Source: a virus
DNA length: 61,843 nt
Direction: 5' to 3' (one strand)
IMG/VR virus record: IMGVR_UViG_3300027965_000203
Coordinates: 1 to 61,843 of that record
This document shows, in pieces, positions 1 through 61,843 of the stretch. The position numbers and the translations under genes were made by a program. Every line of letters begins with the position of its first letter. The first letter of the stretch is position 1. The notes under the pieces are model-generated. The model did not search any database and was not told the origin of the DNA. It worked only from the letters and a program-made list of their open reading frames with translations.

Positions 1-359
1 GGCGCGCCGTCCTCTCCCATCGCCACGGCGACGAGCGCGCCGATCATTTGCCTCGCATACGGTGCCCGCACGTCGATCGCGGGACCAAGGATGTGCGCGA
101 TCCGCGCGTTGACGGCATCGCGCCGCAACTCAATGCTTGGATCGTGCGGCGCATGCAGCATCGCGGCAAAAGCCCACTTCTGCCGATAGTCGCAATGAGG
201 GCAAATCCAGCCGTCGACCGTCGCGACCAGGTCGCGCGAGAATTGACCGTGATCATTCGCGCAGGTGAACGGGTGCACGAAGCCGCGCCGTTGCCAGTGG
301 TTGAGCGCGTCCACCTGGGCGTGGGTGAACGGCGCGGTGATCTTGTCGGGCTCGGTCAT
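1..359 (-). CDS. Small zinc-knuckle phage protein, 3' part outside window
   Basis: The reading frame starts at an ATG at 359 and runs leftward off the window edge after 119 codons, so the C-terminus is not seen. Residues C33, H37, C53 and C56 form a CxxxH...CxxC pattern that could bind one zinc ion. The protein resembles short hypothetical proteins of alphaproteobacterial prophages, which is family memory and not a search result. It follows the C5 methyltransferase by seven bases in the leftward early operon, so it is probably co-transcribed with it. No function is assigned. Confidence 0.6.
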   Translation of the reverse strand, partial: MTEPDKITAPFTHAQVDALNHWQRRGFVHPFTCANDHGQFSRDLVATVDGWICPHCDYRQKWAFAAMLHAPHDPSIELRRDAVNARIAHILGPAIDVRAPYARQMIGALVAVAMGEDGA

Positions 360-366
360 GACCGTC

Positions 367-2664
367 TCACTGCGCCGCCATCAGCGCGATCGCGACCGGC
401 TGCACCCAGATCGGCTCGCTCGACAGCATGAAGGTCTGCCCGCTCCAGGCGCCGAGCAGGCAGCGCCCGAGCACGCCGCCCATCGCCTTGGAGGCCTCGG
501 GCGGGACCATGTTTCCGATGCGCTCGCGCCACGCGGAATCCGACAGGCCGTCAAGGATCAGGAATTCTTCCGGATCGATCAGGCTCTGGATGGCGGCGAG
601 CTCGAGCGTGGTGAAGGGCCGGTGCCATGTGCCATCGAGCGCGAGGATCAGGCACACGAGGCGATCGTTCGGCCCGGGCAGCGCGACGTCACTTTCTCCG
701 TTCAAATTCGTGAGCGGCATTCTCGGATCGGCGACCGAATTGAAGCCGTTGTCGTGCTGTCCCGCGGCGGTCACCGCGCGCATCGCGGCATCATAGGGCA
801 CCACGCCGTAGTGGCCGGCGGTGAGGTACTTGTCGCGGCCGTCACGGGCGAAGTCAGGCCTGGGATCAGCGACGGAGAGCGCGCCACCCTGGACCTGGTT
901 GGCGCCGGTGACCGTGCGGGCGTGCTCGTCCCAATCGACCACCACCAGCTTGTTGCGGTGGGAGTTGGGCCCGTAGCCCGTGCGCGGATCTGCGACCGAC
1001 ATCGCGCTCGAGCCGGGGCTCCGTTGGCCGGTAACCGCGCCGGCGTGCTTCTCCCACGGCACGATGCGCATGCCGCCGAACTCGTTGTCGGTGCGCGGGT
1101 CCGCCACGGCGAATGCACCGTTGGTCGGATAGCTCTCGCCGGCGACCACGCCGGTCGCCTCGGTCCATTCGTGCACGCCGAGCTGCGTCGAGCGCGCGCG
1201 GCCGTCGACGCGCGGATCGGCGACCACGAATGCGCCATTACCGGTGGTGCTCGCCGCGATCACGGCGCCGGCCGGCTCATCGAAGGCCGTGACGCGGTAC
1301 TTCCCGTTGACGTGCCGACCCTCGCCAGCGCGCGGGTCGGCGACCGCAAGGCCTCCGGCCGGGCCACCCGGCCCCGCCACCGCCGGCGAGGCTGCGTCCC
1401 ACGGGACGATCCGGAACACGTTGTTGAAGCGTGGCTTGCCTTCGATGCGCGGATCGGCAACCGAGTGCGGTCCCCCGCCGACGTACATCTTGCCGGTCAC
1501 GACGCCGGCGGGCTCGGCCCAGGGCCGCACGCCGAGCTGCACCGATTTCGGATGACCCTCGATGCGCGGGTCGGACACCGCGAAGGCGTTGTTGTGCGGC
1601 CAGGAGCGGCCCGCAACCGTACAGGACGGCTCGTGCCATTGGCGCACGCCCAAGGATCCGGCGTGCGGCTGATTGTCGATGCGCGGATCGGCGACCGCGT
1701 GCGCGCCGGTGAGGGGAGCACTGCGGCCGGTCACCGTCGGCGCCGGCTGATCCCAGCGGCGCACGCCCAGGACGCCGTGATTGAGATAGTGGTCGGGCGC
1801 GATGCCGAAGTCCTTGAGCACGCCGTTCTCGACCGAGAGGTCATTGAGCGAGCGCCAATCGGAGCCCGCCTTGACGAAGGCGAGGCGCACCCACGTCTTC
1901 CATTGCAGCGCCGGCATGCGGTGCATCGGGCCGCCGATGCCCGACAGCGGGAGCGGCAGCTTGTCGAGCACCTCGCCGACGCCGCGCAGACGACGCTTGA
2001 CCGGCTCATAGAGAAAGTTCGGCACCTTCGCGGTATGGCGGGCCACCATGAGGAACCGTTTGCGGCTCTGCGCAAGATTGCCGAGCTCGCCGCAGTCGTG
2101 CGTCGTCTCGGCGATCGCGTAGCAGTGCGCGCGCAGAAGCGCGCTGTACTGGTCGAGCAGCCAACGGCCCCGCGTCGCGATCCGCGGCACGTTCTCGAAG
2201 ATGATCAGCTCAACCGGATCGTCCTTGAACGCCTCCAGGACGAGCATCATCCCGCGCAGCAGAAGCCCGTTGAGCGCCTGGTATTTGGCCGTGCCGGACG
2301 TCTTCTCCGACAGGAGGCCGCTGAAGCCCTTGCACGGATAGGACGCGAAGACGATGTGCGGGCGCTCGCCGCCGCATGCGCGGTGAATGTCAGCCGGCGT
2401 CGCCTCGCGCCAGCCTTCAGGCGGTTCGCGGCCATGGAAGGCCGCGTACTGTTCGCGGCTGAAAAGATCGATGCAGGACGCCGGCACGCCGACCAGCCGC
2501 GTGAAGTCCCGGCATGCGGCCGGGTCGACATCGATGCCGCCTAGGCAGCGAAACTTTGCGACCAGGTTGCCGACGCGCGCGCTCGCGTTGTTGAAGCCGA
2601 TGGCGCCGCCGCCGATGCCGCAGGCCATATGGAAGTGAAGAATTTCTTTGGTGATTGTCGTCAA
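367..2664 (-). CDS. C5-cytosine DNA methyltransferase with nine internal repeats
   Basis: Predicted to methylate cytosine C5 in DNA using S-adenosylmethionine. Motif I is GIGGGAIGF (residues 16-24), the catalytic Cys111 lies in PCKGFSG, ENV is at 157-159, QSRKR at 199-203, and the C-terminal motifs are RPFTTLELAAIQSL (682-695) and GNMVPPEASKAMG (717-729). At 765 residues it is nearly twice the length of ordinary Dcm-type enzymes. The excess is residues 298-650, where motif IX and target recognition sequences should lie. That stretch holds nine degenerate copies of about 40 residues, each ending in (S/A)VADPR. The protein should protect phage DNA from host nucleases or act in regulation; the role of the repeats is unknown. 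No partner restriction gene is visible. Confidence 0.92.
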   Translation of the reverse strand: MTTITKEILHFHMACGIGGGAIGFNNASARVGNLVAKFRCLGGIDVDPAACRDFTRLVGVPASCIDLFSREQYAAFHGREPPEGWREATPADIHRACGGERPHIVFASYPCKGFSGLLSEKTSGTAKYQALNGLLLRGMMLVLEAFKDDPVELIIFENVPRIATRGRWLLDQYSALLRAHCYAIAETTHDCGELGNLAQSRKRFLMVARHTAKVPNFLYEPVKRRLRGVGEVLDKLPLPLSGIGGPMHRMPALQWKTWVRLAFVKAGSDWRSLNDLSVENGVLKDFGIAPDHYLNHGVLGVRRWDQPAPTVTGRSAPLTGAHAVADPRIDNQPHAGSLGVRQWHEPSCTVAGRSWPHNNAFAVSDPRIEGHPKSVQLGVRPWAEPAGVVTGKMYVGGGPHSVADPRIEGKPRFNNVFRIVPWDAASPAVAGPGGPAGGLAVADPRAGEGRHVNGKYRVTAFDEPAGAVIAASTTGNGAFVVADPRVDGRARSTQLGVHEWTEATGVVAGESYPTNGAFAVADPRTDNEFGGMRIVPWEKHAGAVTGQRSPGSSAMSVADPRTGYGPNSHRNKLVVVDWDEHARTVTGANQVQGGALSVADPRPDFARDGRDKYLTAGHYGVVPYDAAMRAVTAAGQHDNGFNSVADPRMPLTNLNGESDVALPGPNDRLVCLILALDGTWHRPFTTLELAAIQSLIDPEEFLILDGLSDSAWRERIGNMVPPEASKAMGGVLGRCLLGAWSGQTFMLSSEPIWVQPVAIALMAAQ
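718..1773 (-). repeat. Nine tandem ~40-residue repeats inside the C5 methyltransferase
   Basis: Each unit reads roughly LGVxxWxEPAxxVTGxxxxxxGAxxVADPR followed by a variable linker of 6-15 residues. Units begin near residues 298, 337, 377, 417, 456, 495, 532, 573 and 619. DPR is present in all nine. The copies are clearly diverged, so this is an old array and not a recent slippage product. The core resembles the PAxTVT segment that precedes motif IX in many C5 methyltransferases, suggesting that segment was multiplied. Confidence 0.85.
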
Positions 2665-2677
2665 GCCATCCCCTCCC

Positions 2678-3160
2678 CTAAGCCGCGGCCGCGGCCGTCG
2701 GCATGTCCGCCGGCAGCATCTGCCAAGCGAGCTTCCCGCTCTTCGTTTCGCCGACCAGGCGGAAGCCCGCTTTCCAGAAGCAAAAGCCCTTCATCCGCTC
2801 GCCGCGGACCAGCACGCCATCAACCATCTTGGGATCGACGAAGGTGACGCAGCCGAGCGCCGGCACCTCGTACTCGGTGCGCATATGCGCCATCGCCTGC
2901 CGGATCATGTCGGAGGCGAGCGGCCCCGCTTCCTCATTGCGGAAGATCGACACCACCCAGGCGCCGGCCCAGGCGTGCTTGACGTACTCGGCCTTCGGGA
3001 ATGAGAGCCCGAAGACCGCTTTGCTGTTGCTTGCGACCAGGACGCGGCACGAACCGGGCGGCATGAACTGCGGCGAGCCGGGCTTTTGCCGGCTGTAGTG
3101 CCGATCGGCGAGGGCGACCGCTCGCGGATCGGCGCGGTTCGATTGGCGCCAGATTGACAT
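2678..3160 (-). CDS. Mom-like / GNAT-fold phage protein
   Basis: A 160-residue protein. The start at 3160 was chosen because its ATG overlaps by one base the stop of the upstream ribbon-helix-helix gene. It opens with WRQSNRADP and ALADRHYSRQ and ends with GFCFWKAGFRLVGET, a typical last-strand pattern of GNAT acetyltransferases. Similar proteins are frequent in actinobacterial and alphaproteobacterial phages. Its place next to a DNA methyltransferase suggests a DNA or nucleotide modifying role comparable to Mu Mom, which is inference. The protein is real with good confidence; the enzymatic assignment is tentative. Confidence 0.7.
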   Translation of the reverse strand: MSIWRQSNRADPRAVALADRHYSRQKPGSPQFMPPGSCRVLVASNSKAVFGLSFPKAEYVKHAWAGAWVVSIFRNEEAGPLASDMIRQAMAHMRTEYEVPALGCVTFVDPKMVDGVLVRGERMKGFCFWKAGFRLVGETKSGKLAWQMLPADMPTAAAAA

Positions 3161-3432
3161 CAGGCGGCTTCCTGGTGGTTCGAGGCGGGCGCCGGTGCCG
3201 GCTGTAGCAGCTCGGCCCGCTCGCGATAGTGCGCGAATACGAACACCCGGATCGCCGACGACAGATTGCCGTGCCGGCGGTGCGCATCGATCGCGCCGAC
3301 GGTCTCCGAAAGGCTCGTATTCGCCTCCGCGGCGATCTCCTTGAGCCCCTTCCAGAAGCAATCCTCGAGGCTGACCGAGGTCTTTTGTCCGGCGATGACG
3401 ATCGAACGCTTCACGACTGGCGATTTCTTCAT
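3160..3432 (-). CDS. Ribbon-helix-helix domain protein
   Basis: A 90-residue basic protein. A beta-strand-like stretch (KRSIVIAGQKTSVSLE) is followed by two helices (FWKGLKEIAAEANTSLSETVGAIDAHR), the layout of the RHH_4-type ribbon-helix-helix fold used by small DNA-binding repressors. It probably dimerises and binds DNA. Its stop overlaps the next start by one base and its own start lies in the tail of the HNH-like gene, so it sits in a tightly coupled operon. Target sites are not identifiable from sequence. Confidence 0.75.
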   Translation of the reverse strand: MKKSPVVKRSIVIAGQKTSVSLEDCFWKGLKEIAAEANTSLSETVGAIDAHRRHGNLSSAIRVFVFAHYRERAELLQPAPAPASNHQEAA

Positions 3433-3839
3433 GGCTTCTTCCTCCGCTCGAAACCTCGTGATTGCAGCCTGCGGCCGCGCGGCCAGTTACCGGTGGGCTC
3501 GCGGTGCTGGCCGCACGGCCGCGCCAGAACCTTGCGCTGGAATTCTTCCTGCTCCGGCGTGAGGCGTCGCACCTTGGCGACGATCGAGGTGTCGCGGCGC
3601 GACTTCTGCCGGTGCGGGTCCTTGAGCAGCGGGGTCAGGTTCCACCATTTGTCGGCGCCATCGAGCGCGAAAAGGATGTTGTGATCCTGGTGAAACATCG
3701 AGATCACGGACTTCGCCGGCACCTTGGCGGCGCGCAGCTCGTCCCGGAGCTCCTGCGGCAACAGAAGCGACAATGCAGCCGCGAGCTTCTCGCGGAGCGA
3801 TATGTACTTGCGGGCGCGCTTGCGGCGGGGCGTGTCCAT
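3429..3839 (-). CDS. HNH-nuclease-like phage protein
   Basis: A 136-residue basic protein. The central stretch contains DHNILFALDGADKWWNL, then H and K in DPHRQKSRRDTS. This matches the spacing of a D-H...N...H...K pattern in small phage proteins of the HNH/endonuclease VII type. Some family members have a more canonical second histidine, so activity here is uncertain. The gene lies one base from the helicase stop codon and overlaps the ribbon-helix-helix start by four bases. A hypothetical protein with no catalysis is the alternative. Confidence 0.55.
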   Translation of the reverse strand: MDTPRRKRARKYISLREKLAAALSLLLPQELRDELRAAKVPAKSVISMFHQDHNILFALDGADKWWNLTPLLKDPHRQKSRRDTSIVAKVRRLTPEQEEFQRKVLARPCGQHREPTGNWPRGRRLQSRGFERRKKP

Positions 3840-4988
3840 CTACATCACCACCGTCAGGCGCTCGGCCGCGCGCGTGATGCCCGTGTAAAGCCAGCGCCGC
3901 GCATCGTCGCGAAACACCGCGCTCTCATCGAACAGCACGACGTTGTTCCACTGCGAGCCCTGCGACTTGTGCACGGTCAGCGCATAGCCGTAGGTCATGC
4001 GCTGGGTCTTCTTGAGGTCCTGCCAGGGAAGCTCGTTCTCCCGCCCGACGAAGAAGTGCGGGTGCACCTTCACCTCGATGCGCCGATCGCTCTCGGAATC
4101 GTCCGGCTTGACCACCATGCGCACCATGGCGGCATTGGCCTTGCGCACCTTCTCGACCCGGAAGAGGCCACCGTTGAAGATGCCCTTGGTGTGATCGTTG
4201 CGCAGGCAGACCAGGCGCTCGCCCGCCTTGGGATCGCCGCGGAAGCCGAGCAGGTCGCGGATGCGGTTATTGTAGGAGACGCGGGTGTCGTTCTTGCCGA
4301 CCAGGACCTGCTCGGCCTCGAGGATGAGGGCGCGCACGATCGCCTGGTCGGCGCCGCGGCGCAGGATGCGGCAGGCGCCGTGGTCGCCGGGCTCGAGCTG
4401 GCGGCCCTCGCGCACATCCATCGACAGGCGGATGATGGGGTTGCCTTCCGCCTGGCGGTGCACCTCGGTCAGCATCGCGTCGGGCTCGGCATTGGTGAAA
4501 TAACCCGCGTCCTGCACCGGCGGCAGCTGCGCCGGGTCGCCCAGGACGAGCACCTTGACGCCGAACGAGAGCAGGTCGTTCGCGAGCTCGGCGCCGACCA
4601 TCGAGCATTCGTCGATGATGCAGAGCGCGGCATCGGTGAGGTCGCTGTCTTCCTTGAGGACGAACTTGGGCGCCTCGCCGGTGGGGCCGTCCTCGTCCAC
4701 CCGGTAGATCAGGCTGTGGATGGTGGAGGCGCCGATGCAGCCCTTGGAGCGCATCACAAGCGCGGCCTTGCCGGTGAAGGCGGCGAAGATGACGGGCTTG
4801 GTGACGTGCTCGCCCTTGCGCTCCTTGACGATCGCGCGCACGCGTTTGGCGATCTCGATCGCCAGCGTGGTCTTGCCGGTGCCGGCGTAGCCGAACAGGC
4901 GGAAGGTCTGCGGGGCGTTCTCGGCCGCGAACCATTCCTCGACACGGGCGAGGGCGGCGAGCTGCTGCGGCGACCAGGCGTCGGTCAT
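3840..4988 (-). CDS. RecD/Dda-like superfamily 1B DNA helicase
   Basis: An ATP-driven 5'-to-3' DNA helicase by family. Walker A is GYAGTGKT (33-40), Walker B is LCIIDECSMV, followed by LGDPAQLPPV and EVHRQAEGNPIIRLS. The C-terminus carries the SF1B signature TVHKSQGSQW and TGITRAAERLTVV. At 382 residues it is close to phage Dda size and lacks the long N-terminal region of RecD2. It sits beside a Sak4-like ATPase, so it likely serves phage recombination or replication. The start at 4988 gives a normal N-terminus directly before the motifs. Confidence 0.93.
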   Translation of the reverse strand: MTDAWSPQQLAALARVEEWFAAENAPQTFRLFGYAGTGKTTLAIEIAKRVRAIVKERKGEHVTKPVIFAAFTGKAALVMRSKGCIGASTIHSLIYRVDEDGPTGEAPKFVLKEDSDLTDAALCIIDECSMVGAELANDLLSFGVKVLVLGDPAQLPPVQDAGYFTNAEPDAMLTEVHRQAEGNPIIRLSMDVREGRQLEPGDHGACRILRRGADQAIVRALILEAEQVLVGKNDTRVSYNNRIRDLLGFRGDPKAGERLVCLRNDHTKGIFNGGLFRVEKVRKANAAMVRMVVKPDDSESDRRIEVKVHPHFFVGRENELPWQDLKKTQRMTYGYALTVHKSQGSQWNNVVLFDESAVFRDDARRWLYTGITRAAERLTVVM

Positions 4989-5012
4989 GCGGCCGAACTC
5001 CGGCCGCGGCGA

Positions 5013-5486
5013 TCAATAGAGGAACGGCTTGCCCGGCGGATCGAGGCGCGGGCGCCGACCCGCCCACTCGGCGATGAGCGCTTTGCGCTGGCGCGAGCGA
5101 ACGTGCGGGAGGTAGTCGCGGAAAAGCAATTCGACGGCGACGTCGACATACCGCGAGAACTCGGCGTCATCCATGAGCGGGAACGCGGTCGACTTGAGGC
5201 GCACCGCAATCGCGGCAACTTCGCCGGAGGGGAAGGCCATGATCTGCAGCACCAGCCCCGCCTTCCACTTGAGCTCGGCGTGGAGAAGGTCCGGGTGCAC
5301 GTCGATTGCCTCGGCGACCTTGCCGAGCAGTCCTCGGTACCAGCGGTTGAGCTTCGACGTGCGCGCGAAGATCGTCTGCACCTGCATGGGCTCGAAGCAC
5401 CGGATGCTGCGCAGACGCTCGCGGTCGATATCGGTCGCCGGGAGAAGGGCGAGGCGCCCTTTCTCCCGGACCATGAGCATGTCCAT
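5013..5486 (-). CDS. DUF1367-like phage recombination/replication accessory protein
   Basis: A 157-residue protein. The N-terminal layout (GRLALLPATDIDRERLRSI, then a short linker, LNRWYRGLLGKVAEA and LLHAELKWKAG) resembles the DUF1367 family found near lambdoid recombination genes, where the equivalent reads PATDED and HRKFFALL. The resemblance is from memory and moderate. It lies between the helicase and the Sak4-like ATPase in the leftward operon. Its function is unknown; DNA handling is inferred from neighbours. Confidence 0.65.
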   Translation of the reverse strand: MDMLMVREKGRLALLPATDIDRERLRSIRCFEPMQVQTIFARTSKLNRWYRGLLGKVAEAIDVHPDLLHAELKWKAGLVLQIMAFPSGEVAAIAVRLKSTAFPLMDDAEFSRYVDVAVELLFRDYLPHVRSRQRKALIAEWAGRRPRLDPPGKPFLY

Positions 5487-5523
5487 GCCATGGATATAGT
5501 GCTCGGCATGGTTAAGGTCCTCT

Positions 5524-6957
5524 TCACTCGGCGGCTTCGGCGAGCGCCGGGTTCTCGGCCTTGATGATCTCGCCCTGACGCTTGAGCAGGGCAGTGTTCA
5601 CGCGGTTGCGGTGCTCGAAGGGCAGGTTGCCGAGCTTGGCGATCTCGATCGTGTAATGGGCGCAGTCGCCCATGCTCATGAGCTTGGGGATGCCGTCGAG
5701 CAGCTTCTTCTCCAGCAGGGCCGGGTCGCGGATGCAGTCGAGCGGGATGTCGGCCTGGGCTTCCGCCATCGCGGCGCTCGCCGGCGCCGAAGATGCGTCC
5801 GCGGCCGTCGGCGGCGCCGGGTGCTCCGGGATTTCGTCGTCGATCGGCTGCCGCATCTTCTCGACCTCGGCGGCATAGCGCGACGGCTTGCCGGCGAGCT
5901 TGCGGTGCAGGCTGTCGTAGCCGGCCCGCAGGTCCGGCAGCGGCATGACCTTCTCGATCTCGGTCCAGGTCGCGTCGAAGTGCTCCAGGACCGCCTTGAG
6001 CTTGGCCTTCTTGTCTTCGGCGCTCTGCGTCGGGAAATGCAGCGCCAGCAGGTTCTGGATTTCCTCGATGCAGATCTCGCGCTGCACCGGCTGCCAGTCC
6101 TTGCGCTCGGTCTTGAGGATGTGGCGGCTATCGCCGCTCGCATCGACGCCGACATGGTCGCTGCCGATCGCGAGGTTCTCGATGTGCGGCAGGAAGGCGC
6201 CGAAGGTCTGCGCCACCAGCTGCTTGAGGCTCAACCGGTTGCCGTTATCGTCCTCGGCCGAGAACCTGAATTCCCGCCCGTCGATGATCGTCGAGCGATC
6301 CTTCTGCACGATGGCCTTGTGCCCGACCTTGCCGGTGCGCAGGTTCTCGTCCTGCTCCATCAGCACCAGGAGCGAGGGCTCGAAGCCCGTCTCGCCCTCG
6401 GTCTTCATCTTGGTGCCGGTCTTCTCCAGCTGCCGCTTGCCGTTGTCGTCGCGGTACTCGGAGAACTCGTGACCCGCGCGGCCGCACATGATGATGTGCA
6501 GCTTCGAGTTGATGAAGAGGTCGGTGAACTGCGCCCAGCCGTATTGGCCCTTGAGATAGCTCCAATCGTCCATCTGCAGGAAGGTGCGCTCCTTGCGCTT
6601 CATGTACGCGTCGCACAGCTCGCGCCACGGGTGCGTGATGGAGTCGATGATCAGGATCGAGGCGTGCTGCTCGGCCTCCTTCACGGCGGAGAGCAGATCG
6701 GCGAAGTTGCGCTTCTTGGCGGTGAAAAACGGGACGTTCGCGGCCTTGAAATGCGGGATCAGCCAGTCGGAGCCAGTCTCGGTGTCGAAGAATGCGACCG
6801 GCTTGCCCGCATAGGGCACGCCCTTGTCCTTGAGATAGTTGAACAGGCCGATCGCGACCATGCCGGCGGTGAACGTCTTGCCGCCGCCCTGGAAGCCGAG
6901 CAGGCCCATCTTGAGGTGTGCCGAGGTCGATGCCGCCGGCTGGAAAATGCCGCTCAT
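5524..6957 (-). CDS. Sak4-like RecA-family ATPase
   Basis: A 477-residue single-domain RecA-type NTPase with Walker A GFQGGGKT (21-28) and Walker B SILIIDSI. DTETG after the first strand and a C-terminal region rich in charged helices are consistent with phage Sak4-type single-strand annealing or recombination ATPases. I chose the ATG at 6957 because it places Walker A near the N-terminus; a GTG nine bases upstream is an alternative. It likely binds single-stranded DNA and promotes strand annealing during phage recombination. Confidence 0.85.
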   Translation of the reverse strand: MSGIFQPAASTSAHLKMGLLGFQGGGKTFTAGMVAIGLFNYLKDKGVPYAGKPVAFFDTETGSDWLIPHFKAANVPFFTAKKRNFADLLSAVKEAEQHASILIIDSITHPWRELCDAYMKRKERTFLQMDDWSYLKGQYGWAQFTDLFINSKLHIIMCGRAGHEFSEYRDDNGKRQLEKTGTKMKTEGETGFEPSLLVLMEQDENLRTGKVGHKAIVQKDRSTIIDGREFRFSAEDDNGNRLSLKQLVAQTFGAFLPHIENLAIGSDHVGVDASGDSRHILKTERKDWQPVQREICIEEIQNLLALHFPTQSAEDKKAKLKAVLEHFDATWTEIEKVMPLPDLRAGYDSLHRKLAGKPSRYAAEVEKMRQPIDDEIPEHPAPPTAADASSAPASAAMAEAQADIPLDCIRDPALLEKKLLDGIPKLMSMGDCAHYTIEIAKLGNLPFEHRNRVNTALLKRQGEIIKAENPALAEAAE

Positions 6958-6962
6958 GATAC

Positions 6963-7175
6963 TCACTCCTGCTCGACGACGGCCGGCGTCGAGGCGTGCT
7001 GGTTGTGCTCTGCCGCGGCCGCGGCGGCTAAGGCTTGCGATCCATACCGGCGCGCTCGCTTCTGCGAGGGCGTCCAGCATTCCGTTCCTTCGGGCGTGAC
7101 CCGCAGGAAGCATTTGGTCGACCCGAAGATGCGGGTGACGAACCAATCGCGTTCGATCGTCTCCGACATGCTCAT
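6963..7175 (-). CDS. Small basic hypothetical protein
   Basis: A 70-residue protein beginning MSMSETIERDWFV. Its ATG overlaps the stop of the upstream zinc-finger gene as ATGA, which fixes the start. It contains a compact folded-looking N-terminal half (RIFGSTKCFLRVTPEGTECW) and an alanine-rich helical tail. No family is recognised. It is part of a run of tiny translationally coupled genes. Confidence 0.65.
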   Translation of the reverse strand: MSMSETIERDWFVTRIFGSTKCFLRVTPEGTECWTPSQKRARRYGSQALAAAAAAEHNQHASTPAVVEQE

Positions 7176-7345
7176 GCGGCGCGGTCCTTCCCGATCGATG
7201 CGGCCTGCGCCGCCTTCTCGGCGACCATCCGGTTGAGCGGGCAGCGATCGCCGGACGGGCAGCGGTTCGGGGCCGGGATGTGCTCTTCCTTCACCGACAC
7301 GCCGCAGCGGGTGCATTTGAGCTCGGGGTGATCGCGGCGGGTCAT
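7172..7345 (-). CDS. 57-residue zinc-finger protein
   Basis: C11 and C14 (CTRC) and two later cysteines near residues 29 and 35 (NRCPSGDRC) can form one zinc site. The start at 7345 overlaps the stop of the upstream membrane protein (ATGA). No specific family is recognised. The small size and position suggest a regulatory or host-takeover factor, but this is not shown by the sequence. Confidence 0.65.
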   Translation of the reverse strand: MTRRDHPELKCTRCGVSVKEEHIPAPNRCPSGDRCPLNRMVAEKAAQAASIGKDRAA

Positions 7346-7527
7346 GGCGTCAGTGCTCCCGTTTGGATGAGGGTCGCGGCCACCATGACGAGCCCGCAGG
7401 CCGCGGCGAGCATGAAGCCCTTGATCGCCCCCTCCGGGGCCGGCCCCCACGCGCGGCTCGCGATGGCGCCCGCGAGCGAGCCCGCGAAGAAGCCGCACAA
7501 AAGGCAGGAGGCGCCGAGCGCGATCAT
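7342..7527 (-). CDS. Small two-helix membrane protein
   Basis: A 61-residue hydrophobic protein with two predicted membrane segments: residues about 1-25 (MIALGASCLLCGFFAGSL) and 36-55 (GFMLAAACGLVMVAATL). It overlaps the downstream zinc-finger gene by four bases and lies three bases after the XRE regulator. Function unknown; expression in the early operon makes a superinfection or host-membrane role possible but unproven. Confidence 0.65.
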   Translation of the reverse strand: MIALGASCLLCGFFAGSLAGAIASRAWGPAPEGAIKGFMLAAACGLVMVAATLIQTGALTP

Positions 7528-7530
7528 GGC

Positions 7531-7932
7531 TCAGGCCGCCCGCTTCTTCGCGCCCGCCGCCGGCACCAGGCTCTCGACCAGGTGCAGCACCGCGAGCTTC
7601 GCGGTGTCGTTGTCGATCCGCTCGAAGGCCTGCAGGAGCCGCAGCGCGTGCGGCTCCGCCAGCAGCGCCCGCGCGGTCGGCATCGCGGCCGCATGCGGCG
7701 CCGTCGGGGCGCCATCGAACAGCACCGGGATCGAGACGCCGAGCGCGGTCGCGATCTGCGTCATGCGGCTCGCGCCGACGCGGTTCGTGCCCTTCTCGTA
7801 CTTCTGGATTTGCTGGAACGAGACGCTGAGATGGCGGCCGAGCTCGGTCTGGCTCATGTTCTTCTGCAGGCGGGCGATGCGGATGTTCTGGCCGACAAGG
7901 ACATCGGTCGAGTTCGGGGAACGCTTGGGCAT
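7531..7932 (-). CDS. XRE-family helix-turn-helix regulator
   Basis: A 133-residue protein. Residues about 10-65 form a classical Cro/CI-type helix-turn-helix (IRIARLQKNMSQTELGRHL, then SFQQIQKYEKG). The C-terminal 60 residues are alanine-rich and probably support dimerisation. This type is common in Hyphomicrobiales genomes. It is inside the early operon, separate from the immunity switch, so it may regulate later operon genes or host genes. Operators for it are not identified. Confidence 0.85.
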   Translation of the reverse strand: MPKRSPNSTDVLVGQNIRIARLQKNMSQTELGRHLSVSFQQIQKYEKGTNRVGASRMTQIATALGVSIPVLFDGAPTAPHAAAMPTARALLAEPHALRLLQAFERIDNDTAKLAVLHLVESLVPAAGAKKRAA

Positions 7933-7946
7933 TTCACTCTCCCTGG

Positions 7947-8282
7947 TTACGACGCGGGTTGGATCGGGCGCCCGGACGGGTTGAGCGCCGTCACAATGAG
8001 ATCGTCGATCTCGGAGGGGTCGACGCCGGCGCGGCGGAGCTGCTGGTCGGCTTCCTCGGGCGCCATGTGGCCGAGCGCGAGCGCGTCGCTCACGCGCGTC
8101 ACCGCGTCATCGGGGTCGATGCAGAGCAGGTCCTCGATCGCGGCTTCCTTGGTGGCGCCGAAACCGATCGGGCAATGGCTGTCGGGGGCGCCATCGTAGT
8201 CGTCATAGACCGCGATCCAGTCGAAGGAGCGCTGCGGGATCGGGGGACGGACGAACGAGGTGCGGATCGTGGCGCGGCTCAT
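7947..8282 (-). CDS. Hypothetical protein, 111 residues
   Basis: The start overlaps the upstream stop by four bases. The N-terminal part contains FDWIAVYDDYDGAPDSHCPIGFGATKEAAIEDLL, a compact alpha/beta-looking segment, followed by acidic helices. No recognised domain. Coding is supported by its position in an unbroken chain of coupled genes and by a natural residue composition. Confidence 0.6.
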   Translation of the reverse strand: MSRATIRTSFVRPPIPQRSFDWIAVYDDYDGAPDSHCPIGFGATKEAAIEDLLCIDPDDAVTRVSDALALGHMAPEEADQQLRRAGVDPSEIDDLIVTALNPSGRPIQPAS

Positions 8283-8527
8283 GACCGTGTTCCCTCCACA
8301 AGCATCAGCATGCCGCGCTGCGCAGGATCGAGCGCAGCGGCCTCTTCCTGAATGGCGAGGTCGATCTTCTTCAGGAGCTCGCGCAGATCGCGCTTGGCCT
8401 CGTAGAGTTCGAGGACGCGAAGGCGCGCCTGCCGGTCATTGGCGCGCGTGAGCGCGACCAGGATGTCCGGGAGCTTCACGGCGCCGGCCGCGAAGGCGAT
8501 GGCAGTGGCTTCGCCGCGGGCCATCAC
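8279..8527 (-). CDS. Hypothetical helical protein, 82 residues
   Basis: Mostly helical and charged, with a likely coiled-coil stretch (RLRVLELYEAKRDLRELLKKIDL). It overlaps the next gene by four bases and abuts the upstream gene. No family is recognised; DNA or protein binding is possible. Confidence 0.6.
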   Translation of the reverse strand: MMARGEATAIAFAAGAVKLPDILVALTRANDRQARLRVLELYEAKRDLRELLKKIDLAIQEEAAALDPAQRGMLMLVEGTRS

Positions 8528-8737
8528 TCAAATCCCCATGATGCTGGCGAGCCGCTCGCTCACCTGCGCTCCGGCGCCGGCCGCACACGCCCGCGCGTAG
8601 CGGGCATGCGAGGCAAAATCGTCATCGGAGAGCTGGTGCAGCGTGAAGCCGGTGTTTGAGTGCATCCACGCCAGAACGTGGCGGGGGTTCATGTCGGGGA
8701 TGACGGCGACGATACGGGCGATGTAGGGGGCGGGCAT
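8528..8737 (-). CDS. Hypothetical protein, 69 residues
   Basis: A short protein beginning MPAPYIARIVAVIPDMNPR. It directly abuts the downstream gene and lies six bases after the first gene of the operon. The sequence looks like a folded small domain (HVLAWMHSNTGFTLHQLSDDDF). No family assignment. Confidence 0.55.
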   Translation of the reverse strand: MPAPYIARIVAVIPDMNPRHVLAWMHSNTGFTLHQLSDDDFASHARYARACAAGAGAQVSERLASIMGI

Positions 8738-8743
8738 CGTGGT

Positions 8744-9145
8744 TCACTCCGCCGGCAGCCGCAGCACGTAGTGCGGCGCCGCTCCGCCGCCGCCCGTGTG
8801 CTCGCCGGTCTTCGCGAGATCGGCGATCGCGTCGGCGAGATCGTCCCCGCCATCCGGGAAGCACTCGCCGAGTGGGGCGGTGGAGGGCGGGGCGTCGCCC
8901 ATGTCGATCGTCACGACGGTGTCGGAGGTGATGGTGCGCGGGCGGCCGGCGGCGATGATCCGCGCCAGCTCGTCCGCGACGGCGGCACGCGCCGCCGGGA
9001 GGCAGGCTTCGAGGCGGTCGAGGTGCTCGGCGCGCTGGGCGGCGACCTGCGCCAACGCCTCGGGCGAGGTGAGGCGGGCCACCGCGTCGAGACCGCGGAG
9101 AGCCCAGGGCGGAGCATGGCGGAACTGGGAGATGGTGACGGACAT
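8744..9145 (-). CDS. First gene of the leftward early operon, hypothetical
   Basis: A 133-residue protein beginning MSVTISQFRHAPPWALRGL. An alanine-rich helical segment is followed by an acidic C-terminal half (TIDMGDAPPS and DDLADAIADLAK). It is the first gene after the leftward promoter and operators at 9175-9228, the position that lambda gives to N. It shows no arginine-rich antiterminator-like N-terminus, so an N-like role is not supported. Confidence 0.6.
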   Translation of the reverse strand: MSVTISQFRHAPPWALRGLDAVARLTSPEALAQVAAQRAEHLDRLEACLPAARAAVADELARIIAAGRPRTITSDTVVTIDMGDAPPSTAPLGECFPDGGDDLADAIADLAKTGEHTGGGGAAPHYVLRLPAE

Positions 9146-9174
9146 TGGCGACCCCCGAAGTGGTATCGAGGGTC

Positions 9175-9228
9175 ACGTTACCGGATCGGTAACAAGCGCG
9201 TCAAGCTATTTGTTACCGATCCGGCAAC
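9175..9228 (-). promoter_or_regulatory. Leftward early promoter with two repressor operators
   Basis: On the minus strand TTGACG (9204-9199) is separated by 18 bases from TAACGT (9180-9175), pointing at the operon that starts at 9145. Operator A, GTTACCGGATCGGTAAC (9177-9193), has perfect seven-base arms around GAT and covers the -10. Operator B, GTTACCGATCCGGCAAC (9212-9228), lies seven bases upstream of the -35 with one arm mismatch. The operators are 35 bases centre to centre. Repressor binding would block RNA polymerase. Confidence 0.8.
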
Positions 9229-9319
9229 ATCCGAGTTGTGCCAATGCAATCAGCCGGTTGCTCGGTGCATTGGGGCGGGGGAGAAAGCGCCGGATGCACA
9301 GCGCTCGCGCGAATCGGTG

Positions 9320-9541
9320 TCAGTGCAGTCGATCGGCAAGGATGCCCAGCATCAGGATTGCGGCCATCAGCAGATAGGCAATGAGGCGGATATCTTGCCG
9401 GGCCTGCAGCAGCGCCACGCGCGCGTCCTCGTCCGAAATCTCGCCATAGGCGCCGCGGTCGCGGGTGTTCGCGCGATTGGAAACGGCGGCGACGATCGCG
9501 ATGAGAATGACTGCGCAGATCGTAAATGCCGGATAGTTCAT
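9320..9541 (-). CDS. Small membrane protein at the lambda-rex position
   Basis: A 73-residue protein with a predicted N-terminal membrane helix (residues about 4-20, YPAFTICAVILIAIVAA) and a C-terminal one (RLIAYLLMAAILMLGILA). Its start overlaps the repressor stop (ATGA), so it would be expressed from the prophage with the repressor. Genes at this place often give lysogenic exclusion; that role is inferred from position only. Confidence 0.7.
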   Translation of the reverse strand: MNYPAFTICAVILIAIVAAVSNRANTRDRGAYGEISDEDARVALLQARQDIRLIAYLLMAAILMLGILADRLH

Positions 9542-9840
9542 GGCTTTTTGATCAGCCGTCGCACGATGTCGACGGAGGTCTCGAAGGTGGCCTGGTCGAC
9601 GTCCTTCAGCATGGCATCGACGCTCGGCCGATCGGGCGGGCGGTACAAATCCTCGGGTTCGACGCCGATCGCGTGGGCAAGCTCGGCGATCTTTTTGGGA
9701 TTAAGCCGATGCTGCTCGGTGCGCCGGCGCCAGATGGTCTCGCGGGCTACACCTAGGATTTCCCCGACCTTTTCGTCGGAGAGCCCGCGAGCCTGCATGT
9801 GCTCCTGAATGTAGAGGTAGCCGCGCGGACGTGTTGCCAT
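9538..9840 (-). CDS. Immunity repressor, CI-like helix-turn-helix protein
   Basis: A 100-residue DNA-binding protein. The helix-turn-helix spans about residues 19-66 (LSDEKVGEILGVARETIWRRR, cut here, then IAELAHAIGVEPEDLY). The last 30 residues are a short helical tail that may dimerise. There is no LexA/CI-type peptidase domain, so RecA-stimulated self-cleavage is not expected. I chose the ATG at 9840: it begins a proper domain and faces the divergent Cro-like gene. The likely targets are the GTTRCCG-N3-CGGYAAC sites on both sides of its gene. Confidence 0.82.
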   Translation of the reverse strand: MATRPRGYLYIQEHMQARGLSDEKVGEILGVARETIWRRRTEQHRLNPKKIAELAHAIGVEPEDLYRPPDRPSVDAMLKDVDQATFETSVDIVRRLIKKP

Positions 9841-9849
9841 GTTGGTAAT
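9833..9849. promoter_or_regulatory. Degenerate third right operator over repressor start codon
   Basis: GTTGCCATGTTGGTAAT fits GTTRCCG-N3-CGGYAAC at 11 of 14 arm positions and overlaps the repressor start codon (9840-9838). A weak site here could let the repressor limit its own synthesis, as OR3 does in lambda. The match is imperfect, so this is less certain than the other four. Confidence 0.45.
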
Positions 9850-9875
9850 GCTAGTCCGCGCCGCCGGCCGGGTCG

Positions 9876-9929
9876 TTTGCCGGCTCGGCAACAAGGTTCT
9901 TGACGTGGCTGTTGCCGATTTGGTAACAG
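9876..9929 (+). promoter_or_regulatory. Rightward early promoter with two repressor operators
   Basis: TTGACG (9900-9905) is 18 bases from TAACAG (9924-9929), facing the Cro-like gene. Operator C, TTTGCCGGCTCGGCAAC (9876-9892), ends seven bases before the -35. Operator D, GTTGCCGATTTGGTAAC (9911-9927), covers the spacer and the -10. Element spacing is identical to the leftward unit at 9175-9228, so both promoters should respond alike to the repressor. Confidence 0.8.
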
Positions 9930-9937
9930 AGGCGTCC

Positions 9938-10162
9938 ATGACCCTAGCTCCGCTTACGGCGCTTAAGGACTGGCGCGAACAGCAAAATCCGCCGCTGACG
10001 CAGTCGCAGGCAGCGCGGCGAATCGGCGTCTCGCGCGCCGCGTGGTCGCGGTGGGAGGCGGGGCGCCGCAAGGTCCAAGGCGATCTGGTGCCGAAGGTCG
10101 CGAAGAAGACCGGGATCCCGAAGGAGCGGCTTCGCCCGGACCTCGTCGAGCTGCTGTCGTGA
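9938..10162 (+). CDS. Cro-like helix-turn-helix protein
   Basis: A 74-residue protein with a helix-turn-helix: LTQSQAARRIGVSRAAWSRWEAGRRKV. It is divergent from the repressor and begins nine bases after the rightward -10, so its leader is very short or absent. I took the ATG at 9938; longer in-frame starts would place the promoter inside the gene. By position it should oppose the repressor during lytic growth. Confidence 0.8.
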   Translation: MTLAPLTALKDWREQQNPPLTQSQAARRIGVSRAAWSRWEAGRRKVQGDLVPKVAKKTGIPKERLRPDLVELLS

Positions 10163-10164
10163 CT

Positions 10165-10485
10165 TTATTGCAGCAAGGACGTGAGGTGCTCGACCGCTCC
10201 CGAGACGAGCGCCTGCAGAACTGCCGCGATAGGACCAAGACGCCCCAGGTTGGTCACGGCTTCGAATTTGATCTCGCGCTCGTTGGCGCTCTCGTCCCCT
10301 GGCAGACGTCGATCCTTGAAAAAGAAGAGCCGTACACTTCCGCCCCCCAAGTCCAGGACTTCTACTCCATCCACCCAAGCTTCCGGTACCGGCCCGACCT
10401 CCACGAGAGGCGGGCGTTCTGGCGACGCCCTTCCCATTCCGCACTCCCACGCACACTTTTGGTCTTGCGGCCGGTAGTATCTCAC
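10165..10485 (-). CDS. Hypothetical phage protein opposite the early rightward transcript
   Basis: A 106-residue protein with a beta-rich core, VDGVEVLDLGGGSVRLFFF, followed by helices. Comparable short proteins occur near repressors in rhizobial prophages. Its stop is two bases from the Cro-like stop, so the genes converge. The first 16 residues (rich in C, Y, Q) may not be translated; the ATG at 10437 is an alternative start. Being antisense to early rightward transcription, it may be favoured in the lysogen. Confidence 0.55.
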   Translation of the reverse strand: MRYYRPQDQKCAWECGMGRASPERPPLVEVGPVPEAWVDGVEVLDLGGGSVRLFFFKDRRLPGDESANEREIKFEAVTNLGRLGPIAAVLQALVSGAVEHLTSLLQ

Positions 10486-10683
10486 AGTGCAGCGGATGCG
10501 CGCTACAACTGTTCGTTATGCGACACGCGGAGCCGATCTCGCCGTGCATGCCCAGCCCGCGCAAAATTCGGCAGTCTCGCTGACGTTTCACCAACATCGC
10601 ACCGCTCAACGTTCGCGCCTCATGCGCGCGGGCGGGATTCGGGGTGCCTGTCAAGCAGGAGTCGAGTCGGAACCCGCCGCGCC

Positions 10684-10709
10684 TGTGGATAAGCGGCGCC
10701 TGTGGATAA
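10684..10709 (-). promoter_or_regulatory. Two perfect DnaA boxes
   Basis: TGTGGATAA occurs at 10684-10692 and 10701-10709, each the complement of the DnaA box TTATCCACA, 17 bases apart. They lie upstream of a dyad array and the replication-like gene. Host DnaA binding at a phage origin is the simplest reading. The rest of 10486-10784 shows no convincing gene. Confidence 0.6.
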
Positions 10710-10784
10710 CTCTGCCCGCGTTCGTCGTCGCGTTCGTCCAAGTCACCGCGTGCTGCTCAAGCCCTTCAAATGTCGGGGAAAGCC

Positions 10785-10898
10785 ATGCTCACGCGCGACG
10801 ATCTGATCGCGGTCTACCGAATTCTCGGGTTTGCGCTCGCCGCGATGATCCTCATCGACGGCGGCACGATCGCGGCGCAGTCGGCCGGGCTCTTCTGA
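10785..10898 (+). CDS. 37-residue membrane protein
   Basis: An ATG preceded by GGGGAA opens a 37-codon frame beginning MLTRDDLIAVYRILGFALAA, with one predicted membrane helix (about residues 10-30). It lies between the DnaA boxes and the dyad array. The good ribosome site and hydrophobic pattern support it, but it is very short and unassigned. Confidence 0.45.
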   Translation: MLTRDDLIAVYRILGFALAAMILIDGGTIAAQSAGLF

Positions 10899-11027
10899 GT
10901 GAGAGCAGCTCGACCACGGCTCGCGATCCGGCGGCCGGCGCCGTGCGAAGGCGCGGCCACTTTCGCCGCCATGATCGCAGCGCATGCTGGAAATCCGAAA
11001 TGCTGCGGAGCGTTGCCCGCATCGCAT

Positions 11028-11112
11028 GTCACGCGTGACTCTTGCAATGTCACGCGTGACAGCGTGACTCACGCCGTGACAGGCGTGACGTCACGCCCAT
11101 ACTATACGTATA
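11028..11112. other. Candidate replication origin: GCGTGAC dyad array and AT-rich stretch
   Basis: GTCACGCGTGAC occurs at 11028-11039 and 11049-11060 (21-base period), GCGTGACTCACGC at 11062-11074 and the perfect palindrome GGCGTGACGTCACGCC at 11082-11097. All are built from GCGTGAC half-sites. TATACGTATA (11103-11112) and a T-run to about 11130 form the most AT-rich stretch nearby. GTGACA (11076-11081), 18 bases, TACTAT (11100-11105) is also a possible rightward promoter whose spacer is the palindrome. The rest of 10899-11236 shows no gene. Confidence 0.6.
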
Positions 11113-11206
11113 CGAGACCTTTTTTTTCTTCGCGCAGATCGCGCTTGCGGCGCGGCCCAAAGGGGCTTAGCGAGGGAAGAGGTCCCCGGCTCCGAGCCCC
11201 TGCACA

Positions 11207-11218
11207 GTCACACGTGAC
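11207..11218. promoter_or_regulatory. GTCACACGTGAC dyad before the replication gene
   Basis: A perfect 12-base palindrome 18 bases upstream of the replication-like start codon. It differs from GTCACGCGTGAC only in the two central positions and so probably binds the same protein. An exact GTCACGCGTGAC also lies inside the replication gene at 11692-11703. Confidence 0.55.
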
Positions 11219-11236
11219 AGCATCAAGGGTGCGGCC

Positions 11237-12109
11237 ATGAGCGAGAAATCGCCATCGCCGCCGCGGAAGCGCATGCCGGGACCGTGGCATTGCGTCTACA
11301 ACGACTTCGTCGGGCATCCGAAGTGGCGCCGCGTCGCCAACATGAGCGGCGTGCACCTCGCCTTCGTACACACGATCGTGCAGGCGCACTTTCAGGCCGC
11401 TGCCAAGGCGAAGAAGGACGGCTGGATCGGCAATTTCAATAGCGAAGATTGCGCGGCCGCGACCGACATTCCGTCCGACGACGTCGCAAAGGTGTGCCGC
11501 GCGCTGCGCGTCATCGGCTGGATCATCGACGACTATATCGTCGACTGGGCGGAGCATCAGCCGTTCAAGCCGGACGCGAGCGCGGCCGATCGCCAGCGCA
11601 ACAAGCGCGCGCGCGACAAGGCGGCCGAGCGCGCCGCCATGGGTCTTGCATCGACCGAAGAGGTCGCCGCGCTCGAGCAGCTCGCCGAGCTGTCACGCGT
11701 GACGGCCGTGCGCTCCGCCGGACCGAAACCGGTGCGGCAGGTCGTGCCGTTCGAGACGATCGCCTCGGTCGGCAATGCCGAGCTCACTGATCAGGCAAAT
11801 GCCGCGGCTGCCAAGCAGTGGCTGTTCGGTGATGGCAGCGTCTCCGACTTCGGCATGGCGAGCGCGATCATTTCGGAGAACTTCGGCACGAAGCCGCTCT
11901 CCGCCGTCTGGCAGATCGGCCAATGGGCGCAGCGTGTCGACTATGTGTCGCTCGCGACCCTGATCAGCACGCTGCATCTGCGGCGGCTCGACCGCGCGAC
12001 GTTCAAGAACCTTCTGCAGCAGGGGATCGAGAAAGCGGCCGACGAAGGCCGCAACGGCCCGATGCTGCCCAAGCTGCTCGGCGGCGTGCGTGGAGGCAGC
12101 GCCGCATGA
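11237..12109 (+). CDS. Phage replication protein with winged-helix-like N-terminus
   Basis: A 290-residue protein. The N-terminal 110 residues (HCVYNDFVGHPKWRRVANMSG, cut here, then ATDIPSDDVAKVCRALRVIGWI) look like the winged helix of lambda O or DnaD-type initiators. The middle is a basic linker (DRQRNKRARDKAAERAA). The C-terminal half is helical. The dyad array upstream and one dyad inside the gene fit an origin-binding protein acting near its own gene. No helicase gene follows, so host DnaB would have to be recruited. Confidence 0.7.
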   Translation: MSEKSPSPPRKRMPGPWHCVYNDFVGHPKWRRVANMSGVHLAFVHTIVQAHFQAAAKAKKDGWIGNFNSEDCAAATDIPSDDVAKVCRALRVIGWIIDDYIVDWAEHQPFKPDASAADRQRNKRARDKAAERAAMGLASTEEVAALEQLAELSRVTAVRSAGPKPVRQVVPFETIASVGNAELTDQANAAAAKQWLFGDGSVSDFGMASAIISENFGTKPLSAVWQIGQWAQRVDYVSLATLISTLHLRRLDRATFKNLLQQGIEKAADEGRNGPMLPKLLGGVRGGSAA

Positions 12110-12192
12110 AATTCCCGGCGTACACACCGCCCACGCCTGAGGGCGGATCAGATCGCCGGGATGAAGCCGCCCCGCGTCGCCGATATCGGTAG
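12106..12192 (+). CDS. Possible 28-residue peptide
   Basis: The ATG overlaps the replication gene stop (ATGA) and opens 28 codons starting MKFPAYTPPTPEGG and ending in an arginine-rich tail. Translation coupling is plausible, but length and composition give little support. It may be non-functional. Confidence 0.3.
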   Translation: MKFPAYTPPTPEGGSDRRDEAAPRRRYR

Positions 12193-12230
12193 CTCGGCGA
12201 CGCGGGGCGCATCAGCCAAGGAGGAGCCGA

Positions 12231-12479
12231 ATGGCTAACACCTACGAAGGCGAGCCCGACGCCCGGCAGAGCGACGACGTCGCCATGCCGACCACGCGCT
12301 TCCGGCCGCGCTATCGCGCGCTCACCGAGGATGAAAAGGCGCTCCATGACGCCATCAAGTCGAAGGCGGACGAGCTCGATGCGCTCTACGCCAAGGTGAA
12401 GCCCGGCCGCTACAACTCGCTCGCCGTCACGTCGCTCGAGCAATCGGTGATGTGGATCATCAAGGAGCTGACGGCTTGA
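12231..12479 (+). CDS. Acb2/Tad1-hairpin-like candidate cyclic-nucleotide sponge
   Basis: An 82-residue protein with a strong ribosome site (AAGGAGG). After a disordered N-terminus, residues about 25-80 read FRPRYRALTEDEKALHDAIK, then KPGRYNSLAVTSLEQSVMW and IIKELTA: two helices joined by a turn. This follows the pattern I know from the Acb2/Tad1 hairpin family (formerly DUF7681), whose studied members bind cyclic nucleotides and block CBASS or Thoeris immunity. The assignment is by pattern and not by search. It is early in the replication operon, suitable for anti-defence. Confidence 0.65.
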   Translation: MANTYEGEPDARQSDDVAMPTTRFRPRYRALTEDEKALHDAIKSKADELDALYAKVKPGRYNSLAVTSLEQSVMWIIKELTA

Positions 12480-12907
12480 TCGAGCCCAAATCCACCGACG
12501 TCGGCCGCCGCGTCGCCTTCATGGTCGGCGAAGAACGCCAGCTCGGCGCGATCGCCGACTTCAACTGCACCTATGTGCACGTGACCTTGCGGGACGGCAG
12601 CACGATCCCGCTGCCGCGCACGCTGCTCGAATGGGCGCAGGAGAACGAGGATCCGCAGATCGAGGCCGATGCGGCCGTGCGGGCAGCGCTCCCGGACGTC
12701 GAGCGCTCCGGGCTCGAGTTCAAGATCGTCGATCGGCGGCGGATCCTGCTGGTCGCCTCCGGCATCGAGGCGATGCCCTGCACCGGCACCTGGTCGGGGC
12801 GAGATGGCGAGGTGAGGTATGGCGGCATCGCCGCGGCGATCGCGGCCGCGCGGGCGATGGCGGCGCCGGCCGAGCAGCTGTCGGCGGAAGAGGGCGAGCC
12901 GGACTGA
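12476..12907 (+). CDS. Hypothetical protein with small beta-domain
   Basis: The start is probably the TTG at 12476, overlapping the previous stop by four bases; this gives 143 residues. An N-terminal segment (VGRRVAFMVGEERQLGAIAD, then VHVTLRDGSTIPLPR) resembles a small SH3-like barrel. The C-terminal half is alanine-rich. It overlaps the next gene by one base. No known family. Confidence 0.6.
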   Translation: MIEPKSTDVGRRVAFMVGEERQLGAIADFNCTYVHVTLRDGSTIPLPRTLLEWAQENEDPQIEADAAVRAALPDVERSGLEFKIVDRRRILLVASGIEAMPCTGTWSGRDGEVRYGGIAAAIAAARAMAAPAEQLSAEEGEPD

Positions 12908-13155
12908 TGGGCGCGACCTACAAGGGCCATCGGCTCAAGCCGGCACCGTGGTGGCTCTGCCTCCTGCAGCTGCTCGTGCTCGCCCCGATCGCGATCCTGA
13001 TGGCGATCTGCAGCGCCCTGCAGGCAACGGCGCGCGGGATCGAATGGGCGACCCGCGGGCGCGGCTGGGTCAAGCCGTTCGAGCGCGCGTCCGATCACAT
13101 TGAGCTGTGGTGGCATCGGCGGCAGTGTCGACGGATCGATCGCGAGGGCGCCTGA
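12907..13155 (+). CDS. Small single-pass membrane protein
   Basis: An 82-residue protein with one strong hydrophobic segment (residues about 15-38, WWLCLLQLLVLAPIAILMAI) followed by a basic tail, suggesting an inner-membrane anchor with a cytoplasmic C-terminus. Both ends overlap neighbours by one base, so it is part of a coupled chain. Function unknown. Confidence 0.6.
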   Translation: MGATYKGHRLKPAPWWLCLLQLLVLAPIAILMAICSALQATARGIEWATRGRGWVKPFERASDHIELWWHRRQCRRIDREGA

Positions 13156-13262
13156 TGCCGGCCGCGCCGAAGCGCCCCTGGACCGTCCCGGAGCTCGCCG
13201 CCGTCGCCGGCACGCTTGGCCCATGGCGACCGAAGCAGGGCGGCCGGCATTGCCGCCCATGA
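13155..13262 (+). CDS. Possible 35-residue peptide
   Basis: Starts by a one-base overlap with the previous stop and ends by a four-base overlap with the next start. The sequence begins MPAAPKRPWTVPELAAVAGTL, with a short helix-like motif seen at the start of some DNA-binding proteins. Support comes mainly from the perfect coupling at both ends. Confidence 0.45.
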   Translation: MPAAPKRPWTVPELAAVAGTLGPWRPKQGGRHCRP

Positions 13263-13480
13263 TCGAGCCCCTGCGCGGCCAGCGTGGCTTCGATATATCC
13301 TGCACCGGCTGCGGTGTCGTCGAGCGCTTCGCCCTCGAATACGACCGGTTCCTCATCGCGGCGAAGAAGGCCGGCTGGATGATCGGCACGCCACGGGCGG
13401 CACGGGACATCCTCTGCCCGGAGTGCGTCGGCGAGGCGCGAATGCCCAAGCCCCTTCAGGCAGTTGCGCCACCGCCTTGA
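13259..13480 (+). CDS. 73-residue zinc-ribbon protein
   Basis: C15 and C18 (CTGC) and C53 and C56 (CPEC) form a classical four-cysteine zinc ribbon separated by a helical stretch (ERFALEYDRFLIAAKKAGW). The ATG at 13259 overlaps the previous stop; an ATG at 13223 is a longer alternative. Zinc ribbons of this size often bind DNA or transcription machinery. Nothing more specific is visible. Confidence 0.65.
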   Translation: MIEPLRGQRGFDISCTGCGVVERFALEYDRFLIAAKKAGWMIGTPRAARDILCPECVGEARMPKPLQAVAPPP

Positions 13481-13562
13481 ACTTCAGCATTCACTTTGCC
13501 TTCACGTGAAACATCCTTCTACGTGGTCACCCTTAGTTCTCGGGTGCAGCCGGCCTAAGCCG

Positions 13563-13591
13563 TTGATTGAGGGATAGTTTTTCTATAGATT
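13563..13591 (+). promoter_or_regulatory. Candidate promoter for the middle gene cluster
   Basis: TTGATT (13563-13568), a 17-base spacer, then TAGATT (13586-13591) face the gene starting at 13615. The spacer is AT-rich compared with its surroundings. A perfect palindrome TTCACGTGAA (13501-13510) lies about 50 bases upstream and resembles the CACGTGA core of the dyad at 11207. Confidence 0.45.
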
Positions 13592-13614
13592 ACCGGCGCA
13601 CGGGGACCAATCCG

Positions 13615-13887
13615 ATGGCCGACGACCAAGCCAGGGAAGGGGCGCTATTCCGCCCCTGGGTGCGCGAGGGCGGCGCCGTCCTGGTGGCCGGCGTCATCGT
13701 CGGGAGGTCTGGCGAGATCGCCCGGGTGCGCATCAACATCGTCGAGGCCCTGGGCGGCTTGGGCGGCGTCGTCCTGCCGATCGCGCTCGATGACCTGCGC
13801 GCGGTCACGGCCACCTGCCTCAACCCGTTGTGCCCGCATGGGCGCATGCAAATGTGGGCTGCGGCCCGGGCCGCAGCGGCGGCGTGA
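13615..13887 (+). CDS. Hypothetical protein, 90 residues
   Basis: A beta-rich small domain: VREGGAVLVAGVIVGRSGEI, then VRINIVEALGGLGGVVLPIA, followed by two cysteines in LNPLCPHG. The ATG at 13615 is the first good start after the promoter at 13563. It overlaps the SciP-like gene by four bases and is probably translationally coupled to it. No family recognised. Confidence 0.55.
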   Translation: MADDQAREGALFRPWVREGGAVLVAGVIVGRSGEIARVRINIVEALGGLGGVVLPIALDDLRAVTATCLNPLCPHGRMQMWAAARAAAAA

Positions 13888-14126
13888 GGTTCTCGGTCGA
13901 CATTGAGACGAATCGTCGGGCGAAGCGCTACGCCCGGTTACGCGCCGTGGTGCTGACCCCGGGCGGCCGCTGGACGGCTCACCGCAAGGCCGATGCCGTC
14001 ATGGCGCTCGCCGGCGGGGTGGTGACGCGGGACGAGCTGCAGGCGACGCACAACGTCACGTCCGCCGAGATCGATGAGTGGCAGCAGGCGGCGCGGCGCT
14101 ACGGTCTACCCAAGACGGTCCGTTAA
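13884..14126 (+). CDS. SciP/DUF1153-like DNA-binding protein
   Basis: An 80-residue protein starting at a GTG that overlaps the previous stop. Residues 28-75 (GGRWTAHRKADAVMALAGGV, then VTRDELQATHNVTSAEIDEW, then QQAARRYG) follow closely the helix-turn-helix of SciP, the alphaproteobacterial inhibitor of the cell-cycle regulator CtrA, whose equivalent reads TKRWVIRRKAEVVAAVRGGL. The N-terminus differs from chromosomal SciP. It may act on CtrA-controlled host promoters or on phage promoters. Fold recognition is fairly strong; the target is inferred. Confidence 0.7.
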   Translation: MRFSVDIETNRRAKRYARLRAVVLTPGGRWTAHRKADAVMALAGGVVTRDELQATHNVTSAEIDEWQQAARRYGLPKTVR

Positions 14127-14174
14127 TCCTTCGACCCTTAATCCGTTGCCGAAAACCTCACCTGCGCGCTCAAT

Positions 14175-14197
14175 CCTCCCTGACGTTTTTCGGGAGG
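14175..14197 (+). promoter_or_regulatory. Hairpin that hides a Shine-Dalgarno sequence
   Basis: CCTCCC (14175-14180) and GGGAGG (14192-14197) pair perfectly around an 11-base loop. GGGAGG is also the ribosome site for the ATG at 14202, five bases away. The structure could keep translation low until it is opened. No U-run follows, so it is not a terminator. Confidence 0.5.
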
Positions 14198-14201
14198 CGT
14201 C

Positions 14202-14390
14202 ATGTCCACCAATCTCGGCATCACCGATCGCGAGCGCGAAGCTGCCTTGCGGCTATGCGCGCGGCTGATCGCCTCGCCCGATGTCGATCGCGAGGTGGCC
14301 CGCCGCGCGACCTGGTTGAAGTGGCGGCTCGAAGGCGAAGAGCCGAAAGAAGACACGCTGACCAAACTCGCTTTGATGCAGAGGGCGTGA
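14202..14390 (+). CDS. Small helical protein, 62 residues
   Basis: A charged helical protein (ITDREREAALRLCARLIASP, then EVARRATWLKWRLEGEEPKE). Its ribosome site is inside the hairpin at 14175-14197. It overlaps the DUF6456-like gene by four bases. No family recognised; a small regulatory partner of the next gene is possible. Confidence 0.55.
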   Translation: MSTNLGITDREREAALRLCARLIASPDVDREVARRATWLKWRLEGEEPKEDTLTKLALMQRA

Positions 14391-15241
14391 GCGTGCTCGC
14401 GCTCGGGGAGTCGGCCGCGGGGGCGGTCGCGGGAATGGGGAAGGGGCTCGTGGGAAAGAAGAACCGCGAGAAGGCCCGCGCGTCGGACGAAAAGCGTCCC
14501 GGCCATGATGGGCGCTTTCAGGTCGGCACGCGCATCGTCGATGATCCCTATGAGCCCGGCAAGCGCTATGCCGCCGCCGTCAATGTGCGCGAGAGCGCGA
14601 TCGAACACATGGTCTCGCGCGGGCGCCTCAATACCGCGCAGCAGGCCGCATGCGAGCGCTTCCGTAAGATGTGGGAGCTTGCCGCCGTCGGGCGACAGCG
14701 CGGAATCGACATCACGTCGGGCGGCGGTGGCGGCGGCAGCGGGGTCGCCGACCCGATCAGCGATGAGCTGATCCGCGCCGGGCAATTGCTCGCCGGCGCG
14801 ATCCGCGCCGTCGGACCGCGCTACTCGCAATTGTTGATCTCGATCGTCGGGGAAGGCGCGCTGATCCGCGATGTGGCGCGCCGCTGGGCCGGCGCCGGCG
14901 GCATCGTCAAGGGACGCCAGGCCGCCGAGGGCTACATCACCGGCACGCTGATCGATGCAATCGACGAGCTGGTCCGGACGTGGCGCCTGGTTGGAACCGG
15001 CCGCGAGCAGCTGCAGGAAGCGCACTACACGCGCAACGGAGTTGCGGTCGTGGTTAACGACGATATCCGCGCAAGCGGGCCAATGACTTACACGGGACCG
15101 GCATTCGAAATCCAGGTCGGAAAATTCGGCGACGTGACGCGCGAGGCGAAAAGGCCCTTGACCAACGTGACATTGACGGAGCAGTCTTCGGGCAATCTCG
15201 GAAGTCGTGCGCGTGGGCGCAGGCAGCGAGGCCAATCCTAA
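14387..15241 (+). CDS. DUF6456-like protein
   Basis: About 284 residues if translated from the GTG at 14387; an ATG at 14435 is a shorter alternative. The central part (SRGRLNTAQQAACERFRKMW, then a glycine run, AGQLLAGAIRAVGPRYSQLL and LIDAIDELVRTW) resembles the DUF6456 family of alphaproteobacteria, which is associated with helix-turn-helix regulators. The C-terminal 90 residues are unlike that family. It lies before the late genes, so a late-transcription role is possible but unproven. Confidence 0.6.
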   Translation: MSVLALGESAAGAVAGMGKGLVGKKNREKARASDEKRPGHDGRFQVGTRIVDDPYEPGKRYAAAVNVRESAIEHMVSRGRLNTAQQAACERFRKMWELAAVGRQRGIDITSGGGGGGSGVADPISDELIRAGQLLAGAIRAVGPRYSQLLISIVGEGALIRDVARRWAGAGGIVKGRQAAEGYITGTLIDAIDELVRTWRLVGTGREQLQEAHYTRNGVAVVVNDDIRASGPMTYTGPAFEIQVGKFGDVTREAKRPLTNVTLTEQSSGNLGSRARGRRQRGQS

Positions 15242-15247
15242 AAATTC

Positions 15248-15448
15248 ATGCGAGCGCAAGCGCGAGTAGACGTCGCGGCCGCGATTATTGGCGGCAAGCG
15301 CACGCCCTGCATCTGTCCGCGGCAGTTCGAGAAGAACGCGCCGATGAGCAGGCCTTTGACCTATAGCACGAGCGGCAACCGCCCGGCGGTGCGCGTCGAA
15401 TGTGAGCGCTGTCTGCGCCAATGGGTCCGGATCGACATAAAGGATTGA
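15248..15448 (+). CDS. 66-residue cysteine-pair protein
   Basis: Cysteines at 21 and 23 (TPCICP) and 52 and 55 (ECERCLRQW) suggest a zinc ribbon. It begins six bases after the DUF6456-like stop. A second ATG at 15344 would remove the first cysteine pair. No family recognised. Confidence 0.5.
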   Translation: MRAQARVDVAAAIIGGKRTPCICPRQFEKNAPMSRPLTYSTSGNRPAVRVECERCLRQWVRIDIKD

Positions 15449-15614
15449 GAAATCCGTCCGCGCCCGCCGACAGACCGTGCGCGCTCGGCCGGCGTGACGC
15501 GCCACCAGGCCCGCGCCAGCGGCTCGGCGATTGCGCCTCCCAAAGGTTGCGCCGGGCCGCCTTATTAACGCGCTGTGAATCTTTGCGGCGCATTCCCCCT
15601 CGCGGGGATGCAAG

Positions 15615-16073
15615 ATGAGCGGTCGCGTATCAGTCACGCTCGCGGACGGCCGGCACGTCGTCGGCTACAGGAAGACGTTACGCCGTAACGCTCGCCGCAC
15701 GCCGCAAGAGCGCCGCCGCGCGCTGCTCGCCGAGCATATGAAGCCGGCGGGCGAAGAGCTGCAGGTCGGTTTCTGTTTCGTGTTGCCGGGATCGATCGCG
15801 CCGTTCACGGCGCCTGGCCGCCACGGCATCGGCGTGCTGGTGACCAAGACCGACCACATGGTGGTGCTCGGCAAGTCGAGCGACCACTGCCTTTACCTGA
15901 TTCGCGCCTTCCTGCGCGGCATCGCTGAAGAAAAGCCCGGCTGGTGCGCGGCCGTGACGGTCGCCAGCAATGAACGGCCGGATGCGATCTATGAGCGCCA
16001 TCTCCTGGTGCTCGCCGGCATTCCGGCGCTGTGCAACGGAAACGATCCGCCGAAGTGGTGTGAAGCTGCATGA
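15615..16073 (+). CDS. Hypothetical protein, 152 residues
   Basis: An alpha/beta-looking protein: VSVTLADGRHVVGYRKTLRR at the start, a central beta segment (ELQVGFCFVLPGSIAPF) and helices containing YLIRAFLRGIAEEKPGW. It overlaps the next gene by four bases. No family recognised. The 166 bases before it (15449-15614) show no convincing gene. Confidence 0.6.
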   Translation: MSGRVSVTLADGRHVVGYRKTLRRNARRTPQERRRALLAEHMKPAGEELQVGFCFVLPGSIAPFTAPGRHGIGVLVTKTDHMVVLGKSSDHCLYLIRAFLRGIAEEKPGWCAAVTVASNERPDAIYERHLLVLAGIPALCNGNDPPKWCEAA

Positions 16074-16318
16074 ACCGGAGAGCCGAGGCCTCCTTGGCGC
16101 GCTGCCTGCTGGATACGCCGCGCGATGCCGATCGCGTCGGGCGCGTCGCCCGGGCGCCTCAGCGGGAGACCGAGCATCGCCTCGCGGTGCGGCTCGATGA
16201 GCTCGCTTCCCGCATCCGCCGCAACATCCCGCTCGGCTCTGATCCGAGCCGGTTCCACGAAGAGAAGTCCGAGGTCGCACGCGAGATCGCGGCGATTGCG
16301 GATGAGCTGCGGCGATGA
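16070..16318 (+). CDS. Hypothetical arginine-rich helical protein
   Basis: An 82-residue highly charged helical protein (ETEHRLAVRLDELASRIRRN and EEKSEVAREIAAIADELRR). Both ends overlap neighbouring genes by four bases. Composition suggests a coiled coil; function unknown. Confidence 0.55.
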   Translation: MNRRAEASLARCLLDTPRDADRVGRVARAPQRETEHRLAVRLDELASRIRRNIPLGSDPSRFHEEKSEVAREIAAIADELRR

Positions 16319-16404
16319 GGCGCTCTGATCTTGCGCGAGCCATCGTCGCGACCCTCGTGCTCGAGGTCCTGTTGATCCTGCTGTTTGCCGGATGGCACCC
16401 GTAA
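16315..16404 (+). CDS. 29-residue membrane peptide
   Basis: The sequence MRRSDLARAIVATLVLEVLL followed by ILLFAG is one membrane helix with a basic N-terminus. Start and stop overlap the neighbouring genes by four and one bases, which is the best argument for translation. Small phage membrane peptides of this kind can be holin regulators or exclusion factors; no choice can be made. Confidence 0.5.
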   Translation: MRRSDLARAIVATLVLEVLLILLFAGWHP

Positions 16405-16616
16405 TGATCACCGAGTTGCGCCAGCCGCTGCATATGGTCACCCCGAAGGGGCCGGGACGTGCACTATTCGTGATCGATTACGGCCCCGAGAGCAGCCTCG
16501 AATGGGTCGTGTTCCTCGACTCCGACGGCTCGTGTTGGGTCATTCCGAACGCTGAAGCGCGCCTGTTCTGGAATTGGACGGCGGGGCGCAGGCCGCAAAC
16601 TCCGGCCAAAATCTAG
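16404..16616 (+). CDS. Hypothetical protein, 70 residues
   Basis: A compact beta-rich protein: GRALFVIDYGPESSLEWVVF, then LDSDGSCWVIPNAEARLFWN. Its start shares one base with the previous stop. It is the last gene before the late region. Its stop codon lies inside the palindrome AAAATCTAGATTTT (16608-16621). Confidence 0.55.
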   Translation: MITELRQPLHMVTPKGPGRALFVIDYGPESSLEWVVFLDSDGSCWVIPNAEARLFWNWTAGRRPQTPAKI

Positions 16617-16621
16617 ATTTT
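16608..16621. promoter_or_regulatory. AT-rich palindrome between middle and late genes
   Basis: AAAATCTAGATTTT is a perfect 14-base palindrome in GC-rich DNA. AAATCTAG occurs again twice in the 45 bases before the gene at 25414. The common core suggests a shared binding site; no protein is assigned. Confidence 0.35.
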
Positions 16622-16723
16622 CCGACCACTACGCGCGTCCAGCGCGGGCAATCGGCGCGACGGTCGCCGCAGTTCCACCGTCACAGCGCCGGCCGCGCCG
16701 GTATCTCACTCAGGAGAATTCCC

Positions 16724-17347
16724 ATGAAGCTCAAGCGTCTCTCGGCGCTCGCGGCCACGTGTGTTGTGGCCTTCGGCATCTACGCGGCGAACGCGGCCGG
16801 CCTTTGGTCGACGCTGCCGATCATCGGGGGCGCTTCCTATTGCGCTGCAGTTGTCGGCGCGGGCCCCTCGCAGGCCGGCGTCACCGGGCAGGGCGCCGGC
16901 TCTGTCGGCGGCTCGACCTATTGCGCCCAGACGGTTCCGGCGGGCCCCTCCGTCTTCGCCGGCACCGAGATGGTGCCGCTGGACATCTATACGCCCGGTC
17001 CGCAGGCATCGGCCCCTCCGACCACGGCGCTCGCGAATATCGTACAGCTCGGGCAGGGGCCGATGGTGGACGTGACCTCGCCCGTGACCGCGACCATCCC
17101 GGCGAACACGCCGTTCTATTTCCTCGATGGCGCGCAGGCCTCCGCCTTCACGATCACGATGCCGGCGGCCCCGATCGAGGGCTACATCCAGCGCATCACC
17201 TGCGCGGCCGCGACCGTCGGCGTCCTCACGGTCGCGGCGAACGCCAACCAATCGATCAAGAATAACCCGGCCGCGGCTTGCGTCGCCGGCGTCGGCTACG
17301 CCTGGCGCTATCAGGCGTCGAACACGACTTGGTATCGGTTCCAGTAA
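16724..17347 (+). CDS. Secreted hypothetical protein at head of late region
   Basis: A 207-residue protein with ribosome site AGGAG and a clear Sec signal peptide (MKLKRLSALAATCVVAFGIY followed by AANA, cleavage near residue 25). The mature part is glycine- and alanine-rich and beta-like, with six cysteines that could form disulfides in the periplasm. Its position before the terminase genes is unexpected for an exported protein. It may be a virion decoration or an envelope protein. Confidence 0.65.
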   Translation: MKLKRLSALAATCVVAFGIYAANAAGLWSTLPIIGGASYCAAVVGAGPSQAGVTGQGAGSVGGSTYCAQTVPAGPSVFAGTEMVPLDIYTPGPQASAPPTTALANIVQLGQGPMVDVTSPVTATIPANTPFYFLDGAQASAFTITMPAAPIEGYIQRITCAAATVGVLTVAANANQSIKNNPAAACVAGVGYAWRYQASNTTWYRFQ

Positions 17348-17435
17348 TCCGATTCGGACAAGCTCCGCGGCCGGGGACGCCCGGCTTTGACGGCGCCGCG
17401 GCCCTACCTGCGGCGCGCGTGACGCGGACGTAGCA

Positions 17436-17873
17436 ATGCGAGGGATCGTCATGCTGGCGCGCCATGTCGTCCGAGCGCTTGCCGCGGCAGCGCTCGCGTG
17501 GTCGCTTGCTGGGCTCGCGGGCGCGCCTGCCCACGGCCAGGAGGCGACCTCTTTCCAAGGTCAATCCCAGGCAGCCGGCACGCTCAATAGCTCGGCCGTC
17601 ATCGCCACCGGGAACACCTTCCAGACGGTGCTGCCGGCGCTGACCTCGACGGCCTATCCCGGGACGCCGGCGCGCCGCTCGCTGACCATCAACAACAACA
17701 ACGCGACCGACAGCTGCTGGATTTTCATCGGCAGCGGCAGCGCGAGTAAGGGCGCGTCGATCCTGCTCACCGCGGGGCAGACCTATCGCCGCGATTGGCC
17801 CTACGTGCCCTCCGACGCGATCCAGGCCACCTGCACGACGACGAGCGACACGCTCTATGTCGACACCCAGTGA
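17436..17873 (+). CDS. Secreted hypothetical protein before terminase
   Basis: A 145-residue protein with a long signal peptide (basic start, hydrophobic core ALAAAALAWSLAGLAG, cleavage near AHGQ). The mature domain is beta-rich (SLTINNNNATDSCWIFIGSG, then ILLTAGQTYRRDWPYVPSDA), similar to small carbohydrate-binding or decoration folds. An ATG 15 bases downstream is an alternative start. Its end overlaps the terminase small subunit by 17 bases. Confidence 0.6.
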   Translation: MRGIVMLARHVVRALAAAALAWSLAGLAGAPAHGQEATSFQGQSQAAGTLNSSAVIATGNTFQTVLPALTSTAYPGTPARRSLTINNNNATDSCWIFIGSGSASKGASILLTAGQTYRRDWPYVPSDAIQATCTTTSDTLYVDTQ

Positions 17874-18423
17874 GGCGCCGGCAGCCGCCGGCGCCTCTCC
17901 GGGCAAAGCGGGCCGCCCGTCGCTCTACAGCCACGACCTTGCGGAGACGATCTGCCGCCTGATCGTCACCCCTGATCCTACGACGGGCCGCCCACAATCG
18001 GTGCGCTCGATCTGCCAGCGCGAGGACATGCCGCACCGCGACACGGTCTATGGCTGGCTTCTGGTGCACAAGGATTTCGCCGAGCTCTATGGCCGCGCCA
18101 TGGAGCTGCGCGCCGATCAGATGTTCGATGAGTGCCTGGACATCGCCGACGACGCACGGGGTGACTATCGCGTCGAGCCGCTCGGGGACGAGGGGATCGC
18201 GGTCGAGATCGTCGACAAGGAGAACATCGCCCGCGCGCGCCTGCGCATCGACACCCGCAAATGGATGGCGGGCAAGATGGCGCCGAAGAAGTACGGAGAT
18301 CGCCTGGTCAATGAGCACGTCGGCAAGAACGGCGGCCCGATCGAGACCAAGGACGTGACCGACGACAAGACGCGGGCCCGGGCGCTCGCTGCCTTCATCG
18401 CCAAAACTCGGAAGCGGGCCTGA
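17857..18423 (+). CDS. terS: Terminase small subunit
   Basis: A 188-residue protein of the Sf6/P22-like small terminase type. It should bind the phage packaging site and deliver DNA to the large subunit. The region GRPSLYSHDLAETICRLIV and SVRSICQREDMPHRDTVYGW form the DNA-binding helix-turn-helix, followed by a helical oligomerisation part (FAELYGRAMELRADQMFDEC) and a conserved KWMAGKMAPKKYGDR segment. It lies directly before the large subunit with a one-base gap. Confidence 0.85.
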   Translation: MSTPSEAPAAAGASPGKAGRPSLYSHDLAETICRLIVTPDPTTGRPQSVRSICQREDMPHRDTVYGWLLVHKDFAELYGRAMELRADQMFDECLDIADDARGDYRVEPLGDEGIAVEIVDKENIARARLRIDTRKWMAGKMAPKKYGDRLVNEHVGKNGGPIETKDVTDDKTRARALAAFIAKTRKRA

Positions 18424-18424
18424 T

Positions 18425-20059
18425 GTGGGCGCGCTCGATGACCTCGAGGCCTATGTCGCGTCGCTGGACGAGACGCAAAAGGCGCAGCTCGACCAGCTGA
18501 TCGCCCCGGAGCTCGCCTCGATCTGGCTCCCCGAGCCGGACAACAAGCCGCAGTGTGAGGCCTACTGGTCGCTCGCGGACTTGCTGCTGTTCGGCGGGGG
18601 CGCCGGCGGCGGCAAGACCGATCTGCTCGCCGGCACGGCGCTGACCCAGCACCGACGGGCCGTCATCTTCCGGCGCCAAGCGGTCGATCTACGCGGCCTC
18701 GAGGACCGCATCATCGAAATTGCCGGCCGCGAGGGCTGGAACGGGGCGGATAAGATCCTGCGCCGGCCGCCCTGCGTGCTCGAGCTCGGCCACCTGCAGA
18801 AGCCGGGCGCCGAGCTCTCCTGGCAGGGCCGGCCGCACGATTTCTTCGGGTTTGACGAGGGCGCGCAGATCCCACGCGCCAAGGTGCAGTTCGTGCTGGG
18901 GTGGCTTCGCTCGGTCGACGGCAGCCAGCGCAAGCGGGCGATCATCGCGTCGAACCCGCCGACCGGCGGCGAGGGCGAGTGGCTGATCGAATGGTTCGCG
19001 CCCTGGCTCGATGAGCGCTTTCCGAACCCGGCAAAGCAGGGGGAACTGCGCTGGGCGGCGACCGCGCCGGACCGCGAGGGAACCACGATCTGGCTGCCGG
19101 ACGGCTCGCCGATCGTCTTCACGGGGCTCAAGGATTACCGCCCCGCCACGGCGGAAGAGATCGCGAGCAACGATGCGCGGGTGGTGCAGCCGCTGACGCG
19201 GACTTTCATCCAGTCGCTGCTCGACAACAATCCCTACCTCGCCAAGACGGGGTACCGGGCGCAGATCCAGAGCCTGCCGGAACCGCTGCGCTCGCAGCTG
19301 CTCAACGGCGATTTCGTGGTCGGGCGCAAGGACCATGAATGGCAGGTGATCCCGACCGCCTGGGTCAAGGCCGCGCAGGCACGCTGGACCGCGACCCCGC
19401 CGATCGGCGCGCAGATGACGGCGATCGGCGTCGACGTCGCCCAGGGCGGTGATGACTCGACCACGATCGCGCCGCGCTACGGCCCCTGGTACGCCGAGCT
19501 CGTCAAGCGACCCGGGATCGAGACGCCGCGGCCGTCCGATGTGGCCGGCCTGGTCGTGACGGTGCGTCGGCACAAGGCCGTCGTGATCGTCGACGTCGGC
19601 GGCGGCTACGGCGGCGGCGTCAAGGAGCGGCTGGAAGAGAACAACGTCGACGTGCGCCCCTTCAATGGCGCCGCCGAGTCGCAGGCGCGCACCAAGGACA
19701 AGCAGCTCGGCTTCCGCAACCTCCGGGCAGCGGCTTGGTGGGGTTTTCGCGAGGCGCTCGATCCGGATCAGGAGGGCGGCTCGCAGATCGCGCTGCCGCC
19801 GAGCCCGACATTGCTCGCGGACCTCACCGCGGTGCGCTGGAAGCTCTCTTCCGGCGGCATCCAGGTCGAGGACAAAGAGATCATCAAGAAAGCCGACCGG
19901 CTCGGCCGCTCGCCCGACGAAGGCGACGCGGTTGTGCAGGCCTGGGCGGAAGGCGAGCGCGCAATCGTCGCGAAGCTGCGCAAGGCGGCGCGCGGTGCGG
20001 CGCCCCCGCAGACCCCGGTGACCGTCGGCGAGCGCGGCGCCGGCTGGCTCGGCCGATAG
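18425..20059 (+). CDS. terL: Terminase large subunit
   Basis: The ATPase and nuclease that packages DNA into the prohead. Walker A is GGGAGGGKT (57-65), Walker B is FFGFDEGAQ, and the coupling motif is IIASNPPT. The C-terminal RNase H-like nuclease has acidic residues in GVDVAQGGDDSTT and IVDVGGGYGGG, and in the GDAV segment near the end. At 544 residues it has normal length. The GTG at 18425, one base after the small-subunit stop, is the natural start; no in-frame ATG is near. Confidence 0.95.
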   Translation: MGALDDLEAYVASLDETQKAQLDQLIAPELASIWLPEPDNKPQCEAYWSLADLLLFGGGAGGGKTDLLAGTALTQHRRAVIFRRQAVDLRGLEDRIIEIAGREGWNGADKILRRPPCVLELGHLQKPGAELSWQGRPHDFFGFDEGAQIPRAKVQFVLGWLRSVDGSQRKRAIIASNPPTGGEGEWLIEWFAPWLDERFPNPAKQGELRWAATAPDREGTTIWLPDGSPIVFTGLKDYRPATAEEIASNDARVVQPLTRTFIQSLLDNNPYLAKTGYRAQIQSLPEPLRSQLLNGDFVVGRKDHEWQVIPTAWVKAAQARWTATPPIGAQMTAIGVDVAQGGDDSTTIAPRYGPWYAELVKRPGIETPRPSDVAGLVVTVRRHKAVVIVDVGGGYGGGVKERLEENNVDVRPFNGAAESQARTKDKQLGFRNLRAAAWWGFREALDPDQEGGSQIALPPSPTLLADLTAVRWKLSSGGIQVEDKEIIKKADRLGRSPDEGDAVVQAWAEGERAIVAKLRKAARGAAPPQTPVTVGERGAGWLGR

Positions 20060-20081
20060 ATAGGTTTTGGCAGTCCCGAAC

Positions 20082-22262
20082 ATGGCCGACGATGACGACA
20101 ATCTCGCCGGCCTGACCGGCGATGACCGCATCGTCCAGGAGGCGCGCGACGACTTCAAGCGCTGGCTCGATTGGGAGAGCGACTGCCATAAGTGGTTCCG
20201 CGAGGACACGCGCTTCGCGAATGCGGATGCGAGGAACGGCCACCAGTGGCCGGACAAAATCTACCAGGACCGCGACAACGACGATCGCCCGTGTCTCACG
20301 ATCAACAAGACGCGCACGCACAACCGCATCATCATCAATGAGGCGATGGAGAACAAATCCTCCATCAAGATCAGGCCCACCGGCGGGGAGGCGAGCTACG
20401 AAGGCTCGCAGGTGATGCAGGCGATCATCCGCCGCATCGAGTACATCTCGAAGGCGACGATCGCGTACCGCAAGGCGATTACGGATCAGGTGACGGGCGG
20501 CTTCGGCTACATCACGCTGCGCACCGACTACGTCAACGACAAGAGCCGCGACCAGGATATCTACATCTGCCAGGTCCGCGACCCGCTCTGCGTCGGCCTC
20601 GACCCCGACGCGATCGAGCCGGACGGATCGGACGCGAATTTCGGGCTGATCTTCGAGAACCACCTGCGCAAGCGGTTCTTCCGCAACCCGAAGTACCGCA
20701 AATGGAAGGGCAAGATCGGCACGACAACGCTCGGCGCCGACCAGACCTGGCTCTCCGACACGCACATCAAGACGTGCATGTACTACCGCCGCACGGGCAA
20801 GAGCGACACGCTCGTGGTCTATACCGAGCCGCAGAGCGGCCAGCAGGTCAGCGTCTTCAAGTCCGAGCAGGAGCGGGAGCTGATCGAGCCGATCATTGCG
20901 CAAATTCAGGGCGGCGAGCTCGACGGCTATATCCGCGAGGACGTGATGCGCCAGTCGGTCGAATGGTTCCTGATCGCCGGCGACAAGGTCATCGACCGCG
21001 GCAAGTGGGCGGGCAAATACATCCCGATCATCCGCCTAGTCGGCGAGGAAGTCATCATCGACGGCAAGCTCGATCGCAAGGGCATGACGCGCTACCTGAT
21101 CGACCAGCAGCGCATGCTCAATTACAACGCCTCGGGCCAAGTAGAATTCGGCGCCCTGCAGTCGAAATCGCCCTGGGTCGGGCCGGCGCGCGCCTTCGAG
21201 GGCCAGGAGGCCTGGAAAGACGCCAATCGCAAGAACTACGCGTTCCTGCAGTACAATGACGTCGACGAAGACAATCCCGGGACCGCGATCCAGGCGCCGC
21301 AGCGCCAGCAGCCGCCGCAGACCTCGCCGGTCTATGCCGAAGGCATGGCCGACGCCGAGCGCCAGATGATGATGGCGTCGGGCCAGTACCAGACCAAGAT
21401 GGGGGAAGAGGATCAGCAGGCTGCGGCCTCGGGCCGCGCCATCAACGCGCGCCAGCGGCAGGGGGACGTCGCGACCTATCACTTCATCGAGCATCAGGGC
21501 GACATGTACCGGTTCACCGGCATGCAGCTGCTCGACCTGATCCCGAAAATCTACGACACCGAGCGCACCCTGCACGTGCTCGGCGAGGACGGGACCAAGC
21601 GCTGGATCAAGATCGACCCCGACTCGAAGCAGGCCGTCACCGAGCTCAAAAAGGAGACCGAAGAGGCGGCCGAGCTCGCGTTCAACCCGTCGATCGGCGA
21701 ATACGACTGCATGGCCGATGTGGGCCCGAACTACGCCACCCAGCGGCAGGAAGCCTGGAACGCCATCACCATCATCCTGCAGCAGAATGCCCAGCTCGCC
21801 GGCATCATCGGCGATCTCCTGTTCAAGTTCGGCGACTTCCCGGGCGCGGACGAGATCATGGAGCGCCTCAAGCGCGAGATCCAGGCGACCAAGCCCTACC
21901 TCTTCTCCAAGGATGCCGACCCGGGCATGGTCGCGCTGCAGCAGCAGGTGCAGAAGCTCGGCGCCCTCAATGGCGAACTCATGCACAAGCTCGCCGAGAT
22001 GCAGTTGACGCTACGCGGCAAGGACGAGAAGCGCGGCGTCGAGGCCTACAACGCCGAGACGAACCGCATCCACAAGCTCGGCGTCACCGCCAAGGACCTG
22101 GGCTACGACGTGCTCGCCCCGGCGATCCGGCAGGTGCTCTCGGAAATGCTCGGCCATCCGCTGACCGGCGAGGATCACGCCATCCAGGGCGCGATCGATC
22201 TCGATGCGCACATGCGCGAGGCGCCGCCGCCGGCCGACTCCGCGCCCGAGGGCGCCGCATGA
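20082..22262 (+). CDS. Portal protein, P22 type
   Basis: About 726 residues, in the range of the P22 portal (gp1). It forms the dodecameric DNA gate at one capsid vertex. The N-terminus has FKRWLDWESDCHKWFREDTR and CLTINKTRTHNRIIINEAME, and the middle has QRMLNYNASGQVEFGALQSK, features I associate with the Phage_P22_portal family. The C-terminus is helical, as in the P22 barrel. The ATG at 20082 was preferred; a TTG at 20067 adds five residues. Confidence 0.92.
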   Translation: MADDDDNLAGLTGDDRIVQEARDDFKRWLDWESDCHKWFREDTRFANADARNGHQWPDKIYQDRDNDDRPCLTINKTRTHNRIIINEAMENKSSIKIRPTGGEASYEGSQVMQAIIRRIEYISKATIAYRKAITDQVTGGFGYITLRTDYVNDKSRDQDIYICQVRDPLCVGLDPDAIEPDGSDANFGLIFENHLRKRFFRNPKYRKWKGKIGTTTLGADQTWLSDTHIKTCMYYRRTGKSDTLVVYTEPQSGQQVSVFKSEQERELIEPIIAQIQGGELDGYIREDVMRQSVEWFLIAGDKVIDRGKWAGKYIPIIRLVGEEVIIDGKLDRKGMTRYLIDQQRMLNYNASGQVEFGALQSKSPWVGPARAFEGQEAWKDANRKNYAFLQYNDVDEDNPGTAIQAPQRQQPPQTSPVYAEGMADAERQMMMASGQYQTKMGEEDQQAAASGRAINARQRQGDVATYHFIEHQGDMYRFTGMQLLDLIPKIYDTERTLHVLGEDGTKRWIKIDPDSKQAVTELKKETEEAAELAFNPSIGEYDCMADVGPNYATQRQEAWNAITIILQQNAQLAGIIGDLLFKFGDFPGADEIMERLKREIQATKPYLFSKDADPGMVALQQQVQKLGALNGELMHKLAEMQLTLRGKDEKRGVEAYNAETNRIHKLGVTAKDLGYDVLAPAIRQVLSEMLGHPLTGEDHAIQGAIDLDAHMREAPPPADSAPEGAA

Positions 22263-22525
22263 CCGATATCGTCGATGAACTGGCCATTATCGCCAAGGAC
22301 GGCGGGCGCCTCTCGCCACGCGATTGTGCGCTGATCGCGCGCGCCGCCGCCGAGCTCGAGCATACGAGCGCGCTGCTGATCAAGACGCAGGCCGCGATGC
22401 TGGAAGCGCAGGCGAAGCAGCTTGCGACCGCGGAACGCTTGCTCGAGCAAAGGCGGCCAGCCCTCGCGCATTGGCACGGCACGTTCGTGTGGCCGGCCGG
22501 CAACTGGAGCATCCCATGCCGCTGA
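22259..22525 (+). CDS. Hypothetical helical protein between portal and scaffold
   Basis: An 88-residue protein, largely one predicted coiled coil (LIARAAAELEHTSALLIKTQ, then AAMLEAQAKQLATAERLLEQ). Four-base overlap with the portal stop; ten-base overlap with the next gene. Could be a head assembly helper; no family recognised. Confidence 0.6.
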   Translation: MTDIVDELAIIAKDGGRLSPRDCALIARAAAELEHTSALLIKTQAAMLEAQAKQLATAERLLEQRRPALAHWHGTFVWPAGNWSIPCR

Positions 22526-22968
22526 TGGTCGACGGCGAGCTCCTGCAGGACGATGAAGTCCGCAAGCTCATGGCGCTGGTCGAAAACGACGCCAAGAAGG
22601 TCGCCGGCGAATTCCACGGCATGAAGCGTTCGGCCAAGTTCCGGGCGATGTGGCCGAACGAGTACGTGTTCGCCGAGCAGAACTGGAAGAATTTCGTGGT
22701 CGCGGTGCGGATGATGTACGCCGAGCGCCTCGCCGATCAGAAGACCAGGCCCGAAGAGGCCGAGACAATGTTCCGGGCGCTCTGCGTCCAGGCGATGATG
22801 GGCGCGGGACCGAACGCGCCGGCGCCGATCCAGTCGCTGCCGAACACGGAGAATTTCGTCGGCGACAAGACCGAGAACAAGGTCATCGACGAAAGCTTCG
22901 GCGTCGGCCAGGGGCCGGGCAGCCTCAAGTCGCGCATGCTGCGCACGGCCGGGCGTCGGCTGAATTAG
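22516..22968 (+). CDS. Hypothetical head-region protein, 150 residues
   Basis: Starts at ATG 22516. Helical N-terminal part (VRKLMALVENDAKKVAGEFH, then GMKRSAKFRAMWPNEYVFAE) and a C-terminal SFGVGQGPGSLKSRM tail. It sits between portal and scaffold and overlaps the gene before it. I do not recognise a family. Confidence 0.6.
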   Translation: MPLMVDGELLQDDEVRKLMALVENDAKKVAGEFHGMKRSAKFRAMWPNEYVFAEQNWKNFVVAVRMMYAERLADQKTRPEEAETMFRALCVQAMMGAGPNAPAPIQSLPNTENFVGDKTENKVIDESFGVGQGPGSLKSRMLRTAGRRLN

Positions 22969-22979
22969 GAGAATGTCGC

Positions 22980-23819
22980 ATGGCAGAAGAGCCGTTGGTC
23001 CCTGAGGTGACACATGCTCCGGAGCCGCCCGTCGAGCCGGCGGTGACACCGCCTGCACCGGTCGCCGCCGACCCGCCTGCGCCCGCGCCCGAACCGCCTG
23101 CGCCGCCCGCGGCGGTCGATCCGGCCGCGCCGCGCGAGCACGGCAACAAGGGCCGCCAGCCCTGGTATCTCACCCGCATCAGCGAGGCCGAGCACGCCAA
23201 GCGGCAGGCGAACGAGGCGCGCGAGGCGGAGAAGCGCCGCGCCGATGCGGCGGAGGAAATGCTCGCCCGCCTGCAGCGCGGCGAGCAGCCGACCGGGACG
23301 CAGCCGCCGGCCCCGCAGCGCCAGCCCGGCCAGTCGCAAGAGGAATTCCAGCGCGAGGTGAAGGCGGAGGCGCAGCGCCAGCGCATCTTCGAGGACACGG
23401 TCGCGGTGCGCGATGCCGGCCTGGAGAAATTCCCCGACTTCAACGAAACGCTCAATGTCCTCACCGCGATCGGGCTCACCCGCGACGACGTCGTCGCGGA
23501 CCTGATCGCGGTCGACAAGGCCAATGCGCACGCGATCCTCGACAAGCTCGCCAAGGATCAGGACAAGGCGGCCGCGATCGCGGCCATGAGCCCGGCGCGC
23601 CGAATCGCCGAATTCACGAGGATGTCGATGGCCGAGACCGAGAAGCCTGCGCCGCAGCCCGCACCCGCACCGAAGCCTGCCGCACCCAGCAAAGCGCCGC
23701 CGCCGCCGCCCAAGCTCGCGCCGGTCGCGGAGCGCCCGGAAGGCGAGGACTTCAGCGACGATCGCTCCGACGAGGAATGGTCGGCGGCATGGGATCGCAA
23801 GTTCCTGAAGCGCGCCTGA
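22980..23819 (+). CDS. Scaffolding-like protein
   Basis: A 279-residue protein placed directly before the coat gene. It has a long proline/alanine/glutamate-rich N-terminus, a charged coiled-coil centre (AEHAKRQANEAREAEKRRAD, then AAEEMLARLQ), a second proline-rich stretch, and an acidic-basic end (DDRSDEEWSAAWDRKFLKRA). This is the composition and position of P22-type scaffolding proteins, whose C-terminal basic helix binds coat. Sequence similarity is weak, so the call rests on context. Confidence 0.75.
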   Translation: MAEEPLVPEVTHAPEPPVEPAVTPPAPVAADPPAPAPEPPAPPAAVDPAAPREHGNKGRQPWYLTRISEAEHAKRQANEAREAEKRRADAAEEMLARLQRGEQPTGTQPPAPQRQPGQSQEEFQREVKAEAQRQRIFEDTVAVRDAGLEKFPDFNETLNVLTAIGLTRDDVVADLIAVDKANAHAILDKLAKDQDKAAAIAAMSPARRIAEFTRMSMAETEKPAPQPAPAPKPAAPSKAPPPPPKLAPVAERPEGEDFSDDRSDEEWSAAWDRKFLKRA

Positions 23820-24074
23820 TCGTCTCGATTTCCTGATCTTCACATTTTGATTTCGTCCCGGCGCAAGCCGGTGGCGGCATTAGCCGCATCACGTATCCGC
23901 AGCTCGTGACTGCGTCGACTGGCAAAGCGCCCCGCCCGGAACGGTCACCCGGTGGCGATCGCCTGATCGCATCCCGCCTCTCTCGGCCTCGGGACCCGAG
24001 CGAACCCGCGACTTCGGTCGCCTCCCCAAAATTCAGCGCCCTTCGAGGTGGCGCGAACCTGACGGGTCCCTCCT

Positions 24075-25325
24075 ATGGGCAATTCGCTTCTCACCCCGAG
24101 CATGATCACGCGCTATGCGATCAAGCTCTTCCTCAATACGAACTACTTCATCCAGAACATCTCGCGCCAGTACGACAACCAATTCGGTGAGGAAGGCGCG
24201 AAGATCGGCGCGCAGCTGCGCATTCGCCTGCCCAACGACTACACCGTCACCGACGGCCCGGGCATCGCGCTGCAGGACACTTCCGAGCAGCAGGTGGTGC
24301 TGACCGTCGCGACGCAGCGCCATGTCGACGTCGCCTTCACGACCGCCGAGCGCACCCTCTCCCTCGACGACTACGCCGAGCGCATCATGCTCCCGCGCGT
24401 CAACGTGCTCACCGGCAACGTCGCGCAGACCATCATGCTGGGCTCCGAAGGCGGCGTGTGCAACGCGACCGCGAATGTGGACGCCAACAACAACATCCTC
24501 GCCGTGACCGAGACGCCGTTCGTGATCGGTGGCGCGGTGCTCGACGACAACTCGGCGCCGATGATGCCGGGCCGCAAGGTCGTCAACGACCCCCACACCG
24601 ACGCCAAGACCATGGTCGCGCTGCGCGGGCTGCTCAATCCCGTGACCGAGATCAGCGCCCAGTTCCGCTCCGGCGGGATGCGCAACGGTCTCGGCTTCGA
24701 GAAGTGGTTCCGCGACCAGACCGTGATCAAGCACACCACGGGCTCGCTGGTGAACGGCACCGTGAACGGCGCCGGCCAGACCGGCACGCTTCTCAACGTC
24801 AACGCGCTCGGCGGCACCATCAACCAGGGCGACGTCTTCTCGATCGCCGGCGTCTTCGCCGTCAACCGCGTCACCAAGGCCTCGACCGGGCAGCTGCGCC
24901 AGTTCGTGGCCACGGCCAACGTCGCCGCGAACGCGACGCAGATCCCGATCTATCCGGCGCTGATCCCGCCGGCGTCCGCCGTGCCCTACGCCTCGCTGCC
25001 ATACACCCCGCAGCAGTACCAGACCGTGACGGCGAGCCCGGCGAACAATGCGACCATCACGCCGTTCGCCAACGCGAGCGTGACCTATCGCAAGTCGATC
25101 GCGTATGCGCCCGACGCGATCACCATGGTGGTCGCCCCGCTGTGGATGCCGCCCGGCGGCCGCGGCGTCATCGAGGCGACGCGCCATACCATGGACAACG
25201 TCTCGATGCGCTCGCTCGTCTGCTACGAGCCCGGCACCGATCAGCCGGTCGACCGGCTCGATGTCCTCTTCGGCTACTACTACGTCCGCCCGGAATGGGC
25301 GAACCAGGTCTGCGACAGCCTGTAA
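24075..25325 (+). CDS. Major capsid protein, P22 coat type
   Basis: A 416-residue coat protein matching P22 gp5 in length and layout. The N-terminal SLLTPSMITRYAIKLFLN is the N-arm, the spine-helix region follows, and the middle (about 220-340) would contain the I-domain. The end KSIAYAPDAITMVVAPLWMP and RSLVCYEPGTDQPVDRLDVL is typical of the P22_CoatProtein family. Its neighbours are a scaffold-like gene and a gp4-like gene. The 255 bases before it (23820-24074) show no gene. Confidence 0.9.
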   Translation: MGNSLLTPSMITRYAIKLFLNTNYFIQNISRQYDNQFGEEGAKIGAQLRIRLPNDYTVTDGPGIALQDTSEQQVVLTVATQRHVDVAFTTAERTLSLDDYAERIMLPRVNVLTGNVAQTIMLGSEGGVCNATANVDANNNILAVTETPFVIGGAVLDDNSAPMMPGRKVVNDPHTDAKTMVALRGLLNPVTEISAQFRSGGMRNGLGFEKWFRDQTVIKHTTGSLVNGTVNGAGQTGTLLNVNALGGTINQGDVFSIAGVFAVNRVTKASTGQLRQFVATANVAANATQIPIYPALIPPASAVPYASLPYTPQQYQTVTASPANNATITPFANASVTYRKSIAYAPDAITMVVAPLWMPPGGRGVIEATRHTMDNVSMRSLVCYEPGTDQPVDRLDVLFGYYYVRPEWANQVCDSL

Positions 25326-25413
25326 GCGGCTGACGCCTGACGCAATCGCGGCGGCGCCCGCACCAGCGCCGCCGCGACCCGCCGAAATCTAGAAAAAATC
25401 TAGGAGCCTGCCC

Positions 25414-25968
25414 ATGTCGCTTTTCCGCGACCCGCTCACCCATCACCTCATCGGAATTGAGCAAGCGCCTGCGCAGGCGTCCAAAACCGACGTCGAATTC
25501 CCGAAATGGGTGGTTCCGCACCCGAGCCATGTGGTCGACACGAGCGGCCACATCTCGGTTGCCGATTTCGCCCACCATATCGATCGAGCCGGCAAGGTGA
25601 CCGTGCTGGTCAAGGATGCCGGCGAGGAAGCCGAGGCCTTGGCAGAGAAGTCCGACAAGCCGCGGCTGCGCGTCGTGCCCGATGCGCCGGAGGATGTCTC
25701 GGCCGGCAAGCCGCTCTCGCCGCTCTGGCCCGCACCCGCGACCGAGCCGGCCGAGATCGACCCGATCGAGGCCAATCACGCGGCGGCGCTCAAGAATGTC
25801 GAGCAGTTCGTCACCGATCAGCACCAGCACGATCGCCATGCGGCGCCCGCGCTGGTCGCGGCGACCGGTGCGCTGCCGAACCCCGACGGCAAGGTGCTGG
25901 CGATTAATCCCGAGACGCCGCCAGCTCCGGAGCCGACCGGCGCCGAGGACGACGACATTTTCTACTGA
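25414..25968 (+). CDS. Hypothetical head protein, 184 residues
   Basis: Begins with a folded-looking segment (MSLFRDPLTHHLIGIEQAPA, then VEFPKWVVPHPSHVVDT) followed by an acidic, proline-rich region and the end GAEDDDIFY. The ribosome site TAGGAG overlaps a doubled AAATCTAG motif. Expression with the coat gene suggests an abundant structural or decoration protein, but no family is recognised. Confidence 0.6.
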   Translation: MSLFRDPLTHHLIGIEQAPAQASKTDVEFPKWVVPHPSHVVDTSGHISVADFAHHIDRAGKVTVLVKDAGEEAEALAEKSDKPRLRVVPDAPEDVSAGKPLSPLWPAPATEPAEIDPIEANHAAALKNVEQFVTDQHQHDRHAAPALVAATGALPNPDGKVLAINPETPPAPEPTGAEDDDIFY

Positions 25969-26012
25969 GCGCGCTCGCGCGCGCCTTCCGACACCAACGC
26001 CACGGAGCACCC

Positions 26013-26750
26013 ATGACCATCGAATATCTCGATCCCGAGATCGCCAATGAGGGCCAGCGCGCCGACATGATGCCGGGCGTGGTCGACGACGACGGCGCCT
26101 TCCAGCCGATGGTGGAGAAGCCGCATATCCCGACCTATGAGGGTATCAAGTCGATCAAGCACCTCTTCCCGCAGTTCTCCAACGTGCCCTATCGGCACAA
26201 GGCGTTCCCGGCGATCTTCTATCACGCGACCGAGAAGCCGCGCCTGGTGCGCACGCCGGAGGCCGCGGCCGCGCTCGGCGTCACCTGGAACAAGGGCGAG
26301 CATCGCTTCGACTGCGCCGGCGAATGGAAGGCAAAGCCGGTCGTTGCGCCCAAGCCCGCGCATGACGGCCCGGGCAAGAGCCTGATGGAGGCGCAGCAGA
26401 CGCGCGCGCAGGGCCAGTCCGAGCTGATCGGCGCCGTCGTCGCCGCCGTGATCGCGCAGATGAAGAACGCGCCGGCCGCCGCACCAACCGCGGCCGCGCA
26501 AATCGCAGCCGATCCGGACTATGCGGAATTCCTTGCCTTCAAGGCGTGGAAGAACGGCGAGCGCGCCCCAATTGCAGCTGCGACCATGGACGTCGCGCCG
26601 GCGGTGCAGCTCGCATCCGACAACCCGAACAAGCTCACCGAGGCGGAAGAGCGCGAGGTCCTGCTCGAGGCCGCAGCCGAGCGCGACATTCCGGTTGACG
26701 ATGCGTGGAGCCTCGATCGCATCAAGGAAGCGCTCGACGAAGTGGCGTGA
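26013..26750 (+). CDS. Hypothetical head protein, 245 residues
   Basis: The N-terminus FNVPYRHKAFPAIFYH (approx.) and TEKPRLVRTPEAAAALGVTW resemble a short conserved phage segment, followed by an alanine-rich linker and a C-terminal helical region with AEEREVLLEAAAERDIPVDD, then AWSLDRIKEALDEVA. That last segment looks like a small SAP- or HeH-type helical domain. It lies between coat and the gp4-like gene. Function unknown. Confidence 0.6.
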   Translation: MTIEYLDPEIANEGQRADMMPGVVDDDGAFQPMVEKPHIPTYEGIKSIKHLFPQFSNVPYRHKAFPAIFYHATEKPRLVRTPEAAAALGVTWNKGEHRFDCAGEWKAKPVVAPKPAHDGPGKSLMEAQQTRAQGQSELIGAVVAAVIAQMKNAPAAAPTAAAQIAADPDYAEFLAFKAWKNGERAPIAAATMDVAPAVQLASDNPNKLTEAEEREVLLEAAAERDIPVDDAWSLDRIKEALDEVA

Positions 26751-26782
26751 TCGCCACGCGCCTTTGAGATCGGACCGGCACC

Positions 26783-27541
26783 ATGGCCATCAACGCCCAA
26801 GCGCTGCCGGTCCCGACCGTGCAGGACATCATCACCGATGCCCTGATCGACGCCGGCGTCGAGGGCGTCGACGAAATGATCGAGCAGCCGGTCCTCAACC
26901 GGTCGTTCAAACAGGCGAATTACCTGCTCGCCGAATGGCAGGTGCAGCGTTACATGGTCTACCACCTGGTGGACTATGCCTTCGTGTCGACGGGCGCGCA
27001 GAGCTATACGGTCGGCGTCGGCGGGAATTTCAACGTCAATCCGCGCCCGGATCGCCTGGAAAGCGCGTTTCTGCGCCAGCTGCAGCCGAGCGGCGGGGCA
27101 GGAAGCCAGGTCGATTACCCGCTGGAGATCCTGCCCGCGCGCGAGGACTACAACCGCATCGTGCTGAAGACGCTCGGCACCTTCGCCAACAGCATCTTCT
27201 ATGACAGCGGCTGGCCGAACGGCCTGCTCTATCCCTGGCCGATCCCGCAGGCGTCGATCTACGAGATACATGCGACGTTCAAGGAGACGCTGCCGCAATT
27301 CGTGAACTTGCAGGACAAGGTCAACCTGCCGCCGCTCTATCACGCGGCCCTGCAATGGAACCTGGCCGAGCGCTACCGGGCGACCAACCAGCTCCCCGAG
27401 GATCCCAAGATCAGCTCGGTCGCCAAGCGCACGCGCAACGCGATCCGATTGGGCAATGTGCAGGTGCCGCTGCTCACCATGCCGCGGGCGCTCCGCCGGC
27501 AAGGCAATGCCGCCTACAACTACAAATCCGACACGCCATAG
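26783..27541 (+). CDS. P22 gp4-like portal-ring adaptor
   Basis: A 252-residue protein. QDIITDALIDAGVEGVDEMI, then LNRSFKQANYLLAEWQVQRY, matches the opening of gp4-type head-completion proteins (a helix pair, then NxMLAxW). The later LPPLYHAALQWNLAERYRAT segment is also typical. In P22, gp4 binds below the portal after packaging, closes the head and prepares tail attachment. Order portal, scaffold, coat, gp4, gp10 agrees with P22. Confidence 0.85.
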   Translation: MAINAQALPVPTVQDIITDALIDAGVEGVDEMIEQPVLNRSFKQANYLLAEWQVQRYMVYHLVDYAFVSTGAQSYTVGVGGNFNVNPRPDRLESAFLRQLQPSGGAGSQVDYPLEILPAREDYNRIVLKTLGTFANSIFYDSGWPNGLLYPWPIPQASIYEIHATFKETLPQFVNLQDKVNLPPLYHAALQWNLAERYRATNQLPEDPKISSVAKRTRNAIRLGNVQVPLLTMPRALRRQGNAAYNYKSDTP

Positions 27542-27550
27542 GAGAGAGAG

Positions 27551-28042
27551 ATGAAGCTTCTTCGCGCCGCCCGCGCCGCGGGCGCGGCCTTTGCGCTCGT
27601 GCTCGTCGGCATGATCGCTCACGCCTCGGTCGGCACGCAGCCGGGCAGCGGTATGGGCCTGGTCGACGGCGTGTGGCTCAACGGCCTCGCCGGCGGCCAG
27701 AACTATGCCTACCAGTACGGCATCACGGCGCATGCCGGCGGCACGCAGGCCGCTTGTCTCTCGATCACGCCCGGCGCCTACCTCTACGAGGTCGACACGG
27801 TCGCGAGCGGCAATGACAGCATCTGCATCCCCTACGCGCAGGCCGGCATGAACTTCAGCCTGCGCAATGCCGGCGCCAGCACGCTCGCGATCTACGCGCA
27901 GGCAGGCACCAACCTGGTCACCGGCTCGACCGATCAGATCAACGGCTCGAGCAATTCGACCTCGTACACGCTCTCGACACAGAACAGCGTCGAATGTTTC
28001 GTGGCGAAGCCCGGGTCGTGGTCCTGCGTCCACGGTAACTGA
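27551..28042 (+). CDS. Secreted beta-rich protein in the head-tail module
   Basis: A 163-residue protein with ribosome site GGAGAGAG and a clear signal peptide (MKLLRAARAAGAAFALVLVG followed by MIAHAS). The mature part is beta-rich with four cysteines in pairs (ACLSIT, DSICIP, ECFVAK, SWSCVHG). It shows the same style as the proteins at 16724 and 17436. Its location between two head-closure genes suggests virion association, yet its signal peptide suggests export. Confidence 0.65.
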   Translation: MKLLRAARAAGAAFALVLVGMIAHASVGTQPGSGMGLVDGVWLNGLAGGQNYAYQYGITAHAGGTQAACLSITPGAYLYEVDTVASGNDSICIPYAQAGMNFSLRNAGASTLAIYAQAGTNLVTGSTDQINGSSNSTSYTLSTQNSVECFVAKPGSWSCVHGN

Positions 28043-28051
28043 CGCCTCGAC

Positions 28052-28246
28052 ATGCGCCGCACGCTCTTCGGCTGGCAGGTCCCGGGCGGATATTGCCTCT
28101 CCAAGGTCCCGCCCGACCTGCCGCAGCTGCCGCGCGATGTCCATCCAACGATCGATGCGGCCGAGGGCGCGGCGATGAAGCGTAAAGCCGTCGTCGTCTG
28201 GTGCGGGCCGGCGCTCGCCGAGAAAGCCCGGCTCGAGGCCGCGTAA
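28052..28246 (+). CDS. Hypothetical protein, 64 residues
   Basis: A short protein beginning MRRTLFGWQVPGGYCLSKVP and ending in a helix (CGPALAEKARLEAA). It lies nine bases after the previous gene and three before the gp10-like gene. No family is recognised; coding is supported by tight packing. Confidence 0.5.
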   Translation: MRRTLFGWQVPGGYCLSKVPPDLPQLPRDVHPTIDAAEGAAMKRKAVVVWCGPALAEKARLEAA

Positions 28247-28249
28247 GCC

Positions 28250-29791
28250 ATGGTCGGCATCCCCCTTACCAGCGGCGCCTATTCGGCGCAGGGCTACATT
28301 GCCAATGCCCAGCGCTGCGTGAACCTCTATCCGGAGCGCAACCCGCCGGAGACGAAGCCGGTCACGCCGTTCACGCTCTATCCGCGCCCAGGCCTGCGCT
28401 CGCTCGCGCTGTGCCCGGCGCCGGGGCCTGGCCGCTGCCTCTATCGCTCGACCCGTGGCGGATACGACCCCAACGGCGATCTCTTCGCCGTCGTCGGCGT
28501 CAACGTCTACGCGATCGATCCGGACTGGAACTTCCATCTGCTGGGGCAGATGCGAAATCCGCTGCGCACGCCGGTATCCATGGCGGATAACGGCACGGCC
28601 ATCATCGTGGTCGACGGCAGCACCTCGGGAAACCAGATCGTGATTGCGGCCGCGGGTGCTGCCTATTCGGCGGCATCATTCACCGAGATCGGCGATCCGA
28701 ACTTCCTCGGCTCGACGCGCGCCGACTTCCTCGACACGTTCATTCTGCTCAACAAGCCCGGCACCAACCAGTGGTACTGCACGCTGCAGGGCCAGATCGC
28801 CTTCAACGGGCTCTATGTCGGGGTCAAGACGGCGTGGCCCGACAACATTCTCTGTGTGGTCGCGATCGAGCGCGAAGCCTGGGTGTTCGGCTCGCAGAAG
28901 AACGAGCCCTGGTACAACGCCGGCGCCGTGCCGTTCCCGTTCCAGCTCCTGCCCGGCGTCATCATCGAGCAAGGCTGCGTCGCCGCCTATTCGCCAGCGA
29001 AGATGGATACCAACGTCTTCTGGCTCTCGCAGAGCCCGGAAGGCGCCCGCATGGTGATGCGCGGCAACAACCAGAACGTCGCGCAGCGCATCTCGACGCA
29101 TGCGATCGAGGCCGAGTTCAAGAAATATGCCCGCGTCGATGACGCGATCGGCTCGGTCTACCAGATCGCCGGACACTCGTTTTACAAGCTGCATTTCCCG
29201 ACCGCCGATAAGACCTGGGGCTTCGACCAGGCGACCGAGCAGTGGCACGAGGACGCCTGGATCGACAACAATGGCGTCCTGCATCGCGCCCGCAACACGT
29301 TCATGGCCTATGCCTACGGCAAGAACGTCGGGCTCGATTGGGCGACGGGACAGCTCTACGAGGTGACGGCGGACGCGTTGACCGATGCCGGCCAGCCGAT
29401 CCCGTGGATCAGGTCGTTCCCGCACGCGCTCGAGGAACTCAAGCAGGTGAGCCATGCGGCGTTCGTCGCCGATGTGCAGACTGGCACCGATCCGGGCACG
29501 GGCGAGGTCGTGCAGTTTCGCACGCCTTGGAACGCGGGCTTCAGCCAGGGGTTTGGCCCGCTGACGCAGGTCGCGTCGCCCGTCGTCTACATGCGCATGT
29601 CGCGCGATGGCGGCAACACATTCGGCAATGCCCGCGCCAAGGGCCGGCTGAGCGCCGGCCGATATCGCTCGCTCCTGCGCTGGCGCAACAATGGGATCGC
29701 GCGCGACGCGGTGTTCGAGCTTTCGTCCACCGCCGAAATGTCGAATGCGCTCAACGGCGCTTTCATCGATCCCGTGGTCGGGAACGCATAG
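28250..29791 (+). CDS. P22 gp10-like packaged-DNA stabilisation protein
   Basis: A 513-residue protein of the Phage_stabilise type, forming the hub between gp4 and the tail needle or fibres. The opening SGAYSAQGYIANAQRCVNLY followed by PER is the family signature. Beta-propeller-like repeats follow, with EREAWVFGSQKNEPWYNAG and YSPAKMDTNVFWLSQSPEG. Length is close to P22 gp10 (472). It directly follows the gp4 region, as in P22. Confidence 0.9.
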   Translation: MVGIPLTSGAYSAQGYIANAQRCVNLYPERNPPETKPVTPFTLYPRPGLRSLALCPAPGPGRCLYRSTRGGYDPNGDLFAVVGVNVYAIDPDWNFHLLGQMRNPLRTPVSMADNGTAIIVVDGSTSGNQIVIAAAGAAYSAASFTEIGDPNFLGSTRADFLDTFILLNKPGTNQWYCTLQGQIAFNGLYVGVKTAWPDNILCVVAIEREAWVFGSQKNEPWYNAGAVPFPFQLLPGVIIEQGCVAAYSPAKMDTNVFWLSQSPEGARMVMRGNNQNVAQRISTHAIEAEFKKYARVDDAIGSVYQIAGHSFYKLHFPTADKTWGFDQATEQWHEDAWIDNNGVLHRARNTFMAYAYGKNVGLDWATGQLYEVTADALTDAGQPIPWIRSFPHALEELKQVSHAAFVADVQTGTDPGTGEVVQFRTPWNAGFSQGFGPLTQVASPVVYMRMSRDGGNTFGNARAKGRLSAGRYRSLLRWRNNGIARDAVFELSSTAEMSNALNGAFIDPVVGNA

Positions 29792-30229
29792 ATGGGTTTC
29801 CCCGGCCTGCAGGCGTTTCAGCAGAATTTCCCGGCGCCGCAGACGTCGATCATCGGGCCGAATGGCACGTTCACGACGGACGGCCGCTATCTCCTGCTGG
29901 CGCTGTGGAACAGGACCGGCGGCGCATCGGGCGCGCCTTCGGTCGGCGTCGGACTTGTGGTGCAGGCAGGCACGTCGTTTCCGATCGTCAATGATTGGAG
30001 CGAGTTCGACACGGTGCCCAACGGCGGTTCGGTGATCATTCCTGGGCTCAAGGTCGGCGCGAGTGCCGTGATCTTCAACGGCGGCGCCAACGCGCTTTCG
30101 GTGCTGCCGCAGCCCGGATCGCGGATCGACGCACTCGCGGTCGGCGCCGGCTACCCGCTCGCTGCCGGCAAGACCCAGATATTCAGCGCCTGGTCGCCCA
30201 CCCAACTGCGCTCGCTGCAGCTCGGATGA
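29792..30229 (+). CDS. Hypothetical tail/adhesion protein, 145 residues
   Basis: Starts immediately after the gp10-like stop. A beta-sandwich-like sequence (SIIGPNGTFTTDGRYLLLAL, then SVIIPGLKVGASAVIFNGGA) without charged helices suggests a structural domain. It occupies the slot that gp26 (tail needle) takes in P22, but has no coiled coil, so it is not a needle homologue by sequence. Confidence 0.6.
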   Translation: MGFPGLQAFQQNFPAPQTSIIGPNGTFTTDGRYLLLALWNRTGGASGAPSVGVGLVVQAGTSFPIVNDWSEFDTVPNGGSVIIPGLKVGASAVIFNGGANALSVLPQPGSRIDALAVGAGYPLAAGKTQIFSAWSPTQLRSLQLG

Positions 30230-30696
30230 TCGAGATGGACGAGACCGCCGCCGCCCCGCAGCTCACGCCGCCGGAAGCGCTCACCGCGCGCGATGCGGTC
30301 GCGGCCTTCGAGGCGCAATTGCGCGGCTATCCGCAGCTCACGCTCACGGTCCGCCATTGGTTTGCGCCCGGCATCTATGCGCGTGAACTCATGATCCCGG
30401 CCGGGACGCTGCTGACCGGCAAAATCCACAAAGCTGCGCACCTTTGCATCATGTCGGCCGGCGACATGGAGGTGCTGACCGAGGGCGGAATCGTCCGGGT
30501 CAAGGCGCCGTTCACGCTCGTCTCTCCGCCCGGCACCAAGCGCATCGCGCTCGCCCATGCCGATACGGTGTGGACCACGATCCATCCGAGCACCGAGACC
30601 GACCTCGACAAACTCGAGGCGGAGCTCATCGCCGAGTCGGAAGACGATTATCAGGCCTTCCTTCTGGCCCAGCAGGCACCAAAATGTCTTTCGTAG
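30226..30696 (+). CDS. Cupin-like phage protein
   Basis: A 156-residue protein. The centre reads VRHWFAPGIYARELMIPAGT, LLTGKIHKAAHLCIMSAGDM and EVLTEGGIVRVKAPFTLVSP, then PGTKRIALAHADTVWTTIHP, a double-stranded beta-helix (cupin) with H residues in IHKAAH and W-TTIH positions. Related proteins occur in many podovirus genomes. A structural role or small-molecule binding are both possible. Its start overlaps the previous stop by four bases, and its end overlaps the next gene. Confidence 0.7.
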   Translation: MIEMDETAAAPQLTPPEALTARDAVAAFEAQLRGYPQLTLTVRHWFAPGIYARELMIPAGTLLTGKIHKAAHLCIMSAGDMEVLTEGGIVRVKAPFTLVSPPGTKRIALAHADTVWTTIHPSTETDLDKLEAELIAESEDDYQAFLLAQQAPKCLS

Positions 30697-31394
30697 CGGT
30701 CGCCATCGCGGGATCCGCCGCCGCCGGGCTCGGTGGCGCCTATCTGACGTCGCAGGCTGCAAAAAACGCATCCAATGCACAGGTACAGCAGGGCGAGGCG
30801 GCGCTCGCGCAGCAGAACGCGTTGTTTCAGCAGGGCGTCGGCATGGTGCAGCCCTATATCGACCGCGGCAACACAGCTGGCGCGACGCTCTCGAGCCTGC
30901 TCACGCCGGGCCCGAACCAGACGGCGACGCTCTCGCAGATCCCGGGCTTCACCTTCGCCCAGGACTGGGGGCAGAAGGCGGTGCAGAACATCGGCACCGT
31001 CAATGGGCTCGGCGGCAATACGCTGACCGCGGGCGCGAACTTCGCGACCGGGCAGGCACAGCAGGGCTTCGGCACGCTGGCGCAGCTCCTGCTCGGGCTC
31101 ACCCAGACCGGCGGCAATGCGGCATCGAGCGCCTTCGGCAACGCGACGCAGACCGGCGCCAACATGGCGAGCACGCTCACCGGCATCGGCAACGCGCAGG
31201 CCGCAGGCACGCTCGGATCGGCGAATGCGCTCGCCGGCGGGCTCACGAACGCCGGCAATGCCGGCCTCAATGGGCTCTTGTTGAGCAAGCTCTTGCCGGG
31301 CGGGAATGCCAACCCTAACCCGGGCATCTATTCCGGCGGCGCCGGCGAGGGCAACACGCTCAGCACGTATAGCAATGGCGTGGTTGGACCATGA
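30684..31394 (+). CDS. Ejection protein, P22 gp7-like
   Basis: A 236-residue protein with a hydrophobic small-residue N-terminus (VAVAIAGSAAAGLGGAYLTS) followed by alanine/glutamine-rich helices (QVQQGEAALAQQNALFQQGV) and many GNA repeats. These features and its place first among three or four genes after the head-closure proteins match P22 gp7, which enters the host envelope during DNA ejection. No strong sequence signature exists, so the call is contextual. Confidence 0.7.
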   Translation: MSFVAVAIAGSAAAGLGGAYLTSQAAKNASNAQVQQGEAALAQQNALFQQGVGMVQPYIDRGNTAGATLSSLLTPGPNQTATLSQIPGFTFAQDWGQKAVQNIGTVNGLGGNTLTAGANFATGQAQQGFGTLAQLLLGLTQTGGNAASSAFGNATQTGANMASTLTGIGNAQAAGTLGSANALAGGLTNAGNAGLNGLLLSKLLPGGNANPNPGIYSGGAGEGNTLSTYSNGVVGP

Positions 31395-31930
31395 ACCCGC
31401 TCCAGACCTCGGGCCCGCCGGCCGCGCCACTGCCGAATGCGCCACTCGCGCCCTCGCCCGGCGCATCCCCGCAGGCGACCTCCGCGCCCGCGCCAGGCGC
31501 TACGGCCCCCGCCGCGATGCCGCCGCCGCCCACGCACGCCCAGACGGTCGCGACGCTGCGCCATCTCCACATGGTCAACGCCGCCTTCGCGCCGATCCTC
31601 CAGGACCGCGATCTCGGCAAGACCGACCAGAAATCCTCCATCATCGACGCCGTGGTCCATCTCGTTGCCGAGCGCGTCGTGCCGCAGGCCTCCGCCGTCA
31701 TGCTTCTCAGCCAAGTACCGACCGACCCGCTCGAGCAGCGCAAATGGCTGCAGAATTTCTATGACGGCAATGAGCGCGCGGCCGTGACCGTGCTTGAGCA
31801 CCACGCCGCCGGCGGACCGCAGACGCTCGACTGGCAGGCTGATCAGGCAAGCTTCACGCCCTATGACCGCAACGCTCACATGAAGACGATGGATGGCGTC
31901 GTGGCGAATTACCGAGGCCGCCGTGGCTGA
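31391..31930 (+). CDS. Hypothetical ejection-region protein, 179 residues
   Basis: A proline/alanine-rich disordered N-terminus (about 50 residues) leads to a helical domain (HAQTVATLRHLHMVNAAFAP, then EQRKWLQNFYDGNERAAVTV). Four-base overlap with the previous gene. Could be an ejection helper or virion protein; no family recognised. Confidence 0.6.
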   Translation: MNPLQTSGPPAAPLPNAPLAPSPGASPQATSAPAPGATAPAAMPPPPTHAQTVATLRHLHMVNAAFAPILQDRDLGKTDQKSSIIDAVVHLVAERVVPQASAVMLLSQVPTDPLEQRKWLQNFYDGNERAAVTVLEHHAAGGPQTLDWQADQASFTPYDRNAHMKTMDGVVANYRGRRG

Positions 31931-33299
31931 TCTCTCCGCACTCTATCCGGCGCCCCCGCAGAACAACGGCCTGCTGTCCGATCCGGCGCGGATCATCGGC
32001 ACGATCGGCGCGCTCAACCAGAATGCGCTGTTTCAGCAGGAATTTGCCGCGAGGAAGGCGATCGGGCAGGCCTATCAGGATGCGATCCGGCCCGACGGCA
32101 ATATCGACACGAACGTGCTGATGAACGGCCCGCGCGGGATCAAGAACAATCCCGATGCGGGGTTTCTGGCGGGCGAGGCCTCGGCCGGCGCGCTCGCGCG
32201 CACGCACCAGATGATCGCCAATACGCTTGCGGCGACCGAGCTCGGGGCAAAGCAGCAGGATTACGTGACGAACTTCATCGGCTCGACCGCGACCAATCCG
32301 AACGCGCGGGCCGGCGACATCGTCAACGGCCTGGTCGCGCTCAAGCGCAATATCCCCTCGCTCTCGGCGCCGATGATCAACGGCTGGATCAAGAAGTTCT
32401 CGACGATCGACGATACAACGCCGCAGGGGCAGGCGGACTTGCAGGCGAGCAAGAACCTGCTGCGCGATTGGGCGATCGGGCCGGCGGCGCTTGCGCAGCG
32501 CGTTCCCGGGCCGCCGCAGCCCGGCACGGGCGCGCCGACGACGATCCCGCTCGGCACCGCCAATGATACGGGCGGCGGACCTGCAGCGCCTGGCGCGCCT
32601 CCGGCGGCGCCCGGCACCATCGTGGGCAACCGCCCGGGTCTTTCCGAGGCTGCCGTCATCAATGCGACGCAGGGCGCGAACCTCGCAGGCGCGCTCACGG
32701 CCGCGAATGACACCTCGCCGGCCCGCAAGGCGATCTTGGGCAACCTCGAAAACACGCTCTCCGGCGCGCATGCGTTTGAGCCCGGGCCCGGCGCCGACTT
32801 CTCCAAAGTCGCCAAGGCCTTCATCAACCGCAACGTGCCGTTGCCGCCGGGCTGGAAGTTCGATCCGAAGTCGATCGCGAGCCAGGAGGAATTCGCCAAG
32901 CAGGCCTACCAGCTCGCGCAATCCCAGTTCCAGGCGATCGGTGGCACCGGCACGGACGCAAAGCTCGACTCCGCGATGAGCACGAGCCCGAACGAATTGC
33001 TTTCGCTGCTCGGCAACCAAGGCATTATCCGCCTGCTCAAGGGCAACGAGGACGCGATCCAGGCCAAGAACCGCGCGTGGCGGCAATGGGTGCGCGCCGG
33101 CAATGGCGCCGACAGCTACGCCGACTTTTCCGAGGACTTCAATTCGCACTTCGATCCGCGCGCCTTCCAGTTCAAGTATCTCAAGCCGGCGGAGCGTCAG
33201 CAGTACATCGAGCACATGGATCCCGCCGACCGGCAGCGATTCGTGACCAATCTCACCGACGCGCATAAGCGCGGCTGGATCAAGTTCGAGGGCGAGTAG
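31923..33299 (+). CDS. Ejection protein, possibly P22 gp20-like
   Basis: About 458 residues from the GTG at 31923; an ATG at 31893 adds ten residues but overlaps the previous gene more. It has helical termini around a disordered proline/glycine-rich centre (about 190-235). The C-terminal half contains LLSLLGNQGIIRLLKGNEDA and a terminal HKRGWIKFEGE. Placed second of the large ejection genes, as gp20 in P22. Sequence alone does not prove it. Confidence 0.65.
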   Translation: MADLSALYPAPPQNNGLLSDPARIIGTIGALNQNALFQQEFAARKAIGQAYQDAIRPDGNIDTNVLMNGPRGIKNNPDAGFLAGEASAGALARTHQMIANTLAATELGAKQQDYVTNFIGSTATNPNARAGDIVNGLVALKRNIPSLSAPMINGWIKKFSTIDDTTPQGQADLQASKNLLRDWAIGPAALAQRVPGPPQPGTGAPTTIPLGTANDTGGGPAAPGAPPAAPGTIVGNRPGLSEAAVINATQGANLAGALTAANDTSPARKAILGNLENTLSGAHAFEPGPGADFSKVAKAFINRNVPLPPGWKFDPKSIASQEEFAKQAYQLAQSQFQAIGGTGTDAKLDSAMSTSPNELLSLLGNQGIIRLLKGNEDAIQAKNRAWRQWVRAGNGADSYADFSEDFNSHFDPRAFQFKYLKPAERQQYIEHMDPADRQRFVTNLTDAHKRGWIKFEGE

Positions 33300-35447
33300 A
33301 TGGCTGACACGGTCACGCCGACCCCGCCGTCGCAGGATCAGATCAACGACGTCCTCGCCCGCTATGGCGTCGGGCCCGGTCCCTCGACCGTGGTGGCGCC
33401 GGCCTCGAGCGATGACGCCGCGCAGGTGCTGCAGCGCTACGGCGTCACGCTCAATCCGAAGGCGCCCGTTGCGCCGACGGCGGACAGCGACGCCGCCGCG
33501 CGCGGGCTCGTGGTGCCTGGCACCAACGATGATCTCGCCAAGGTCAAACCGGGCAGCAAATTCAAGTTCGAGGCGGGGGAGTATTTCACTCCGCAGGAGG
33601 TCAAAAGCGGCCTCAACCGCGGCATTGGCTCTCAGTTCGTCAATGGCATTCCGATCGTCGGGCCGGCCTTCAATGCGCTCACCGCCGAGATCAATCCCGG
33701 GGCGCCGACGTTCGGCCAGCGCTTCTATGATCAGCAGGCGGCGGATCGTGCATACGCGGCGCTGCACCCGGCGCTTTCGACCGGCGCGAATGTCGCCGGC
33801 AGCCTCGTCGGTTATGGCGGCATCGCGCGAGCCGCGCCGGCGCTTCTCGGGCTCTCGGGCCCGACGACGGGCGCGCGCATCTACCAAGGCATTGCGGGCG
33901 GCGGCGGCCTCAACGCGCTCGACGCCATCCTGCGCGGCGAGAATCCGATCCCTGCCGCGACGATTGGCGCGGTGAGCGGCGGCATTGCGCCGGCGGCGGG
34001 GGCGGTCAGCGAGGGCGCCGCCAATGCGGCGGCACGCCTCGCCTGGCCGCGCCCGAACGCGCTCGCCGGCGTTCCGCGTTCCGGCATCAACGTGCTGACC
34101 AATGCACTCGCGGGCGAGACGCCGTCCTCGATCGCGGCCGCGGTCGATCGCATGGGGCCGGCCGGCGTCTTCGCCGACCTCAACCCGCGCACCACCGATA
34201 TCGCCGGTGCCATCTCCGACCTGCCGATCGCGGAGCGCACCGCGATCCAGAATGCCTATCGCGCGCGCGCCGCCGCGGCGCCCCAGCGCGTCGATGCGGC
34301 GCTCACCAAGGCGACGGGCGTCCCGGGCGGTATCAACGTCGTGCAATATGCCGATTGGCTCGATCAGCAGCGCTCGGCTGCCGCGGGACCGCTCTACGAT
34401 CAGTTCCGCAGTATGAGCGTGCAGCCGACGCCAAAACTGACCCAGGATATCATTCCGCGACTGGAGAAAGCTGGCGCGTTCGAGCGTGCCGAGTACCTCG
34501 CCGGCATCACGGGTCAGAAGATCGATCGCGCCAATATGACGCCTGCGCAATACGATCTCGTCAAGCAGGGCCTCGATAGCAAGATCGACCAGGCATACGC
34601 CAATGGCGACAAGACGGTCGGCTCGAAACTCGTGGCATTGAAAAACGATCTCATCGACGAGATCGGCCAAACCAATGCCGGCCAGGTCTGGAATAAGGCG
34701 CGTCAAACTTTCGCTGATCGCAGCAACGTCATCGATCAGCTCGAGGCCGGCTACAACACCCCGCTTGGCGGCCGCTCGGCGCAGAGCGTCGACGAGTTCG
34801 AGCAGGAGTGGAACGGCCTTTCCCGTCCCGAGCAGATCGCCCGCACCATGGGCTGGCGCAAGATGATTGCGGAGACAATGGGCGAGCCCGGCAATGCAGC
34901 CAGCATCACCCGCGGCAAGCTGCTCTCGCCGAACAACCAGGCGAAGATGCGCATCATGTTCGGCGACCAGAAAGCCGATGAGCTGATCGGCACGCTGCAG
35001 CAGGAAAAGGACTTCGCCGACCGCCTGCCGGCCGTGATCCCCAACTGGAATACGGGCGCGAGCGCGCAGACGCGCGCGGAACGCATGCAGATGTTCGCGC
35101 CGCCGACCAATGCGCTCTCGTCCTGGACGCCGGGTCTCGACCTGACCAACCCGCTGCACGTCGTTCCGTCGGCGCTGCGGCCCGGGACGGTGGCGCAGGA
35201 TTTCGCGATGGCGCGCGCCGGCCGTGTGCCGCCATCGCTGGTGCCGATCCTGCTCACCCCGCAAGCGCAGGTGCCCGACGTGGCCGACGCGATCATGTCG
35301 GAAGGCAATCGTCTCGCGAAGACGTCTAGCCTCGTCAGGAACTATGTGGCGCGTCCGGCACAGTTCGCCATCGCCGGCCCGGGCCAGGCCGAGTACCGTC
35401 GGCGCTACGAGCTCGCGCAGCCTCTGCAGCCGCCCACTGGCCCGTAA
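33300..35447 (+). CDS. Ejection protein, P22 gp16-like
   Basis: A 715-residue protein, directly after the previous stop. The first 150 residues hold two copies of a short repeat ending in L(A/Q)RYGV (NDVLARYGV and AQVLQRYGV), then a hydrophobic glycine/alanine-rich stretch (about 160-245) able to insert in membranes, then long helices. This is the expected architecture of gp16-type ejection proteins that carry DNA across the inner membrane. Its last 113 bases are overlapped by a minus-strand gene. Confidence 0.7.
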   Translation: MADTVTPTPPSQDQINDVLARYGVGPGPSTVVAPASSDDAAQVLQRYGVTLNPKAPVAPTADSDAAARGLVVPGTNDDLAKVKPGSKFKFEAGEYFTPQEVKSGLNRGIGSQFVNGIPIVGPAFNALTAEINPGAPTFGQRFYDQQAADRAYAALHPALSTGANVAGSLVGYGGIARAAPALLGLSGPTTGARIYQGIAGGGGLNALDAILRGENPIPAATIGAVSGGIAPAAGAVSEGAANAAARLAWPRPNALAGVPRSGINVLTNALAGETPSSIAAAVDRMGPAGVFADLNPRTTDIAGAISDLPIAERTAIQNAYRARAAAAPQRVDAALTKATGVPGGINVVQYADWLDQQRSAAAGPLYDQFRSMSVQPTPKLTQDIIPRLEKAGAFERAEYLAGITGQKIDRANMTPAQYDLVKQGLDSKIDQAYANGDKTVGSKLVALKNDLIDEIGQTNAGQVWNKARQTFADRSNVIDQLEAGYNTPLGGRSAQSVDEFEQEWNGLSRPEQIARTMGWRKMIAETMGEPGNAASITRGKLLSPNNQAKMRIMFGDQKADELIGTLQQEKDFADRLPAVIPNWNTGASAQTRAERMQMFAPPTNALSSWTPGLDLTNPLHVVPSALRPGTVAQDFAMARAGRVPPSLVPILLTPQAQVPDVADAIMSEGNRLAKTSSLVRNYVARPAQFAIAGPGQAEYRRRYELAQPLQPPTGP

Positions 35448-35667
35448 ACCGGCGCCAGGCGGCGCAGCGCGCCCCGATCGTCCCTTCATTCCACTGCGGG
35501 TCGCTCGCCTGGAAATGCAGCCACGCGGCGTGCTCGCGCCGCCAATCGAGATAGCCGCGGATCACGCTTCGCCCGAAGTGCCGCTGCAGCCCGCGATACG
35601 CGCCGCAAATCACCGAGATGCCGATGCCGATCCAGAAATCGACGCCGAAGAGGTGGACGAACTGCAT
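35335..35667 (-). CDS. Leftward small membrane protein sharing start bases with tail gene
   Basis: A 110-residue protein starting at an ATG at 35667 with GAGGA eight bases before it. The sequence MQFVHLFGVDFWIGIGISVI has a membrane helix, followed by a natural-looking domain (SVIRGYLDWRREHAAWLHFQ, then ASDPQWNEGTIGARCAAWRR). It fills 35448-35666, where the plus strand has no gene, and overlaps the ejection gene on the opposite strand. Its ATG and that of the tail gene both lie in CATG. Confidence 0.5.
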   Translation of the reverse strand: MQFVHLFGVDFWIGIGISVICGAYRGLQRHFGRSVIRGYLDWRREHAAWLHFQASDPQWNEGTIGARCAAWRRFTGQWAAAEAARARSADGTRPGPGRRWRTVPDAPHSS

Positions 35668-37345
35668 GGCTGTCCTCGCGACCGCCATCCTATTCGCCTG
35701 CGCGCTCATTGGCCATGCCCATGCGGCCGCCACCCTTCTCCCCCCGGGGGAAAACTGCTTCCAGGCGACCACCGGCATCAACGGCATGGTCGGCACGCTC
35801 GGCACCATCACGGGCGGCACGGGCGGCACCAACGGCACCTATTCGGGCGTGGCGCTCACCGGCGGGTCCGGGAGCGGCGCGACCGCCAATATCACGGTAT
35901 CGGGCGGCGCCGTCACGGCGATCGCGATCCTCTCCCCCGGCACGCAATACGTGGTCGGCGACACGCTTTCGGCCGCCTCCGGCTCAATCGGCAACGTCAC
36001 CGGCTTCTCGGTCCCGGTCGCCTCGGTCGCGATCAATTCCTCGCTCGCCGGCGGATCCGTCTATTTCTACATCCCGAACACGACCACGTTCAAACAGACC
36101 TGGTCGAACGCGACCCAGACGGTCCTCAACCCGAATCCGGTCATCCTCGATCAGAACGGCTGCGCCGTCATCTACGGCACCGGCACCTATCGGCAGGTCC
36201 TCAAGGATCAGCTCGGCAACACGGTCTGGGATCAGACCACGACCGACACGAGCGCCACCAACAGCACATTTTGGGCGGGGCTCGCCGGCGGGACGCCGAA
36301 CGTCATCACGGTCGTCGACCCGGGCTTCAATGCGACCGACGGATCGATCGTCAATTTCACGGCGCTCGCGACCAATACGTCGGCCGCGACGCTCAACCCG
36401 TCGAGCTTCGGCGCGATCCCGATCCTCAAGGATACGACGGCCGGCCCGGTCGCGCTGACCGGCGGCGAGATCGTCCAGAGCAATCCGATCTCGGCCATCT
36501 TCCGCGCGACCGACAATGCGTTTCATCTGCTCAATACCGTCATCGCCTCGGCGAGCGGCACGACGGCGCCGCTCTGCGGCGCGACCAATCTCACCATCGG
36601 CAATAACGGGGCCAACCCGAACTCCATTCTGAGCATCCTCGCCGACCAGGTGGTGATGCAGACGACGGCCGGCATCACGGTCAATCGCTCGAACGTCACG
36701 CTCGGGCTGATCAACATCACCACCGGCAACTCGGTCGCGACCGCGAACGGCATGGATGGGGAGGCCCCCGGCACGAGCGGCTGGCTCTACATCTGGGCGA
36801 TCGACAACGGCGGCGGCGCGGCCGGCCTCGTGTCCACCGCATCGGGCAACGGCCTCAATCCGACGCTGCCGAGCGGCTACACCTACAAGTGCCGCTTGGG
36901 CGCGATGCGGGTCGATGGCAGCGGAAATCTGCTGCGCACGCTCCAGCACGGCAACGTCGCGCAATATCAGGTGACCGGGGGCGGCACGCTGCCGCTCATC
37001 ACCAATGCGTTCGGCACTTATTGGACTGGACAACCGATCTCGTCTTTCGTGCCGCCGACCGCGGCGGCGATCAATACCGCGTTCCGCGCCGTCCTCTCGG
37101 CCAACTTTGGAGGCACCGCAACGGAGGCAGCAGCGGTCGCGCCGAATGGCGGCTACGGCGCCGCCCCATCAAGTGCGCCGTGTGCACAATCGCTCAACAA
37201 TGGTGCATCAGGCGCAATCGCTACCGACAACACGATGATCTGCAGCTTCGTGCTCGAAAGCACGAACCTCTTCACCGGCAACACATCGGCTTCGGCGGCC
37301 ACCCTGAGCGCGCTCGGCTGGCGGGATGCTGTCAATGCGAATTGA
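35666..37345 (+). CDS. Tail fibre/spike-like protein with signal peptide
   Basis: A 559-residue beta-rich protein. The start at 35666 is preferred because it opens a signal peptide (MAVLATAILFACALIGHAHA) and has AGAGG upstream; a longer frame from 35618 would hide it. The next part repeats TGGTGG-type turns, then phage-fibre-like text (TYRQVLKDQLGNTVWDQTTT, then FNATDGSIVNFTALATNTSA). It should bind host surface sugars or proteins. The signal peptide is unexpected for a cytoplasmically assembled fibre. Confidence 0.75.
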   Translation: MAVLATAILFACALIGHAHAAATLLPPGENCFQATTGINGMVGTLGTITGGTGGTNGTYSGVALTGGSGSGATANITVSGGAVTAIAILSPGTQYVVGDTLSAASGSIGNVTGFSVPVASVAINSSLAGGSVYFYIPNTTTFKQTWSNATQTVLNPNPVILDQNGCAVIYGTGTYRQVLKDQLGNTVWDQTTTDTSATNSTFWAGLAGGTPNVITVVDPGFNATDGSIVNFTALATNTSAATLNPSSFGAIPILKDTTAGPVALTGGEIVQSNPISAIFRATDNAFHLLNTVIASASGTTAPLCGATNLTIGNNGANPNSILSILADQVVMQTTAGITVNRSNVTLGLINITTGNSVATANGMDGEAPGTSGWLYIWAIDNGGGAAGLVSTASGNGLNPTLPSGYTYKCRLGAMRVDGSGNLLRTLQHGNVAQYQVTGGGTLPLITNAFGTYWTGQPISSFVPPTAAAINTAFRAVLSANFGGTATEAAAVAPNGGYGAAPSSAPCAQSLNNGASGAIATDNTMICSFVLESTNLFTGNTSASAATLSALGWRDAVNAN

Positions 37346-40343
37346 ACGCGCCATTCGCGCCATCGCGGCGCTGCTGCTGCTCGTCTCGGCCGCCATCGCG
37401 CAGCAGCCTTATAGCAAATCAGCGCTCACGTCGCAGATCGGGCAGGATTTCCCTGACCAGAATGCCGGCGCGATCACGCCCGCCATCCTGCGCGGCTTCC
37501 TCACCAACGCGGTCAATTCCTCGCAGCAATACGCCGGCGTCAACGCGCAGGTCGGCACCAGCTACACGGTGCAGGCGAGCGACTACGGCCAGCTCATCAC
37601 CTTCAACAATGCCGGCGCGGTCGCGGTCACCTTGCCGCAGACGGTCGCGGGAACGTTCACGTTCTACCCATTCAGCTTCTATGTGAGGAACCTCGGCGCC
37701 GGCACGGTGACGATCACGCCGCAGAACGGCTCGACCATCAACGGCGCCGCGAGCCTCGCGATCACGCAAGGCGTCAATGCCATCGTGATCTCGGATGGCG
37801 CCAATTACCAGGTGTTCGGCGCACAGGGCTTCTCGCCGGGCGGCTCCGGGATCATCATCAACGGCGGCAGCGCCTATCTCAATTCCTCGGTGCCCTATCT
37901 CGGCACGGGGAGCTGCAATGGCTGCGGCCCGCTGGCGATGGAGAGCGCCGGCCCCGGCGCCTTCTGGCACGAGACCGACCAAAACCCCTACGAGACCGGG
38001 ACCGCGCAGGCCGGCACGTCCACCACGATCACGCTCGCGTCGCGCTCGTGCACGCCCGTCAATGGCATCACCGCCATGGGCTGCGGGGCCGGCGACTACG
38101 TGTCGTCGGTCCTCACCATCACGGGCGGCACCGGGCTCGGGCAGAAGTTCCAGGTTTCGGCGGTATCGCCGGGCACCAGCCCGGTTCTCACGATCTCGGG
38201 CACGTTCTCGCCGGCGCCGGACTCGACCAGCGTCTATGCGCTCGGCCGCATCGACTACGGTTGGTGGCGTCTCATCTGCGACGGCAATGCCTGCTACTTC
38301 GAGGACTGGGAGGCCTGCAACCCGCTCACGGCCACCTTCCCGGCCAATCTCGAGGATTGCCAGGACGAGTTCTGGCGGGTCATGCGCGTGCCGACGAACA
38401 CGCCGCTCGCCGCCAACCACATCATCGGGTTCAACTATCCGATCTATGGCAACGGCAACCGCGACTGGCACATCGGCGCCAACTGGGCGGACCCACACCA
38501 GCCACAGACCGCACGTAACCTCGATTTCGACGCGCTCAACACGTCGACCAATCAGATGGTCACGGCGATGCAGCTCGTGCCCAACGGCGCGAACCCGCAG
38601 ATCATCGTCTCTTCCGTATCGCCGTTCTGTTTCGTCAGCTGCTCGGGCACGAACAATCTCGGCGCGCTCGCCAACAATTCGTTCGTCGGAAACGTCTCGG
38701 GCAGCACCGGCCCTGCGATCGGCGTGCCCAAGCAGGCTGCCTTCGACGGCATGGCGCCGGCGCCCACGCGGGCAGGCGACATCATCTATTGGAATGGCAC
38801 GCACTGGGTAAATTTCGCCGGCAACAATTCCGGGACGAGCTGCCTCAGCGAGACCTCATCCGGGGTGCCCGGATGGTCGGCCTGCTCGGGCGGCAGCGGG
38901 ACGCCGGGCGGATCGAATACGCAGCTGCAATACAATTCGTCCGGCGTGTTCGGTGGCATCACGGGCGTCACCAGCAACGGCACCAATGTCACGATCGCGT
39001 CGGGCGATCTCCTGCTCGGCGGCGCGACGTCGGGCACGACCACGCTCAACGCGAGCGGCACCGCCTCGGGCACCGCAACGCTGCCGGCGAACACTGGCAC
39101 GATCGCCGAGCTGAACCTTGCCCAGACTTGGTCGGCGCCGCAGACCTTCAACAACAACGACCTGCTACTTGCCGGCTCATCGTCCGGCACGACCACGCTC
39201 AACGCGAGCGCGACGGCATCGGGCACCGCAACGCTGCCGGCGAACAGCGGCACGGTTGCTGAGGTCAACTTCGCCCAGACTTGGTCCGCGGCGCAGACGT
39301 TCAACAATAACGATCTCCTGCTGGCGGGGTCTTCGTCCGGCACGACCACGCTCAATGCCAGCTCGATCGCCTCGGGCACGCTCACGCTGCCGGCCGCGAC
39401 CGATACGCTCATCGCGCGCGCGACGATCGACACGCTCACCAACAAGACCTACGACACCGCCGGCACCGGCAATTCGTTCAAGATCAACGGCACCTCGATC
39501 GCGGCCGTCACCGGCACCGGATCGGTCGTGCTCGCGACCTCGCCGACGATCAGTGGTGCGACGCTCTCCGGCACCACGAACGCGAGCGGCACGTTCCAGA
39601 TCGGCGGCTTCACGATCGGGGCCACCTCGGCGACATCGATCGGCGCCGGCCAGTACCAGGGCACGGCGACCAACGACAACGCGACCGCCGGCAACATCGG
39701 TGAATTCACCTCGACCATCACGCAAAAGACGAGCGCGACGGTCACGATCAGCAATGCGTCGCCGGGCATCATCTCGTGGACCGCGCACGGGCTCGGCGTC
39801 GCGTCGTCGGTGAGCTTCACCACGACCGGCTCCCTGCCGACCGGCTTGAGCCCATCGACCAATTACTATGTCTGCTCCGGCTCGACTTATCAGACCAACA
39901 GCTTCGCGGTCGCGACCAGCCCCGCCAATGCGCTCGCCGGCACGTGCATCAATACCTCTTCGGCGGGATCCGGCACCCAGACCGGCACGGCGGGCGCGAT
40001 CCTTACCGCAGGCAATCCGGACAGCGTGTCGGCCATCAGCCTCACGGCCGGCGACTGGCAGGTCTGTGCGGGAGCCGCATACACGGGCGGCGCGACCACG
40101 ACCGCGACCTATATCGAGGCGGGTCTTTCGACCACAACCAATACGCTCGACACGACGCCCGGCCGGTTCGTGATCATTCCCGCGTTCAACTCGACGCCCT
40201 TCTCACAGGCCGATGTCGGCCTGTTCGTATGCGATCGCTTCAGCCTGTCCGGTACGACCACGATCTTCCAGATCGCGCAGTCCTCGTTCGGGACGAGCAC
40301 GATGAGCGCCTACGGTAAGCTTTGGGCAAGGCGGATGCGGTAA
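37326..40343 (+). CDS. Long tail fibre-like protein with signal peptide and repeats
   Basis: A 1005-residue protein. The N-terminus (RIERAIRAIAALLLLVSAAI followed by AQQ) is a signal peptide; the ATG at 37335 may be the real start and 37326 the longest. A conserved early segment (SKSALTSQIGQDFPDQNAGA, then ITPAILRGFLTNAVNSSQQY) is known to me from fibre-like proteins of alphaproteobacterial phages. Residues about 555-690 hold three 51-residue repeats. The C-terminal 200 residues are a beta-rich head, the probable receptor-binding part. It overlaps the previous gene by 20 bases. Confidence 0.75.
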   Translation: MLSMRIERAIRAIAALLLLVSAAIAQQPYSKSALTSQIGQDFPDQNAGAITPAILRGFLTNAVNSSQQYAGVNAQVGTSYTVQASDYGQLITFNNAGAVAVTLPQTVAGTFTFYPFSFYVRNLGAGTVTITPQNGSTINGAASLAITQGVNAIVISDGANYQVFGAQGFSPGGSGIIINGGSAYLNSSVPYLGTGSCNGCGPLAMESAGPGAFWHETDQNPYETGTAQAGTSTTITLASRSCTPVNGITAMGCGAGDYVSSVLTITGGTGLGQKFQVSAVSPGTSPVLTISGTFSPAPDSTSVYALGRIDYGWWRLICDGNACYFEDWEACNPLTATFPANLEDCQDEFWRVMRVPTNTPLAANHIIGFNYPIYGNGNRDWHIGANWADPHQPQTARNLDFDALNTSTNQMVTAMQLVPNGANPQIIVSSVSPFCFVSCSGTNNLGALANNSFVGNVSGSTGPAIGVPKQAAFDGMAPAPTRAGDIIYWNGTHWVNFAGNNSGTSCLSETSSGVPGWSACSGGSGTPGGSNTQLQYNSSGVFGGITGVTSNGTNVTIASGDLLLGGATSGTTTLNASGTASGTATLPANTGTIAELNLAQTWSAPQTFNNNDLLLAGSSSGTTTLNASATASGTATLPANSGTVAEVNFAQTWSAAQTFNNNDLLLAGSSSGTTTLNASSIASGTLTLPAATDTLIARATIDTLTNKTYDTAGTGNSFKINGTSIAAVTGTGSVVLATSPTISGATLSGTTNASGTFQIGGFTIGATSATSIGAGQYQGTATNDNATAGNIGEFTSTITQKTSATVTISNASPGIISWTAHGLGVASSVSFTTTGSLPTGLSPSTNYYVCSGSTYQTNSFAVATSPANALAGTCINTSSAGSGTQTGTAGAILTAGNPDSVSAISLTAGDWQVCAGAAYTGGATTTATYIEAGLSTTTNTLDTTPGRFVIIPAFNSTPFSQADVGLFVCDRFSLSGTTTIFQIAQSSFGTSTMSAYGKLWARRMR
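39008..39400 (+). repeat. 153-base tandem repeat in the long fibre gene
   Basis: Copies start near 39008, 39161 and 39314 with exact 153-base period; the third is shorter. Each encodes LLLxGxxSGTTTLNASxxAS, GTATLPANxGTxAExNxAQT and WSAxQTFNNND. The match at DNA level is high in the first 100 bases, indicating fairly recent duplication. Copy number may vary between relatives and change fibre length. Confidence 0.85.
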
Positions 40344-40354
40344 GGAGCTGGTCG

Positions 40355-40612
40355 ATGCGCCATATTGCTTTGATCCTCATGCTCGCTCTCGCCGCAGCCG
40401 CCCGGGCCGATGACCTCGACCATGCGGCGCAGGTCTGCGGCGAGCATCAGACGCGCGTCGTGACACAGGGCCCGCAACACGTGCCGCTGATCGATTACGG
40501 CCAGGGCTTCGAAAACTGCACCGCCGTCATCCAGAAGTGGCGCGAGCGCCAAACCAGCCGGTCGGCGAAGGACAAGGCCGACCAGGACCTCATCAACAGG
40601 ATGGCCAAATGA
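40355..40612 (+). CDS. Small secreted protein, 85 residues
   Basis: A strong ribosome site (AAGGAG) precedes MRHIALILMLALAAAARADD, a signal peptide with cleavage after ARA. The mature 67 residues contain two cysteines (QVCGEH and ENCTAV) likely disulfide-bonded in the periplasm, and a lysine-rich end. Its stop overlaps the next start. The pair after the fibre genes might be periplasmic lysis or exclusion factors; nothing specific is shown. Confidence 0.65.
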   Translation: MRHIALILMLALAAAARADDLDHAAQVCGEHQTRVVTQGPQHVPLIDYGQGFENCTAVIQKWRERQTSRSAKDKADQDLINRMAK

Positions 40613-40875
40613 AACGCGCTCTTCTGCTCTCAGTGCTCGTCTTCGCCGGATCCGCGCATGCCGTCGAGCTCAAGCTCGATCAGAGCTGGATCCCGAAGCT
40701 TGGGCAGTTGTGTCAGGCGGCCACATATGGCTCGCGCATGACGGCCGAGCCGATCTGCAACGAGCTTGGCCAGGTCGTGGCGCGCGCCAATGCGGCCGAG
40801 GCCGCCGCTAAGGCCGAGGCGACGAAGAAGCCGACTGCCACGAAAGAGCCGGCTGCAGCTCCAGCGAAACCCTAG
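40609..40875 (+). CDS. Small secreted protein, 88 residues
   Basis: The signal peptide MKRALLLSVLVFAGSAHA is followed by a 45-residue domain with two cysteines (GQLCQAATYG and EPICNELGQV) and an alanine/lysine tail (ATKKPTATKEPAAAPAKP). It overlaps the previous gene as ATGA. The two neighbouring genes share the same plan, so they may act together. No spanin lipobox is present. Confidence 0.65.
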   Translation: MKRALLLSVLVFAGSAHAVELKLDQSWIPKLGQLCQAATYGSRMTAEPICNELGQVVARANAAEAAAKAEATKKPTATKEPAAAPAKP

Positions 40876-40949
40876 GCTCCCGGCCGGCGGATCAGGAAGC
40901 CGAGAAGCGCCGCCAGCAGCAGAACCAGCACGATTTGGTCGGCGTGCAT
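40872..40949 (-). CDS. 25-residue membrane peptide coupled to radical SAM gene
   Basis: MHADQIVLVLLLAALLGFLI followed by RRPGA is a single membrane helix with a positive end. Its start shares a base with the radical SAM stop (TAATG), a typical coupling arrangement. It converges with the secreted-protein gene on the other strand, overlapping it by four bases. It may be a membrane anchor or a substrate of the enzyme; both are speculation. Confidence 0.45.
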   Translation of the reverse strand: MHADQIVLVLLLAALLGFLIRRPGA

Positions 40950-42454
40950 TACGGAAAGGCGCGATCAAAGGAGACGCGGCCGCCGGCCGCAGCCTTTTTG
41001 AGGGCGCGAGCGGCAGCTACATACGCAGGATAATCGGGATTGTCGGGCAGGTGCACTGCGCAGCGCCGATAGCCATGCTCATCCCGCGTGCCCCAATCCA
41101 TGAGGTGTTCGAAAATCACGTTGTCGCAGCCGAGCGTGCGGCCCCAGCGATAGAATTCCGCCATCTCGGTAAAATTTGCCTGCTGCACGACGAACGAGAT
41201 CAGGAACGTGCGGATCACGTTCTCGCGGCGTAGCCGAGCCAGAAAGTCGAGATTGGCGACGAGCTTGTCCCAATCGCCCCCGAGGCGCACCCGTTTATAG
41301 GTCTCAGGCCGGCTGGCGTCGATCGAGACGCGTACTGTGCGGACCCTGCGGTGGATGTTCGGGAACTTCGCCCATTCCGCCTCGGAAAACAGGACGCCGT
41401 TGGTGATGAAGATCAGCTCGAGATCGGGGTTGAGCGCATCGCTGATGGACTCGAGCGTTCGCCGGCACGAGCGGCTGGAAAACACGTCGCCATAGCCGTT
41501 CATCATCACGGTCTTCGCGGTGCGCAGGGCCGGCACCACGACGCGCTCCGTCATCGTCATGATGCGGGCGAACTCGTCTCCTTTCGCCGTGATGCGATGC
41601 GTGCGGCATGACGGGCACCAGAGATTACAGGTCGGATCGTGCGATAGCCGCACGTCAGTCGGCCCGTCGATCACGCCATCGCCGGCAGCAATGAAACGCT
41701 TGAGCCGGGGCTCGGCGACGTCCTTGCGCAGCGGCAACGTATCGAGCTGGATCGCGTTGCATTGGGTCCAGTCGCAGTAGGCGAAGCTCTGATCGAGGAT
41801 GGACTTGCGCAGCCGCCGCGCCATGTCGGAATTGACGAGGCCGGCGAGCGTCGCATCGGCACCATCGGCGCGCCCGATCGGCATCGGCAGATAGTTCGGA
41901 CAGCAGACGTGAACACCACCGTCGCTGCCGATCTCGAAGTCGCCGAACGGCTTTGAGCAAAAGCGGCCGGCGAAATAGTTGCCTTCGCCGCCGAGCAGCT
42001 GATCGATATAGCCCGGCACGTCCGGCCGGCTCTTCGCCATCTCGATCGCGCGAAGCAGCAGGCGGGGAAGTCGGGCAAGGCGGACCTCGTCGGGTTCCTC
42101 ATTAAGCCGGCGCAGCGCCGCGTCGCGCTTTCCGGCTTGCCATAGCAGCTGGATTTCGGCCGCAACGAAGACCTCCCGCGCAAGCAGGAGCTTGCCTCCG
42201 CTCAACATGCCGATGGTCCGGGCGGCGAAGAACCGCCGCAGCCGCCGCGGCCGGCGCTCGAGCCAGCGTCGGAGCGAGGCCGTCGCAGCAAGCCGGTTCT
42301 GCGTCGTGGCGAGCTCTTGGACCTCGCGCGGTAGGCACGCAAAGGCAACGCGCAGGACTGCCGGCGCCAGTCGCCGCCGCAAAGCCAGCGGGAGCGATTT
42401 CCAGATGATCGCGCGCGGCCCGCGCTGACTGGCTGGAGACGCCTGCACGCTCAT
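40949..42454 (-). CDS. Radical SAM/SPASM protein (moron)
   Basis: A 501-residue enzyme starting at the ATG at 42454. An N-terminal helical region (1-150) is followed by a SPASM-type cysteine set (C166 in CSKPF, C184 and C185 in VHVCCPN, C227, C232) and then the radical SAM motif CNLWCPSC (C276, C280, C283). Later GYGDVFSS and SIDASRPETYKRVRLGG are typical radical SAM core strands. SPASM lies before the radical SAM core, opposite to the common order. The gene is opposite to the late genes it interrupts, so it looks like cargo that can be expressed in the lysogen. Substrate unknown. Confidence 0.88.
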   Translation of the reverse strand: MSVQASPASQRGPRAIIWKSLPLALRRRLAPAVLRVAFACLPREVQELATTQNRLAATASLRRWLERRPRRLRRFFAARTIGMLSGGKLLLAREVFVAAEIQLLWQAGKRDAALRRLNEEPDEVRLARLPRLLLRAIEMAKSRPDVPGYIDQLLGGEGNYFAGRFCSKPFGDFEIGSDGGVHVCCPNYLPMPIGRADGADATLAGLVNSDMARRLRKSILDQSFAYCDWTQCNAIQLDTLPLRKDVAEPRLKRFIAAGDGVIDGPTDVRLSHDPTCNLWCPSCRTHRITAKGDEFARIMTMTERVVVPALRTAKTVMMNGYGDVFSSRSCRRTLESISDALNPDLELIFITNGVLFSEAEWAKFPNIHRRVRTVRVSIDASRPETYKRVRLGGDWDKLVANLDFLARLRRENVIRTFLISFVVQQANFTEMAEFYRWGRTLGCDNVIFEHLMDWGTRDEHGYRRCAVHLPDNPDYPAYVAAARALKKAAAGGRVSFDRAFP

Positions 42455-42552
42455 TGCTGTGAACCCTGCCACGAAGACCACAACCCTAACTCGCTCAACC
42501 GTCGGCTGTCTAGACGGCGCCCCTCGCAACCCACAGTCCAGAGAAGATCTCC

Positions 42553-43134
42553 ATGCTGACCCTGACCGGGCCGCCCGCGCCGGCCTATTCCGCGCGTTTT
42601 CTCGCCTGCCTGCCCTTCACGCTCGCGCAGGAGTGCCCGCACCCGGCCGATTGGTCGAACCCGCGAAACTTTTCCGACGATGCCCACGATCCGGGCGGCA
42701 AGACCATGTGCGGCATCATCCAGCGCGAGTACGACGCCTGGCGCAAAGCGCACGGCCTGCCGGTGCGCGACGTGCGCAAGCTCGCCCAGGACGAGGGCTA
42801 TGCGATCTACTATGCCAATTACTGGCATCCGCACGCGGACGATCTGCCTCCCGGTCTCGACCTCGACTATTTCGATGCCGCCGTGAACGAGGGCGCGATG
42901 GAGGCGAACCGCATTCTGCAGTTCGCGCTGGGCGTCCCGGCCGATGGCACCTGGGGACCGCAGACGGCGGCGGCGGTCGCCGGCATTCATGACCGGCATG
43001 CGGCCGTCGTCGCCTTCACGACGCGTCGCGAGGCGGTCTATCGCGCGTTCCGCGGCTTCCAGTACTTCGGCAAGGACTGGGAGCGCCGCTCGGCCGAGAT
43101 CGGGGCGCAGGCCCTGCAGATGGCTGCCAGCTGA
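42553..43134 (+). CDS. Endolysin, GH108 N-acetylmuramidase family
   Basis: A 193-residue peptidoglycan hydrolase. The family signature is present: LAQECPHPADWSNPRNFSDD followed by AHDPGGKTMCGI, with catalytic Glu27 by family logic. The next segment has YYANYWHP, and the C-terminal half (FDAAVNEGAMEANRILQFAL, then GVPADGTWGPQTAAAV) is the PG-binding type 3 domain usually paired with GH108. There is no signal peptide, so it needs a holin for export. Confidence 0.92.
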   Translation: MLTLTGPPAPAYSARFLACLPFTLAQECPHPADWSNPRNFSDDAHDPGGKTMCGIIQREYDAWRKAHGLPVRDVRKLAQDEGYAIYYANYWHPHADDLPPGLDLDYFDAAVNEGAMEANRILQFALGVPADGTWGPQTAAAVAGIHDRHAAVVAFTTRREAVYRAFRGFQYFGKDWERRSAEIGAQALQMAAS

Positions 43135-43143
43135 TAGCCCGAC

Positions 43144-43782
43144 ATGCCCGATCTCCTGGAGCTCGCGCGCTTCTCGCGCGATGCCTACCTTTTGCCGCCA
43201 ACCTGGATCGGCGCCGGCCTCGACCAGGATGTCCATGCGATCGTCGATCTCTCGACGACGCCGGCGCGGGTCGGCTTCCGTGGCTCGGACGAGCTCGCGA
43301 ACTGGCTGCGCGATTTCTTCGCCCTCCCGGACGAGGCGCATGACACGACCGAGCACGCGCAGCTCGGGCTGATGCATGCCGGCATCCTCGCCGGGGCGCT
43401 CGCGGTCTATGCGCCGCTGAAGGCGCTCGCCGAAGAGCTCCGATCGAGCGCCGCCCGCCTGCCGCTGGTGCTCACCGGCCATAGCCTTGGAGGCGCTCTC
43501 GCGCTCGCCGCCGGCGCGCTGCTCGCCGCCGACGGGCTGCCGGTCCAGCAGATTGCCGCGTTCGAGGCGCCGCGCGTCGGGCGCGCGCGCTACGTGCTCA
43601 CCCTCGCGCCGATCGACGTCGTCGAGACGCAATGCGGCAACGACCCGGTGCCGGATACGCCGATCTTCCTTCTGCCGGCGCGGGCCCGCATCTCGATCGG
43701 CGAAGCGCGGCTCAACCCGATCGAGTGCCATTTCATCGACAACGTCATTGCGGCGCTCACGCCCGCGCCCATTCCGGCCTGA
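43144..43782 (+). CDS. Class 3 lipase-like alpha/beta hydrolase in lysis cassette
   Basis: A 212-residue hydrolase. The nucleophile elbow is GHSLGG with Ser114; GFRGSDE (44-50) is the usual oxyanion strand; D166 or D170 (GNDPVPD) and H195 (IECHFID) complete a likely triad. Class 3 lipases cleave acyl esters of lipids. It lies nine bases after the endolysin stop, so it is a lysis-time enzyme that may attack host membrane or outer-envelope lipids. No signal peptide is seen. Confidence 0.85.
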   Translation: MPDLLELARFSRDAYLLPPTWIGAGLDQDVHAIVDLSTTPARVGFRGSDELANWLRDFFALPDEAHDTTEHAQLGLMHAGILAGALAVYAPLKALAEELRSSAARLPLVLTGHSLGGALALAAGALLAADGLPVQQIAAFEAPRVGRARYVLTLAPIDVVETQCGNDPVPDTPIFLLPARARISIGEARLNPIECHFIDNVIAALTPAPIPA

Positions 43783-43797
43783 TCCAGGAGAAAACCG

Positions 43798-44559
43798 ATG
43801 AAGATCTATCGCGCCGCGCTCGGCGCATCCCTGTTGTGCTGCGCCGCCACCGTGACCCTCGCGGCGGGAACCGGGCTTGACCACGACCAGATCGCGCAGG
43901 TGCTCGCCAATGGCGGCGTTGCCACCCCGCCGCCCGAGGTCATCGCCGCCCCGGGATCCTCGGTCGACGTCACTGGTGTCGCCGGCGTCACGGCGCAATG
44001 GCTGATCTGGATCGTCGGCGCCTCGGCACTCGCCCTGGTGCAGCGCAACGTCAAAGACAAGCAGGCCCGCGACACGCTCTCAGCCGCGATCCTCAACGGC
44101 GTCAATTACGGCTTCAACATGGTGCCCGGCGCGCTCAAGGGGCACACCCTCGCGATCGACGTCGGCTCCAAGGTCGCGGCGCACGCGCTGCGCTATGTGC
44201 TCGATGCCGGGGGAGCCGAAGCAAAGCGGCTCGACCTGCAGCCCGCGGATCTGGCCAAGCGCATCATCGCCCGCATCCCCAACATGGACGGCGAGACGTC
44301 CGACGCGATCGTGCACCAGGTCGCGGCCGCGGCCGCCGGCGCGCCGCCGCCGCTCGATGCCTCCAAGGCGATCGAGCTGATCGGACCGCTTGCCGACCGG
44401 CTCGCCGGGCGGCTGGTGCCCTATATCGCCGACCATCTGGAGAAGACCGCACTCGCCCGCAATGGCGCGGCTGCCGTCGCCGACCACCGGCAGGATTCGT
44501 CCGCCGCGGAAGCCGCTCCGCCGCCCCCGCAGGTCGCGCCGGCGGCCGCGGCGTCCTGA
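43798..44559 (+). CDS. Holin-like protein with signal peptide
   Basis: A 253-residue protein. Residues 1-22 form a signal peptide or membrane helix (AALGASLLCCAATVTLA) and residues about 66-82 a second (VTAQWLIWIVGASALALVQ), followed by a long helical region (VKDKQARDTLSAAILNGVNY). That layout resembles LLH-type phage holins, which have one N-terminal membrane segment and a VNY or AxxAVxYAE-like helix. It lies in the lysis region after the endolysin and lipase. A structural role cannot be excluded. Confidence 0.6.
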   Translation: MKIYRAALGASLLCCAATVTLAAGTGLDHDQIAQVLANGGVATPPPEVIAAPGSSVDVTGVAGVTAQWLIWIVGASALALVQRNVKDKQARDTLSAAILNGVNYGFNMVPGALKGHTLAIDVGSKVAAHALRYVLDAGGAEAKRLDLQPADLAKRIIARIPNMDGETSDAIVHQVAAAAAGAPPPLDASKAIELIGPLADRLAGRLVPYIADHLEKTALARNGAAAVADHRQDSSAAEAAPPPPQVAPAAAAS

Positions 44560-44595
44560 CCCCTCCATTACCAGCCAGCCACCAGGAGAGCCACC

Positions 44596-45339
44596 ATGCG
44601 TATCGTAGCCCTCGCGGCGAGCCTCGCGCTCGCCGCCCTCGCCATCGGGCCCGCGTACGCGCAGAGCACCGCCGCGCCGGCGCCTGCGCCTATACCCGCA
44701 CCCAGGATTACCGCGCCCGCCAACGTCTTCGCGGCGCCCTACAGCGGCTCCGGCTGGTATCTCGGCCTCGAGGCCGGCGGCGGCACCGGCTCGGTCAATG
44801 TCGGGAATATCCCTGGGGTCAATTCCGCGAGCCTCACGACGACGCAGGGCCTGATCGGCGGCATCGTCGGCTATTCGTCCGACATGTCGAACGGCGCCCG
44901 CTATTGGTTCGCGGAGGCCGATCTCGGCTGGAACAATTTCAACGGCAACACGCAGGGGTTTGCGCTCGGCGGCCCGTTCACCGGGCAGCTCCTGGTGGGC
45001 GCCGGCGCTCCCGCTTCGCAGGTCCTCAACATGCTGCCGACCTTCGGACTGACCGCGCCGACGCTGCCGCAGGTCCCGGGCGCGACGCAGACCAACCCGC
45101 ATCTCTATCTCGCCGCCGGCGTCGATATTTCCGATGTCTCGGCCGCCTACCAGCAGGCGAGCCATACGGCATGGCAGTTCTCGCCCATGGTGGCGCTCGG
45201 CATCGAGGCGCAGCTCTCCACCGGCGGCACGATCGGGGCGCGGCTCGAGGACGTGCTGCAGACCGATTCGGTCTGCGTCGGGGCGATCTGCGCCAAGCAG
45301 TCGAACCTGGTGCGGGCGAAGGTGCTCTACAAGTTCTGA
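44596..45339 (+). CDS. Outer-membrane beta-barrel protein
   Basis: A 247-residue protein with ribosome site AGGAG and signal peptide MRIVALAASLALAALAIGPA followed by YAQ. Mature strands alternate polar and aromatic residues (GWYLGLEAGGGTGSVNVGN, ARYWFAEADLGWNNF, AWQFSPMVALGIEAQL) and the chain ends in LVRAKVLYKF. A C-terminal phenylalanine is the sorting signal for insertion by the BAM complex. An outer-membrane protein after the lysis genes suggests surface change of the host, for example receptor masking. The direct target is unknown. Confidence 0.8.
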   Translation: MRIVALAASLALAALAIGPAYAQSTAAPAPAPIPAPRITAPANVFAAPYSGSGWYLGLEAGGGTGSVNVGNIPGVNSASLTTTQGLIGGIVGYSSDMSNGARYWFAEADLGWNNFNGNTQGFALGGPFTGQLLVGAGAPASQVLNMLPTFGLTAPTLPQVPGATQTNPHLYLAAGVDISDVSAAYQQASHTAWQFSPMVALGIEAQLSTGGTIGARLEDVLQTDSVCVGAICAKQSNLVRAKVLYKF

Positions 45340-45362
45340 GCGCCTGAAGGCTTGAAATCCCC

Positions 45363-45689
45363 ATGCCCGCCCCCCGCCATCTCCCCCTCGGCTCGCGCCT
45401 CACCCAAGACGATCTCGCCGTCATCGGCGACCACGTGGCCTCAAAGCTGCGCGGCGAGATCGCGGGCGCGATCCGCACCGAGTTCGCCCGCATGGGCCTC
45501 GCGGTCGACGGGGATGAAGGGCTTATCGAGGTGCAGCGCGATCATGCCTTCCTGCGGGCGGCGCGGCTGCGCGTGGAGGATGATCGCGCCACGGTGCGGC
45601 GGCAGATCATCACCTGGGTGGTGCCGTTCGTGTGCCTCGCGCTGGTCGCGGGGCTCGCGGCCGTCGTCGGGCATCACTTCACGCCGTAG
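45363..45689 (+). CDS. Small C-terminally anchored membrane protein
   Basis: A 108-residue protein. The first 80 residues are cytoplasmic-looking and charged (QDDLAVIGDHVASKLRGEIA, then AFLRAARLRVEDDRATVRRQ); residues 84-102 form a membrane helix (WVVPFVCLALVAGLAAVVG). Last gene before the late terminator. It may be a second holin or a lysis regulator; no family was recognised with certainty. Confidence 0.6.
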   Translation: MPAPRHLPLGSRLTQDDLAVIGDHVASKLRGEIAGAIRTEFARMGLAVDGDEGLIEVQRDHAFLRAARLRVEDDRATVRRQIITWVVPFVCLALVAGLAAVVGHHFTP

Positions 45690-45765
45690 ATAATTCGGCG
45701 GCCCGGCTTGCCGCCGTCATGGCTCCGGCCCTTACCCAGCCGGAGGATCGAACCTCCTGGAACTT

Positions 45766-45798
45766 GCCCCTCTCCCCGCAAAGGGAGAGGGGCTTTTT
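45766..45798 (+). terminator. Rho-independent terminator of the late operon
   Basis: A perfect 11-base stem, GCCCCTCTCCC (45766-45776) with GGGAGAGGGGC (45783-45793), a six-base loop and TTTTT (45794-45798). It ends rightward late transcription just before the convergent HigA gene. The A-run needed for the opposite direction is absent. Confidence 0.93.
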
Positions 45799-45804
45799 CG
45801 CGTT

Positions 45805-46215
45805 TCAGGCCTTCGCGCGCTTCGGCGCCGGATGGCTGTTCGGCAGCGGCTCGATCTTGGCGAGCGCATCCGCAAGCTTCGCCCGCGCGTGCCACAGATC
45901 ATGGCTCGCCTGCATGGTGAGCCAGTGCTCCGGCGTCTCCCCGCCCATCAGGGCCTCGATCCGCAGCGCCATTTCGGGCGTGACCGGACCCTTGCCCTTG
46001 AGCACCTTCTCCAGTCCCGAGGGCGACACCCCGATCGCGATCGCGGCGGCGCGCATCGACACCCGCTGCTCATCGAGGATATCGGCGATCACCTCGCCGG
46101 GATGCATCGGCGCGACCTTGCGCGGTCCGGCGGGCAGGCTCCTAGGCTTCGCCATGGGCATGATCGAGGCGGCCCGCGCCGCCTCGCCTTCAGTGGGGTT
46201 GCTCAAGATCGACAT
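45805..46215 (-). CDS. higA: HigA-type antitoxin
   Basis: A 136-residue protein with the HigA signature MHPGEVIADILDEQRVSMRA followed by AAIAIGVSPSGLEKVLKGKG and an end PEHWLTMQASHDLWHAR. It neutralises the HigB RNase and represses the operon. The ATG at 46215 has GAGG eight bases upstream and adds an N-terminal tail; an ATG at 46161 would give a normal-length antitoxin. It overlaps the toxin gene by 26 bases; toxin before antitoxin is the usual higBA order. Confidence 0.9.
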   Translation of the reverse strand: MSILSNPTEGEAARAASIMPMAKPRSLPAGPRKVAPMHPGEVIADILDEQRVSMRAAAIAIGVSPSGLEKVLKGKGPVTPEMALRIEALMGGETPEHWLTMQASHDLWHARAKLADALAKIEPLPNSHPAPKRAKA

Positions 46216-46474
46216 TGTGGGCCTCGTTCTTAATCCAGTCGAAGGTGATGCGCCAAGGGCCGCTGACCGATATCGACCACTTTGTGTCGTAGCCCTTCCA
46301 TTTGTGCAGCTCGAAGCCGGGGCGGTAGAGGGTGCGAATGTCGCCGTTGGCGTTGTCGAGCGCTTCGAGGCGGGCGCGAACGCGGCGGGCGAGGCGCGCA
46401 TCGATCCGCCGCGCGGCGCCCGTATCAAACAGCTCCTTGAGGTCGGCATTCTTGAAGGTCTTGATCGTACCCAT
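46190..46474 (-). CDS. higB: HigB/RelE-type toxin
   Basis: A 94-residue RelE-superfamily toxin, by family a ribosome-dependent mRNA endonuclease. The end reads GFELHKWKGYDTKWSISVSG, PWRITFDWIKNEAHNVDLEQ, then PH, the conserved HigB C-terminus in which the WRI-F strand and terminal H are catalytic or structural. The ATG at 46474 gives the normal length. The pair is likely a stabilisation or anti-phage module of the prophage. Confidence 0.9.
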   Translation of the reverse strand: MGTIKTFKNADLKELFDTGAARRIDARLARRVRARLEALDNANGDIRTLYRPGFELHKWKGYDTKWSISVSGPWRITFDWIKNEAHNVDLEQPH

Positions 46475-46503
46475 CGGTCCCGCTCCCGTCATCAACAGAA
46501 ACG

Positions 46504-46588
46504 AGAATACACACTTATGGTGTGCATGTCAACACTATTAGTATGCATTTGTGCATCCCGGTCATGTTTGTGTGCACACTGTTAGTGT
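46504..46588 (-). promoter_or_regulatory. higBA promoter with three ACACT-type operators
   Basis: Minus-strand TTGACA (46532-46527) and TATTCT (46509-46504) are 17 bases apart, a near-consensus promoter. ACACT-N3-AGTGT-type dyads lie at 46511-46523 (in the spacer), 46532-46544 and 46576-46588, the last perfect. They are the probable HigA binding sites. The stretch is much richer in AT than neighbouring DNA. Confidence 0.8.
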
Positions 46589-46640
46589 GAATGGACGCCG
46601 CCTTGATCCTCCTGCCCCGTCGCTGCTACGCGGCCGGCCC

Positions 46641-47264
46641 ATGCGTTCGCGTATCCTCCCCGCCGGCTTCGTCGCGCCCTGCCTGCCGATCGCCAATCCG
46701 ATTCCTCCCGCGGGCCCCGGTTGGTTCCACGAGGTCAAGCACGACGGCTTTCGCCTCCTGGTGCTGCGCGATCGGGAGCGCGTGCGGTTGTTCACCCGCC
46801 GCGGCCACGACTGGGCCGAGCGCTTCCCGGCGGTGGTGGCGGCCGCGCTGGCGCTGCGCGCGAGCGCGTTCCTGATCGATGCCGAGGTTGTGTGCGCCGG
46901 CGCCGACGGTGTCGCCGATTTCGATCGCCTGCGCCGTCGCCGGCATGGGCCGGAGGCCTTCGCCTGGGCGTTCGACCTGCTGATGCTCGGCGGCGAGGAC
47001 CTGCGCGGCGCGACGCTTTCGGCGCGCAAGCTCGCGCTCGAGGGATTGCTGCGCAAAGCCCCGGCTGCCATCGCGATGAACGAGCACCACGAGGGCGACG
47101 GGCCGGCGCTGTTCGCAGCCGCCTGTGCAAAAGGCCTGGAGGGGATCGTGTCGAAGCGGGCGACGTCGCGCTATCGTAGCGGGCGCTGCGACGACTGGCG
47201 CAAGGCGAAGAATCCGTCCTCGCCGGCGGCGCGCCGTGAGGCCTTGGAGGACTGGAGCCGATGA
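46641..47264 (+). CDS. Minimal ATP-dependent DNA ligase
   Basis: A 207-residue protein made almost only of the nucleotidyltransferase domain. The AMP-lysine motif KHDG is at 33-36, motif III is FLIDAEVV, motif IV FDLLML, and motif V EGIVSKR with WRKAKN after it. The usual OB-fold domain is absent: the chain stops about 25 residues after motif V. This fits short LigD-like ligases of alphaproteobacteria. It may seal phage DNA or be an inactive remnant. An ATG at 46551 is upstream but inside the higBA operator region. Confidence 0.8.
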   Translation: MRSRILPAGFVAPCLPIANPIPPAGPGWFHEVKHDGFRLLVLRDRERVRLFTRRGHDWAERFPAVVAAALALRASAFLIDAEVVCAGADGVADFDRLRRRRHGPEAFAWAFDLLMLGGEDLRGATLSARKLALEGLLRKAPAAIAMNEHHEGDGPALFAAACAKGLEGIVSKRATSRYRSGRCDDWRKAKNPSSPAARREALEDWSR

Positions 47265-47452
47265 CCGCAAGCGAGATGCCGAAGCCGCCGGGCGCGCGCT
47301 ATGAGATCCGGGTCGGCGGGATCCCTCGCACCATGCGCGACCGCGAGGCGGTTGCGTGCGAGGCGGCGCGCGAGCTCGAGCGGCAGAACCCGAGCGTCGA
47401 GGTGGTCGACCTGCGCACCGGCGCGGTGGTACCGCATCACAAGGCGGGCTGA
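47261..47452 (+). CDS. Hypothetical protein, 63 residues
   Basis: The start overlaps the ligase stop (ATGA). A small alpha/beta sequence: YEIRVGGIPRTMRDREAVAC, then EAARELERQNPSVEVVDLRT. Looks like a compact single domain co-expressed with the ligase. No family recognised. Confidence 0.6.
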   Translation: MTASEMPKPPGARYEIRVGGIPRTMRDREAVACEAARELERQNPSVEVVDLRTGAVVPHHKAG

Positions 47453-47454
47453 GC

Positions 47455-47766
47455 GTGGCGCTGACGTGGCTGCGCACGATCGACAAGTCGCCACACATGT
47501 TCTCGGCGAAGGCCGATCCCAACGAGGACTGGGTGCTCTACTCGGGCGGCTGGCTGATCGGCCGCGTCTGCCGCGCCGGCGGCGCGCAGACAGGCCTCTA
47601 TCTGTGGTCGCTCACCGGCCCGCACACGCCCGAGGCGCCGGGCGTCAAGCACGGCACCGAGGCCTCGATCGCGGCCGCGCAGGAGCGCCTGGTCAGCTCG
47701 TGGCAGGCTTGGGTTGCTTGGGCCGAGCTGCAGGAATCGTCCGGGCCTTCCGCCGGCGGGACTTGA
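47455..47766 (+). CDS. Hypothetical protein, 103 residues
   Basis: Starts at the GTG at 47455, two bases after the previous stop. The domain contains HMFSAKADPNEDWVLYSGGW followed by LIGRVCRAGG and YLWSLTGPHTPEAPGVKHGT, a composition often seen in small rhizobial proteins of unknown role. Last rightward gene of the ligase cluster. Confidence 0.6.
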   Translation: MALTWLRTIDKSPHMFSAKADPNEDWVLYSGGWLIGRVCRAGGAQTGLYLWSLTGPHTPEAPGVKHGTEASIAAAQERLVSSWQAWVAWAELQESSGPSAGGT

Positions 47767-47845
47767 GCGATGGCGCCGGTGGTTTTTTCTGCAGCGGCGG
47801 CGGTGGCGGCCGCGGGAACTCGATACGCGTACTCACCCGCTGAAT

Positions 47846-47941
47846 TTAGGATCGAGCCAGCCAAAGCGCCAGCGCCACCAAGATCGCGACCGCCATCAGG
47901 ATGAGGGTGCGCCGACCGCGTCGGGTGAGATAGTGGGACAT
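47846..47941 (-). CDS. 31-residue membrane peptide
   Basis: MSHYLTRRGRRTLILMAVAI followed by LVALALWLARS gives a basic N-terminus and one membrane helix. It is the last gene of the leftward right-arm operon. No ribosome site stands out, so translation is uncertain. Confidence 0.4.
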   Translation of the reverse strand: MSHYLTRRGRRTLILMAVAILVALALWLARS

Positions 47942-47956
47942 GTTTCTAAAAAGCGT

Positions 47957-48142
47957 TCACCGGATGGCGAACGGCATCTTGGGAGGTTCCCACGGGGATT
48001 CTTTCTCCCACGCTTTGCGTCTCGCGATCTGCAATTCGGCGCTCCGTCGATAATGCGCTCGGCCGCCTTCGTTTAGATCGTGCCAATGCACGCCCGAATA
48101 GGCTGCGATCGACACGGCCAAATCTTCGATGTCCTCAGCCAT
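47957..48142 (-). CDS. Hypothetical protein, 61 residues
   Basis: A short protein beginning MAEDIEDLAVSIAAYSGVHW and ending with a tryptophan-rich basic part (ARRKAWEKESPWEPPKMPF). It sits near the end of the leftward operon. No family recognised. Confidence 0.55.
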   Translation of the reverse strand: MAEDIEDLAVSIAAYSGVHWHDLNEGGRAHYRRSAELQIARRKAWEKESPWEPPKMPFAIR

Positions 48143-48152
48143 CTACTCAGCC

Positions 48153-48482
48153 TCAAATATCGCGCACAACCGTGCCGTCACCCCAGATAAATCCGATCCG
48201 GCTGCAGCGGAAATGCTCATCACACCAAAGCATCCGGCCGCGCGTGTAGAAGGGGAAGGGGTTCGGAGTGCGCCAAATGTCCTCATCGGCGGTGCTCTTT
48301 TGCGTCGGCGTCGAAAACTGGAGCGTCGCGGTCGGCTTGGCCGCCAGCGCCGGCGCGACATGATCGAGATAGAAGCCGACGGCGTCCATCACCCACCATT
48401 GCACGATGAAGAACGCGCCCCAGAAAAGCTGCCGGCGCGTCACGCCGGACCCGGTCAGGATGCGGTGCAGCGCGTCATTCAT
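48153..48482 (-). CDS. Hypothetical membrane-associated protein, 109 residues
   Basis: An N-terminal membrane helix (QLFWGAFFIVQWWVMDAVGF) is followed by a soluble part with two cysteines (LWCDEHFRCSRIGFIWGDGT). It overlaps the upstream gene by eight bases. Function unknown; possibly an envelope protein. Confidence 0.55.
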   Translation of the reverse strand: MNDALHRILTGSGVTRRQLFWGAFFIVQWWVMDAVGFYLDHVAPALAAKPTATLQFSTPTQKSTADEDIWRTPNPFPFYTRGRMLWCDEHFRCSRIGFIWGDGTVVRDI

Positions 48483-48972
48483 GGCCGTTCCCCTTCAGCT
48501 GCTTGTGCGCCTGCGCGATCGTCTCGCGATTGTCCCGGCACCACCGCAGCGTCTCCAGCGCCGCCTCCATGCGCCGCACATGATAGTCGGCGACGCCCTT
48601 GCCCAGGCTGCCCTTGCGCACCAGGCGGGGATAGACGCTCGCGCGCTGCTGCAGCTCGTACTCGACTTCCTCGATCTGCTGGTCGATCGAGATGCGCGGC
48701 TTGGGCTCGGGCTTCGGCTCTTCCGGTGGCGGCGGCAAGGCTTCCTCCAGGCTCATTGTCCCGTTGAGGACCGCGAGGGCGGCATCGAGGTCGCGGACAG
48801 GCTTCTCGTCCACGTACCAGCGCATGAAAGCGCCGGCCTTGTCGTGGCCGCGGGCGACGCCGAGGCGCGGCACGCCCTCGACGCCGCCCATCCAGGCGCT
48901 CTCGCGCCGCGAGAAATCGATATGGACGGCATTGACCATCTTGCGGCCGAAGATGTCCTCTCGGGTGAGCAT
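48475..48972 (-). CDS. Hypothetical protein, 165 residues
   Basis: Starts at the ATG at 48972. The N-terminal half (EDIFGRKMVNAVHIDFSRRE) looks globular; a proline/glutamate linker (PPPPEEPKPEPKPR) leads to a helical C-terminal domain (DQQIEEVEYELQQRASVYPR, then ADYHVRRMEAALETLRWCRD). It may bind DNA or another protein through the helical part. No family recognised. Confidence 0.6.
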   Translation of the reverse strand: MLTREDIFGRKMVNAVHIDFSRRESAWMGGVEGVPRLGVARGHDKAGAFMRWYVDEKPVRDLDAALAVLNGTMSLEEALPPPPEEPKPEPKPRISIDQQIEEVEYELQQRASVYPRLVRKGSLGKGVADYHVRRMEAALETLRWCRDNRETIAQAHKQLKGNGHE

Positions 48973-48985
48973 CAGCCGCCCTGCG

Positions 48986-49261
48986 TCATTGCCCGAGAAG
49001 AAGCGTCCGCGCCGGCCCGCACACCTCGTCCACAATCTCGATCGCCCGCGCGGGCGTGAGGCCCGAAAGCTCGTCCCAGGTCACCGTTCGCATCGACGAT
49101 CCCGCAATGTCCTCGGGCTTGCTCGCCGGGATTTTGCACTCAAGCACCAACCCTTCCGGCCAGATGCGCAGCAGCGTCTGCGCGCGTTTCAGATCGTGCC
49201 GATGTTCGAACATCCGTACACAGGCCGCCTTCAGGGCGCCGATCAGCTGTGCATCGCTCAT
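48986..49261 (-). CDS. Hypothetical protein, 91 residues
   Basis: Start at 49261 overlaps the previous stop (ATGA). The sequence starts with a helix (SDAQLIGALKAACVRMFEHR) and ends with TWDELSGLTPARAIEIVDEV. It looks like a small alpha/beta domain. No family recognised. Confidence 0.6.
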   Translation of the reverse strand: MSDAQLIGALKAACVRMFEHRHDLKRAQTLLRIWPEGLVLECKIPASKPEDIAGSSMRTVTWDELSGLTPARAIEIVDEVCGPARTLLLGQ

Positions 49262-49458
49262 GATGCCTCCTTGCGCGCGGCATGTACCAGCTTCTTCCAC
49301 GGGTTCGGCCGCTTGAACCCGCCGACGCGATTGAGGTGCACCCAGATTGCGGCCCAATAGCCGAACATCTGGAATTTGTAGCGGGCGAGGGCGTCCCAGG
49401 CCTTGCGCTCGGCGCAAGTGAGATCGATGCGCGCTCCGCGGTAATCGCGCGAGGTCAT
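49258..49458 (-). CDS. Hypothetical basic protein, 66 residues
   Basis: Four-base overlaps at both ends fix the limits. Basic and aromatic: LTCAERKAWDALARYKFQMF, then GYWAAIWVHLNRVGGFKRPN. The WAAIWVHLNR helix is somewhat hydrophobic. Function unknown. Confidence 0.55.
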   Translation of the reverse strand: MTSRDYRGARIDLTCAERKAWDALARYKFQMFGYWAAIWVHLNRVGGFKRPNPWKKLVHAARKEAS

Positions 49459-49757
49459 ACTGATGCTCCCGCCGGCAGCACCACCGGCTTGAACGGTCCC
49501 ATGTGCGACGCCGATCCCGCGGCCTGCTCTGGCGTGTAGATGTACCGGCCGCGCTGATCGCTGACGTAACCCTCCGCGAGCTTGCGCGGAAATTGTCCGT
49601 GCCAGCGGCTCGTGAGGCATTGCGAACACTGCGGCTCGAAGCGCGGCCGAGCGACCGCGTTCGCCGTCGCGGCGAGCCAATCCCTTTCTTGGTTCCAGTA
49701 TTCGGCGAGCGCCGTGTTATCGACGCAGCCGCACTTCGTGCACATGAAGAGGGGCAT
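49455..49757 (-). CDS. Zinc-ribbon protein, 100 residues
   Basis: Cysteines C6, C9, C11 (CTKCGC) and C44, C47 (CSQC) form a zinc ribbon. Between them lies ALAEYWNQERDWLAATANAV. The C-terminal half is probably flexible. It shares one base with the upstream stop. Such proteins are common in the small-gene clusters of phages; targets are unknown. Confidence 0.65.
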   Translation of the reverse strand: MPLFMCTKCGCVDNTALAEYWNQERDWLAATANAVARPRFEPQCSQCLTSRWHGQFPRKLAEGYVSDQRGRYIYTPEQAAGSASHMGPFKPVVLPAGASV

Positions 49758-50254
49758 CAGAGCAGCTCCATTTGACCGGCCGCCTTAGCCGCCGCGCGCT
49801 CAACCACTTGCGCGACCCAGCGACATATCCGATCCGCCGATGCGCCCTTTACCCCATCCCATAGCGCGCCGTAATCAGGCCCGGCGTATCGCGTGCCGTT
49901 GTGGAAAGAGACCTGGCCGGTCGGCAAGTCGATGTAGATGACGTGATGATGGGGATCGCCCTCGCGCAGGAGATAGTCGTCGATGCCCCAACCCCAACGA
50001 TGCCCGAGAATGGCGCCGTGCTTCTCGAGCTCGGCCGCGAGGTTGCCGATGCTCCAGTCTTTCCGGCCGTACGCCTCGCTCTTGTAGCCGCGGCCGCGGT
50101 AGAGCTTCGCGCGCTCCGAGCACTTGCAGGCGCGGAAGAGATTGACCGCGACGATTCCTGCAGGGCCGAGCTTCTCCAGCTCGGCATACAGAGCCTTGGT
50201 GGCCTCGCCGTTGGAGCCGGCGTAGATCGATTGGACGGTGGCGAGGTCGGTCAT
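49757..50254 (-). CDS. Conserved phage protein of unknown function, 165 residues
   Basis: Starts at the ATG at 50254. The segment VNLFRACKCSERAKLYRGRG, then WSIGNLAAELEKHGAILGHR and WGWGIDDYLL, with VIYIDLPTGQVSFHNGTRY, belongs to a family I have seen often in phages and bacteria but which has no known role. The C-terminal DRICRWVAQVV helix is also conserved. It lies upstream of zinc-ribbon genes in the leftward operon. Confidence 0.7.
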   Translation of the reverse strand: MTDLATVQSIYAGSNGEATKALYAELEKLGPAGIVAVNLFRACKCSERAKLYRGRGYKSEAYGRKDWSIGNLAAELEKHGAILGHRWGWGIDDYLLREGDPHHHVIYIDLPTGQVSFHNGTRYAGPDYGALWDGVKGASADRICRWVAQVVERAAAKAAGQMELL

Positions 50255-50454
50255 GCGCGCACCCGCAGATATTCCAGCTCGGTCGGGTGGCACGGCAGCG
50301 GATGCGACGTGCCATCGAACCGCACCATGACGTAGTGGCTTTGGCTGCGGTTCTCGCGCGAGATGGTGCCTTCCTGTTCGGTCACCTTGTGGCGCACGCG
50401 TTCGCCGACGCGCGGGTTCACGCCGTAGGCGCGCATGACGTAGTCGTAGCTCAC
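50251..50454 (-). CDS. Small SH3-like protein, 67 residues
   Basis: The start is the GTG at 50454, overlapping the HerA-like stop (GTGA); a longer frame adds an unlikely N-terminus. GERVRHKVTEQEGTISRENR, then SQSHYVMVRFDGTSHPLPCH, is a compact beta-barrel like the KOW or SH3-type domains. Possibly a nucleic-acid or protein binder. Confidence 0.6.
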   Translation of the reverse strand: MSYDYVMRAYGVNPRVGERVRHKVTEQEGTISRENRSQSHYVMVRFDGTSHPLPCHPTELEYLRVRA

Positions 50455-52229
50455 GCCGCCGCCCTCCATCCGCTCAACAGCTCCTGCGCCCACGCGCTCA
50501 TCATCACCAGCCCCGGCCGCGGATAGTCGATCAGCCCCAAGGTGCGCAGCGAGCCGAGCAAGTTGTTGAAGCCTCCGGACGAAGGCGAATAGTCCGTGTC
50601 GGCGCCGAGCTGCTCGCGCGAGACCTCGCCCTGGTCGACCAGGGCGCCGATGATCTTCTTCTGCGGGTTGCTCAAGACGGAGAGCAGCTTCTCGCGACCC
50701 TCCGCGGCGGACATGACCGGGATGCCGGAGGCCTCGAGCTGCACGAAGCCCGGCTGCGGGTAGCTGATCGCTCCCATGGTGTTGAGGCCGCCGAGCAGGT
50801 TGTTGAAGCCGCCCGACGTCGGGCTATAGCCGGCGACGGCGGCGACCATTTCGCGGGTCGGCGCCCCGCGGCGGGATGCGTCGTGGCCGAGCGCGAACCA
50901 CATAGCGAGGCTTTCCAGCACCTTCATTTGCGGGCGGGTGTACGTGCCGTCGCCGGCCGGGGCAGGCGGCTTGGCGCGAGGCGCCGATCGGGGCGGGGCG
51001 CTTGGCGCGGGGCGGGGCACCGCGCGCGCCGCCGGCGCCGTGCGCTCCGGCGCATACGCGATCTCCAGCCGGCGGCTCTCCGCCTTCGCCTTGGCGAGTT
51101 CCTCCTTGAACAGCTCATGGATCGGACCGAGCCGTTCCGCCAGCACGCCCAGGATGTTGAGATGGGCGGCTTTGACTTGCTTCTCGGCCGCCTCCCGCAG
51201 CTTGCGCTCGGCCTGGGCGAAGCCGCGCTTCTCGGCTTCATCGATCGCCTCAAGGTCAAATTTGACCGCCGTCGGCTTCTCGGCGAGCTCGCGCTGCAGG
51301 CGGGAGATCTCTGCGCGCAGCGCCTTCGGATCGTTCGCCTTAGTCTCCGCCTCGACCTTGCCGAGCCGGTCGCGCAGCTTGGCGAGGTCGAGCGGCCGCA
51401 GCTCGACCGCGTGCGCCTTCTCGCCCCGGCTCGGCGTCTTCGAGCTATCGAACGTCCCCTTGGCCGGAAACTGCACCACCTCCAGGATCCCGCGACCCGG
51501 GATCCACACGACGCCTTGCCCGCGCGCCATGGTCGGCAACATCCCCCACGTCTCGCGCCAGGTCTGCTTATCGGCCTGCCCCTCGACCCAGTCGCCGATC
51601 GCGTCGCGGTCCTGGCTCGACGTGAGCTTGAACGCGATCAGGCCGTCGACCTGGGAAAGGACGTCCTTGGCGAGCACCGCGGGGCGCTGGCTGATCAGCC
51701 ACGGGATGAAGCCCTTCACTCGCCCGCGGCGGACGATCGTCTCCATCATGCCGTAGAGGCGGGCGGCGTCGCCCTCCTTGTCCATGATCTTCTGCGGCGC
51801 CCACATGTCGGCTTCGTCGAACACGACGTGCAGCGGCTCGCCCGAGGCGTGCTTGTAGAGCGCGGTCAGGAACGCGAGCATGAAGCGTCGCTCGGCTGCT
51901 TTGGTGCCGAGCGCGGAGAGATCGAGGATGCAGCTTTCCTTCATGCCGGCGACCGTCTCGCCGATCAGGGCGCCGGCATGCTCGGACAGCGGCAGGTCGC
52001 CATGCGGGCCGCCGAAGATCACGACGTCGTAGCCGGATGGCGTCTTGCCGTCCGGCTCGAGCCGCAGCCCCCACCACACGCCGAGCGGATCGGGGATGAC
52101 GACGCGGGCTTTCTTGGCCAGCAGGCGCTCGACGCGCCCCGAGGCGTTATAGGTCTTGCCGGCGCCGGCGGTGCCCGCGAAGAACAGGCGGTCATCAAGG
52201 GCGGCGTCGGGAAACGGTTGCTTGCTCAT
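50451..52229 (-). CDS. HerA-like ATPase with duplicated C-terminal winged helices
   Basis: A 592-residue protein. The N-terminal ATPase has Walker A GTAGAGKT (19-26) and Walker B LHVVFDEAD, and an arginine-finger-like SQRPA, as in HerA/FtsK-type translocases (helicase HerA, DUF87 group). A central coiled coil (residues about 290-400) is followed by a proline-rich linker. The C-terminus has two tandem copies ending YSPxSGGFNNLLGxL and GxIxYPxPGxV, each probably a winged helix. It likely moves on DNA during replication or packaging preparation. No NurA partner is seen. Confidence 0.82.
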   Translation of the reverse strand: MSKQPFPDAALDDRLFFAGTAGAGKTYNASGRVERLLAKKARVVIPDPLGVWWGLRLEPDGKTPSGYDVVIFGGPHGDLPLSEHAGALIGETVAGMKESCILDLSALGTKAAERRFMLAFLTALYKHASGEPLHVVFDEADMWAPQKIMDKEGDAARLYGMMETIVRRGRVKGFIPWLISQRPAVLAKDVLSQVDGLIAFKLTSSQDRDAIGDWVEGQADKQTWRETWGMLPTMARGQGVVWIPGRGILEVVQFPAKGTFDSSKTPSRGEKAHAVELRPLDLAKLRDRLGKVEAETKANDPKALRAEISRLQRELAEKPTAVKFDLEAIDEAEKRGFAQAERKLREAAEKQVKAAHLNILGVLAERLGPIHELFKEELAKAKAESRRLEIAYAPERTAPAARAVPRPAPSAPPRSAPRAKPPAPAGDGTYTRPQMKVLESLAMWFALGHDASRRGAPTREMVAAVAGYSPTSGGFNNLLGGLNTMGAISYPQPGFVQLEASGIPVMSAAEGREKLLSVLSNPQKKIIGALVDQGEVSREQLGADTDYSPSSGGFNNLLGSLRTLGLIDYPRPGLVMMSAWAQELLSGWRAAA

Positions 52230-52253
52230 CGCGTTCCTCGCGGTTTGAAAATG

Positions 52254-52265
52254 GTCACGCGTGAC
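52254..52265. promoter_or_regulatory. GTCACGCGTGAC dyad upstream of the HerA-like gene
   Basis: A perfect copy of the 12-base dyad found at the candidate origin (11028, 11049, 11692). It lies 25 bases upstream of the HerA-like start, in the 40-base gap after the methyltransferase-helicase stop. It may be an operator linking this operon to the replication region. Confidence 0.55.
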
Positions 52266-52269
52266 GCAA

Positions 52270-54867
52270 CTATTCGGCCGCCTGCGCGGTCGACGACTCC
52301 GCTTCCAAGAGATCAAACAGGGTGACGGCCGACGCCTGGCGTTCGGCATCCTGCAGGTGGCGCACCGCGTCGCGGTGGTAGGCGGGCGATAGCTCGATCG
52401 AGAAGCCCCGCCGCTTCTGCAGCACCGCGCAATAGGCGACGGTGCCGAGCCCGCCGAACATGTCGAGCACGAGCTCGCCCGGCATCGAGCATTGCCGAAT
52501 GACGCGGTCGACGATGTCGAGCGGAAGCGGACAAAGATGCCGCTCCATTCCGCGCGCGACCTGCAGCGTGTTGAGCGACCGCATGCGCACGACGTCGGTG
52601 AGCACGTCCGGGTGCCACGAATGCACCGGGATGATCGCGTAATCGACCGGGAGCTTGCCGGCGGCCTCGAGCGCCTCAGCGCAGGCGACGTGGTGCTCGA
52701 AGTCGTAGACCTCGCCGAGCGAATGCTCCTTGTAGCGGCGATAGATGCCGCGCTGCATCGCGGCGAGCTCGGAGGGCAGGAGCAGGCGGTTGCCGCTCGA
52801 GCGCGTGAAGCCCGCCGCATCGAGCTGCCAGCGCGAGCGCGAATAGCCGTCCTCGCGGCCCCAGGCCTGCGCGGTCTCATCGAACTCGCGCTTGCCCTTC
52901 ACCACCGGCACGTCCGCATAGCCGCGGCTCCGGTCCGTCTGCGGCTTGCGGAAGAGATGCAGGTATTCCGGCAGGCCGAACCCCATGCGGCTGCCGTCCT
53001 TGCATTGCTCGGTGTAGCCCAGCCGATAGGTCTGGTTGTTCTCGCGCACGACGTCGGTGACGATCGTCTTCGTGCCGAGATAGGCAAAGCCATGCTCGCG
53101 GAAATGCAGCATGGTCTTCGCCCCGAACGGCTCGACGGTCTGGAAGCCGAGCCCCGAGCGCGAGCCCTCGACGATGCGGTCCTTGACGTGGATGGCGCAG
53201 ACGCGGCCGGGCTTGAGCACGCGCAGGAGCTGCGGCGTCAGGAAGTCCATCTGCCGGAAGAAGTGATCGTCATCGTCCGTGTGGCCGAAGTCGCGATAGC
53301 TCGGCGTGTACTCGTACTGCGTCGAGAACGGCAGCGACGACACGATCAGGTCGACGCTGTCCTGCGCCATGCGGCCGACTTCGTCGATGCAATCGTTATT
53401 GACCGCGGTGAAGCGCTCGCCCTTCACCTCCGCGCGCGCGACCTCCATCGTGCGGGTGAGCGCCGAGCCGATCGCGAGCTGGGTCAGCCCATATTCCCGG
53501 ATCAGGCCCGACATGCGCGCGGATTGTTCCTCGTAGCGCCTCCAGTTCGCCTGCAGCGTCCGCACGATCTCGCGCTCGGCCTCGGTATGGATGATATCGA
53601 TCCGCACCGCGCGCGGCCGATCGGCCGGGAAGCCCTCGAAGGCCTGACCGTAGCGATGCGTGCGGTGGACCGATTGGATGAAGTCCTTGAACTTCCAGCC
53701 GACGCCCAGATAGATCGACCACCAGCAGTGATGCTGGAGGTTCGGCCCCGACCCGATCATCACGGGTTTTCCGGCCAGCTCGCGCGTCTCGCCGGCCTGG
53801 AATTTCATCATCGCAGCTTCGCGATCGTCGACCTCCTGGCTGCCGTAGACGGTCACCACCTCCGGCGCCGCCTTCTCGATCGCCCGGCGCTCGTCCTCGA
53901 GGTCGTGCCAGATCAGGCGGTGGGCCTCGGGCAACTCCGCCCGCAGCTCCATCATCTTGGCGATCCGCGCCGGCAGGCTCTTCCGCTTCTCGGCTGCCGC
54001 GCCCTGGACGCCGGCGGCGCTGTCCTTGATCAGCCGCTTCTGCCCGTTCGGGTCCTCGCCGGCGTCGGAATGATCCGTCGGCACCTCGTGCCAGCGCACG
54101 TCGAGCGGCGGCAGCACGTAGCCGTCATCGGAGAAGGACGGGTCGACGTCGGACGGCTTGTTGATGAACAGCGCCCAGGAGGCGACCCACAGCCAGAACT
54201 CCGCCTCTTTGTGCGGATGGATCGTGAGCTTGTCCGCCTTCTCCGAGTTGCGCCTGAAGAAGCGCGTGCGCGCCTGGCCGATGTCCATGATGTCGAGATA
54301 GCCCGCGAACGCGAGCAGCTCTGCGTATTCCCGGGGATCTGGGGTCGCGGTCGCCACATGCCGATAGCGGACCTGTTTGGCGCGTTCGGTGAACGTCCAG
54401 AAGGTCTTGGTCGACATGTTGCGGAGAATGTCGCCCTCATCGAACGTGGTTGAGCCGAAGCGCCGCGGGTCGATATTGCCCTCGCGCACACGCTCGACGT
54501 TGGTGAGGTTGATCGCGCGGCGATCGATATCGGCATCGCGGGTGACCCAGTTGAGCTTGATCGCGTGCTCGCCGGTGAAGCGCTCGGCGTCGTTGTAAAA
54601 CGACAGACGCGCGCCGAGCGGCATCACGACCAGGTGCGGCTCGCCGGTGTGGCGCATGGTGAGGCGGCCGATTTCGAGGTGCCACGTCGTCTTTTGCGTG
54701 CCGAAGCGGGAGGCGAGCAGGCGGCGGCCGCCGGCAAGAGCCCATTGGGTCGCCACCTGGATATGCGGCTTGAGCGCCGGATTGAGCTCGGCCGGGTCGA
54801 TCTCGAAGCCGGCCGACTCGGCGAGCTTGATCTTGGCTTGGAGGAAGGTGCGGTAGGCGTCCGTCAT
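52270..54867 (-). CDS. Helicase-DNA methyltransferase fusion
   Basis: An 865-residue fusion. Residues 1-440 form a superfamily 2 helicase-like module: motif I-like FGTQKTT (55-61), motif II DEGD (143-146), VATATPDP, and motif VI QSVHRTHRYGQ (398-408). Residues about 470-865 form a beta-class amino-methyltransferase (N6-A or N4-C): motif IV VSSLPFST (509-516), motif I LDMFGGLGT (801-809), in the IV-before-I order. Motif IV has SSLPF where active enzymes show (S/D)PP(Y/F). Related fusions are frequent in prophages. It probably modifies phage DNA while tracking on it. Confidence 0.88.
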   Translation of the reverse strand: MTDAYRTFLQAKIKLAESAGFEIDPAELNPALKPHIQVATQWALAGGRRLLASRFGTQKTTWHLEIGRLTMRHTGEPHLVVMPLGARLSFYNDAERFTGEHAIKLNWVTRDADIDRRAINLTNVERVREGNIDPRRFGSTTFDEGDILRNMSTKTFWTFTERAKQVRYRHVATATPDPREYAELLAFAGYLDIMDIGQARTRFFRRNSEKADKLTIHPHKEAEFWLWVASWALFINKPSDVDPSFSDDGYVLPPLDVRWHEVPTDHSDAGEDPNGQKRLIKDSAAGVQGAAAEKRKSLPARIAKMMELRAELPEAHRLIWHDLEDERRAIEKAAPEVVTVYGSQEVDDREAAMMKFQAGETRELAGKPVMIGSGPNLQHHCWWSIYLGVGWKFKDFIQSVHRTHRYGQAFEGFPADRPRAVRIDIIHTEAEREIVRTLQANWRRYEEQSARMSGLIREYGLTQLAIGSALTRTMEVARAEVKGERFTAVNNDCIDEVGRMAQDSVDLIVSSLPFSTQYEYTPSYRDFGHTDDDDHFFRQMDFLTPQLLRVLKPGRVCAIHVKDRIVEGSRSGLGFQTVEPFGAKTMLHFREHGFAYLGTKTIVTDVVRENNQTYRLGYTEQCKDGSRMGFGLPEYLHLFRKPQTDRSRGYADVPVVKGKREFDETAQAWGREDGYSRSRWQLDAAGFTRSSGNRLLLPSELAAMQRGIYRRYKEHSLGEVYDFEHHVACAEALEAAGKLPVDYAIIPVHSWHPDVLTDVVRMRSLNTLQVARGMERHLCPLPLDIVDRVIRQCSMPGELVLDMFGGLGTVAYCAVLQKRRGFSIELSPAYHRDAVRHLQDAERQASAVTLFDLLEAESSTAQAAE

Positions 54868-55481
54868 GGGCGCACCCCCGCGAAAAGATCAGGTTGCCAG
54901 CGCGCCCGCTCGAGCTTTGGGAGGTTGATCGCATAGCGACTGACTGACGAGCCGTCGAAGCTCGTGGCGCCGGCGGCCGCGCAAAGGCGAATGCGCCGGA
55001 TCGTATTGACCCGCCCCACATGGCAGCGCGTGCCATGGGTTCGCGCGAGCGCGCCCCACATCGACATGGAGCGCTCTTTCCATCCGGTCGATCCGCCGAC
55101 GAAGATGCCGACCCGCTCGGCCAGCAGCGGGGCGATATCGGTCTCGGTCATCCCGTCCTGGACCGGGATGAGCGCCAGCGGAGCGCGGTCGAGCACGCGC
55201 GGCAACCAGGCGCACGAGCGGGCGAGGCTTTCGGCGCCGCCCTCGACGATATCCGGCACGGCGACGAAGTCGGCGCCGGCGCCGTGCGTCGTCAGCGCGC
55301 GGACAAAGGCTTCCTCGTCCCAGGGCGCCCCGGTCGCGAACGCCGACCACGCGCCGTTATCGAGCGCATAGGGCAGGCCGTACGAATTCAGGCCCGTTGC
55401 CGGCGAGAGCATGATGCGCCAGCGAGCTCGCTCAAGAGCAGCGAGGTTGCGGCGGGTGGTCGTGTATGCCGCGTACGCCAT
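54864..55481 (-). CDS. DpdA/TGT-like protein
   Basis: A 205-residue protein starting at ATG 55481. The sequence YALDNGAWSAFATGAPWDEE, ADFVAVPDIVEGGAESLARS, IPVQDGM, GIFVGGSTGWKER and CHVGRVNTIRRIRLCAAAGA, with SFDGSS, follows the pattern of phage proteins related to tRNA-guanine transglycosylase (DpdA type), which insert 7-deazaguanines into DNA. The Asp in VPDIV and the SFDG segment are likely active-site elements. No preQ0 biosynthesis gene is visible, so a host precursor would be needed. Recognition is by pattern and not by search. Confidence 0.62.
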   Translation of the reverse strand: MAYAAYTTTRRNLAALERARWRIMLSPATGLNSYGLPYALDNGAWSAFATGAPWDEEAFVRALTTHGAGADFVAVPDIVEGGAESLARSCAWLPRVLDRAPLALIPVQDGMTETDIAPLLAERVGIFVGGSTGWKERSMSMWGALARTHGTRCHVGRVNTIRRIRLCAAAGATSFDGSSVSRYAINLPKLERARWQPDLFAGVRP

Positions 55482-55756
55482 CACAGGCGCCCCCAGCACG
55501 TCATGCAGATCGGCTTGAGCTTGGGCGCGCTGGCGCGGCGGAGCAGCGCGGCGCCGCACCTGGTGCACTCGCACGGCACGTCGTAATCGTCCGCCGCCGG
55601 CGGCAGACGATCCTCATCCGCGTTCGAGCAGATCAGGAACTCGGCGCGGGCGAAGAGCGCCGGCGTGAGGGGGACGCTGACCTCCCGGAGCGGGTGGTCA
55701 GCGGGCCATTCCCGGGCGGTCCGCTCGGTGATGGCATTGATCTTGGGGCGGCTCAT
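55481..55756 (-). CDS. Zinc-ribbon protein, 91 residues
   Basis: Cysteines in CECTRC (62-67) and CMTC (84-87) form a zinc ribbon at the C-terminus. The N-terminal 60 residues (ITERTAREWPADHPLREVSV) look alpha/beta and contain LICSNADEDRLP. It overlaps the DpdA-like start by one base. First clear gene of the leftward right-arm operon. Confidence 0.65.
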   Translation of the reverse strand: MSRPKINAITERTAREWPADHPLREVSVPLTPALFARAEFLICSNADEDRLPPAADDYDVPCECTRCGAALLRRASAPKLKPICMTCWGRL

Positions 55757-55859
55757 CGCGCGCCACCCCGCAACGCTGCGAGCAGCTTATCGGTGGCGCC
55801 GACCGTGATCCTGGGGGTGGCAATCTCGCCGCCGCGATCGCGGCCGTGACCCCCTCCGG

Positions 55860-55939
55860 ACCGTTTCGACTCTGCCCTTGCAAGAGTCGAAATTCCGGGG
55901 CTTATTTCGCCTGTCGGACCGTCCGAGAGTCGAAACGGT
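55860..55939. repeat. AGAGTCGAAA repeats beside the attachment site
   Basis: TTTCGACTCT (55864-55873) faces AGAGTCGAAA (55883-55892), a perfect 10-base stem over nine bases, and AGAGTCGAAA recurs at 55926-55935. Extended, ACCGTTTCGACTCT (55860-55873) and AGAGTCGAAACGGT (55926-55939) are a perfect 14-base inverted pair. Short repeats next to a core site are typical of tyrosine-integrase arm-binding sites. A hairpin terminator is the alternative, but there is no U-run. Confidence 0.6.
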
Positions 55940-55960
55940 ATTTGATTCCGCTCGAAATCG

Positions 55961-56011
55961 GACGGCCTGTCACGCCGAAGGTCGCGGGTTCGAGCCCCGT
56001 CGCTCCCGCCA
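55961..56011 (+). other. Displaced 3' half of tRNA-Asp: prophage attachment site
   Basis: The stretch contains an anticodon stem-loop CGGCCTGTCACGCCG with GTC anticodon, the T-arm GCGGGTTCGAGCCCCGT, and the acceptor strand CGCTCCCG followed by CCA, ending at 56011. The 5' half, which should start GGGAGCG, is absent upstream. This is the typical scar where a phage integrates into a tRNA-Asp gene and leaves the displaced 3' end at the far border. Host DNA should begin just right of it. Confidence 0.85.
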
Positions 56012-56050
56012 TTCATCAAGATCCGATTTTCCGATTCCGGAAGGCATTCC

Positions 56051-56380
56051 ATGAAGCGCACCGTTGCCGTGGCCTTCGTTCTCGCGCTCGGACTGGGCTC
56101 CGCGCATGCCGCCGGGCTGCTCACCGAGCAACAGGCTCGCGCCAAAGCGATTGCTCTCCTCAAGGGCGACCCTTATGGCCAGACCGATGCGGCCGTCGCC
56201 AAGAACATGAAGCAGGCGCGGCTCGTGCAGAATGCGGAGAGCCAAGCATGCGGTCGCAAGGCGACGGTGTGGGAATTCCACGTGGTGGCCAAGGGCGACA
56301 ATGGCCCGATCGACGGCTACCTCGCGCTCGATGCGCGCTCCGGCAAGATGGTGTGCGCCAACCTGCCGTTCCTGGACTAG
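56051..56380 (+). CDS. Small secreted protein, PepSY-like, host side
   Basis: A 109-residue protein with signal peptide MKRTVAVAFVLALGLGSAHA. The mature part has EQQARAKAIALLKGDPYG, then WEFHVVAKGDNGPIDGYLAL and DARSGKMVCANLPFLD. The pattern of a helix followed by a strand pair with IDGYLALDARSGK resembles PepSY-type periplasmic domains. It is the first gene beyond the attachment site, so it belongs to the host chromosome. Its stop overlaps the convergent regulator gene by four bases. Confidence 0.75.
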   Translation: MKRTVAVAFVLALGLGSAHAAGLLTEQQARAKAIALLKGDPYGQTDAAVAKNMKQARLVQNAESQACGRKATVWEFHVVAKGDNGPIDGYLALDARSGKMVCANLPFLD

Positions 56381-57150
56381 GACGCGAGAGTCAGAGCCGC
56401 GCGCGATCCGGCGAGCGCTGGTGCGACGTCCCGATTAAGTCCCGTGATCGGGAGCCGCGCCGCGAGCTGCCGACCCACTGAGGGACTCGCGTCTGCCGAG
56501 ATCGAGCCGATCCGAATGAGGAGGGCCACAAGCTCGGCTTGGCGTCGCGTGTCGGTCTTTTCGAACGCGGCTTTGAGCCGCTTGCGGGCGGTCTCGTACG
56601 AGACGTCGCAGGCCCGCGCCGCCGCCTCGATCCGGTCCCCGGCGGCCAGGCGGAGGGCTAGCCGTGCCTCGCCCGCGGACAATCCGAACATGTCGCCGAG
56701 CTGTGCTTCCGTCGGCAACATCCCGCGCGCCGCGTCCAGGAGGACGATTATCGCATGCGCGGGCCGAAATAGTGATCTGGCCCGCGGATCGAGCGGAAGC
56801 GCTCGCAGGATGAGCGGCTGCGAAGCGTCCCGCGCGATCACGACCGGATCGGCCGTCGATGGGCGGCCGCGCCTGAGGGCCTTGCCGATCGCGTCCGTCA
56901 GCGCCCGGCTGGTGCATGGGTCCTCGGCGGCGAGCCGCCGGTTGCGGATCAGGAGCTCCTGGCCGATGCACGTTCCGGCCGCGGGAGTCATCCCAACGAT
57001 TTCGCAGGTGGCGTCCACCAGGATGGCGGCCGTCCCCAGGAGCCCCAGCAGCCCGCACAGCGCGTTCGCGCCGTCGGCGGCCGGGGCGACCGGATGCATG
57101 CCGTACATGTCGGCGCGTCCGCTGATCTGACGCATTATCGGTTGTCCCAT
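56377..57150 (-). CDS. LuxR-type helix-turn-helix regulator, host side
   Basis: A 257-residue protein. The N-terminal 150 residues look like a PAS-type sensory domain (LLGTAAILVDATCEIVGMTP, then PLDPRARSLFRPAHAIIVLL). Residues about 165-215 (EAQLGDMFGLSAGEARLALR, then AACDVSYETARKRLKAAFEK) form a LuxR/GerE-type HTH. Its start lies ten bases after the adhesin stop in the same direction, so the two genes may be co-transcribed. Direct regulation of the adhesin is possible but not shown. Confidence 0.82.
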   Translation of the reverse strand: MGQPIMRQISGRADMYGMHPVAPAADGANALCGLLGLLGTAAILVDATCEIVGMTPAAGTCIGQELLIRNRRLAAEDPCTSRALTDAIGKALRRGRPSTADPVVIARDASQPLILRALPLDPRARSLFRPAHAIIVLLDAARGMLPTEAQLGDMFGLSAGEARLALRLAAGDRIEAAARACDVSYETARKRLKAAFEKTDTRRQAELVALLIRIGSISADASPSVGRQLAARLPITGLNRDVAPALAGSRAALTLAS

Positions 57151-57160
57151 CCCGTCGGGC

Positions 57161-60100
57161 TCACGTGTGGGACGACGCCAACTGCGCCTGGGTGGGCGCG
57201 GGTGGATCGGTCACCAGCGTGCCGCCGTGACCATCGCTCGCGAGGGCGAAGTTCGCCGTGGTGTAGTCGCCGTAGAGGAGGATGTTGGAGGTCGCCGTGC
57301 CAGGGCCGTTGGTTACCGTCAGGGTGCCGCCGGTGCCGGCCGCGTTCTCGGTGAAGTTCACGGTCGTGGTCACGCCATAGACGAGGCCGCCGATGTCGAT
57401 CTGGTCTTGGCCGGTGAAGCCGACCACCGCATTCTGCTGGTTGGGATCGAAGCTGCCGGGGCCGGCGAGCTGCAGCGTCCCGGTCGCACCGCCAAAGGTC
57501 ACCGTAACGCCGGAGGTCTGTACGTATTGGATGCTCGCACCGTCCGCGATCGTGATCGCCTGGCCGCTGCCGAACAGCGTGTCATTGGTGCCTTCGATCG
57601 TGAGACTCGTCGTGGTCGAAGGCGTCTGAACCGGCAGGGTGATCTGGTCGTTGCTGCCGATGATGGTGGCCCCGACCAACTGATCGGTACCGCCATTGAG
57701 TGCCCCGAGCGCGATGTTCTTGTTGGCGACGTAGAGGATCTCGTTCGCGCCGTATACTTGGTCATTGTTGCCGTTCAGCGTCGCGGTGCCTCCGTTCGGC
57801 ATCTGGATGACCGCGTTGTCGCCGTTGACGACGTCGCCGTCGCCCATCAGCACGATCGAATTGGTTGGATCCGTGGCGTTGATCACCTCGTTGTTGCCGT
57901 AGACCGTGGCGCCCTGCTCGTTTTTGAGCGTCACGCCCGAGCCGTCTGGCAAGTCGATGATGTTGGCGAATCCCTCGACCGTGTCGTTGCTACCCGTCAG
58001 CACGAGCCCGTTGACCTGGCCGTTGAACGTCACGTTATTGCCGTTGATCGTGACATTCGATCCGATGGCCCCCCCGATCAGGTTCGCGCCGTCCTGGAGG
58101 TTGATCACATTGTTGCTGGCGCCGAACGTAAAACCGACGATGTCGTTCGACCCGGTCAGGGTCACGTTCAGGTTCGAGCCGAGCAAGATTTCCTGGGCGG
58201 CGCCGTCGACGACGGCATCCGCACCCTGGAGCGATATGATGTCCTGCTGACCGGATACATGGTCGCCGGCGCCGGTGAGCGTCACGAAGGCGTCGCTGAC
58301 GTTGACGGCGAGGCCGTTGCCGTTGACGATGTTGGACGTGCCGTCGACGTTCACGGTGGTGTTGTCTGCCGCATTGACGGTGTCCCAGCTGCCCGCGATC
58401 GTATCGCCGTTGCCGGCCAGCGCGAAGCTCGCGTAGCTGAACACGACATCCTGTCCGTCGCCGTTGATGACGCTCGGAATGATGTTGCCGTTGTTGGTGG
58501 GCGGGTCGTGGTCGGCGCCGTCGTCGGCCACCGGCCCGGTGGTGGCGAGGCCGGAGGTGGCGACACCGTCGTTTGTGATCGCATTGTAGTCGTTGAGAGC
58601 GATCGCCCTGACGCCGATCGAATAGCCCTCGTCGGCTTCCTGGACGATGTAGTACGGCGTTCGGGCGATCGGATTGGTGTAGCCGTCCGCCGAGCTGAAC
58701 CACTCATAGACGATGTCGCTGGCATCCGCTTCAGGCATGCCCGGGTCGCTCGCGGACAGGATCTGACCTTCCGCGAGCGTGCCGCTGATCGTCGGAGTGG
58801 CAACGGTCGGAGGCGCGTCCAGGATGCCGATCGAGTTGCTCGCCGACGATACCGTGGCACCGTCATCGTTGGTGATGGTCGCAACGACCTTGAGCTGACG
58901 GGTCTCGTCGCTCTCCTGCGCCGTATAGCTGTCGCCGAAGCCGATTGGATTGGTGAAGTTGTCGACCGAACTGTACCACGTATAAGTCACCGGGTTGTCG
59001 TTCTGCGCCGCCGTCGCCGAGGCCACCAGCGTTTGGCCCTCCTCACCGAGGCCGCTGATCGTCGGGAAGAGCGCGAACTGCGGCGGCGCATCGGTCACCA
59101 CCGCGGTGGGCGCGCTCGTTTGCGACACCGCCTGGCCTTGCTCGTTCGTGACCGTCGCGACCACTGTGATCGTCGACCCTTCGTCGGTCTCCTGAACCAC
59201 GTATTTGGTGCCGGTGCCGACCTCCGTGCCATGGCTGTACCACGCGTAGGTCACGGGGTTGTCGGGCTGCACTCCGGCCGCGAAGGCAAAGAGCGCCTGG
59301 CCTTCCTGCGCGGTGCCGCTGATGGTCGGGGAAACCAGGAAGGCGGGTGGCGCATCGGCTATTCCGGCAGTCGGCGCGCTCATTGCCGAGACGCTCACGC
59401 CGTTTTGGTTGGTGACCGTGGCTTTGACCTCGATGGTGTGCAGGTCGACGACGTTGATGAGGCCGTCCTGCGAGGTTGCGGTCAGGGCATCGGCGGACTC
59501 CGGGACGACGAGCGTCGGACCGTAGCCGATCGGGTTCGTGTAGTTGTCGGCCGATGAGTACCACGTATAGGTGACGAAATTATCGGGCTGACCGGAGCTG
59601 GCCGACGCCGTGAGGGTCTGGCCTTCCTGAGCGACGCCGCTGATGACCGGGATCGTCACCGTCGGCGCCGCATCCACCACCGTCGCGGTCGGCGCGCTGG
59701 TCGCCGAGGCAGTGACGCCGTTCTCGTTGGTCACGGTCGCCTTCGCCTCGATATTCCAGCCTTCGTCCGCTTCCTGGACCGTGTAGTTCGCACCCGATCC
59801 GATCTGGACCGTGTAGCCACTCTGCGAGGAGTACCAGGTGTAGTTCACCGGATCGTCGAGATCGCCGGTGGTTGCCGATACGGTCAGCATCTGCCCTTCC
59901 TGGGCATTGCCGGTGATGACCGGCGTGTTCACGGTCGGCGCCGCGTCGACGACCTTGGCGGTCGCGCTGCTGAACACCGTGCCGGCGACGGCGCCAGGAT
60001 CGTCCGGGTCGGTCGCCGAGATGGCGACGCGCAGGACGGCATTCTCATCGGCTTCCTGGACCACATAAGTCGCGTTCGTCGCCCCCGCGATGCTGCTCCA

Positions 60101-61843
60101 GGTATTGCCGTTGTCGGTCGATCGCTGCCACTGGTAGGCAAGCGCGAGATCACCGTCATTGGCGCCGACCGAGGCGGTCAGCGTCTGGCCTTCCTGCGCG
60201 GTGCCGCTGATCTGCGCGGCCTTGGCGGCGGTCGAGAACAAGAGGGCGCGCGTGTAGGTCTGGCTGTCGAAGACGTGGCCGGTGGTGGTGAACGTGGTCG
60301 CCCCGGTTTGCGTGCCGTTGTCGATCAGCTCGAACGAGGCGGTGATCGTCGACGTGTTCACCGTGTTGTGGCTGAGGTCGAGCTCGATCTGCGTGTTGCC
60401 GCTCACCTGCTGCGCGGTCAGGACCTGGTTTGCGATCGACTGGAACGCGTTGGTCGATGGGTTGAATTGCAGGAGGACGATATTGTCGCCCCCGGTGTTC
60501 GAGCGCTGCACCATCAGCTCCACGGATTCCGACTGCGCCACGCCCGTCGTGGCATTGGTCAGCCCGATGCCGTAGCCGCCGCCGCCCGGAACCGGCGTCG
60601 TGAGATCGAACGTGCCGCTCACCGTGAAGGTGCCGTTCTCCTTCAGCCCGGAATTGCTCTGCCCCGATCCGGTTCCCTCCGGCTGGGTATTGGTGACGAG
60701 CAGCGCCTGGACCTCCGCTCCGACGCCGCCCGAGACTGCACCACTCGACGACATGATCGCCTTGCCGCCGGATTCCGTCCACGTGCTCGCGTTCGAGCCG
60801 ACGCTGGTCGAGAATACGACCGGGGAGTTGCCGAACACGCCGGCGACGGGCGGCGGACCGCCCGCGAAGGTGTCATCGAAGATCGCGCTGCCCCTGACGA
60901 TCTTGAATTCGTCTGCCGCGTAGCTGAATGGAGTTGAGAGGACGGGCGGGACATCCGCGACCGTGCTCGTCGGCGCGCTCATTGCGCTCATCACCTGTCC
61001 GGTGTCGTCGGTGAATGACGCGACGGCACGGAAGATGCTTCCCTCGTCGCCCTCGCCAAGCTGATAGAACGAGGTGAGTATGTTGTTGCTGAGGCCGCTG
61101 GCCGTCGCCGGCACGTTGGTCCAGGTCGTGCCGCCGTTGCTCGATTTCTGCCATTGATAGGTGATCGGCGCCGCGAGGTCGTCCGTATCGCCCGTGATGG
61201 TCGCGCTCGCGGACAAGACCTGCCCCTGTTGGGTGGCCCCGCTGCCGAGCATCGACAGCGTCACCGACAAGCTCGCATTGTCGGTCACCGCCGACGTCGC
61301 CGTGCTGGTCGAGCTCGCGGTCTTGCCGTCGTCGTTGGTGACGGTGGCGACCACGTCGATGGTGTGGCCCTCGTCGCCCTCTTGCACCACGTAGGTAGCG
61401 CCGGTCGCGCCGGCGATGTTGTGACCGTCCTGCTGCCACTGGTAGGTGATGCCCCAGCCGGCCTCGGTGCCGCTCGCGCTCGCCGTGAGGGTCTGACCCT
61501 CCTGCGCGGTGCCGCTGATCGCAGCGCCGCTCGCAAAGCCGGGCGCCTGGTCGCTGACCGCGGCGGTCGCCGTGCTGGTCGAGCTCGCGGTCTTGCCGTC
61601 GTCGTTGGTGACGGTGGCGACCACGTCGATGGTGTGGCCCTCGTCGCCCTCTTGCACCACGTAGGTGGCGCCGGTCGCGCCGGCGATGTCGTGACCGTCC
61701 TGCTGCCACTGGTAGCTGATGCCCCAGCCGGCCTCGGTGCCGGCCGCGCTCGCCGTGAGGGTCTGGCCCTCCTGCGCGGTGCCGCTGATCGCAGCGCCGC
61801 TCGCAAAGCCGGGCGCCTGGTCGCTGACCGCGGCGGTCGCCGT
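57161..61843 (-). CDS. Giant Ig-like-repeat adhesin, 5' part outside window
   Basis: The open frame runs from the stop at 57161 to the right edge with no start, so at least 1560 residues of the C-terminal part are seen. It has many Ig-like domains of about 90 residues, each with a core I(S/T)GxAQEGQxLxASA and VVQExDEGxxIxVxATVTND. Towards the C-terminus these change to beta-helix-like NGNNxxVxG repeats (about 1000-1380) and an end typical of type I secreted RTX-like proteins (GDYTTANFALASDGHGGTLV). It is probably exported by a type I system and binds surfaces or cells. No calcium-binding RTX nonapeptides are obvious. Confidence 0.85.
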   Translation of the reverse strand, partial: TATAAVSDQAPGFASGAAISGTAQEGQTLTASAAGTEAGWGISYQWQQDGHDIAGATGATYVVQEGDEGHTIDVVATVTNDDGKTASSTSTATAAVSDQAPGFASGAAISGTAQEGQTLTASASGTEAGWGITYQWQQDGHNIAGATGATYVVQEGDEGHTIDVVATVTNDDGKTASSTSTATSAVTDNASLSVTLSMLGSGATQQGQVLSASATITGDTDDLAAPITYQWQKSSNGGTTWTNVPATASGLSNNILTSFYQLGEGDEGSIFRAVASFTDDTGQVMSAMSAPTSTVADVPPVLSTPFSYAADEFKIVRGSAIFDDTFAGGPPPVAGVFGNSPVVFSTSVGSNASTWTESGGKAIMSSSGAVSGGVGAEVQALLVTNTQPEGTGSGQSNSGLKENGTFTVSGTFDLTTPVPGGGGYGIGLTNATTGVAQSESVELMVQRSNTGGDNIVLLQFNPSTNAFQSIANQVLTAQQVSGNTQIELDLSHNTVNTSTITASFELIDNGTQTGATTFTTTGHVFDSQTYTRALLFSTAAKAAQISGTAQEGQTLTASVGANDGDLALAYQWQRSTDNGNTWSSIAGATNATYVVQEADENAVLRVAISATDPDDPGAVAGTVFSSATAKVVDAAPTVNTPVITGNAQEGQMLTVSATTGDLDDPVNYTWYSSQSGYTVQIGSGANYTVQEADEGWNIEAKATVTNENGVTASATSAPTATVVDAAPTVTIPVISGVAQEGQTLTASASSGQPDNFVTYTWYSSADNYTNPIGYGPTLVVPESADALTATSQDGLINVVDLHTIEVKATVTNQNGVSVSAMSAPTAGIADAPPAFLVSPTISGTAQEGQALFAFAAGVQPDNPVTYAWYSHGTEVGTGTKYVVQETDEGSTITVVATVTNEQGQAVSQTSAPTAVVTDAPPQFALFPTISGLGEEGQTLVASATAAQNDNPVTYTWYSSVDNFTNPIGFGDSYTAQESDETRQLKVVATITNDDGATVSSASNSIGILDAPPTVATPTISGTLAEGQILSASDPGMPEADASDIVYEWFSSADGYTNPIARTPYYIVQEADEGYSIGVRAIALNDYNAITNDGVATSGLATTGPVADDGADHDPPTNNGNIIPSVINGDGQDVVFSYASFALAGNGDTIAGSWDTVNAADNTTVNVDGTSNIVNGNGLAVNVSDAFVTLTGAGDHVSGQQDIISLQGADAVVDGAAQEILLGSNLNVTLTGSNDIVGFTFGASNNVINLQDGANLIGGAIGSNVTINGNNVTFNGQVNGLVLTGSNDTVEGFANIIDLPDGSGVTLKNEQGATVYGNNEVINATDPTNSIVLMGDGDVVNGDNAVIQMPNGGTATLNGNNDQVYGANEILYVANKNIALGALNGGTDQLVGATIIGSNDQITLPVQTPSTTTSLTIEGTNDTLFGSGQAITIADGASIQYVQTSGVTVTFGGATGTLQLAGPGSFDPNQQNAVVGFTGQDQIDIGGLVYGVTTTVNFTENAAGTGGTLTVTNGPGTATSNILLYGDYTTANFALASDGHGGTLVTDPPAPTQAQLASSHT
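61301..61843 (-). repeat. 270-base tandem repeats in the adhesin gene
   Basis: Copies begin at 61301 and 61571 and a third begins at 61841 at the window edge: exact 270-base (90-residue) period. The two complete units differ at only a handful of positions, for example at GHN versus GHD and ASASGT versus ASAAGT. Such near-identity suggests recent expansion or homogenisation, and assembly may collapse such copies. Confidence 0.88.

Follow-up and report, generated by a model that had tools for sequence, protein, structure and literature searches.

The methyltransferase gene and its catalytic core

The window, by which we mean the whole 61,843-nucleotide stretch of viral DNA analysed (IMG/VR record IMGVR_UViG_3300027965_000203), carries a complete C5-cytosine methyltransferase gene with a TTG start. 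The gene, the motifs of its product and the repeat units that interrupt them are listed with their coordinates in Table 1. Positions 1-5664 of the window are 100% identical to part of another viral contig (IMGVR_UViG_3300005531_000213), which extends beyond the window's left end.

Table 1. Features of the methyltransferase gene in the window, with residue numbers of the product where given.
Feature	Residues	Positions	Strand	Remarks
C5-cytosine methyltransferase gene, complete		367-2664	-	765 residues, TTG start
Catalytic part (motifs I-VIII and GSDWR region)		1795-2664	-	from motif coordinates, AlphaFold, Foldseek and DNMT1 profile
Motif I	14-24			
Motif IV with catalytic Cys	109-118	2311-2340	-	YPCKGFSGLL (PCKGFS)
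Motif VI	156-161	2182-2199	-	FENVPR
Motif VIII	199-208	2041-2070	-	QSRKRFLMVA (QSRKR)
Array of nine recognition-module-like units	291-648	721-1794	-	A-A-J-E-B-A-T-I-C
Unit 1, type A		1681-1794	-	...WDQPAPTVTGRSAPLTGAHAVADPR; type A is first in most arrays
Unit 2, type A		1564-1680	-	
Unit 3, type J		1447-1563	-	
Unit 4, type E		1330-1446	-	PRFNN...GGPAGG
Unit 5, type B		1210-1329	-	GKYRVT...STTGNGAF
Unit 6, type A		1093-1209	-	
Unit 7, type T		982-1092	-	rare type
Unit 8, type I		859-981	-	
Unit 9, type C		721-858	-	YLTAGHYGV...HDNG; type C is last in 153 of 158 arrays
Motif IX	681-695	580-624	-	HRPFTTLELAAIQ / HRPFTTLELAAIQSL; aligned with DNMT1 motif IX
Motif X	714-725	490-525	-	GNMVP, ERIGNMVPPEAS

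Motifs I, IV (PC), VI (ENV), VIII (QxRxR), IX and X are all found, and they follow one another in the order of C5 methyltransferases, as the first-pass annotation had it when it called the enzyme complete. The N-terminal part of the product matches the Pfam family PF00145 (DNA_methylase, E=1.9e-7), a family matched by all 13 members scanned, and there are strong matches to PHROG 32684 (E=4e-104) and PHROG 116. Compared with PDB profiles, the core gives a match to DNMT1, in which the GSDWR segment of the window enzyme is present too. In the AlphaFold model (70-row alignment) the pLDDT exceeds 85 for most residues up to about 250, and a Foldseek search with this predicted core returns DNMT1/MET1, M.HaeIII (PDB code: 1dct, E=6.5e-10) and M.HhaI. 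The core, as modeled, has the C5 methyltransferase fold.

Could this nevertheless be a catalytically inactive relative, with an array that binds DNA or protein, for example as a decoy or a repressor? The divergence of the protein from the family models, with 31 bits to PF00145 and a score below the cut-off for TIGR00675 (NCBIfam), would suit such a role. The predicted core fold is that of a C5 methyltransferase, however, and in the 158 family members described below the proline and cysteine of motif IV, the ENV of motif VI and the final arginine of motif VIII are invariant, with the GN-P residues of motif X nearly so. We regard the inactive relative as very improbable, and these invariant residues make a non-enzymatic binding array, which had been one of three options at first reading, unlikely as well.

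A 759-residue open frame lies antisense to the methyltransferase gene (265-2544, plus strand). It was set aside because the homology is entirely on the opposite strand, and the 69% G+C composition probably explains it as a shadow frame. Directly upstream of the methyltransferase gene, at 2678-3361 (minus strand), is a gene that matches PHROG 24928 (function unknown) and whose product contains the motif ADRHYSRxKPGSPQFMPPG and looks Mom-like or GNAT-like, judged by eye only; the product has no match among PDB sequences, and the gene is absent from the other methyltransferase loci examined. At 52270-54867 (minus strand) an 865-residue protein is encoded that matches the phage DNA helicase family PHROG 16 (E=1e-85) and, over residues 478-855, the DNA methyltransferase family PHROG 67. 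This helicase-methyltransferase arrangement is reminiscent of P1 DarB-type anti-restriction proteins, and by that resemblance the gene is possibly a second anti-restriction gene.

The nine-unit array

The array is located between motifs VIII and IX and adds about 358 residues, close to the approximately 350 that had been estimated initially. Unit 1 starts at about residue 291, the lengths of units 2 to 9 are 39, 39, 39, 40, 39, 37, 41 and 46 residues, and every unit has (A/S)DPR at its C-terminal end. The first-pass annotation had placed the repeats at 718-1773; an array is indeed found there, with its bounds revised to those of Table 1. That annotation's nine diverged units are borne out by the profile searches. 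A hidden Markov model (HMM) made from the nine units scores 50-71 bits for each of them, and in a leave-one-out procedure the model of the other eight recovers every unit with 35.9-53.1 bits (E <= 4e-13), compared with a top score of 7.4 bits when the region is shuffled 1000 times. AlphaFold gives a pLDDT below 50 nearly throughout the array, both for the window protein (70 rows) and for a five-unit relative (61 rows); the core is predicted well in both. Since the last unit, which adjoins motif IX, is also predicted with low confidence, the array prediction is taken as uninformative and not as a refutation of the modules.

Distribution of the family

The window enzyme is a member of a large family whose genes are carried by temperate phages and prophages, most of them proteobacterial. 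Relatives with arrays occur in hundreds of other viruses, and the array, first described as an insertion into an otherwise ordinary enzyme, turns out to be the standard architecture of this family. A tblastn search of phage records finds 36 relatives, which belong to phages of Pseudomonas, Sinorhizobium, Marinobacter and Achromobacter. Scans of bacterial genomes give 330 stretches that encode such a protein, and those of viral contigs give at least 576. From the best 80 of the bacterial and the best 80 of the viral stretches, 158 full-length members were drawn, with 4-10 units apiece, 1019 units altogether and a unit period of 37-46 residues. This sample is biased to long arrays, and a second search was therefore made with the core alone. 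It adds 38 new members, one with two units, ten with four, 22 with five and the rest with six, seven or eight, so that relatives carry between 2 and 10 units, the variation in copy number for which a check had been proposed. The lone two-unit member consists, by sequence, of an A-like and a C-like unit. Outside the Proteobacteria, a nine-unit member is found in a Desulforudis metagenome-assembled genome. One relative (L007:2917-5290) has its gene broken into two overlapping frames within the array, which may reflect a sequencing error, decay or a programmed frameshift.

Relatives in named phages are those of Pseudomonas phages LKA5, H66, vB_Pae_CF63a and vB_PaeM-D14A, Marinobacter PS3, Achromobacter CF418P1, Sinorhizobium PBC5 and part of phiCTX. 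These have the core and the unit family in common with the window enzyme and carry 4-8 units, but their arrays differ from that of the window, and their annotations say no more than C5 methylase, hypothetical or unknown. LKA5, H66 and D14A have similar cores with arrays that differ from one another. The open-licence literature searched yielded no account of the array; it may have been described elsewhere.

Module types and cassette turnover

Clustering of the 1019 units yields about 19 types with at least five copies. The 158 members have 111 distinct arrays, in which type A comes first in 134 and type C last in 153 of the 158. The types keep a strongly conserved order, with A at the start, D ahead of E, E ahead of B and C at the end, and the presence of the types varies freely despite this order. 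On a tree of the cores of the 158 members, with the array left out, the number of units changes at least 63 times, and the minimum number of changes in presence is 32 for type D, 36 for E, 26 for F and 20 for G.

Close pairs of genes let single events be seen. In L030 and L047, the core DNA is 97.8% identical, the shared units are 93-98% identical, and a single unit of 126 bp, of type N, is present in one and absent from the other. Between L137 and L141, one middle cassette is swapped for another type, with 83-94% identity in the other units. L106 and L038 also differ by one swapped cassette; four of their five other units are 90-98% identical and one, a B unit, is 60% identical. The swapped cassettes in these last two pairs have 55-56% identity, against 90-94% for the cores. 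Because the close pairs differ by single-unit events, the single unit is the evolutionary module of the array. Free swapping by itself does not account for the conserved order of the types, which may come from in-register recombination or from a structural constraint on position. When distant cores were searched for units shared in recent time, only one pair turned up, which implies that the types are old and that exchange is best visible among close relatives.

Likeness of the units to target-recognition segments

What, then, is a unit? The C-terminal part of C5 methyltransferase recognition domains (target-recognition domains, TRDs) follows the published consensus (YFW)X(RK)X5P(STCA)PT(ILV)(TASV)X5-16H(PFYWL), which sits 10-50 residues ahead of motif IX (PMC2413257). 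The central P-x-P-T-x-x is exact in 8 of the 1019 units and present with the usual substitutions in 966 of them, and by sequence the family unit has the form of this consensus, loosely. Searched against PDB sequences, the unit profile finds no match up to E=10, and for this reason a profile-profile comparison with controls was used. For this comparison 19 canonical C5 methyltransferases were represented by the segment before motif IX, with which the unit profile aligns at E=1e-4; three other regions, taken as controls, give E=0.045-0.89. Single-sequence matches in canonical enzymes at E<0.01 are found only next to motif IX. The alignment is in line with the earlier suggestion that a native segment before motif IX has been multiplied. 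One of the canonical segments aligned with the unit profile reads ITLSAYGGG, which we take to be the sequence of M.HhaI recognition loop II. This loop (residues 252-258) recognizes the 3' part of the target (PMC4090504).

From the structures of M.HhaI and M.HaeIII, DNA-contact trimers have been placed at NNN-x10-TL-x3-CCC, and they are conserved among enzymes with equal specificity (PMC2413257). With the TL at columns 14-15 of the unit, the contact trimers fall on columns 1-3 and 19-21. The trimer columns score 1.49 bits (between-type minus within-type entropy) versus 0.44 bits elsewhere (permutation p=0.0024). Since sequence was what defined the types, some columns must be expected to score positively, and the information lies in which columns do so. 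The W-D-x-P stretch between the trimers varies within types, VADPR is constant in all of them, and in several types the threonine of the TL gives way to A or V. The columns by which the types are told apart coincide with the published DNA-contact positions.

The units are under purifying selection as strong as that on the core, with a pooled dN/dS of 0.150 for the units versus 0.139 for the core. This closeness led us to reject a neutral linker. It also bears on whether only the bookends, the first A and the last C adjoining motif IX, recognize DNA, leaving the middle as a scaffold, a protein-binding array or ballast. Most members do have A first and C last, the only two-unit member has just an A-like and a C-like unit, and AlphaFold gives the array no confident fold. 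The middle types, however, have a dN/dS that matches the core (0.10-0.13 for most of them) and retain type-specific residues at the DNA-contact positions, and ballast would not recur as the same approximately 19 types across divergent phages. We consider recognition by the bookends alone unlikely.

Module types were also compared with the representation of restriction sites at 74 loci; none of the 296 tests is significant after correction (best p=0.0005, Bonferroni 0.15). In that comparison, GGCC is slightly more frequent at viral loci with type F units than at loci without them; its raw p of 0.0005 does not hold up across the 296 tests, and it is only a weak lead for target mapping.

Comparison with known methyltransferases

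M.HhaI, M.HaeIII and DNMT1 resemble the window enzyme in motifs I-X and in fold, but they have one TL/recognition-loop-II segment just before motif IX where the window enzyme has nine. Bacillus temperate phages evade many restriction-modification systems by means of several TRDs in one polypeptide (PMC12707154). Their enzymes (M.SPbetaI/mtbP, M.phi3TI, M.SPRI, M.H2I and M.rho11SI) come from temperate phages and have an anti-restriction role, and like the window family they combine one core with tandem TRDs between motifs VIII and IX. The Bacillus TRDs are about 40-46 residues long, each built around a TL motif; SPbeta mtbP (443 residues) and phi3T_150 (437 residues) contain two TL segments, 46 residues apart, and phi3T_149 (326 residues) contains one. 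The window family shares units of about 40 residues, a T-V or variant at a fixed place and trimers that differ between types. It differs in having 2-10 mutually related modules of about 19 recurring types that are exchanged between phages, and in its hosts, which are mainly Proteobacteria. The unit HMM has no positive-scoring match in mtbP, phi3TI or phi3TII, and to judge from sequence the window family is a lineage separate from the SPR/SPbeta/phi3T TRDs. A self-BLAST search for repeats in mtbP found none, but it is uninformative because it also missed the window repeats used as the positive control.

The array might instead work as a composite reader, in which the units jointly read one long or bipartite site in a TALE-like manner and the core methylates only there. 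The conserved order of types, the fixed first and last units and the near-constant tandem period speak for such a reader. With arrays of 2 to 10 units and single-unit changes between near-identical genes, though, the whole target would be altered each time. The recognition loops of C5 methyltransferases normally divide one short site between them, reading its 3' and 5' parts (PMC4090504), and the known tandem-TRD enzymes are multispecific (PMC12707154). We find the composite reader distinctly unlikely.

Proposed function

The window enzyme is probably a multispecific anti-restriction C5 methyltransferase with exchangeable target-recognition modules. Of the three options in the first-pass annotation, exchangeable modules are the one that we favor, with cassette exchange visible between near-identical genes. 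By analogy, the best reading is that the enzyme works like the Bacillus phage SPR/SPbeta/phi3T enzymes. One catalytic core would be followed by a tandem array of nine recognition modules, each copying the native TRD segment with its first strand, the T-V or 'TL' turn, the recognition loop and a second strand that closes with VADPR. In the major groove, each module would probably place contact residues of its own, and the modules would act one at a time, so that one core could methylate several short sequences. Recombination would add, drop and replace cassettes between the fairly constant first (A) and last (C) units, and the likely purpose is to shield the phage DNA from many host restriction enzymes. 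What we infer for this enzyme is that it methylates DNA, that each module reads one site and that it acts against restriction.

For the family, we lean somewhat toward the view that the phages share a pool of at least about 20 interchangeable 40-residue cassettes between fixed ends, which would give one core combinatorial recognition. The array would then be a list of up to 10 protected motifs, updated in the restriction arms race. The principle of several TRDs in one enzyme is already known. What differs here is the scale, the kinship among the modules, their common pool, the fixed end units and the separate lineage.

In how many modules it has, how these are related and how they turn over, the family goes further than the multispecific enzymes so far described from Bacillus phages. 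Its more than 1000 natural recognition modules share a constant framework, and some natural arrays differ by a single cassette, which could let the link from TRD sequence to DNA target in C5 methyltransferases be solved directly. Should every module prove to have a target of its own, the array would predict the restriction systems that a temperate phage can survive, and one could reengineer the enzymes into programmable m5C writers.
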